Source: a virus. From it: a DNA stretch of 24,306 nt. The notes beneath the pieces were generated by a model, which searched no databases, was not told where the DNA came from, and saw nothing but the letters and a program-made list of their open reading frames with translations. This document shows positions 1 to 24,306 of the stretch, piece after piece. Where the stretch lies: positions 1 to 24,306 of the IMG/VR virus record IMGVR_UViG_3300025132_000289; one strand, written 5' to 3'. Within the stretch, counting starts at the first letter, position 1; each line of letters opens with the position of its first letter. The translations under genes were made by a program, and so were the position numbers.

Positions 1-72
1 AGGCTTCGTGTAATTACCAGAAGCGTTAACCGTTGACTTTGCCTTCTTCTTAACAGTTTTCTTTGCAGCCAT
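1..72 (-). CDS. Lys/Ala-rich small basic protein, 3' end outside window
   Basis: Minus-strand reading frame starting with ATG at 72 and running off the left edge after 24 codons. The visible part begins MAAKKTVKKKAKSTV and is dominated by Lys and Ala, like the short basic protein at 18840-18938. The start codon overlaps the stop of the gene upstream on this strand (TGATG), the usual tight phage arrangement. Function unknown. Very basic short proteins of this kind occur in phage virion gene clusters and may bind DNA, but nothing here proves it. Confidence 0.6.
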   Translation of the reverse strand, partial: MAAKKTVKKKAKSTVNASGNYTKP

Positions 73-272
73 CAGCTTTTCCGACGTGCAGGAAGCCGAC
101 TGCCACGCGCGGGTTCTCGCAAATCACGAATCTCTTTACGACGAGCCTGAATAGCACGAACCGGATCACGACGATCCTGATTACGACGCGCATTAGACGC
201 CGCCTGTCTAGGACTAACCTTCTTCCGACGGCCAGCCTTTCTCATGCGATAAATCGGTTTACTGTAAGCCAT
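72..272 (-). CDS. Arg/Lys-rich small basic protein
   Basis: A 66-aa protein starting MAYSKPIYRMRKAGRRKK, with about a third Arg or Lys along its whole length. The ATG at 272 is preceded on the minus strand by a GGGAAAG ribosome-binding site. Its stop shares bases with the next start at 72. The even spread of positive charge suggests nucleic-acid binding (packaging, head interior or RNA), but no family is recognised. It belongs to the leftward cluster 556-1. Confidence 0.6.
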   Translation of the reverse strand: MAYSKPIYRMRKAGRRKKVSPRQAASNARRNQDRRDPVRAIQARRKEIRDLREPARGSRLPARRKS

Positions 273-287
273 TACTTTTTTCTTTCC

Positions 288-368
288 CTAATCATAAAAC
301 ATCGCCGCAATCACACAAATCGCAAATACACAAATGAGGATTAGCGACAGGACATCGCCTACTGGCAC
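288..368 (-). CDS. Single-span membrane microprotein (26 aa)
   Basis: Starts at a GTG (366-368) inside the end of the preceding gene, with a GGAAGAG motif about 8 nt upstream. After MPVGD the rest is one hydrophobic segment (LSLILICVFAICVIAAMF), ending YD. No family is recognised. The overlap, ribosome-binding site and hydrophobic span are the only support, so a chance ORF is possible. The next gene (72-272) starts 15 nt after its stop. Confidence 0.4.
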   Translation of the reverse strand: MPVGDVLSLILICVFAICVIAAMFYD

Positions 369-547
369 GACTCGCACTCTTCCGGGTTTTCCAAGTCGCA
401 CGCAGGATCAACCGGTACATCCGAATCTGATCCCCAATCCACTTCCTCATCATCCCACTCCGACTCCGGAGCCTGATACTTCGCAACCCAAGCACCGGGC
501 TTCTGCACACCAATCCTCCGAAAAACATCGACCAACAACTCAGCCAT
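359..547 (-). CDS. Small acidic hypothetical protein (62 aa)
   Basis: Starts MAELLVDVFRRIGVQKPG. The first third looks like an amphipathic helix. The C-terminal half is strongly acidic (runs of Asp/Glu around EWDDEEVDWG) and ends with Cys residues (PEECESCQ). A GTG three codons upstream (556) is an alternative start. The ribosome-binding site is weak (AGG). It is the first gene of the leftward cluster and lies about 25 bp from the divergent promoter region. Function unknown. Confidence 0.55.
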   Translation of the reverse strand: MAELLVDVFRRIGVQKPGAWVAKYQAPESEWDDEEVDWGSDSDVPVDPACDLENPEECESCQ

Positions 548-571
548 AGCTAACACCTATACCCTTATACG

Positions 572-600
572 TTGACGCAGCCGCAAAGCCACGCCATAAT
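572..600 (+). promoter_or_regulatory. Sigma-70-like promoter driving the structured RNA region
   Basis: TTGACG (572-577), a 17-nt spacer and CATAAT (595-600), each hexamer matching the consensus at 5 of 6 positions. Transcription would start near 607 and run rightward into the hairpin run, the 138-aa gene and possibly the whole plus-strand operon. The dyad at 588-606 covers the -10 box. Confidence 0.6.
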
Positions 601-606
601 CGTGGC
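588..606. promoter_or_regulatory. Dyad over the -10 box, operator-like
   Basis: A perfect 6-bp inverted repeat GCCACG-N7-CGTGGC. The seven-base centre CCATAAT contains the predicted -10 hexamer. A dyad centred on a -10 box is a common position for a repressor site. It is inferred only from symmetry and position. Confidence 0.45.
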
Positions 607-1000
607 ACACCGCACGCAACACGGTCAACTGTTGCGCCCCGACCAGCCATCGGGAGATCGCCCGTCAGAAGGGCAGCCGCTGCATGTCCCAACAGGAATG
701 CAGCCTAGCAACCAAAGCTACTTGCTAGAGGCGACCAACCTAAACTGGCGGAGGGACCCAGGGGTGACCCGACCCCAAACCAAACAACAGGCAACCCAAC
801 AAACCAAAACTCCCCACAGACTGATTAGCATTATTTGTAGAGGGTGGTATCTCGGCACATCTACCCGTACAAAATCCAACACCAAGCCATTCCACCAAGG
901 GGGGGTGGCACTTAAACCACCGGCACCGGTCAAACAAAGTGAGACTTCCGTTAGTGGCGTGGGACCCCCTTGGTGTTTATGGATTGGTGGGATTTTGTGG
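607..1000 (+). ncRNA. Candidate structured leader/noncoding RNA with a run of hairpins
   Basis: No credible protein gene lies here. Five closely spaced hairpins are visible: 615-636 (7 bp, loop 8), 638-654 (5 bp, loop 7), 660-674 (4 bp, loop 7), 679-704 (7 bp plus 3 bp across a bulged G, loop 5) and 705-728 (7 bp, loop 10). A competing outer helix pairs 656-662 with 730-736 with one mismatch. Then comes an A/C-rich, nearly T-free stretch (about 771-820), and a GGTGG/CCACC hairpin at 904-921. It sits directly after the predicted promoter and leads into the self-complementary element. I do not recognise it as tRNA, tmRNA or a riboswitch. The strand is inferred from the promoter only. Confidence 0.45.
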
Positions 1001-1001
1001 A

Positions 1002-1330
1002 GGCGTCTGGTGAAGACTCCTTCGGAGATCGGAGTTTCTCTAAGTTGGCTAAAGTACCATTTAGGGCGTCCTTTCTAAGGCCGCGGGCGGTCCCCGGTTG
1101 CAACAGGCACCACGATGCCACACCACGAGCACCCGCTCCATGTGCCCTGTGCCACACCTCGTTCCTCGGCATGCCACATGCCACACTCCGGGGCGCCCGC
1201 GGCGCGGCGTTCGGGTGGCCTGTAAGCAACCGGGAACCACCCGGGGCCAAAGAAAGGAGTGCCCGAAATGGCACTTGAATCCAACAAAGAGAAACTGGCC
1301 GATCTCCTCAGTCGTCTTCACCAAGACGCC
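1002..1330. repeat. Inverted repeat arm A
   Basis: Exact paired blocks I can place: 1002-1008 with 1324-1330; 1009-1017 with 1314-1322; 1024-1032 with 1299-1307; 1033-1040 with 1289-1296; 1069-1076 with 1251-1258; 1093-1101 with 1226-1234. Block 1117-1134 pairs with 1191-1208 with five A-C mismatches on the plus strand, which become G-U pairs on the minus strand. The apex (about 1137-1190) folds further. The left half is a degenerate reverse copy of the leader, ribosome-binding site and first 21 or so codons of the gene at 1268, with stop codons, so it is not coding. Confidence 0.8.
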
Positions 1331-1684
1331 AAGAGGTTTTCGTTGATCGGAAACGAGCAGCGGAAGGGTCGCCAGACGTTCTGGGCCAACTACGACTCGG
1401 ACCTGGCTGTCGGATTTGTCCCAGCACAAACCTTCACCTCAGGCGAAGGCGGGACTCACCTCTACGCAGCGATCGCTGACGGAGAACAGTGGTTCATCGG
1501 CGTCATGGCCTGGCTGCGGCCAGAACGGTCGCTAATCGAAGATGCCCAAGAAAAGGATCACATCGTCGCGGCGATTCCGATGACCGACGCGGACCACGCG
1601 ATCGCAACGCTTCGTGAGATTGCCCTCCTGGTTCGCTCTAAGACTTCCAGCAAGCCTCAGTCCAAGAGCGTCTTCGCCAAGTAA
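1268..1684 (+). CDS. 138-aa protein of unknown family carried by the rod element
   Basis: Starts MALESNKEKLADLL and ends SVFAK. The ATG at 1268 has a strong AAAGGAG (1253-1259) 8 nt upstream; a GTG at 1259 is in frame but lies inside that site. The sequence reads like a real soluble alpha/beta protein: an N-terminal charged helix, strand-like stretches around residues 36-50 and 62-80 (THLYAAIADGEQWFIGVMAW), a later helix (about 108-128, ATLREIALLV) and a basic tail. Balanced composition and high GC at third codon positions support coding. No family is recognised, and I see no Cys/His metal motif, membrane span or signal peptide. The whole message is self-paired: the ribosome-binding site and start with arm A, the rest with arm B, so translation would need unwinding. 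The stop lies at the base of the 1680-1763 hairpin. Confidence 0.75.
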   Translation: MALESNKEKLADLLSRLHQDAKRFSLIGNEQRKGRQTFWANYDSDLAVGFVPAQTFTSGEGGTHLYAAIADGEQWFIGVMAWLRPERSLIEDAQEKDHIVAAIPMTDADHAIATLREIALLVRSKTSSKPQSKSVFAK

Positions 1685-2098
1685 CACTAAGGGCGAGTCC
1701 TGGTCTTCGGACCAGGGCGAACCCATGCCCTGGTCCGAAGTCCAGGCTAGCCCAAGTGTTACTAAGCGAAGAAGCTATTGGCCTGCTGCTTGGGAAGTCT
1801 TGAGCGCACCAGGGGTCAACCTCCTCAGCGGCGCTCGCGGGTCAGCGCCGGCCATCTCCATCTTGCGACTCTGTGTCCTTTTCTAAGGGCATCTCCGATG
1901 AGCTGACCGTCTTGGCCGCCTCCAGGCCATGCCACCATTCACCTACTGTTCTCTCGCCAGCGTCGCTGCGTAGGGTCGAGTCCACGCCTCGCCAGAGGTT
2001 CGGTTGGTGCGGGAAAATCTCGACATCCAGTCCCGAGTCTTCGTTGTCCCCGAACGTGGCGACCCTAACCGCTGTCGTTTCTCGATCAACGAAAACCT
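1334..2098. repeat. Inverted repeat arm B (degenerate reverse copy of the gene body)
   Basis: Exact blocks include 1334-1349 with 2083-2098 (16 bp), 1462-1471 with 1964-1973, 1483-1490 with 1945-1952, 1504-1513 with 1922-1931, 1640-1648 with 1793-1801, 1680-1688 with 1755-1763 and 1705-1718 with 1727-1740 (14 bp). The blocks are collinear, giving full-length correspondence of codon 23 to beyond the stop. The reverse copy (minus strand, 2098 to 1764) has frameshifting insertions and stops relative to the gene, so pairing rather than coding is kept. The arms are similar in length (385 and 372 nt). Confidence 0.8.
1680..1763. repeat. Apical hairpin after the 138-aa gene
   Basis: The tip of arm B: about 38 nt on each side around an 8-nt loop (1719-1726), with 14 perfect pairs next to the loop and nine at the base. 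It begins inside the last codon and stop of the gene. It has no T-tract on either side, so it is not a standard intrinsic terminator. Confidence 0.75.
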
Positions 2099-2129
2099 AG
2101 ATTAAGGAGCCGAGAGAAACCACCCTCTT

Positions 2130-2147
2130 GGTTCCACTATCACCATA
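2130..2147 (+). promoter_or_regulatory. Repeated intergenic motif, copy 1
   Basis: GGTTCCACTATCACCATA lies about 20 bp upstream of the gene at 2166. The core CACTATCACC recurs at 3367-3376 with similar flanks (GGTTC and CATA). Both copies are intergenic on the same strand, which suggests a protein-binding or promoter element, but no consensus is recognised. Confidence 0.35.
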
Positions 2148-2165
2148 GAGAAAGGGATTGCAAAA

Positions 2166-2345
2166 ATGATTTGCGATCATTGTAATTGTGAAATAACCAA
2201 CAAAGGTAACGACAAAGTTGTGTTCTTCAATATGGAGGATATTTGTCGCAGTTGTTGGGCTTGGATCTGTGAAGTTACGGACAGCGTAACGCCTCAGGGT
2301 CGGCCCATCTTTACCGGGGCTGACATCGAAGGTTGTGCAGTCTGA
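2166..2345 (+). CDS. Small Cys-rich zinc-binding-like protein (59 aa)
   Basis: Starts MICDHCNCEI and contains two cysteine groups, CDHCNC near residues 3-8 and CRSCWAWIC near 27-35, spaced like a small treble-clef or zinc-ribbon fold. An AAAGGG site precedes the ATG by about 9 nt. It is the first gene of the rightward operon, right after the rod element. Its stop overlaps the next start (TGATG). Specific role unknown. Confidence 0.65.
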   Translation: MICDHCNCEITNKGNDKVVFFNMEDICRSCWAWICEVTDSVTPQGRPIFTGADIEGCAV

Positions 2346-2458
2346 TGTATACGTTCTGGCTTCTGTTCTTCATCATCTCAGGTTGTTTGCTGTTGGCGCT
2401 GCTAGTTGATGATTATCTGTCGTACAAGAAAGAAAAAGATGATGATTGGTACTTGTGA
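2345..2458 (+). CDS. Single-span membrane protein (37 aa)
   Basis: One N-terminal hydrophobic span (FWLLFFIISGCLLLALLV, about residues 4-21) is followed by a charged tail rich in Lys and Asp ending DDDWYL. The start is translationally coupled to the preceding stop, and its 3' end overlaps the next gene. Small inner-membrane proteins like this are common in early phage operons. Function unknown. Confidence 0.55.
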   Translation: MYTFWLLFFIISGCLLLALLVDDYLSYKKEKDDDWYL

Positions 2459-2681
2459 TGTGTGTGGCGCTAAGCCGAACGAAATGGTTTTTGTTCGAAC
2501 ACGGCGACCTTCTGACCCGAAAGATTTGTGCTGTGTAATGGCGGGTTGCGAGAAATGTATGGGTCCTCGTCAGCATCCTGAGAATCATTGGAACTCTGTC
2601 CCGTCGGTTATGACTGATCGTGATTGGGATATTTGGGTCGAAAGTTACGGTGCCATGCACAACGTGTTGTGGCTGACGTAA
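2439..2681 (+). CDS. Small zinc-finger-like protein (80 aa)
   Basis: Starts MMIGTCDVCGAKPNE. The cysteines form CDVC (residues 6-9), then CC and CEKC around residues 31-40, a four-ligand pattern typical of a zinc ribbon, followed by a Trp-rich C-terminal half. I chose ATG 2439 (2442 is also possible) because the earlier in-frame start would add a Lys/Arg run shared with the upstream frame. No family name can be given. Confidence 0.6.
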   Translation: MMIGTCDVCGAKPNEMVFVRTRRPSDPKDLCCVMAGCEKCMGPRQHPENHWNSVPSVMTDRDWDIWVESYGAMHNVLWLT

Positions 2682-2714
2682 TCACTATCAACAAACAGAA
2701 AGAGAGGAATAGAC

Positions 2715-2999
2715 ATGGCTCTATTCAGCACATCACTACACATGACCGGGCAGTCAAGCACTTCGGTTGATGCTAATTCAAAACACTATCCAACGTTCGA
2801 TACGAATTGGGTAACGATCAAGATTGACAGAGCAGAGTTGACTGTGTTCTGTCACGACTTGCAGCAGATGGCTGTGCTTGCAAAACAGTTGACGTTTGCT
2901 GTAGATCAGGCAATCCGTGATCGTGTCAACGATTACGAATCAAAAGATGTCATTAATCAAACGGCTGAGGTGTATGACATTGGAGGTGCGTGGAAATGA
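2715..2999 (+). CDS. Hypothetical early protein (94 aa)
   Basis: Starts MALFSTSLHMTGQSSTSVDA with a GAGAGGA ribosome-binding site. The middle (residues 30-75) alternates strand-like and helical stretches, with a helix around LTVFCHDLQQMAVLAKQL. The last bases overlap the next start (ATGA), and the two proteins both have a short beta-rich fold with a helix that selects a residue-level measure of similarity (for example, 'YNTSYVTIRW' against 'FDTNWVTIKI'), so they may be related. Function unknown. Confidence 0.65.
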   Translation: MALFSTSLHMTGQSSTSVDANSKHYPTFDTNWVTIKIDRAELTVFCHDLQQMAVLAKQLTFAVDQAIRDRVNDYESKDVINQTAEVYDIGGAWK

Positions 3000-3229
3000 T
3001 TACTGTTTACCGTGACGGCAACAATTTCCAGTTGCGATTCGATACACACGATCAAGCAACAAATATTTACAACACAAGTTATGTAACCATCAGGTGGCGT
3101 GACGCTAACGATCTTCAGACACGTCTGTCGCAGCTTCTGCTTGACTTTGAGATTGAGCGTGGTGCGTATCCAATCAACGATGAAGACGATTACATCCTTG
3201 ATCGTCATACCACAGGAGAACCGTTCTAA
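2996..3229 (+). CDS. Hypothetical early protein (77 aa), possible paralogue of its neighbour
   Basis: Starts MITVYRDGNNFQLRFDTHD. I chose ATG 2996 over GTG 2990 because it forms the ATGA overlap with the previous stop. It has beta-strand-like segments (YVTIRW), a helix (LQTRLSQLLLDFEIE) and an acidic end. The layout, a short strand pair followed by a helix, resembles the preceding 94-aa protein, suggesting an old tandem duplication at low confidence. Function unknown. Confidence 0.6.
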   Translation: MITVYRDGNNFQLRFDTHDQATNIYNTSYVTIRWRDANDLQTRLSQLLLDFEIERGAYPINDEDDYILDRHTTGEPF

Positions 3230-3288
3230 TGACTGGTGCAGGTTGGCTATTCATGCTGATGGCTGTTGTGATTCTAGTTAGTAGGTGA
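3229..3288 (+). CDS. Hydrophobic microprotein (19 aa)
   Basis: MTGAGWLFMLMAVVILVSR, essentially one membrane span. The start overlaps the previous stop (TAATG) and lies 10-12 nt after an AGGAGA. The coupling and site are good, but so short an ORF may be chance. Confidence 0.35.
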   Translation: MTGAGWLFMLMAVVILVSR

Positions 3289-3362
3289 TTCTGTGAATAA
3301 CGATTAGTTCCCCCACGACCTGAGCATGTCGTAAAACTGCTCACACAATTTCTTTGGTATGG

Positions 3363-3380
3363 GGTTCACTATCACCCATA
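3363..3380 (+). promoter_or_regulatory. Repeated intergenic motif, copy 2
   Basis: GGGTTCACTATCACCCAT, sharing CACTATCACC with 2135-2144. It lies between the end of the first early block and the terminator hairpin at 3393, so it could be an operator or a promoter part. Confidence 0.35.
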
Positions 3381-3392
3381 TCTAACCGGTGT

Positions 3393-3446
3393 GCAGAGGA
3401 GGAGAGGTTCTTACTCCTTTCTCCCTCTCCTCCTCTGCGCTTTCTT
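3393..3446 (+). terminator. Intrinsic terminator between early blocks
   Basis: A perfect 15-bp stem (3393-3407 with 3424-3438), a 16-nt loop, then GCTTTCTTAA. One arm is all purine except one C and one T, the other its complement. It would end or attenuate transcription coming from 2166-3288. The stem is unusually long and the T-run is short, so partial read-through is likely. Confidence 0.6.
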
Positions 3447-3465
3447 AACAATGAAAGGTGGGCCT

Positions 3466-3669
3466 ATGGGTCTTGTATTTGCTGGTCCTGATGAAGGCTT
3501 TGAGTTGGAGTGCGACAATTGCTATCAGCTTGAGTGGCGTGAGCGTTGGCTTGATGCTGGTTCTCTTGTCGTTGAAGCTGAGGGTGAAGGTTGGGAGTTA
3601 GAACAGTTGGACAAGTGGGACGGTGTGACATACGCCGATGCCAAGTGTCCAGAATGTGTAGAAGAATAA
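3466..3669 (+). CDS. Small acidic protein with two CxxC motifs (67 aa)
   Basis: Starts MGLVFAGPDEGFELECDNC. Start chosen at 3466 because AAGGTGG lies just upstream; ATG 3451 is an in-frame alternative. CDNC (residues 16-19) and CPEC (about 62-65) can form one zinc site bracketing a Glu/Trp-rich middle. It is the first gene after the terminator. The family is unknown; a zinc-ribbon fold is inferred from the spacing. Confidence 0.6.
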   Translation: MGLVFAGPDEGFELECDNCYQLEWRERWLDAGSLVVEAEGEGWELEQLDKWDGVTYADAKCPECVEE

Positions 3670-3688
3670 GAAAGCAGGTAGAATATTG

Positions 3689-3886
3689 ATGCGTAACGTT
3701 GTTAACAAAACGTCCGAGGAAGCGTTCACCGAAGTGTACGAGCGTGCGCTTGAGCGTGTCGAAAAGATGTCGTATCTGGAATTTGCTAAACAGACCAGCT
3801 TGGAAGATTTCAGAGCGCTAACACATATAGAAGACCGCGTTGCAGAAGCAATGGCGGAAGACTTTATACGAACAGGAGAGTGGTAA
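3689..3886 (+). CDS. Small helical hypothetical protein (65 aa)
   Basis: Starts MRNVVNKTSEEAF and is nearly all predicted helix, rich in Glu, Arg and Ala (YERALERVEKMSYLEF). ATG 3689 is chosen over TTG 3686; AGGT lies upstream. The stop is 2 nt before the ATG of the DUF932 gene, whose ribosome-binding site lies in its 3' end, so the two are probably co-translated. Function unknown. Confidence 0.6.
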   Translation: MRNVVNKTSEEAFTEVYERALERVEKMSYLEFAKQTSLEDFRALTHIEDRVAEAMAEDFIRTGEW

Positions 3887-3888
3887 AT

Positions 3889-4890
3889 ATGGGAGCTATC
3901 CCTGAAATGATGGTGAGTGTCGGTGAGACTCCGTGGCATAGGCAGGGTTTGGTTCTGCCTGAAGACTCGGTGTTGACTCCGGCTGATGCGTACACGTTGG
4001 GTGGTCTTGACTACAACATTGTCAAGTCTCACATGATTGATTCACAGACTTACGAACCGATTCCAGGTCGTTATGTGCTGAAGCGTCAGATCACAGATGC
4101 ATTGCATGACAAGATGATTGGTAAGCAGCCGCAGATTGTGTCGGATCGTTACGAGATCATTCAGAATTACGAGATGGTTGATCTGGTCAACGAACTTGGC
4201 TTGCCTGTCACTACGGCTGGCACGATGTTCAATTCCAGCATGGCTTGGATGCTGCTTGATCTTGGCGAGTCAGTTGCGTTTGCAGGTACTGAAGAAGCTA
4301 CCAACCGGTTCTTGCTGGTTGCTACGCATCACGGTACTGGCAACTTTGTTGTGTATGTGGTGACAGTGCGTGTGGTTTGCCAGAACACTTACGATTTGGC
4401 TACGAAGATGGGTGATTTGCGTTGGTCGATCAAGCACACGTCGTCGGCCAAGGATCGTTTGTGGGAAGCAAAGGCTGGTCTGGAGCGTGCGTATCGTGCG
4501 ATGGACGAGATGGATCAAGAGATTGTCAAGCTGTTGGACAAGGACTTCCGTGATTCGCAGTGGGTTGAGTTGAAGAATACGATTCAGCCCAAGGTTGAGG
4601 CGAAGATGGGTCCGCACAAGGTGACTGGTGATTGGGTGCAACTCAATACCAAGGCATACAATGCGGCTAAAGAAACTCGTAAGAAGCTTGATCTAATCTG
4701 GCACAACGACAACGGTACGATCCCGCGTCAGTCAGCGTTCCATGCGATTCAAGCTGTCAACGAGTACGAGCAGCATTTCCACGGGCACGGTAAGAATCGT
4801 GACCAGCGGATGATGCAGAAGTTCATCAAGGGTGACATGCCGATGACGCGTACTGCTACCAAGCTTGTTCGTGAGCTTGCTGGTGTGTGA
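3889..4890 (+). CDS. DUF932 family phage/plasmid-like protein
   Basis: A 333-aa protein of the DUF932 (phage/plasmid-like, TIGR03299) type. Typical marks are the N-terminal GETPWHRQG, the GLDYNIVKS stretch, the central LVATHHGTG with VVCQNT, and a helical C-terminal half. Length is normal for the family. These proteins are common in phages and plasmids near replication and recombination genes; their biochemical role is not established. ATG 3889 follows AGGAGAG by 8 nt, better than the GTG at 3880. It ends overlapping the next start. Confidence 0.8.
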   Translation: MGAIPEMMVSVGETPWHRQGLVLPEDSVLTPADAYTLGGLDYNIVKSHMIDSQTYEPIPGRYVLKRQITDALHDKMIGKQPQIVSDRYEIIQNYEMVDLVNELGLPVTTAGTMFNSSMAWMLLDLGESVAFAGTEEATNRFLLVATHHGTGNFVVYVVTVRVVCQNTYDLATKMGDLRWSIKHTSSAKDRLWEAKAGLERAYRAMDEMDQEIVKLLDKDFRDSQWVELKNTIQPKVEAKMGPHKVTGDWVQLNTKAYNAAKETRKKLDLIWHNDNGTIPRQSAFHAIQAVNEYEQHFHGHGKNRDQRMMQKFIKGDMPMTRTATKLVRELAGV

Positions 4891-5237
4891 TCGTGCGGCT
4901 TCCTACTGATGACACGTTGTTTGAGTTGCTTGCTGATTATGTGTGCGACCAGGAGTGTCAGTCGTACGAGATGGTGTTGAGCATGGCTCGGTACCCGGAG
5001 TTGGTGAAGACTCGTCGGGTTATCAATGCTGTGTTGTCTGGGACGTTTAGTTGGTCGCAGTCTCGTATTGCTCGGCAGTGGCAGCAGGACCATACGTCTG
5101 TGGGTCACGGGTTGCGTACGATGACTGATACTGAAGCTAATGTCTCTGGTGAACTTGGACGAGAGTTCATGGAGGTGTTGCATGCGTCAGAGAATGGAAC
5201 TGTCTCAAACGATGTGGATGGATCAGGCAGCTTGTAA
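4887..5237 (+). CDS. DnaA domain IV-like DNA-binding protein
   Basis: A 116-aa protein starting at GTG 4887, overlapping the previous stop. Residues about 42-78 resemble the C-terminal DNA-binding domain of DnaA: a helix (TRRVINAVLSG), a second region (WSQSRIARQW), then DHTSVGHGLRTM, which matches the DnaA signature DHTTVxHAxR. The AAA+ ATPase part is absent, so this is a stand-alone domain. It could bind DnaA boxes at a phage or host origin, or act as a regulator. The 3' end overlaps the WhiB gene by about 56 bp. Confidence 0.65.
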   Translation: MIVRLPTDDTLFELLADYVCDQECQSYEMVLSMARYPELVKTRRVINAVLSGTFSWSQSRIARQWQQDHTSVGHGLRTMTDTEANVSGELGREFMEVLHASENGTVSNDVDGSGSL

Positions 5238-5430
5238 AGAAGAACCATCTGTCAAGTTTTTTGATCATCGACAGATGGATTTAGGAGTTGCTATTTGCCA
5301 GAAGTGTGTTGTCAAAAAAACATGTTTGCAATGGCGCATCGACACAGTTGATCCGTGGGATACAGATTACGGAGTGTGGGGAGGTACGACACCTGCAGAA
5401 CGTGATAGAATAAAGCAACAACAAAGGTAG
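5182..5430 (+). CDS. WhiB-family iron-sulfur transcription regulator
   Basis: An 82-aa protein with the WhiB pattern: Cys18, Cys39, Cys42 and Cys48 (CxxC in the middle) to hold a 4Fe-4S cluster, then the GVWGG turn at residues 64-68 and a basic C-terminal end. WhiB proteins bind the sigma factor region 4 of actinobacterial RNA polymerase; phage copies can redirect or repress host promoters. This is the best host marker in the window. ATG 5182 has GGAGG 6 nt upstream; the longer frame to 5140 lies inside the preceding gene. Confidence 0.9.
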   Translation: MRQRMELSQTMWMDQAACKEEPSVKFFDHRQMDLGVAICQKCVVKKTCLQWRIDTVDPWDTDYGVWGGTTPAERDRIKQQQR

Positions 5431-5436
5431 GTGACC

Positions 5437-6246
5437 ATGATTGATGCCTCAGGCATTATTTATGCAGGTCAGATTAGTAAATATAATGAAGAAGGGCCGA
5501 AGCCGACGGCGCTGGGCACGCGCTTGCGCGTGTCTGATGCCGGGGGGTGTGAGCGTCAGCGTTGGTACAAGGGCATGGGCTTTGACGAGTCAGAGACCCC
5601 GGACTTGCAGACGCTATTGGCGTTCCATGTAGGAAACAGCATTCACGATTTTGTGCAAGAAGCGTTTGTGCGACAGGCCGTAATGGGGGGAGTGTCGGTG
5701 GACCTTGAGGTTCCAGTCGATTGTCGCCCGTTAGGTGCCGATTTGTCAGGGTCTGCTGACCTTGTAGTGACGTATAGCGATGGTCACAAGGTTGTGGTTG
5801 AGTTCAAGTCTGCGTCTGCGTATGGCAGCAAGCTTGCACGAGAAGCGCCGAAACGTGAGCATGTGGCCCAAGCTGGGTTGTATGCGCGTGGTTTAGGTGC
5901 TACTGCAATTCACATTGTGTATGTGGCTAAAGAATCGTCGTTTCGTGACAAGGTTCGTGCGGGTGATGTGTATGAGCATTACTTTGAGTTGAAAGACCCG
6001 GTGTTTGATGGCCGCATGGAAACGGTGTTTGACATCACAGAGTTTGAGTTGATTCGTTTCAAGCGTGTTGAAGATGCGTTGAATAGAAATGTAATTCCTC
6101 GTCCTGTGGTGTATGACGAAGAGTTGAAGATTGTTGATTCTCCGGGACCATTTGGTCGTCCGTCAAAGAAAACGCATTGGGAATGTAGGTACTGCCTGTA
6201 TAATAGTCTTTGTTATGGCAATGGGCCTGACGAAGTAACAATATAA
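5437..6246 (+). CDS. Cas4/RecB-like PD-(D/E)XK exonuclease with Fe-S cysteines
   Basis: A 269-aa nuclease. The visible core is Cys38 (GGCERQRWY), GNSIH (66-70), Asp108 (GSADLVV), the EFK triad end Glu122/Lys124, and the QxxxY motif (Gln145-Tyr149). Three more cysteines (250, 253, 259) at the C terminus pair with Cys38 to form the Cas4/AddB-type iron-sulfur site. It probably resects DNA ends for the recombination genes downstream. ATG 5437 follows AGGTAGG; GTG 5431 is less likely. It is not next to a CRISPR array, so it is a phage recombination nuclease rather than an adaptation protein. Confidence 0.85.
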   Translation: MIDASGIIYAGQISKYNEEGPKPTALGTRLRVSDAGGCERQRWYKGMGFDESETPDLQTLLAFHVGNSIHDFVQEAFVRQAVMGGVSVDLEVPVDCRPLGADLSGSADLVVTYSDGHKVVVEFKSASAYGSKLAREAPKREHVAQAGLYARGLGATAIHIVYVAKESSFRDKVRAGDVYEHYFELKDPVFDGRMETVFDITEFELIRFKRVEDALNRNVIPRPVVYDEELKIVDSPGPFGRPSKKTHWECRYCLYNSLCYGNGPDEVTI

Positions 6247-6263
6247 ACATCTTGGAGGATGTT

Positions 6264-6473
6264 ATGACTGATAAAGTTAATAAGGTTATTCCTATGAAGC
6301 CTGCTGCTTGGGAAGCTGCTGGGCTAATTGGAGCTACTAAGGAACGGTCTGCTACTGCCCAAGTTCGTCATTGGATTAACGAAGGTATCCGAATGGCTGC
6401 TGAGCAGGATCGTTTAGATAAAATTGAACTCAACGCAAAGGTGATTGATCTGCATGAAGACCGTACTGCGTGA
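6264..6473 (+). CDS. Small hypothetical protein (69 aa)
   Basis: Starts MTDKVNKVIPMKPAAWEAAG with GGAGG 5 nt upstream. A central segment (TAQVRHWINEGIRMAAEQ) looks like a DNA-binding or dimer helix, but no ribbon-helix-helix or HTH can be assigned safely. The end overlaps the Rad52-like gene by 20 nt, tying it to the recombination module. Confidence 0.6.
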   Translation: MTDKVNKVIPMKPAAWEAAGLIGATKERSATAQVRHWINEGIRMAAEQDRLDKIELNAKVIDLHEDRTA

Positions 6474-6879
6474 TCTTGTAAAGCGTATTCCTGCGTCATA
6501 TATCAAGACGAAGCCCGGTGGATTTCAAGCTGATTATGTGTCGCATGCTGATATTCAGCAGATTCTGTTGGCAAAGATTGGGCCGTGTACCCAAGAGGTC
6601 AAAGAATTAATTTACAACGCAGATGGTGTAGTGCAAGGCTGCATTTTGCGTGTGACGTATGAGATTGATGGCGAGCGTGTCATCATTGAAGAAGCAGGAG
6701 ACGTTGAGCGCCCAGGTGCAAACAACGGATCAAATGCAAAGAACGCCGTATCTGATGCAATCAAGCGGTGTGCGATGCGAGTGGGTGTTGGACTCCACTT
6801 GTGGTCGCAAGATAACTATGTGCTGGACCGCCTAGCGCAGAGTGATTCAGCAGAACAGGAGGAAAGTGATGCTGAGTGA
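6454..6879 (+). CDS. Rad52/22-like single-strand annealing protein
   Basis: A 141-aa protein with the pattern of phage Rad52/22 (Sak-type) annealing proteins: FQADYVSHADI near the N terminus, a strand-rich middle, EEAGDV, then KNAVSDAIKRCAMRVGVGLHLW, the most conserved block. It anneals complementary single strands during phage recombination and repair. The neighbours, a Cas4-like exonuclease and SSB, form a complete end-resection and annealing set. ATG 6454 is chosen; an AAAGGTGA lies upstream. Its 3' end overlaps the SSB gene. Confidence 0.75.
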   Translation: MKTVLRDLVKRIPASYIKTKPGGFQADYVSHADIQQILLAKIGPCTQEVKELIYNADGVVQGCILRVTYEIDGERVIIEEAGDVERPGANNGSNAKNAVSDAIKRCAMRVGVGLHLWSQDNYVLDRLAQSDSAEQEESDAE

Positions 6880-7288
6880 AGGATATGGGTTTGCTTACGG
6901 TAATCTTTGCCGTGATTGGGAATCCAAAACTGTGAATGCCCAGGGTCAAGAAAAGACTATTTGGGTAAATGCTTTGGCGTATCAGCCTAAGAAAGACGAT
7001 CAAGTTATTTATGTTGACCTAACTGTTTGGCCGGACAACAACGATTCAGATCGTGAGGGTCAGGCGTATAGGGATTACACGAACAAGGGTAGTCGTGTGA
7101 TGATCCGTGGCAAGTTTGCGCCTGACAATTATGTCAACAAGGAAGGCCAGCCCAAGATTGGTTGGAAGTGCAATCTGTGGGATATGGCTTCAATGATCCG
7201 TCCGCCGCTGGAATCGTCAGGTGCAGGTAATGTTGCTGCTGCGTTCCCTGGTGCTCAGGCTTCATCTCCTGAGCACGAGCCGTTCTAG
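6869..7288 (+). CDS. ssb: Single-stranded DNA-binding protein (SSB-like OB fold)
   Basis: A 139-aa protein starting MLSEGYGFAYGN behind GGAGG with a 7-nt spacer. The beta-rich N-terminal 110 residues contain OB-fold-like elements (GSRVMIRGKF, IGWKCNLWD). An Ala/Gly/Pro-rich linker follows, and the protein ends EHEPF, an acidic tip with terminal Phe as in bacterial SSB tails that recruit repair proteins. The position after the annealing protein supports the call. Sequence identity to canonical SSB is not obvious by eye. Confidence 0.7.
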   Translation: MLSEGYGFAYGNLCRDWESKTVNAQGQEKTIWVNALAYQPKKDDQVIYVDLTVWPDNNDSDREGQAYRDYTNKGSRVMIRGKFAPDNYVNKEGQPKIGWKCNLWDMASMIRPPLESSGAGNVAAAFPGAQASSPEHEPF

Positions 7289-7425
7289 TGGGTATCAATC
7301 GCACAGAATGGATTGATCCGGAGGTGTTGCGTAACTCTGATAGTTCTTTGGAGTTGCAGCCTGGTGAAAAGCCGTCTGTTTGGATCAAGCGTATTACTGG
7401 CAAGAAACCCAACAAGCAACGGTGA
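7288..7425 (+). CDS. Small hypothetical protein (45 aa)
   Basis: A GTG start shares its first base with the SSB stop (TAGTG). Translates to MGINRTEWIDPEVLRNSDSS and ends in a basic stretch (GKKPNKQR). The start is coupled to both neighbours (GTGA at its own end). No motif recognised. Confidence 0.5.
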   Translation: MGINRTEWIDPEVLRNSDSSLELQPGEKPSVWIKRITGKKPNKQR

Positions 7426-7565
7426 AAAAGAATCACACTTGCCAAATTGATGGCGGTGAGTGTGTGAAGGGGTCGGTCTACATGCATGGTGAGGTGCGTG
7501 TGGCCCGGCCCCTTTGTAATTGTTCGTGCCATCTCAAACCAGGAGAGAAGAAACGTGAGCGATGA
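7422..7565 (+). CDS. Small Cys/His protein (47 aa)
   Basis: A GTG start at 7422 overlaps the preceding stop. Five cysteines and several His (HTCQIDGGEC, CNCSCH) suggest a metal-binding knuckle, with a very basic tail (KPGEKKRER). A longer frame from TTG 7380 exists. The AGGAGAG at its 3' end serves the next gene. Function unknown. Confidence 0.5.
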   Translation: MKKNHTCQIDGGECVKGSVYMHGEVRVARPLCNCSCHLKPGEKKRER

Positions 7566-7761
7566 AAAGTACGTTCCGAATGTTGATGTAATGATGGTTT
7601 ACGAAGCGATAGACAACATTGTTAGTCTTAATAACGCTATTCGTAAGCAAGCATTTGACGAGAATCGTCAAGATTTGTGGCAGTTGTTTGAGGTTGGTCA
7701 CAACACGCAGCTTGCATTGGCTGCTTATGTTGTTGCCCTTCAGAGTCATGGAGACATATGA
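7555..7761 (+). CDS. Small helical hypothetical protein (68 aa)
   Basis: A GTG start at 7555 with AGGAGAG upstream. Translates to MSDEKYVPNVDVMMVYEAID. Predicted mainly helical with a hydrophobic C-terminal helix (LALAAYVVALQ). It overlaps both neighbours by a few bases. Function unknown. Confidence 0.55.
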   Translation: MSDEKYVPNVDVMMVYEAIDNIVSLNNAIRKQAFDENRQDLWQLFEVGHNTQLALAAYVVALQSHGDI

Positions 7762-8120
7762 ATCAATCAGAAGCTGAATCACTTGTTGTGAAGATGAAGC
7801 AGTTGTGGGGTAACCCGTTCAAGGTTACGTCTTCGACTTCGATGGAGTGGGCGCAACACGCAGGTAGCGCATCTTATGCTGACATGGCGCGTGCTATTGA
7901 CTCGTTTGCAGAGGCTGGTGACAAGTTCCCGCCATCGCTTGCCGAGGTTGTGTCTCGTGCCAGAACTTACAAGCCACGCAATGTGTTCAATCCGAATGCA
8001 CCAAAATGTTGTGACTGTGGTGGGCCTACTCTGTCAGGCATGACTCATTTTCCGTTCTGCAAGCCACATGGCACAGGTGATTATTACATTGAAACTATGG
8101 AAGAGTATGTGAATAAATGA
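7758..8120 (+). CDS. Replication-accessory-like protein with C-terminal zinc motif
   Basis: A 120-aa protein. The N-terminal part (MKQLWG ... YADMARAIDSFAE ... KFPPSLAEVVSRA) resembles the helical domain of phage helicase loaders and replisome organisers, in which a short helix pair precedes a P(P/S)xxE element. The C-terminal part has CCDCGG and a later Cys/His pair (CKPH), a likely zinc site. The start overlaps the upstream stop (ATGA). The loader role is an inference from weak similarity and the location. Confidence 0.45.
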   Translation: MNQSEAESLVVKMKQLWGNPFKVTSSTSMEWAQHAGSASYADMARAIDSFAEAGDKFPPSLAEVVSRARTYKPRNVFNPNAPKCCDCGGPTLSGMTHFPFCKPHGTGDYYIETMEEYVNK

Positions 8121-8341
8121 ATAACAACGAAATTTTCCTAGACAATTCTGAAATTAATGCCCCAATTATTATTGCTACTTGGAACGTTGAGAATGGTCCA
8201 AATGTAATTATTTGGGAAGCAGGTTGGGATGCTCTTGACAACGATGATCGCATCGAACTGATGCAAACTCTTGCGGAAAATATGCTTGAACTACAAGAGC
8301 ATATTGTTCCTGATTATCCGCCTGAAGATTTACAGGCTTAG
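8117..8341 (+). CDS. Small acidic hypothetical protein (74 aa)
   Basis: Starts MNNNEIFLDNSEINAPIIIA, ATGA-overlapping the previous gene. Strongly acidic with a short beta-like start and a helical C-terminal half (IELMQTLAENMLELQEH). It is the last gene of the rightward operon, ending at 8341, one base before the stop of the convergent endolysin gene. No terminator is visible between them. Function unknown. Confidence 0.55.
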   Translation: MNNNEIFLDNSEINAPIIIATWNVENGPNVIIWEAGWDALDNDDRIELMQTLAENMLELQEHIVPDYPPEDLQA

Positions 8342-8971
8342 TTACTTTTTCTTAGATTCCTTGCGAATCTTGCCAAGTAGAGCCTCCATATGAGGCGACT
8401 CATAAACACCAGTTACACGGCCTTTGGTAATAACTTCACGCCAGTGATTAGGTGATTCAATGACGGCAGTACCTTCGCCGGGAATGCCGACTCGGTACTC
8501 GTCTTTGTTAGTATCGTAAGTCAGAAACATGCCTGAGCTTTCTGGTAGTGGGCCGTCGATCCAGCCTGAACTTGTAAGTGCCTGAATGTGCCACCATTCT
8601 GATCGCACGGTTTGTTTTAGTCCCCATTTTGCAAGATAAGGTTTAACTGTTTTGTCAGCCATTGCGCGTGTAGCACCTGTTGGGCGACGCAAATCGACAG
8701 CGTGGCCGTAGCCGTCTGCTTGTTCCATGTGCCAAGAGCCACGGGGTTTCCAGTTGTAAGGAAAGTTTGCGCCTGTTTGCAAAATGCGATCTGGGTTTGC
8801 TGCAAGGTTGCCGCGTCCTGCTTTGTATTTGTCGTACAGAGCTTTTTGTTTAGAGTACAAACGCACCGCAGGATAAGTTCCGTAGAACTTGAGAGCAGGT
8901 TCTGAAAGCAGCCCTCGTACACGGAAATCTAACGTTGGATGTACTCCACGCAGATTGTCGTCCAGTGACAT
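8342..8971 (-). CDS. Endolysin, M15-type D,D- or L,D-carboxypeptidase
   Basis: A 209-aa peptidase M15 domain protein. SWHMEQADGYGHAVDL carries the zinc ligands His81 and Asp93, and SEWWH carries the catalytic Glu125 and ligand His128, as in VanY and phage Ply500-type peptidases. It cuts peptide cross-links of the cell wall. No signal peptide is visible, so it needs the holin. A beta-rich C-terminal part (about 145-200) may be a wall-binding domain. It overlaps the holin stop (TAATG). Confidence 0.85.
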   Translation of the reverse strand: MSLDDNLRGVHPTLDFRVRGLLSEPALKFYGTYPAVRLYSKQKALYDKYKAGRGNLAANPDRILQTGANFPYNWKPRGSWHMEQADGYGHAVDLRRPTGATRAMADKTVKPYLAKWGLKQTVRSEWWHIQALTSSGWIDGPLPESSGMFLTYDTNKDEYRVGIPGEGTAVIESPNHWREVITKGRVTGVYESPHMEALLGKIRKESKKK

Positions 8972-9225
8972 TAGTCGTCTAGGTCAGCTTCAGTAGCTGG
9001 TTCAAGATTGACCATTGAAGGGTTCGCCCCACCAATCGGGCCTTTAACCGCAGCATAAGACTTTACGATGGACAGTAGACCTGCAACGGCTGATGCCTTT
9101 AGCGAGTCAGCCATACCAACGTCAAGCATGCCAGCACCATCAGTACCGACGAGAGCAATAAGAGTCTGACAAAAAGCAGAGACAGCACGTTCAGCGGAAT
9201 CCTTGAATACAGAAGTTGAAAACAT
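8971..9225 (-). CDS. Holin, r1t-like
   Basis: An 84-aa protein with the r1t-holin layout: an amphipathic N-terminal helix (KDSAERAVSAFCQTLIALVG), a second hydrophobic segment (SLKASAVAGLLSIVKSYAAV) and an acidic tail (EPATEADLDD). Length and direct coupling to the endolysin fit. It oligomerises in the inner membrane to release the endolysin. The second segment is modest in hydrophobicity, so topology is uncertain. Confidence 0.7.
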   Translation of the reverse strand: MFSTSVFKDSAERAVSAFCQTLIALVGTDGAGMLDVGMADSLKASAVAGLLSIVKSYAAVKGPIGGANPSMVNLEPATEADLDD

Positions 9226-9234
9226 GTTGCTAGT

Positions 9235-9411
9235 TTATTCAGTCTTTGAGCGAGAGTCCACAATTACGCCGAGAGTATGCAACGCTAGTGAACTGCCTGA
9301 AATCCAAAGACCCCAGCGAAGGGTGTCTCCAGACATGGTAATCAGGACGAGTCCTACGCCGCCTACTGTCCACGCAAGTGCGTAGCTCTCAAAGAAAATC
9401 TTTCTAATCAT
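9235..9411 (-). CDS. Two-span small membrane protein, possible second holin/antiholin
   Basis: A 58-aa protein: MIRKIFFESY, span one (ALAWTVGGVGLVLITM), a short turn (SGDTLR), span two (WGLWISGSSLALHTLGVIV), and a charged tail (DSRSKTE). GGAG lies about 5 nt before the ATG, inside the 3' end of the Thr-rich gene, which it overlaps by 8 nt. Its position directly upstream of the holin and endolysin in the transcription direction suggests a lysis role (antiholin or second holin), by inference. Confidence 0.6.
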   Translation of the reverse strand: MIRKIFFESYALAWTVGGVGLVLITMSGDTLRWGLWISGSSLALHTLGVIVDSRSKTE

Positions 9412-10597
9412 TTTTTCTCCGAGTAGTAGGTGTAGAAGGTCCTCCTGAAGTTGTTGGTGTGGTGGGGACGGGAGCAGGCGGGAGAGGCCGTGTAGCGGCT
9501 GCTACTGCGATGCTGGCACTTTGAACAGCAATGATAGCCCGTCGATCTTCGACGGTTACTGTGGAGCCTGACGGGATGTATTGCTCAGTCGCGCCACCAA
9601 AGATATTGACCTCTTCCTCAAACGCTTCTTTTACTTCGTCGTCTGCGTCTTGAATTGCTTCTGCGACTTCTTCGATTTGTTCGTCGGACAGTTCTTCGTA
9701 TTCAAGTTCTTCGATGACTTCTGGAGTGATCTCTTCTAGTTCAGGTAGAAGAGTCGTCGTTGGAGGAATAGTTGTTGTAGGCGGTTGAGTCGTCGTAGGC
9801 GGCAGCGTGGTAGTTGTCGTCGGCGGGACCGTTGTGGTCGTTGTCGTCGTACTCGTAGTAGTAGATGTTGACGTTGATGTCGTCGGTGGCAGCGTAGTCG
9901 TCGGTGGCAGAGTCGTAGTTGTCGTAGTCGTCGGTGGCAACGTAGTGGTCGTGGTGGGCGGCAAAGTGGACGAAGTAGTTGTCGTCGTCGTCGTTGGGGG
10001 CGCCTGAGTAGTCGTTGATGGTGGGGTCGTAGTGGTAGATGGCGGTGCCTCGGTCGTTGTAGTTACTGGGATCGTCGTCGTAGTCGTCGTCGTAGTGGGT
10101 GCTGCGGTAGTAGTCGTAGTCGTCGTTGTAGTCGTCGTCGTAGTAGTCGATGACGTTGTGGTCGTAGTCGTTGTCGTTGTTGTTGGAGGGGAGTATCCGT
10201 CGGTTGACCATGTGACTGTTCCTGAGCCGTCTGGAACATCCATTCCAGATTGTTCTTGGTACGTTCTAAATCGTAGGACATAAGTTCCTGCCTGGGGAGT
10301 GAGGTGGAGCTTGGACCCATAACAGTTGTCTTGTTCGTTGTGGTTTCCGTCGTCATCGTCGGCCACGATATTGCCTTCTGAGTCAATTAGGCGCAGCCAA
10401 GGGTCAACGGTTGTTGCAAAATCTAAAGGACAAGCGGTGTTGCTGTCGAATGTAACGCTAAGCAACGTTTCGCCGTCTAAAGTTATGTTGTAGTCCAAAT
10501 ATGGCGTATCTGCACTAAGCGAAACGCTTTCAAGTGCAGTTGCAGCGGGTGCAAACCAAGCTGCTATATAGAAAAAAACGAGCAACGCTTTGCTCAT
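9404..10597 (-). CDS. Secreted protein with beta-sandwich domain and long Thr-rich linker
   Basis: A 397-aa protein from ATG 10597 (ATG 10612 gives five more residues). N-terminal signal peptide: KALLVFFYIAAWFAPAATA. Residues about 22-125 look like a pre-peptidase-C-type beta-sandwich (ESVSLSADTPYLDYNITL, WLRLIDSEGNIVADDDDG, GTYVLRF). A linker of about 150 residues follows, almost all Thr with Pro and Ser. Then come an acidic helical block (ELEEITPEVIEELEYEELSD), EEEVNIFGGATEQYIPSGST and a Pro-rich tail. Likely exported to the host surface or matrix. It is cotranscribed with the lysis cassette. Confidence 0.7.
   Translation of the reverse strand: MSKALLVFFYIAAWFAPAATALESVSLSADTPYLDYNITLDGETLLSVTFDSNTACPLDFATTVDPWLRLIDSEGNIVADDDDGNHNEQDNCYGSKLHLTPQAGTYVLRFRTYQEQSGMDVPDGSGTVTWSTDGYSPPTTTTTTTTTTSSTTTTTTTTTTTTTTAAPTTTTTTTTIPVTTTTEAPPSTTTTPPSTTTQAPPTTTTTTTSSTLPPTTTTTLPPTTTTTTTLPPTTTLPPTTSTSTSTTTSTTTTTTTVPPTTTTTLPPTTTQPPTTTIPPTTTLLPELEEITPEVIEELEYEELSDEQIEEVAEAIQDADDEVKEAFEEEVNIFGGATEQYIPSGSTVTVEDRRAIIAVQSASIAVAAATRPLPPAPVPTTPTTSGGPSTPTTRRKND
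9750..10185 (-). repeat. Threonine-codon low-complexity tract
   Basis: On the minus strand this is nearly continuous ACN triplets with CCN punctuation, coding for the Thr/Pro linker; the plus strand reads as GTN runs. It produces spurious Val-, Asp- and Tyr-rich ORFs in other frames. Such tracts vary in length by slippage. Confidence 0.85.
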
Positions 10598-10640
10598 TCT
10601 ACGCCATTGCATTTCACAAAATTATCACAGGAAAAACTAA

Positions 10641-11048
10641 ATGAGTAAGGCCCGCGACAAAGGAACGAAAGGTGAAAACGAAATCCTTGATTTATTGCAG
10701 AGAGCGGGGTTTCGTGACGCTCACCGAACCGAGTCGTCGCGTGAAAGCCATGACATTCATTGCGAACCGTTTGTGGTTGAAGTTAAATTTGCAAAGCGGT
10801 GGCTGTTATTCGACTGGATACCGAAACTGCGACGGGTGGCGCAAGACAGGCCGTTCGTGTTGTTCGCTATCCACGGTGACCGCAGAACTCAGACGGGTTC
10901 CGAGGTAGGACGAGTTGCTGTTTTAGATGCAGACTTTGCGGCTGAACTGATGCATTCTTATTATGCTACAGTTTTGTCCCGTGGACGCAGCGACGGGGAT
11001 ATTAACGATACTGACGGTCTTGCTGTTACCTTGGATGGCTTGGGTTAG
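10641..11048 (+). CDS. Holliday-junction-resolvase-like PD-(D/E)XK nuclease
   Basis: A 135-aa protein with the Hjc/RecU-type core: GTKGENEI (Glu12), Asp38 (ESHDIH), and EVK (Glu47 to Lys49). It would cut branched DNA during phage recombination or before packaging. It stands on the plus strand between two minus-strand operons. ATG 10641 follows AGGA by 8 nt. The gap to the divergent gene (10612 or 10597) is under 45 bp, so promoters, if any, overlap. Confidence 0.8.
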   Translation: MSKARDKGTKGENEILDLLQRAGFRDAHRTESSRESHDIHCEPFVVEVKFAKRWLLFDWIPKLRRVAQDRPFVLFAIHGDRRTQTGSEVGRVAVLDADFAAELMHSYYATVLSRGRSDGDINDTDGLAVTLDGLG

Positions 11049-11163
11049 CAAGATTCTGATTAGTATTCAGGTCCGCCTTGCGCGTGGCGAAGAGAACTTT
11101 GATCGAGTTCGGGATGCGCTAGACGATCACGAAGCCAGGTTGCGAGCACTAGAAGCGCGTTAG
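10963..11163 (+). CDS. Membrane plus coiled-coil small protein
   Basis: A frame overlapping the end of the nuclease gene by 86 bp. One hydrophobic region (GILTILTVLLLPWMAW) is followed by a charged heptad-like helix (ENFDRVRDALDDHEARLRALEAR), the layout of small holin-like or spanin-like phage proteins. The start is uncertain: ATG 10963, GTG 10981 or ATG 11035, with no clear ribbon of ribosome-binding sequence. Its stop overlaps the convergent exonuclease stop. Confidence 0.5.
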   Translation: MLQFCPVDAATGILTILTVLLLPWMAWVSKILISIQVRLARGEENFDRVRDALDDHEARLRALEAR

Positions 11164-11897
11164 ACATAATTAGGTCTAGCAATCGGCTCAGCCATGCGAC
11201 CCTTGCACCAAGAACTGCACTCAATGCAGCGATAGCGCCGATACTGCATCGTTTTTGTGCGTCGCATACCGCTTGCTTCCATCGTGCCAGTAGCGCCACA
11301 TTGCGGGCACGCGTCAGGGCGGTCGTCGTAAAGCGCTTGATTGGGATGGTTAGGAATCCAAGGGAGAAGCTTGTCATACAATTCTTCAGTCAATCTGACA
11401 TCTTGAATATTGTATTTCTTCATCAACGCCCACGCTTTGTCGTCGCCCATCATGCAATCGCGCCAAAGATCAAAGCCTGTGTGCGGAGTCTTTTTGCCAA
11501 TCCCCAGCGCTTCTGAAACGTGGGTCAACTTGTTAGATGGAAACTTGAACTGGCGACGCACGGTTTGCAGCAAGTCAATGTCAACGTGCGGAGAAGCAGG
11601 AGGACGTTCTGACAACAAGAACTCTCGTTGCAAGTGTTTTACGTCGAACGCTTTGCCGTTGTAATGGATGAGTGCGTCAGCAGCAGACAGTAGTTCGTGT
11701 GCTGCGCCGATCATTTCGTCGTGACCGTCGTGGTGGTCAGAGTAGAACATGACCTTCTTGGCCCCGTGCCACTTTGCTGCAAACGAGATTACCGAGCCTG
11801 TCTTCTCAATCTGGTTGAGTCCGACGTTCTGGTTCCAAAGCCCCCAGACATACGCCAAGTTTGGCGAGGTCTCGCAGTCGATAATTAGTTTCTTCAT
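11160..11897 (-). CDS. DEDD 3'-5' exonuclease (RNase H-like) with C-terminal zinc ribbon
   Basis: A 245-aa protein from ATG 11897, which has AGGGGG 6 nt upstream; ATG 11921 is less likely. Motif I is IIDCETSP (Asp7, Glu9), motif II HYNGKAFDVKHL (Asp in FD), and motif III YNIQDVRLTEELY (Asp). This is the YprB-like predicted exonuclease group. The C-terminal 50 residues have CPQC and CIECSSWC, a zinc ribbon for DNA binding. It closes the minus-strand virion operon, an unusual place for a DNA-processing enzyme. Confidence 0.75.
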   Translation of the reverse strand: MKKLIIDCETSPNLAYVWGLWNQNVGLNQIEKTGSVISFAAKWHGAKKVMFYSDHHDGHDEMIGAAHELLSAADALIHYNGKAFDVKHLQREFLLSERPPASPHVDIDLLQTVRRQFKFPSNKLTHVSEALGIGKKTPHTGFDLWRDCMMGDDKAWALMKKYNIQDVRLTEELYDKLLPWIPNHPNQALYDDRPDACPQCGATGTMEASGMRRTKTMQYRRYRCIECSSWCKGRMAEPIARPNYV

Positions 11898-11924
11898 CCA
11901 CAACCCCCTGTGGTTTTCCACAGT

Positions 11925-13775
11925 TTAGGGCACGGTGAGCAATCGCACAATGCATATGCCTTCCCACCAGTCAGCATCGGCAGATAGCTGCTCTGGTGAA
12001 AACTGCATTTGGTCTACAATGACCTGTTCGGAGTGACTGCCTTCTTGGTAGGTCACAACGCTTTTGCCGACTAGCAGTGTGCGTAGAGCGTCGTACAAAC
12101 CTTTGGGGTCTTGTTGGATTGCTGCGCCAGAACCGCGTGAAGTAGCAACACGTTTCTTCAACACAATTGGCAACACAATTTCGTCAATGCGTGTGGGTGA
12201 TGGGAACGCTTGAATCTGCCATGATTCCAGCACAGGGCCAGCAGTTAGCGTGGTTGCGCTGCGGGTCAGGGTGAACTTCAGCGTGTATTTGTCTGATCGC
12301 GAGTAGTCAACGTTAACTGGAGTGCGATCTGTGAGCGTAAGTTCTGACAGGTCGATGCCGGTGCCAGTCGTTGTAAGTAGTTTGATTCCGCCAGAAATAG
12401 GTGACAGTAGTCCATCGTATACAAGGTCAGTATCGTCGTAAGTTTCGCTTGCTTCATCGTAGGTTGTATCTGAAGCAATGGCGAGAGTGGGTGAAGACCT
12501 AATTTCAACCTTTTGCAAAGACTTTTCAAACTGGCTGTTCCAGCGGACACCGCCGACAGTTAGCGTGCCAGATGCAACTAGGTTGCCTGAAGCTGCTTCG
12601 CCTTGTACGCCGTTGCCTGAATCAACAAAGTACGTTTTGCTAGCATCTCGTGCTATCCAAGTTACGTTGTTTGGTGATCCGCCTGTAGATACAACGTCTG
12701 ATGCCCATGCAGGAACAAGTGGTTCGGTAAAGATTGACAGGTCTGCTCGGTAAACTTGTCCGCTGGATACGCCAAACCAGACAAATCGATCGTCTACAGC
12801 AAGTGAGTAAGCTGCGCCGCCATTGTCTATCGCAGGTCCGTAACTCACAGAACCGTCTTGGTTCATAGTTGCAAGGCGTAAACCTTTGCTCGTTGCAAGA
12901 ATAAGTAGACCGCCGTATGACTCAATTGCGTTGACTGTTTCGCCAATAGGTAGGTCAGCGACTTGAGCAGGTTGATTTAGTAGACCGTCGGTGCCTGTGC
13001 CACAAAAGTAAATAGAGCCAACATTGTTGGTATTAGCGGCTATGTAAATGCCTTGGGGGCCAGCAGCGGTATCAATCCAAGTGCTTCCAAGTTGAAAACT
13101 AAATGCAAGTGAGTTGCTTAAGGCAGAGCCGTCGGCTGCTAGTTCGGTGATGGTTGTGCTGTCGATGCTGAGCAGTCGTCCAGATACAACACGAATTGAG
13201 TCGATGCCTGTGCTAGATGCAGTCATTGCGGACAGGCTGGTGCCGCCTAGTGCTGCTTTGTCAATTTTAGCTGAGCCATCTACGACATAGATGTTGGTGC
13301 CGTCAGAGTCAAAATCTTTGATGGTGCCAAGGTTGTCGGTAACAGAGGTCCAGCTTGGGGTTTCGTTGGCAAAAGTAGTGGAGTATTGAAGCGTAGTGCC
13401 AGAAGCAACGTACATGTAAGTTGTTGAAGCGCTTCGGAAAACCTTCATGATTACGTCGTTGCCGGTGTTACCTTTGTCTTCGGTAATAGGCAGCAAAGAA
13501 ACCTGGCCTTTGGTCCAGGGATTAATGCCAGATGACGTGTGAAAACGCCGACGGTCTGAGTCAGCGTTGTCAAAGTATTCTTGTCCAGCTCCGTAGCTCC
13601 AGTCGGTTTGTGACCGGACCCACATTTGGGTGTTGAGTCGTTGTTCGCCGGGTTCGTTAGACGTGTCTCGTTGTTCACGAAGAACAGGTACGGTTGTTCT
13701 TGCGTAACCTTGTGGTTCTACAAAATACGAAACGTTATTTAGCGTAATTGGCAAGCGTTCAGGCGCGTGCGCCAT
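11925..13775 (-). CDS. Tail protein, beta-propeller-like
   Basis: A 616-aa protein starting MAHAPERLPITLNNVSYFVE. The centre (about 100-400) is a series of short strand repeats typical of a beta-propeller (for example NIYVVDGSAKIDK, YGGLLILATSKGLR, DDRFVWFGVSSGQVYRAD). The C-terminal third has a long strand-rich domain. This fits a minor tail or tail-tube protein in actinobacteriophages. It follows the connector-like gene with a 2-nt gap. The exact role is not provable from sequence. Confidence 0.6.
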   Translation of the reverse strand: MAHAPERLPITLNNVSYFVEPQGYARTTVPVLREQRDTSNEPGEQRLNTQMWVRSQTDWSYGAGQEYFDNADSDRRRFHTSSGINPWTKGQVSLLPITEDKGNTGNDVIMKVFRSASTTYMYVASGTTLQYSTTFANETPSWTSVTDNLGTIKDFDSDGTNIYVVDGSAKIDKAALGGTSLSAMTASSTGIDSIRVVSGRLLSIDSTTITELAADGSALSNSLAFSFQLGSTWIDTAAGPQGIYIAANTNNVGSIYFCGTGTDGLLNQPAQVADLPIGETVNAIESYGGLLILATSKGLRLATMNQDGSVSYGPAIDNGGAAYSLAVDDRFVWFGVSSGQVYRADLSIFTEPLVPAWASDVVSTGGSPNNVTWIARDASKTYFVDSGNGVQGEAASGNLVASGTLTVGGVRWNSQFEKSLQKVEIRSSPTLAIASDTTYDEASETYDDTDLVYDGLLSPISGGIKLLTTTGTGIDLSELTLTDRTPVNVDYSRSDKYTLKFTLTRSATTLTAGPVLESWQIQAFPSPTRIDEIVLPIVLKKRVATSRGSGAAIQQDPKGLYDALRTLLVGKSVVTYQEGSHSEQVIVDQMQFSPEQLSADADWWEGICIVRLLTVP

Positions 13776-13777
13776 GA

Positions 13778-14713
13778 TTAGTACCCCCGGTAAAGGTGGG
13801 TTTGGGTTCGTCCTGCGCCAGAGCGGGTCCAGTAGGTCGGGTACTGGCCGTCTAGGCGAGACGCTTCTGCGTTCATGCGTAGGCTGCGAAGTTCGCGTAG
13901 GTCGCGCATTGATGCAGAGATTGCGCCGGGAGGCACTTCTTCTGCGGATCGGGACGATCCTTGTTCGTCTAGGAACTCACGTCGAATAGGCCGTGACGAC
14001 ATAAGGCGTAGTGCTGCGCCTAGAGAGGGCAGATCGTAGCCTTCGGCATGTAGACCTGTGGTCGATAGAGCGGTACTGCTGTTGGTAAGTGCAGTAAATC
14101 CGGTCTTGTATTGGACTCGAACAGTTTCGCCAGGCCAAGCGTCTCCGTAAAGAACAAGTGCGTAGCCAGATGCAAACGATGAGGTGTTGCGGTTGCGGCG
14201 TAGCGAGTATTCGGTAATAAGTGGTTCTGAGTTTTCTGAGCCAGGGTCAGCGTAGGTGATCTGGTAGATAGACAAAATGTCGTCGGTAACGCCGGTCATG
14301 TCGTAGCCGTCTTTAGATGCGCTAAAGGTAAGGTCTACAGTTTTAATTTGGTACAGGCCGTTTTGGGGTGACGATAGGTCGCGTAGTTCGTCGTTGATTG
14401 CGTTAAGAATTTGGTACGCAGGGAACTTGGGGTTGACTGTAACTAGGTCTCCAGCGGTGTGAGATGCTGCTGTGGAGCCTTTGTAGCCTCTTTGAACAGT
14501 TGTGGTGCCATCCGTAACTGAAAAGACGTACATTAGCTCGGTGCCAACTTCAAGTGTTGCGCCTGCGACTACGCCAACAGGAGCAGTAGATGGCAAAGCA
14601 AACGAAATGGTAGTCACAGACGAGTTCATGTCTGCGCCAAGCGTTGCAAGTTCTTCTACATAATCTGTAAGCAACAGATCACGGGTTTGGTCGATCCAGG
14701 TTTGAGCAGTCAT
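13778..14713 (-). CDS. Virion structural protein, connector/adaptor-like
   Basis: A 311-aa protein. The beta-rich N-terminal part includes a motif seen in phage virion proteins (GTELMYVFSVTDGTTTVQRG, YKGSTAASHTAGDLV, about 50-95). A middle helix (YQILNAINDELRDLSSPQ) resembles head-tail adaptor proteins. The C-terminal portion is Arg-rich. It starts within the stop of the Zn-ribbon gene (ATGA). The role as a head-tail connector is inferred from order. Confidence 0.5.
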   Translation of the reverse strand: MTAQTWIDQTRDLLLTDYVEELATLGADMNSSVTTISFALPSTAPVGVVAGATLEVGTELMYVFSVTDGTTTVQRGYKGSTAASHTAGDLVTVNPKFPAYQILNAINDELRDLSSPQNGLYQIKTVDLTFSASKDGYDMTGVTDDILSIYQITYADPGSENSEPLITEYSLRRNRNTSSFASGYALVLYGDAWPGETVRVQYKTGFTALTNSSTALSTTGLHAEGYDLPSLGAALRLMSSRPIRREFLDEQGSSRSAEEVPPGAISASMRDLRELRSLRMNAEASRLDGQYPTYWTRSGAGRTQTHLYRGY

Positions 14714-15063
14714 CCGTCAAGCACTTCTTTAACAATCAAGCCAGAGTTTACTTCATACTTTTCTCCGGCTCTAGCCTCTAGCTTTGCTGATCCGTTGATC
14801 GTAGGAGGTTGCACGCCGTCTTTGCGAAGACGTTTGTAAGCAGACATGTCAGCGTCTTTGTTCTTTTCAGCTTGCTTGGTAGCTTCTAAATCAATAACAT
14901 TGTTGCGTGATGGTGCAGCAGATGGGGCTACATACGGCATTCCAAGCATTTTGCCCATCGGGTGACCACATTCAAGGCAATACATGGTGGGTTCGTCTTC
15001 AAAGCCGTGCATGGCTTCTTCGATAGCTCCACACTTCTTGCACTTGTAATCGTATTTCGGCAT
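14710..15063 (-). CDS. FmdB-like zinc-ribbon protein
   Basis: A 117-aa protein with a typical FmdB-type N terminus: MPKYDYKCKKCGAIEE and later CLECGHPMGKM, two CxxC(G) pairs giving a zinc ribbon in the first 45 residues. The rest is a charged linker ending VKEVLDG. Such ribbons recur among phage structural genes, where they may stabilise the virion or bind nucleic acid; function not known. It overlaps both neighbours. Confidence 0.7.
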   Translation of the reverse strand: MPKYDYKCKKCGAIEEAMHGFEDEPTMYCLECGHPMGKMLGMPYVAPSAAPSRNNVIDLEATKQAEKNKDADMSAYKRLRKDGVQPPTINGSAKLEARAGEKYEVNSGLIVKEVLDG

Positions 15064-15902
15064 TATTCAACCTTAAATGAGTAACCAGCGTTAACGAGTA
15101 TCGTACTTTCTTCGGCAGTCAAATCTGTAGGTGATTCGTGACCGGCAAGAATTTGACGAGAAATAGTAGAAGCATCAACTGGGTGACGTGTAGTTACCGT
15201 GTTGTCTGTCAAGATAAACACGTTTAGTCCTCGCCTGCCAGTAGCAGCAAAGCGCGACTTCCATCGTCTTTGCGGTGTAATAACGTGATATGGCAGTACG
15301 TCTAGAAGCGCTACTGGAGTATCTGCAATTAATATAATTTGATTAGACAAGTTGAGTTCTGGCACAGTGGTAGTGCCAGTTACAGTTGTCAAGCTAACGT
15401 TTAGTCCAGTTCCTGAGCTAACAGTTTCTTCTGGAATTGTTACAGTTCCTGCAATAACTGTAGGTGTAACTGTGACACCGGTGCCTTCGGTAACGGTCAA
15501 GTCTGGAATAAGTCCAGAACCAGACACAGTAGCAACGTTGACTGTGATGCCAGCGCCTTGAGTAACAGTGACTGCTGGTAGCGCTGCCGTGCCGGTAACC
15601 GTGCTGGCATTGACAATCAGCAAGATTTCGACGGTAACAGTCGGTGTAGTCGCCGCTGTAGCAATAACAGCAGGGGTAATGGTAACGCCTGTGCCCTCGC
15701 CAACAGTGACAGAAGGGGCTGTTGACGTAGCTGCAATGACTGCTGGCGTGACAGTAACGCCTGCGCCTTCAGTGACGGTAACTGCTGGGGCTGTCGAGGT
15801 GCCTGCGATGACAGCAGGGGTGACGTTGATGCTGACTGCGAATACGCCGTCGTACCTGAGGGTAGTGCGGCGGTAATCGTTAGCTGACCGGTAAGCGGTC
15901 AT
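15063..15902 (-). CDS. Tandem-repeat structural protein
   Basis: A 279-aa protein. Residues about 25-190 consist of some seven repeats of 23-24 residues around VTVTPAVIA(G/A)TSTAP(A/S)VTV with EGAG/EGTG turns, beta-strand-rich and with almost no charge. The N-terminal 25 residues (ANDYRRTTLRYDG) and the C-terminal 65 (HVITPQRRW, LNVFILTDNT) are non-repeated and may anchor it in the virion. A stalk or decoration role is inferred. Confidence 0.65.
   Translation of the reverse strand: MTAYRSANDYRRTTLRYDGVFAVSINVTPAVIAGTSTAPAVTVTEGAGVTVTPAVIAATSTAPSVTVGEGTGVTITPAVIATAATTPTVTVEILLIVNASTVTGTAALPAVTVTQGAGITVNVATVSGSGLIPDLTVTEGTGVTVTPTVIAGTVTIPEETVSSGTGLNVSLTTVTGTTTVPELNLSNQIILIADTPVALLDVLPYHVITPQRRWKSRFAATGRRGLNVFILTDNTVTTRHPVDASTISRQILAGHESPTDLTAEESTILVNAGYSFKVE
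15200..15830 (-). repeat. Tandem DNA repeats in the structural protein gene
   Basis: Degenerate repeats of about 69-72 bp coding for the beta-rich units. Several copies share VTVTxGxGVTVTP, so unequal recombination could change the copy number. Confidence 0.6.
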
Positions 15903-15906
15903 GAGG

Positions 15907-17565
15907 CTATGCCGCCTCTAGCGCAGCAATCCGAGCTTCAAGCGCCGTCAACTTGTCCTCATGGACCTGAAAGCCACGGTGCAGCAACGGAACAAACACC
16001 GACGACTTGACCGAGTAAATACCTCGCTCTGCATCCAGCTTCACGAACCCAGGCTTGACGCTCTGGACTTGCTGGGCATCCCAACCCGTCATCGTCTTTG
16101 ATTCATCCCGATCCACGATAATTGGATCGCCGTTGTCGTCAATGCCAGTCGAAGTCTTAGACAAGTCGTACTTGATGACGTTGATCGCCATAAGATCGCC
16201 GGTCGGATCTTTGTACGCAGCAATGTTTGTCTTTAGACGGTTGTCGGAAATTGAGCCGTAGCTGCCTGTGTCGGAGGCGGTATCGCCGTCGCCGTACACA
16301 AGCCATTGCAGGTCAGTAGTTGAACCGTTATCAGAGTAAAGAGCAAGGATGCCGTCGTTAGCACCAGTAGCTGTTCGATACATCTCTATAGCGCCACTAG
16401 CTTTGACTGACAAACTGCGACCACTTGATCCAGTTAAACCAAATGAACTGTTCTGAATGGTCATGCGGGCTGTGCCGCCCGTAGTAAACCCAAGACGGTC
16501 AGTGCTAGCACGGTACATGCCTGTGTTGGTATCGCTTACGAACGTAAAAATAGGTGCTGAAGCTGAGCCGTTTAGAGCCTGAATGCTGCCGTCTGTTTCA
16601 ATTTCAACTTGGTCTGCATTGTTTGACCGCAGCTTTAGAACATCGCCAGTCGCCTTGATACCGACATAGTTAATCCCGCTTGTGTTGTTGTCTGCCAGCG
16701 TAAGGAGCGCTGACGCATCTGTTGAGGTGAAGTGTCCCACGAGGTTCGTGGTGCCTGCGTCAACGTGAAGCCGTGCGCTAGGCGACGTGGTGCCGATACC
16801 GACATCGCCGTCATCTTTGACCCGCACAGCGTTGTTGTCGCCTGCACGCAACACAAGATCGTCACCGATCGCCGCAATAGCAACATGACCACCGCTGCTG
16901 GTTGCGCTGTCTTTCAATCCGATGTAAACCTCGCCGTCGGTAGACTCAAAACGGGCAACGAAATTGTTAGTGCCACCGTTTACATGAAACGTATTGCTCG
17001 GGGCATCAGTGCCAATGCCTACTTTGCCGTCAGCCAGAACCGTAGCCCGAACACTGTTGTTCGTAAAAAAGAACAGCTTGCCATCAGAAGTCTCGTTCTT
17101 GATACGAATGTCGTCGCTGTTGTCGAAACCAAACAGACCCATGCGCCCCGTGTTGCCGTACAACTCAACAGTCGGGCCTTCGGTGTTGCCAGTGCCTTCG
17201 TTTTGAAGGCGCATGATGGCGTGATTGTCATCCAAAATGTGTAGCGGAACCGAAGGTGATGTGGTGCCAATACCGACACGGTTATTTGTTGCATCAACAT
17301 GCAACGTGTCTGTATCGACCGTTAGCCCGCCAAGCGTAGGAGAAGTCGTCCAAGCAGACGTGCCCGAACCTGTTCCACCCAACACCGAACTAGCAACAGC
17401 AGTCGAAGACCCAGTACCAACCTTCGTTTCGACAGCAATAATCGCTCCCGAATGATTTGTGTGTACGACATCATGCTCAAACCCAGAATCATCCATCTCC
17501 GTCGAGGAAGACGGCGACGGCTGCTGTGTACTGGTGTCCAACGACCCTGGATAGTTTGTAGCCAT
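15907..17565 (-). CDS. Tail fibre/appendage with S74 self-cleaving chaperone
   Basis: A 552-aa protein. N-terminal anchor (MATNYPGSLDT ... HSGAIIAVETKVG) shared with the protein at 17693-18397. A long strand-rich shaft with recurring VGIGTTSPS-type repeats follows (about 95-300). A C-terminal Peptidase S74 domain starts at SDNRLKTNI (about residue 440; Ser440 is the likely cleavage site), with GWDAQQVQ downstream and a terminal coiled coil (KLTALEARIAALEAA). The chaperone domain trimerises the fibre and is cut off. Receptor binding is inferred. Confidence 0.85.
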   Translation of the reverse strand: MATNYPGSLDTSTQQPSPSSSTEMDDSGFEHDVVHTNHSGAIIAVETKVGTGSSTAVASSVLGGTGSGTSAWTTSPTLGGLTVDTDTLHVDATNNRVGIGTTSPSVPLHILDDNHAIMRLQNEGTGNTEGPTVELYGNTGRMGLFGFDNSDDIRIKNETSDGKLFFFTNNSVRATVLADGKVGIGTDAPSNTFHVNGGTNNFVARFESTDGEVYIGLKDSATSSGGHVAIAAIGDDLVLRAGDNNAVRVKDDGDVGIGTTSPSARLHVDAGTTNLVGHFTSTDASALLTLADNNTSGINYVGIKATGDVLKLRSNNADQVEIETDGSIQALNGSASAPIFTFVSDTNTGMYRASTDRLGFTTGGTARMTIQNSSFGLTGSSGRSLSVKASGAIEMYRTATGANDGILALYSDNGSTTDLQWLVYGDGDTASDTGSYGSISDNRLKTNIAAYKDPTGDLMAINVIKYDLSKTSTGIDDNGDPIIVDRDESKTMTGWDAQQVQSVKPGFVKLDAERGIYSVKSSVFVPLLHRGFQVHEDKLTALEARIAALEAA

Positions 17566-17693
17566 CAGTCTTCCTCAGCAGCCTCCTGCGGCTGCGACAA
17601 CTTCGCAATCTGCACCGCTTGCACGGCAATCTCAAAGTGCAGCGGGAACCGTTCACGAACCATCTGCACTACCTCCTCAGCAGTTACTTCCAT
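17565..17693 (-). CDS. Small helical virion-operon protein (42 aa)
   Basis: MEVTAEEVVQMVRERFPLHF, then a second helix (EIAVQAVQIAKLSQ) and an acidic end (EAAEED). The start shares bases with the upstream stop (TAATG) and the stop (TCA on the plus strand) with the next start. Between two fibre genes, such short helical proteins are frequent in this phage type. Function unknown. Confidence 0.6.
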   Translation of the reverse strand: MEVTAEEVVQMVRERFPLHFEIAVQAVQIAKLSQPQEAAEED

Positions 17694-18397
17694 TAACTTC
17701 CAATTCGATAGAACCCGGTAATCAGAATCTTGTCGCCGTCAGCCCAAGTAAACGGAGCAGACGAAGTAGTCGGTTGACCAAATATTTCGTTACCATCCAC
17801 AATGTTGTAACGAACCTGAACCGTGTTTGAGTCAATTGGCGTAGTCATACCTTGGTAATATCTATTTGCGTCAGAATCAAACAACTGAACCTGCAACATG
17901 CTGTTAGCAGCCTGATGAGTGTCTGATCCTGCTACTTCCAAATCAACACGAACATCACCAACAGTATTTGATGCGCTTAACTCAGCTTCAATAGAGACAT
18001 AAATCATGTCTTTTAGGTAAGCGTAATAACCTTGGTTGCTTTCAAACGAACCACCAATATTTGTCCACGTTGGCGTAAACGAAACAATTTCACCAAGGTC
18101 TTGACCGCCCAACGTCATATTCGTAGCAGTCAAAGTTGTAACTGTCGGAGTAGCCGTCCAAGCAGACTCACCAGTGCCACCAGACGCCAAAACCGTATTA
18201 GCAGACGGCGTAGAATCCGTCTTACCAACCTTAGTTTCAATCTTCTGAATTGCTTCACCAAGGTTCTGATGCAACACAGAATGCTTAGGGTGACCTGAAT
18301 CAGTAGCGTCTAGAGCAGTCGTACCGTCAGGCTCGTTACCACCACCAACCGTAGCGTCAGTATCAAGATTGCCTGGATAGTTAATGCTTGCAGCCAT
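17693..18397 (-). CDS. Second fibre-like protein sharing the anchor domain
   Basis: A 234-aa protein. Residues 1-80 (INYPGNLDTDAT ... HSVLHQNLGEAIQKIETKVG) align with the anchor of the S74 fibre: NYPGxLDT, HS, and ExKVG are shared, and SAWT follows in both. The C-terminal 140 residues are a distinct strand-rich domain (SFTPTWTNIG ... KILITGFYRI) with no chaperone. Probably a shorter appendage that attaches at the same virion site. Confidence 0.7.
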   Translation of the reverse strand: MAASINYPGNLDTDATVGGGNEPDGTTALDATDSGHPKHSVLHQNLGEAIQKIETKVGKTDSTPSANTVLASGGTGESAWTATPTVTTLTATNMTLGGQDLGEIVSFTPTWTNIGGSFESNQGYYAYLKDMIYVSIEAELSASNTVGDVRVDLEVAGSDTHQAANSMLQVQLFDSDANRYYQGMTTPIDSNTVQVRYNIVDGNEIFGQPTTSSAPFTWADGDKILITGFYRIGS

Positions 18398-18405
18398 CAG
18401 TTACC

Positions 18406-18840
18406 TCACGGAGTCAAATCAAGAGTGAAGATGCCAGACGCGTTAAACGTCAACACAAAGTCACCAGCAGACGATGACTTGTCTGCACCAAAGTCGATGT
18501 ACGCAATCAACGGATCGTTAGTCAACGAATCATCATAGATAACAGCAGCGCGGGCCGTAATCGTTGAAGATGTCCACGTTACGTCAGCAGCATCAAACGT
18601 AATTGTGCCGCCCGACTGCGTAAGCGTTACCGAACTTAGCGACTTGCCACCAGCGTCGTAGCCGGTGCCAGACACCTCGTTAGTAACGTCAGACTTAAAA
18701 TCGTGCGTACCAAAGTTGGGCGTGTAAGACGACGTAACAAGCATGGCCTTAAAGCGGTCAGCAGTCGTATCGTCTAGATCAAGGGCAAGAGAGTTCTTCA
18801 AAGCATTGAGAAACGTAATGCCGTACAGTCCGCTAGCCAT
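18406..18840 (-). CDS. Virion structural protein, head/tail decoration-like
   Basis: A 144-aa, beta-rich protein: MASGLYGITFLNALKNSLAL, then ADRFKAMLVTSSYTP, SSVTLTQSGGTITFDAADVTWTSS (about 70-100) and a C-terminal ASGIFTLDL. It resembles short structural proteins found after the major capsid in many short-tailed phages. It is transcribed after the small basic protein, with one base overlap. The exact position in the virion is unknown. Confidence 0.6.
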   Translation of the reverse strand: MASGLYGITFLNALKNSLALDLDDTTADRFKAMLVTSSYTPNFGTHDFKSDVTNEVSGTGYDAGGKSLSSVTLTQSGGTITFDAADVTWTSSTITARAAVIYDDSLTNDPLIAYIDFGADKSSSAGDFVLTFNASGIFTLDLTP

Positions 18841-18938
18841 TACTTCTTCTTCTTAGCCGTCTTCTTCTTAGCTGCCTTCTTAGCAGCAGCCTTACCCTTA
18901 GTCGTGTACGGGTACTTCTTGCCATTAACCATCGGCAT
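18840..18938 (-). CDS. Lys/Ala-rich small basic protein (32 aa)
   Basis: MPMVNGKKYPYTTKGKAA followed by repeated KKAAKKK. The start at 18938 follows GGAG (minus strand); the stop overlaps the next ATG. Short MPMVNGKKYPY-type proteins recur in aquatic phage virion operons, possibly binding DNA inside the head. Related in composition to the gene at the left edge. Confidence 0.65.
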   Translation of the reverse strand: MPMVNGKKYPYTTKGKAAAKKAAKKKTAKKKK

Positions 18939-18961
18939 TACAAACTCCAATCAAAGAGAAA

Positions 18962-18994
18962 GTGGGGAGGCTAAGACCTTCTTAGCCTCCCCAC
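18962..18994 (-). terminator. Terminator after the major capsid gene
   Basis: A perfect 15-bp stem (18962-18976 with 18980-18994) with a 3-nt loop, followed on the minus strand by TTTCTCTTTGATT. It is very GC-rich at its base. It lies 24 nt after the capsid stop, so it would lower expression of the tail genes relative to capsid. Confidence 0.75.
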
Positions 18995-19017
18995 GATCTT
19001 ATACCATCAAACGCTTA

Positions 19018-19971
19018 TCAGTTAGCGCCGATGCTAGACGAGGTTTCGATCCGCTGAATCGAAGCCTCACGGAACCGGCTGTAACCGACAAGGTGGTACC
19101 AGCCGATTGGCTGCATACGACGCAGAATGTCGGTGACCGGACCCATCTCAACGCTGGGGTTCTCACCAAAGTTAGCGGAGCGCGAGTGCGCCTTAGCCAG
19201 CGCCTGCTTACCACAAATAATGGTGTTGTAAGCATCAACGTTAGATGCACCGTCGTTCGTGCCGTGGTCAATACGAGAAGTCTCGATAAAGTCCACGCCA
19301 CCAAACATGCCAATGCTGCCCTGACGAACAGCAGCGCCATCAAGACGCTGCTGGTACTGAATAATGTCAGTCACGCCAGTTGCGCCACGAAGGTCAAACG
19401 ACACATCCGGGTGGATAAAGCCAATGTAATGACCGCCAGCAAACGTCGGGGCAGAGTCGCCACGAAGTCGAGCGACACTCTTGCGAATCAACGCAGAGGT
19501 AATGATGTCGCCAGCAGCAAGTTCACCAGTAGCAGTAGCATCGTCACCGTAAAGAACGTTAGAGCCGCCAACAAGAACGGTCTGAACAATCTTGTCCATC
19601 GAGTTAGCCATGTTGTAACCAACGATGTTGGCCGCATCGGCGTCAACGTTCAGGAACGAGGTGCCACGGAGCTTGGCCGAGGTCACAATAGCGTTGCCGT
19701 ACTCAGCAAGAGTAACGGTAACGGTGCTGTCCGACAGCGCAACCGGGGTGATCTCTTCGCCTTCGGTTAGAGCCGTGGTCGCCTGAGCAATGTCGTTGTA
19801 GATGTTGAACTGAACCGCAGCACCGGGGTGCGACTGGTTCGTGCTCTTCACATCGGCAACCATCTCAAACATCGGCTGCGAACGCAGGGCGAAGTAAGCA
19901 AGCTGCTCAAAAGCAGTGGTATCGGAAGCAACGCTTCCGGTCTTAGTAGTGTTGGAATAAATATCAGCCAT
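19018..19971 (-). CDS. Major capsid protein, N4-gp56 family
   Basis: A 317-aa protein with the N4-gp56-type pattern: an N-terminal MADIYSNTTKTGSVASDT, the LTEGEEITPVALSDS stretch (about 70-85), VTVTLAEYGNAIVTSAKL (about 86-103) and a helix-rich centre (NIVGYNMANSMDKIVQTVLVGG). HK97 fold by family knowledge. It follows the scaffold-like gene and precedes a strong terminator, fitting the most expressed virion gene. The length is in the usual range. Confidence 0.85.
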   Translation of the reverse strand: MADIYSNTTKTGSVASDTTAFEQLAYFALRSQPMFEMVADVKSTNQSHPGAAVQFNIYNDIAQATTALTEGEEITPVALSDSTVTVTLAEYGNAIVTSAKLRGTSFLNVDADAANIVGYNMANSMDKIVQTVLVGGSNVLYGDDATATGELAAGDIITSALIRKSVARLRGDSAPTFAGGHYIGFIHPDVSFDLRGATGVTDIIQYQQRLDGAAVRQGSIGMFGGVDFIETSRIDHGTNDGASNVDAYNTIICGKQALAKAHSRSANFGENPSVEMGPVTDILRRMQPIGWYHLVGYSRFREASIQRIETSSSIGAN

Positions 19972-19986
19972 GAGATTCCCAATCTC
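19972..19986 (-). promoter_or_regulatory. Hairpin abutting the capsid start codon
   Basis: A perfect 6-bp inverted repeat with a GGG loop (GAGATT-GGG-AATCTC on the minus strand) directly before the ATG at 19971. The only ribosome-binding-like bases (GGGA) lie in or beside the loop, so initiation may depend on this hairpin. Could also be chance. Confidence 0.35.
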
Positions 19987-20001
19987 TATGGCCTACATCA
20001 G

Positions 20002-20451
20002 CTACGTTGCTGCGTTCCAAGTGTAACCGTTGGACTCCATCAACGCTCGCAGTTCGTCAGGGTTGTTGGTCTGGCGAATAAGCGCGTCAAGACTAGGATT
20101 AGTAACGGGTCCAGCATCGTCAGCCGCCATTGCAATTCGCTGCTCTGCCCCGTAATCAACGGGATCAGGCTGGATATACGGAGTATTACTCTCTCCGGTC
20201 AATCCAAGTTCAGCAGCTTCAGCACGAATGGCGTCAACAGTCATTTCGCCGTCGTAGCCCCGGATAAAATATTGACCCTGCTTTGAAGCGGGATCAACAC
20301 CTGCATCTCGGAACGACAACTCGCGTCGCAACTGTGCCAATTCAACAACAGCCTCATCACCCGCAGAAGCGCGGGATTCAAGGTCACGTCGCCAGTTTGG
20401 CTTCGATTCTTGGCTAACAGCATCAGCCTCAGTAGGCGTGTTCTCTGTCAT
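20002..20451 (-). CDS. Scaffolding-like protein
   Basis: A 149-aa, acidic, mainly helical protein: MTENTPTEADAVSQES, a central helix (AGDEAVVELAQLRRELSF), then DDAGPVTNPSLDALIRQTNN and a C-terminal helix (ELRALMESNGY). Position directly before the major capsid, acidic composition and short length fit a capsid scaffold, but no sequence signature proves it. The ribosome-binding site is AAGGTGAG. Confidence 0.55.
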   Translation of the reverse strand: MTENTPTEADAVSQESKPNWRRDLESRASAGDEAVVELAQLRRELSFRDAGVDPASKQGQYFIRGYDGEMTVDAIRAEAAELGLTGESNTPYIQPDPVDYGAEQRIAMAADDAGPVTNPSLDALIRQTNNPDELRALMESNGYTWNAAT

Positions 20452-20547
20452 ATGTCACTCACCTTCTAGTACGCGCTTGCAACGGTGGAATACAAGCGGA
20501 AATTGGGTTGGAATAGCTCACCCCGCATGGGGGCCAATCCGTTGTTT

Positions 20548-20576
20548 AGATTAAGAGGTTTCTGTTTAATCGTCAA
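20548..20576 (-). promoter_or_regulatory. Candidate promoter for the scaffold and capsid genes
   Basis: On the minus strand TTGACG (20576-20571), a 17-nt spacer and TAATCT (20553-20548). The -35 box equals that of the promoter at 572 (TTGACG); the -10 box is weak. The 120-bp gap to the next gene is the largest in this half of the operon and also holds a CCCC/GGGG hairpin. It would boost head proteins. Confidence 0.4.
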
Positions 20577-21868
20577 GTATTAGAGCTACCAAAGCCAGAA
20601 ACACCAGTCTGAGTAATCATAGAACCACTCATACGCGTGCCACGTCGTTGTCGCTCTTCGCGCAAACGACGTACATTAGCTACCGCTTCAGAATCCAAAC
20701 CAAACTCAGCAGCAGCAACCTCACTAGCAGAAATGCCACGCTGTTGTCCCAACATTTGCTGAGTCATGCCGCCACGGCCTTTCAAACGCTCACCCAACTC
20801 ACGTTCTGAATAACCACGACGCACAAGCTCCTGAGCAGTTTTAGTAGCCAAAGTACGACCTGTACCCAGAGCACGTTGAGTAGCCGCACCAAGCTCAGCC
20901 ACACCAACCTGACTCTGCATCTCAAGAAGGGGCACAGCACGCTCTGGATCAAGGAAATACGAAACCAAATCAGCTTCAGTATCTAGCCCAATACCAAACC
21001 GTTCCTGTAGCTCTGCCTTAACAAAAGGATCAGCGTCCATAACAGCACGTTGAGCTAACTTAATGCGCTCATTAACTTCATCAGGCCGGACATCATTAGC
21101 AATAAATGCAGCTAAATCTTCTGGTTCATCATAAAAACCAGGAGCAAATCCTGCTTCAACCATCAAGTTGCGATAGCTGTCTTCCAACGTTAGATAAGTA
21201 GCTGGAGAAATAGCGTTATAACCGTTGTCAAGTCTTTCCTGAAGCCCAGGAAACCGATCTTTAAACTCTTGAGTGTCTCTAATACGCCCTATGGCAGCTT
21301 CAGCAGACAACCCCTTCAACAGATACGATTCGATTTGTGGGAACAAACTGCTTAAGCCATAGTCGTCAAGCATTTGCTTTGCGATTTGCCAAGCATCCTG
21401 CACTTCAGCGCTTGCTTGATCCATCAATAAACGGTTAGAAAAGTCGTAGCCTTCTTGACCCATGCCAGCCAAAACACCATTGACATAGTTCATCGTAGAC
21501 ATGTTGACATCGCCCGTTGACAACGTGCCAGCAAAATACTCATCAACTCGGCCAGGACCAGCGTGCCACGCAACAGCAACAGCACCCCAATTCTGTCGTG
21601 CTACGCCGTTGAAATACTGATTGATAAGCTGCATAGCGCGCTCATCTTGAACAGCTTTCGGAGCATCTGCTGCTTGCTTGTAGCCTTTGTATCCGCCCCA
21701 AGTATCGTCAATAAACTGATAAGCGCCAGAAGCACGACCATACTTGGTTTCTGGACCAAAGATTTGGTAATTGCCGCCAGACTCAAAGTTCTTTAGCGAC
21801 GCCATAAAGGCGTACAGTTCTTGTTGATACGCTGCTGCGTTTTCCAACGCATTTCCACCAGGAATCAT
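20573..21868 (-). CDS. Virion-associated lytic transglycosylase
   Basis: A 431-aa protein. Residues about 25-115 are a lysozyme-like (Rpf/SLT-type) domain: NFESGGNYQIFGP with the catalytic Glu in FESGG, ASGAYQFIDDTWGGY, and AVAWHAGPG. The remaining 300 residues are helical and acidic (AELGAATQRALGTGR), probably an internal virion or ejection region. It likely loosens the wall at DNA entry. Adjacent to the large internal protein, with TAATG overlap. Confidence 0.75.
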   Translation of the reverse strand: MIPGGNALENAAAYQQELYAFMASLKNFESGGNYQIFGPETKYGRASGAYQFIDDTWGGYKGYKQAADAPKAVQDERAMQLINQYFNGVARQNWGAVAVAWHAGPGRVDEYFAGTLSTGDVNMSTMNYVNGVLAGMGQEGYDFSNRLLMDQASAEVQDAWQIAKQMLDDYGLSSLFPQIESYLLKGLSAEAAIGRIRDTQEFKDRFPGLQERLDNGYNAISPATYLTLEDSYRNLMVEAGFAPGFYDEPEDLAAFIANDVRPDEVNERIKLAQRAVMDADPFVKAELQERFGIGLDTEADLVSYFLDPERAVPLLEMQSQVGVAELGAATQRALGTGRTLATKTAQELVRRGYSERELGERLKGRGGMTQQMLGQQRGISASEVAAAEFGLDSEAVANVRRLREERQRRGTRMSGSMITQTGVSGFGSSNT

Positions 21869-24306
21869 TACGCTGTCTCCCCGAACAACTTGCCAATCTC
21901 AGTAACAACATCGCGTGCCGTGTCCTGACCCTGATCGCTCTGACCCCACTCAGGCAACCCACGCACATACTCACCCAACTCAGAATGAGTCATTGGGCGG
22001 GCACTTCCATCAGCAGAAACCATTTCGATAACTTCAGGGAACTCAACCATTAGGTCAACAGGACGATCAAGAATTAGTTCCATACGAGCCGTGTACGGAT
22101 CAAAATAATCTTCCATTGTCAAACCAGCCTGCAAAGCAGCACGAACCTGATCGCTAGTTCCATAACGGGCCATAGCCTGAGTACGCAACTGGGCAATAAC
22201 GCCCTCTTCAGTCATTTCGCCAGTAAACAACATCTGTGCATATTCATCACGACGTTTATCGGTAATCGGAATGTAGTACCTAGCAGCCAACGATTCGACT
22301 GAATCACGCGTCAACCTAAAAGAACTAAAGTCTGCGGTTGAAGCCTGCCAAGGAACTTCGGAACGAATAACGCTGTCAAGAAGTCGTTTACGCTGTTCAA
22401 CGCTATCGGTGTCGTAACCCAGATAGTCGATTTCTGCTGCCAACATAATCAGCCGGTTCTTGCCGATTGTGTCTTCAGCACCAGCACCCATGATCTCTCG
22501 GGCTGCTTGAACCAAATCTTCGTAAATACTGTCTTCTACATTGACACCCACTTTGTCTTCACGTTCAAACTGAGTGAGGTCAAACTGGAATGTACGAAGG
22601 GGATCAGCGCCAAACTCGCCTTCCCATTCACGCATTGAAACGTTTGTAGTGCGGTACCACTCGGTAGCACGAAGAGCTTCAAACAGCAGTTGGTCATCCA
22701 AGACTTGACCTGCTGGGCCGCTTGTATCGTGAGTTGTGTACCGGCCAGTAATGTAATCCAAAATGTGGACGTTGCGGACAGCTTCGTCAGAGTCTCGTTC
22801 TACTGGCTTGTCGAATTGGTTTAGGCCGATCTTCAGTTTGTCGGCATCCAAGTCAAAGAAGAACGAGAAACCGCCGTAGTTTTGCTCTAGATAAGTAGTG
22901 AGCAAGTCGTATTCAGCACGGTCAACAGGGCCGTCGTAATCTCCAACGTCTAATTCTTCAGGAGAACCGGCAAGCTCTGCTCTGCCTTCTTCACTAAACT
23001 GGTAAAGATAATCTAGTTCGTCCTGAGTATATGTTTGAGCACCTGATCCCGGTGGCTGAACTACGCCTTCCTGAGACTGTGCAGCGTCAATAAGTTCTTT
23101 GTCGGGTCCAAAAGCAAAGCCACGATCATCAAAGCCAACTGTAAGACCTTGGAGTTCGTCGCTGTAACCGCTTCGGATAAGAGCGCCACCAACGTCTTCA
23201 CCCTGCGTACTAGTAAGACCTTTAATCGTTGTTTCTAGAATGTCACGTTCGTCATAGGCAGCTTCGACCGAAGCAATCCGGTCGTCATGCAGAAGCAACC
23301 AATCTACTGGAACTTCAAACAATTCACGGGCTTGATCTAAATCGTAGTCAAAACCTGTTTCTTCATTAAAACCTGTAACACGATCAAACTCATCAGCGAG
23401 TTCTTGTGGACGACCGCCAAATAGACGCACCACTTTTTCAAGAGCATTAGGATCATTTTTGATGATGTCGTCATGCAACGCATTGCGAAGTTCGACGTAA
23501 TCTTCGATCGAAGACAACTGAACATCAGGGATGACGTAACTGTCGCTTAGTTTAATATCGCCAACGTCAATCGTTTGACCGCGCAAAAGCGCGTTCATGT
23601 CAATTTGTTTGCCAAAAACAAACTGGTTGAACGCGTAAATGTGTTCAGCGTGGTTAATAGGCCCAGCATCAAACTTTGTATTTGAAACAAATGTTTCGCT
23701 TCCACTAGGCAGCGAATCAATAAGTTCACTAATAAAAATATGAGCACCAACACGTTGACGACGAGCAGAAGCCGCATTCAAAGCTTGGTCTACAAGGTTG
23801 TTGTATCTGTCGTCTTTTTCGGTGCTTGTGCGTCGCTCCAGCGACATAAAAGTTTCAGTAGGAGCAAACAACCCACGCATCTCAGCGCTGTTAAGGCGAG
23901 TAGCCCATCCGTCTAGCTCACTAGGTTTGCCAGTAGCAAACGAAGTTCCGCTTGAAGACCCATACCGCTTGAACAACTGTTCAAACAAAGCTGCAAACTC
24001 TTCAGGGTCTTCATCTGCTGGAGTAACATATCTGCGACGATTTTGCCCAAGCCCAGACGGAACAGGCGGAGGAGGGGTGCGAGGCGCATCAGGGGTTGAA
24101 GTAGGTGACACATCACGAACTTCTTCTCCTGGTTTATTAACATTTCCAGTTTCAGGCTCACGATTACCGGGCGTATCCATTGGACGCTCAACCGGAGCAG
24201 ACTCTTCAGAAGGAAGATTCGTAGATTGCGCTAGAGCAGCTTCAGCTTGCTCCATTCGATTATCAGAAAGAACAACCTCTTGATTCTGCATATACAGATC
24301 AAGCAT
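21868..24306 (-). CDS. Large internal virion-like protein, possibly partial
   Basis: At least 812 aa. The first Met lies on the last bases of the window, so the true start may be outside. Residues about 30-95 are a Pro/Glu-rich linker (APVERPMDTPGNREPETG). The rest is long, acidic and mostly helical with no recognised catalytic motif. Large proteins of this kind next to a transglycosylase are usual as internal/ejection proteins in short-tailed phages. A portal or terminase role is not supported. Confidence 0.6.
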   Translation of the reverse strand: MLDLYMQNQEVVLSDNRMEQAEAALAQSTNLPSEESAPVERPMDTPGNREPETGNVNKPGEEVRDVSPTSTPDAPRTPPPPVPSGLGQNRRRYVTPADEDPEEFAALFEQLFKRYGSSSGTSFATGKPSELDGWATRLNSAEMRGLFAPTETFMSLERRTSTEKDDRYNNLVDQALNAASARRQRVGAHIFISELIDSLPSGSETFVSNTKFDAGPINHAEHIYAFNQFVFGKQIDMNALLRGQTIDVGDIKLSDSYVIPDVQLSSIEDYVELRNALHDDIIKNDPNALEKVVRLFGGRPQELADEFDRVTGFNEETGFDYDLDQARELFEVPVDWLLLHDDRIASVEAAYDERDILETTIKGLTSTQGEDVGGALIRSGYSDELQGLTVGFDDRGFAFGPDKELIDAAQSQEGVVQPPGSGAQTYTQDELDYLYQFSEEGRAELAGSPEELDVGDYDGPVDRAEYDLLTTYLEQNYGGFSFFFDLDADKLKIGLNQFDKPVERDSDEAVRNVHILDYITGRYTTHDTSGPAGQVLDDQLLFEALRATEWYRTTNVSMREWEGEFGADPLRTFQFDLTQFEREDKVGVNVEDSIYEDLVQAAREIMGAGAEDTIGKNRLIMLAAEIDYLGYDTDSVEQRKRLLDSVIRSEVPWQASTADFSSFRLTRDSVESLAARYYIPITDKRRDEYAQMLFTGEMTEEGVIAQLRTQAMARYGTSDQVRAALQAGLTMEDYFDPYTARMELILDRPVDLMVEFPEVIEMVSADGSARPMTHSELGEYVRGLPEWGQSDQGQDTARDVVTEIGKLFGETA

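Follow-up and report, generated by a model that had tools for sequence, protein, structure and literature searches.

A conserved structured leader RNA behind an early promoter of probable actinobacterial phages, and the kilobase rods that look like its optional cargo

Positions 572 to 740 of the viral record IMGVR_UViG_3300025132_000289 would comprise an early promoter and the 5′ domain of the structured leader RNA with which the early transcript begins in a family of actinobacterial phages. The leader is a conserved and uncatalogued RNA of dozens of actinobacterial viruses for which Rfam contains no family, and in a minority of contigs it is directly followed by a giant palindrome that would fold into a rod and that embeds a small open reading frame (ORF). 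The reading that we favor, to which we assign a probability of roughly 0.4, is that the leader serves as an RNA-based replication-control element with the rod as co-transcribed cargo; it is modelled on a homologous non-coding RNA of the extrachromosomal prophages of cluster A mycobacteriophages.

Materials and methods

The window, by which we mean the whole stretch of DNA that was analysed, is a 24,306-bp virus record of the linear class in IMG/VR, and is abbreviated W where it is compared with its relatives. The relatives L004 and L007 were found via DUF932, and the leader pattern added L010, L011, and L013 to L021. A covariance model of the leader, R1, was built from 16 leaders. The loci scored with R1 had been picked for possessing the leader's core motif, and loci with little beyond this core score 16–17 bits, which is the motif-only baseline; evidence for the family was taken from the covariance model, and raw counts of the core pattern, which are lower bounds, were not counted as evidence.

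Results

Genomic context

Genes for capsid and tail are present in the window, whose early operon includes DUF932, WhiB, DnaA-C-like, Rad52-like, SSB-like, and PD-(D/E)XK nuclease genes; together these mark it as a tailed phage, and the WhiB gene and the phage matches of its DUF932 protein point to an actinobacterial host. The hosts of the other metagenomic leader contigs are probably actinobacteria as well. No parA was found among the scanned proteins of the window, and the leader precedes the early operon with no parABS alongside. GC skew, at first negative, turns positive at ~2 kb and negative again at ~16 kb, and the gene strands switch at 8.3 kb, such that the skew is positive across the minus-strand genes from 8.3 to ~16 kb. 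In 10 of 13 contigs, the GC-skew minimum is situated downstream of the leader at a distance of 0.2–3.5 kb, which is suggestive only, since the gene strands switch at the leader too. Elsewhere in the window, imperfect internal repeats (~67%) occupy 9773–10191 inside a minus-strand ORF of 402 aa (9404–10612), and the early operon holds a short palindrome at 3393–3438, near which contig L003 begins; this palindrome and another at 9609–9650 of L007 are perfect or near-perfect and are probably terminators.

Promoter

The promoter proposed in the initial annotation is present as described there, with its −35 box at 572–577, a 17-nt spacer, and its −10 box at 595–600 (Table 1). A bare match of this kind is not beyond chance (one found in 3.6 kb versus 2.3 ± 1.5 expected), and the case therefore rests on conservation: the layout is kept in three relatives, as TTGACG-17-CATAAT in L004 and L007 and as TTGCAA-17-TACAGT in L010, the group of L011 to L021 has −10 boxes reading TACACT or TACAGT at an equal distance, and both the −10 box and the interval that separates it from the first hairpin are kept among the relatives. 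The perfect 6-bp dyad centered on the −10 box (GCCACG at 588–593, CGTGGC at 601–606) was also described correctly and is found in L004 too. The operator-like role that had been attached to it is rejected, as the dyad has been lost from L007 and L010.

Table 1. Features of the leader and rod region of the window (strand: +, plus;., none assigned)
Feature	Coordinates	Strand	Remarks
Sigma70-like early promoter TTGACG-17-CATAAT	572..600	+	Kept in L004, L007, L010
6-bp dyad around −10 box	588..606	.	Absent in L007 and L010
Leader hairpin H1 (CGCAAC/GTTGCG)	615..636	+	Compensatory changes
Leader hairpin H2 (CCCGA/TCGGG)	638..654	+	100% of cells paired across relatives
Core TCGCCCGTCAGAAGGGC, contains hairpin H3 (GCCC/GGGC)	658..674	+	Invariant in 14 leaders
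Leader hairpin H4 (GCTGCAT/ATGCAGC)	679..704	+	Covariation analysis
Leader hairpin H5 (CTAGCAA/TTGCTAG)	705..728	+	98.8% of cells paired, 3 covarying pairs
Conserved 3′ block GGCGACCAACCTAAACTGGCGGAGGGA	730..756	+	Conserved among relatives
C/A-rich, G/U-poor linker, ends in GATTAGCATTATTT	757..838	+	
Closing helix of whole rod region, 5′ strand	839..853	+	Pairs with 2114–2128; equivalents in L004, L007
Rod 1 (~320-nt palindrome)	1005..1325	+	3′ arm holds Shine-Dalgarno site and start codon of rod ORF
Shine-Dalgarno sequence AAAGGAG	1252..1258	+	Paired with 1069–1075
Rod ORF, 138 aa, orphan	1268..1684	+	Homologous (about 20–36%) to rod ORFs of L004, L007
Rod 2 (765-nt imperfect palindrome)	1334..2098	+	78% self-complementary, E ~1e-136, ~312 bp unbranched
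Closing helix, 3′ strand	2114..2128	+	Pairs with 839–853
Motif CACTATCACC directly after rod	2135..2144	+	Same motif at same place in L004, L007

Structure and conservation of the leader

The transcript would begin near 607, and all five hairpins of the initial annotation lie exactly where it had placed them, with the third at 660–674. The segment 607–740 folds at −49.4 kcal/mol versus −36.7 ± 3.9 kcal/mol for dinucleotide shuffles (z −3.3; one of 200 shuffles as good). Similarity to the window extends over 308–950 in L004 (88% identity) and 323–836 in L007 (79%), and in an alignment of 14 leaders 91.5% of the cells are paired under the proposed structure. Twelve pairs covary, with both sides changed; shuffles give 5.8 ± 1.4, and controls with slid partners give three at the most. 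H2, for instance, is formed as CCCGA/TCGGG, CTCGG/CCGAG, CACCA/TGGTG, CACGC/GCGTG, or CACGG/CCGTG. A lack of stem conservation in relatives had been named as what would count against a structured RNA here, and the stems were instead found conserved, with compensatory changes, in 13 other phage contigs, so that the proposal of a structured RNA issuing from this promoter upstream of the rod is supported by conservation and covariation. Within the core, alternative pairings would engage 658–662, as the 5′ strand of a helix P1, with 730–734, and possibly 663–668 with 745–750 in a pseudoknot. With its compensatory hairpins, its constant place after the promoter, and the C/A-rich linker behind it, the leader is, on the evidence of the alignments, one RNA family.

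Many contigs contain the 17-nt core, TCGCCCGTCARANGGGC, preceded by a −10-like box and a short hairpin and followed by variable hairpins, a conserved 3′ block, and a C/A-rich linker. The search by covariance that the initial annotation had called for recovered ~40 further contigs, and R1 reached at least 28 bits in 44 of 100 core-selected loci among the matches listed. Control loci picked by a look-alike motif gave only three weak matches, all at or below 12 bits, and the nearly empty control shows that the core-selected set is not a pattern artefact. Against Rfam, the window and 11 related loci gave no match at gathering score, with GOLLD, ROOL, and OLE included in the search, and the weak matches with E ≤ 5 consisted of microRNA matches to the rod, with neither GOLLD nor ROOL among them; the kinship with GOLLD and ROOL that had been put forward for comparison thus found no counterpart, and assignment of the leader or rod to these or any other Rfam family is rejected. 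A scan of a genome contig collection returned a single match, in Acetobacterium, which was discarded as spurious. The literature within reach, which included few subscription journals, describes neither the rod RNA nor a leader of the window's type.

Occurrence in cluster A mycobacteriophages

Among isolated phages, the core is found in cluster A4 mycobacteriophages, in an unannotated right-end region upstream of leftward genes, where R1 scores only 21 bits, and in phages of the AnnaL29 type, where it sits directly upstream of parA on the opposite strand. AnnaL29 and LadyBird, neither of which was in the training set and in both of which the RNA sits shortly before parA on the opposite strand, score 30.1 and 28.6 bits against the baseline of 16–17 bits, and by these scores and their alignments they share the architecture of H1, H2, core, and H4. 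The homologue in Alma scores only 11.6 bits and has its core hairpin as GCCG/CGGC versus GCCC/GGGC elsewhere, which is a compensatory change. The transcribed regions Alma 26463–26959 and LadyBird 25900–26299 are needed for stable prophages and prophage replication, and such non-coding prophage regions suffice for autonomous replication (Wetzel et al., PMC7157519); no conserved motif of these RNA-based origins is described in that study. The LadyBird core (~26217) falls inside the origin deletion 25900–26299, and the Alma homologue (26542–26794) falls inside 26463–26959.

The window's leader thus resembles the origins of LadyBird, Alma, and the AnnaL29 type (PMC7157519) in H1, H2, the core TCGCCCGTCAGANGGGC, and the start of H4. 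It differs from them in following an early promoter and in being continued by a 3′ block, a C/A-rich linker, and a rod, whereas the cluster A RNA adjoins parA and is expressed in the prophage; the parABS-adjacent position of those origins is not shared by the window's leader, and its conserved 3′ block is not evident in the cluster A homologues. As a separate observation, a 170-nt imperfect palindrome lies at the extreme right end of cluster A4 mycobacteriophage genomes, on the opposite side of the leader promoter (L133 1735–1903, also in L074 and L107).

Rods behind the leader

In the window, the rod region as a whole spans 839–2128, and the fold of 600–2099 amounts to −852 kcal/mol. Rods occupy the same place behind the same leader in L004, as a 1,589-nt palindrome, and in L007, where two arms (705 and 591 nt) flank a pyrimidine-rich loop of ~960 nt. 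This loop (L007 6880–7840) is open, consists of near-pure TCG/CTC repeats, and is predicted to be near-unstructured. Scanning 259 loci for giant inverted repeats revealed three more rods behind the leader, in L030, L097, and L127, for a total of six leader contigs with a rod, directly downstream of the leader in each. The longest unbranched rods measure 312 bp in W, 355 bp in L004, 254 bp in L030, 308 bp in L127, and 196 bp in L097, which is cut by the contig end; the L007 rod is larger than the span that was measured, and the remaining measured loci do not exceed 84 bp. Some ~36 leader contigs have no rod, a count in which rods may be under-represented because contigs such as L010 and L097 end in or near them.

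The rods are 68–78% self-complementary, not 100%, and most cannot be aligned with one another; those of L004 and L007 give no alignment with that of the window despite leader identities of 79–88%. The suggestion in the initial annotation of perhaps a single functional RNA, ~1.5 kb long and made up of leader and rod, stands insofar as the two are probably co-transcribed, and gives way insofar as they are separable, given that leaders are mostly rod-less and that the leader sequence is conserved while the rod sequence is not. Judged by sequence, the rods look like optional cargo. The rod-less contigs L103 and L083 have strongly folded, branched sequence 200–900 nt downstream of the core (z −7.6 and −6.3), and L062 and L050 are also folded downstream of the core; related hairpins occur in L103 and L083 and in L062 and L050, and these may be further large RNAs. 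As most leader contigs are rod-less and some have branched RNA there, large structured RNAs seem to use the site as a docking place.

Copies of a CACTATC motif are found between the early genes (W 2135, 2683, and 3367; L004 7300 and 8433; L007 8544 and 9667; seven copies in L018). In the loci checked, the motif is on the transcribed strand only, and it also stands directly behind the rod.

Maintenance of pairing and the embedded genes

Between the rods of L030 and L097 (87.5% identical), six pairs have changed on both sides, all of which are still Watson-Crick, versus 2.5 double changes of any kind expected; pairing is therefore maintained. Over seven rod segments, the plus-strand mismatches comprise 27 G-U versus 143 A-C (p 3e-20), 37 G-A versus 156 C-U (p 1e-18), and 8 G-G versus 25 C-C (p 0.005), and owing to this avoidance of G at plus-strand mismatches, it is the minus strand that has the better fold in every rod. 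If a perfect inverted duplication had decayed neutrally, G-U and A-C should be equally frequent, and this origin was rejected on these counts. In our reading, the bias reflects selection on a plus-strand RNA for strict Watson-Crick pairs and genuine interruptions, and the linker is likewise G-poor; less probably, the bias stems from a role of the DNA or of the minus strand.

All six rods embed a small ORF behind a good Shine-Dalgarno sequence that is itself within the duplex. The encoded proteins belong to at least two unrelated families, one comprising W, L004 (6709–7170), and L007 (7926–8366), at about 18–39% identity, and the other L030, L127, and L097, with L030 and L127 41% identical. Between L030 and L097, pS is 0.225 and pN 0.085, a signature of purifying selection that marks the ORF as encoding a real protein. 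The viral contig collection yields only W, L004, and L007 as bearers of the window's rod protein, and no relative was found in Pfam, PHROGs, or PDB. AlphaFold models of the rod proteins are weak (pLDDT 52 and 63), Foldseek gave nothing significant (best E 0.06), and the best hit of a fold search, Pur-alpha at Z 3.6, is not significant either. Mismatches at codon positions 1/2/3 number 13/19/15 in W, 33/40/18 in L004, and 17/24/12 in L007; the rod as a twin-gene palindrome of two coding copies was rejected on two grounds, namely the lack of any excess of mismatches at wobble positions and the interrupted mirror frame of W. In L004 and L007 mismatches are fewest at wobble positions, as though the freedom of synonymous sites served to preserve the pairing.

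Discussion

Under the favored reading, RNA polymerase would start near 607 and the leader would fold at once, after which its transcript would start, or help to start, phage DNA replication beside the promoter. A large structured insert follows behind the linker, in the window a 1.3-kb rod, which would be separable, co-transcribed cargo, and the ribosome site of its embedded gene would stay shut in double-stranded RNA until something opened the duplex. What favors replication control is that the LadyBird core and the Alma homologue lie inside the regions required in PMC7157519; covariation, family breadth, GC skew, and an early operon with DnaA-C-like, SSB-like, Rad52-like, and PD-(D/E)XK genes were also counted in its favor. 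Against it, the role is borrowed from distant homologues, in which the features common to the window's leader are limited to H1, H2, the core, and a portion of H4; the low score of Alma, the lack of a core motif in the early leader of D29, and the strand switch that confounds GC skew were counted against it as well.

Antitermination would account just as well for a place immediately after an early promoter, and a cis-acting RNA whose nascent hairpins load on polymerase and carry it through the linker, rod, and early operon is possible, if somewhat unlikely. The leader is a compact multi-hairpin RNA that directly follows an early promoter and is always at the 5′ end, a position it has in common with HK022 put and the EAR element; put RNA provides the precedent (PMC9378689). 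The likeness is one of layout; the window's leader is larger and has a conserved core and a C/A-rich linker. This G-poor linker resembles a Rho-loading site, for which affinity to Rho would have to be presumed, and 1.3–2.6 kb of mostly untranslated rod would need protection from Rho; on the other side, the homologous core occurs in a prophage origin RNA that points away from parA. Replication control and antitermination would not have to exclude each other. A trans-acting small RNA that disturbs the host from high abundance is a doubtful candidate: the core of cluster A4 phages sits in an unannotated right-end early leader, and L5, D29, and StarStuff produce an abundant, stable, toxic early RNA from the corresponding promoter (PMC5712189), but the right end and early leader of D29 contain no core motif, for which reason we claim no homology between the two RNAs, and the cluster A4 score is low. 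Next to nothing speaks for an assembly or amplification artefact, or for a promoter and hairpins that arose by chance. A bare promoter match is no rarity, but such an origin is already refuted by conservation, in the form of leader covariation, six contigs with imperfectly self-complementary and mostly unalignable rods at the same place, and the compensatory changes between L030 and L097.

For the rod, we consider it improbable that leader and rod constitute one large functional RNA or RNP whose ORF product coats or processes the rod, by analogy with hepatitis delta, Obelisks, or ROOL and GOLLD. Such an RNP is consistent with all six rods lying directly behind the leader with a small ORF in each, with pairing that is kept while sequence turns over, and with the strong folding of L103 and L083 at the same place; leaders without a rod are the rule, however, and the rod proteins derive from unrelated families with no fold match. 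Quite improbable, too, is a rod that acts as DNA, a giant interrupted palindrome extruded or folded in single-stranded replication intermediates near an origin. Its nearness to the GC-skew minimum, mismatches that are unlike RNA drift, and the better fold of the minus strand would suit this, but the promoter, Shine-Dalgarno sequence, ORF, and leader are all on the plus strand, and the avoidance of G at unpaired plus-strand positions extends to the linker and fits selection on a plus-strand RNA. We put forward as speculation, and as rather unlikely, a DNA phage that encodes behind a dedicated leader a kilobase rod RNA serving as a protein-associated RNA body, in which pairing and not sequence is selected, one arm carries the gene of its own binding protein, and replication or antitermination by the leader drives production.

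Like GOLLD, ROOL, and OLE, the rod is a large structured RNA of a phage or bacterium whose function is not apparent at first sight, but those RNAs have branched, ornate folds, whereas the window's rod consists of a single extended duplex, holds an ORF, and has no Rfam match. It has in common with Obelisks and hepatitis delta a rod shape of ~1–2 kb with an embedded ORF. Unlike them, it is encoded by a phage with a double-stranded DNA genome, in which a promoter and leader precede it, and it is not an autonomous circular RNA replicon without a DNA copy, since the 24.3-kb record to which it belongs is phage DNA that also encodes capsid and tail proteins. The rod proteins are orphans with respect to Pfam, PHROGs, and PDB. 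Kilobase RNA duplexes that are encoded in DNA, share no sequence similarity between close relatives, and are nonetheless still paired, with an ORF inside, are without precedent to our knowledge.

Conclusions

What we call novel is the arrangement of leader plus rod, and the leader by itself less so. The leader connects the early-transcript leaders of dozens of uncultured phages with the RNA-based prophage origins of mycobacteriophages, a link that makes the role of this RNA testable in M. smegmatis, and if the rods act as RNA, they would represent a new kind of large phage RNA.

Follow-up and report, generated by a model that had tools for sequence, protein, structure and literature searches.

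The RNA of HDV is rod-like. HDV and the Ribozyviria possess a circular RNA of about 1.7 kb that encodes one protein (PMC13096302). Obelisks, which are RNAs coding for Oblin-1, are also rod-shaped, have a size of about 1 kb and contain a protein gene (PMC13096302, PMC11922315). Their ORFs pair mostly within themselves (82%), and Oblin-1 is composed of an alpha-helical bundle and a two-stranded sheet (PMC13096302). Among the structured RNAs encoded by phages, GOLLD and ROOL are giants, GOLLD comprising a conserved and a variable part (PMC12286853), while the structured cabRNA, which is transcribed from terminase genes, is sensed by a host cyclase (CBASS) (PMC10686824).

The element described here is located in the window, by which the whole stretch of DNA analyzed is meant, a linear IMG/VR record of 24.3 kb. 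The genes identified in the window code for a major head protein, a tail fibre protein, an exonuclease subunit of DNA polymerase, a PD-(D/E)XK nuclease and a WhiB regulator, and the head protein is nearest (40%) to those of Streptomyces phages. The element sits between leftward oriented genes and a rightward gene block. Similar to Obelisks, it is a predicted rod of approximately 1 kb containing a protein gene; the corresponding rod of the relative G002 comprises 1.6 kb and the structure in G005 2.3 kb. Unlike Obelisks, it is part of a dsDNA phage genome, in which a promoter and a leader precede it, its size varies from 1.1 to 2.3 kb, and the gene pairs with a separate antisense arm and not mostly with itself. 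The protein of G005, for which the order alpha-alpha-beta4-alpha was predicted, is set apart from Oblin-1 by the published description of the latter (PMC13096302). Rfam scans of the window and of the loci L004 (G002) and L007 (G005) revealed neither hammerhead ribozymes, which occur in a subset of Obelisks, nor ribozymes of the HDV type, whereas HDV has ribozymes in both polarities. Because two tested Obelisk features were not found, the element was not filed as an Obelisk, and as circularity, self-cleavage and RNA replication are without support, the Obelisk reading is only an analogy. What stood of the Obelisk and delta-like plan put forward in the initial annotation is a rod of about 1.1 kb, encoded by a tailed dsDNA phage and containing a genuine protein gene; an identity with these agents is not supported in view of the ribozymes not found, the protein fold, the separate antisense arm, the clade-wide leader and the varying size.

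With GOLLD and ROOL the element has in common that it would be a very large structured RNA encoded by a phage, and with GOLLD also the combination of conserved and variable parts. However, GOLLD and ROOL have branched folds, whereas rods are predicted here, and a tRNA scan of the window was empty. To our knowledge, there is no protein gene inside the fold of GOLLD or ROOL. Covariance models of Rfam including GOLLD, ROOL and OLE did not match the window, L004 or L007. Permissive Rfam hits on the window were discarded as chance matches to miRNA models, so that no known RNA was recognized with strict or permissive settings. Like cabRNA, the element would be a folded phage RNA, and cabRNA shows that such an RNA can matter in defence (PMC10686824), but cabRNA is not known to involve a giant self-complementary gene. 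Since none of the tested families contains a gene which is paired lengthwise to an antisense arm that is non-coding and belongs to the same predicted RNA, and which is kept so under divergence, here in three phages and despite near-total divergence, the element seems to represent a type of RNA element that has not been described before.

The fold energies calculated for positions 1001–2100 were −705.7 kcal/mol (plus strand) and −796.9 kcal/mol (minus strand), compared to −413.6 ± 9.3 and −444.3 ± 9.4 kcal/mol for dinucleotide shuffles. Thus, the stretch folds better than shuffled sequence in both polarities (z about −31 and about −38, respectively), with 79–83% of the bases being paired. Circular folding gave −701.7 kcal/mol and the same structure as linear folding. 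In a scan of the window with stretches of 1.1 kb, comparable folding was detected only where these overlapped the element. Positions 1001–2100 are made up of two adjacent imperfect inverted repeats, termed rod B and rod A (Table 1). The arms of rod A match at 78% over 792 columns (E 1e-135), its longest exact block being 16 bp, and those of rod B at 72% (E 4e-34). The first 60 nucleotides or so of a 138-aa ORF have their partner upstream (1002–1158), the remainder downstream (1727–2098). In these respects the fold agrees with the initial annotation, which had described two imperfect inverted repeats over nearly all of this stretch, exact blocks of up to 16 bp and this very division of the gene between upstream and downstream partners. 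The single unbranched rod proposed there had to be revised, since a linear RNA is predicted to form two rods. In the fold of positions 560–2200, both are arms of a larger closed structure (839–2128) with the closing stem P1 and a third hairpin. An assembly artefact was ruled out, as the arms differ by 14–25% and IMG/VR contigs of three phages, each a separate record, show this design.

Table 1. Features of the element and its upstream region (positions in the window)
Feature	Position	Strand	Remarks
Sigma-70-like promoter TTGACG-17-CATAAT	572–600	+	Consensus match only; reads into the element
Structured leader RNA domain	608–752	+	Two hairpins followed by a three-way junction; in at least ten phages of the clade
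A/C-rich linker	753–838	+	Presumably unstructured; ends in GATTAGCATTATTT
Closing stem P1, 5′ strand	839–863	+	From the predicted fold
Hairpin C	865–1000	+	Loop nearly identical in G002, stem sequences differ
Rod B	1002–1330	+	Arms 1002–1158/1168–1330; includes the start of the ORF (~60 nt) with its leader and ribosome-binding site
Tip motif CCTCGTTCCTCG	1157–1168	+	At or beside the rod tip; G002 and G005 have one copy each, likewise near the tips
Ribosome-binding site AAAGGAG	1253–1259	+	From the sequence; mostly paired in the predicted fold
138-aa ORF	1268–1684	+	Homologous to ORFs of 153 aa (G002) and 146 aa (G005); matches no known family
Rod A	1334–2098	+	Arms 1334–1718 (ORF) and 1727–2098 (non-coding antisense); 8-nt loop
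Closing stem P1, 3′ strand	2098–2128	+	From the predicted fold
CACTATCAC	2135–2143	+	Follows P1 immediately in all three phages (window, G002, G005)

The reverse copy of the ORF contains stops and frame breaks, which is in line with the earlier statement that pairing and not protein is common to both sides. The ORF products of G002 and G005 are 36% identical (E 1e-19), those of the window and G002 27% (E 0.001). One profile matches all three proteins; elsewhere in the fetched contigs it recognized only the degenerate reverse copy. Coding is supported by the GC pattern of the codons in G002 and G005, which is low at the second and high at the third position. No relative of the 138-aa protein was found among the sequences of Pfam, PHROGs, NCBIfam, PADLOC and PDB, and neither direct protein and DNA searches of phage, plasmid and viral collections nor a protein-pattern scan of bacterial genomes gave a match. 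An AlphaFold model could be obtained for the G005 protein (pLDDT 76), while the window protein was modelled poorly. Foldseek matches to coat proteins of ssRNA phages and to SSB were discarded because of a TM of about 0.2. As the G005 model is without a significant structural match, it does not indicate a function.

Upstream of the element, a promoter pattern and a structured leader precede the rods (Table 1), and the promoter pattern is present at the same place in G002 and G005. When a hand-written structure of the leader was applied to four sequences, 4 of 35 pairs revealed double changes and 97% of the cells were paired, a result that no slid control approached. Further phages of the clade carrying the leader were identified by an nhmmer search, and in an alignment of 12 sequences compensatory double changes occurred in 12 of 25 consensus pairs. 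The leader together with its A/C-rich tail is located at 608–839 in the window, at 3200–3431 in L004, at 2625–2871 in L007 and at 105–334 (minus strand) in L119; the leader was also observed in L113, L106, L091, L104, L109 and L087. Rfam scans of the window, L004 and L007 did not recognize it, and scans of bacterial genomes with the leader motif found nothing. Being a clade-wide structured leader at the junction of early and late genes, it is a candidate for an RNA family in its own right. A PF00940 scan for a phage-type RNA polymerase behind CACTATCAC gave no match, but the control genomes gave none either.

Relatives could be reached only via neighbouring genes and the leader, G002 and G005 via a DUF932-like neighbour, and complete examples of rod and gene are available from three phages (window, G002 and G005). 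The G002 rod (L004, 3662–5250) lies at the same genomic place as the element of the window. In G005, the rod (L007, 3155–3859/4831–5421) encloses a pyrimidine-rich loop of 970 nucleotides, which is included in the size of the structure. This loop (L007, 3860–4830) is TCGTCG/TCCTCC-like and consists of 78% pyrimidines; its long open frames look like an effect of composition only. The rods folded with z values of −30 and −45 in G002 and, after removal of the loop, −53 and −57 in G005. Each of them holds an ORF with a ribosome-binding site that is paired lengthwise to a non-coding strand. Because rods with a homologous ORF exist in two relatives, the element is not unique to the window contig. 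The flanks align with the window at 88% (G002) and 79% (G005), whereas the rod sequences are unalignable. Likewise, the neighbouring proteins compared are 69–92% identical and the ORF products only 27 and 36%, from which it can be concluded that the cassette evolves or is exchanged far faster than its surroundings. P1 was found in all three phages with mostly different stem sequences. In G002, further copies of CACTATCAC at positions 3620 and 4118 (L004) fall into parts of the structure predicted to be unpaired. The antisense strand is positioned wholly upstream of the gene in G002 and G005, but mostly downstream in the window. What is conserved is the pairing of the gene, not the location of its partner.

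According to the predicted folds, the RNA encoded here is a closed imperfect hairpin of giant size. A genuine protein gene is paired to a non-coding strand along nearly all of its length, and this architecture was kept in three phages while the sequence and the side of the antisense strand changed. On balance, it is probable that the element is an accessory RNA–protein cassette in an early transcript of an actinophage-like group of tailed phages and that the rod RNA itself is functional, a claim on function which is much weaker than that on the architecture. The plus strand would be transcribed early from the promoter at position 572 through the leader, and the RNA would fold while being made, thereby hiding the ribosome-binding site of the gene. 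By keeping frequent non-wobble mismatches, the rod may avoid a long perfect duplex and resist RNase III. The folded RNA would then be the functional product; the role favoured here, tentatively, is that of a long duplex-like decoy or scaffold for an RNA-binding or defence protein of the host or the phage. Translation of the protein would be confined to open states of the rod, in which the RNA is nascent, processed or unwound, and the protein may in turn bind the RNA that encodes it, even though neither a protein family nor a confident fold gave a hint of RNA binding. If the element is transcribed, rod-shaped RNA elements would be linked with tailed DNA phages, and it would become testable whether phages deploy long imperfect duplex RNA in bacteria, by what means such RNA evades RNase III and whether host defence is affected by it.

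In the predicted folds of all three phages, the ribosome-binding site and the start codon are mostly paired, so that translation should be locked once the rod has formed. It is therefore conceivable, albeit rather unlikely, that the antisense arm is a switch keeping translation or the expression of the early operon off until a trigger arrives and that the RNA has no other role, and in G002 and G005 the antisense arm would indeed be transcribed before the gene. However, hiding a ribosome-binding site takes tens of bases, whereas nearly the whole gene is paired here. As a short helix would suffice for a lock, pairing over the full length is taken to suggest a use of the RNA itself. Moreover, the gene of the window pairs mostly with sequence transcribed later, and the pairing of the gene body is left unexplained by a switch.

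To assess selection on pairing, the differences between the homologues and the mismatches within the rods were inspected. Between the phage pairs, 195, 213 and 214 ORF sites differ, of which 67, 72 and 64%, respectively, are Watson-Crick paired in both phages. Differences between homologues are thus mostly compensated, which speaks for the initial annotation, as substitutions ignoring the pairing had been named there as refuting evidence. Since gene conversion or re-duplication alone could also give matched differences, the types of mismatches matter. Read on the plus strand, A·C exceeds G·T (68 vs. 4) and C·U exceeds A·G (67 vs. 3) in G002 (p about 1e-16), where each main type was seen in both orientations between the arms. 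The window showed the same tendency (A·C 18 vs. G·T 3; C·U 30 vs. A·G 8), and in G005, which has fewer mismatches, the bias has the same direction and is not significant. Third codon positions do not have an excess of mismatches, most of which would be nonsynonymous if the other arm were read as a gene. For these reasons, together with the stops in the reverse reading, the second arm does not appear to be under protein-coding selection. In the outer rod of G002, 82 of 86 interruptions are single, and the longest perfect run comprises 12 bp compared to a permutation mean of 21.7 (p 0.002; p 0.02 with a null keeping interruptions apart). In rod A of the window, the pairing is broken by mismatches as well as some thirty bulge bases without a partner; the variance of its run lengths is low (p 0.0015), the longest run is not unusual. 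No regularity of spacing was detected in G005, whose perfect runs reach 28 bp.

Such data bear on the possibility that an inverted gene duplication is merely kept alike by recombination or templated repair, without an RNA function. The arms are inverted copies, the reverse copy of G002 is still 53% identical to the protein, and spacing and mismatch types of G005 look random. Nevertheless, the strong strand-specific bias in two phages, the conservation of the enclosing stem and the tip motif despite different sequences, and the recurrence of the design in three phages, irrespective of the side taken by the antisense, make this explanation improbable. Strand-biased, non-coding-like mismatches argue against decaying gene duplicates, and neither a decaying coding duplicate nor a cruciform involving both strands would predict this pattern.

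The bias itself can be read in two ways, either as a minus strand tolerating G·U and G·A or as a plus strand keeping real non-wobble mismatches. In each of the three phages, better folding was calculated for the minus strand, and selection on a minus-strand RNA is therefore an alternative reading of the same bias. We infer that the plus strand is the functional one, which is favoured by the location of the promoter, the ORF and the ribosome-binding site on this strand, by a leader helix that keeps U·G in three of four sequences, and by the unpaired stretches (linker and G005 loop), which are G-poor on the plus strand. Furthermore, A·C and C·U are similarly frequent, unlike what wobble tolerance on the minus strand would produce.

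The layouts of the window and of G002 and G005 are circular permutations of each other, anchored on the shared tip motif CCTCGTTCCTCG. They would fit a circular intermediate and could be taken to indicate a replicating RNA of the Obelisk or delta type, or a captured remnant of one, in the form of a circular rod RNA with its own gene in phage DNA. The rod with a single ORF of similar size, the about equal stability of the circular fold and the fact that ORF and rod always travel together would also be compatible with a replicon. On the other hand, a new inverted duplication together with a deletion would explain the permutation as well. Apart from the negative ribozyme scans, the ORF is not self-paired and the predicted protein fold is unlike Oblin-1 (PMC13096302). 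The rod is enclosed by a stem and situated behind a leader that is conserved in phages without rods, and no polymerase or ligase family was found among the ten G002 proteins scanned. Hence, a replicon is very unlikely. Within the preferred reading of an RNA–protein cassette, a single product may act as messenger and as giant duplex-like RNA machine, an imperfect rod composed of a gene and its antisense and selected for its shape and not its sequence, with strands free to permute and possibly circular or independently amplified, a proposal we regard as speculative.

The head-protein search yielded 60 loci, and none of the long contigs fetched from it contains a comparable inverted repeat. Rod and gene are both absent from G007, G013, G016, G026 and G030, which have a leader or a weak leader match and enough sequence beyond it, as well as from G015 with its marginal leader match. 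In relatives without rods, folding beyond the leader gave z values between 2.5 and −6.5, and in G016, G013 and G020, the sequence following the leader folds no differently from shuffled controls. Rod and ORF consequently co-occur in three of three cases and are jointly absent from relatives readable past the leader, which identifies them as an accessory feature of a subgroup. The contigs of G017, G006, G020 and L119 end about 0.03–0.84 kb from the leader and were left out of this comparison. A contig end some 30–840 nucleotides past the leader (L113, L119, L109 and G020) could mark either the end of a genome or a strong hairpin at which the assembly broke off. A palindrome acting at the DNA level, for instance as an origin of replication or a site of packaging or recombination where early and late genes meet, would suit the position between divergent gene blocks and the contigs that end soon after the leader as at a genome end or difficult hairpin, but this explanation is very unlikely, since strand asymmetry is unexpected for a two-stranded cruciform, the promoter, the ribosome-binding site and the ORF relate to RNA, and other members of the clade lack the palindrome.

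Some further observations were made in the neighbourhood of the leader and elsewhere in the window. In G007 (L087, about 20000–23160), the region behind the leader is GC-rich and contains many short inverted repeats, two copies of CACTATCAC and several ORFs; possibly, a different element resides at the same place. In the window, a 402-aa ORF on the minus strand (9404–10612) contains a very long threonine-rich tract interspersed with prolines. A perfect inverted repeat of 15 bp (GCAGAGGAGGAGAGG/CCTCTCCTCCTCTGC) is located at 3393–3438 ahead of a gene starting at 3466. It is preceded by a second CACTATCAC at 3367 and would hide an AGGAGG.
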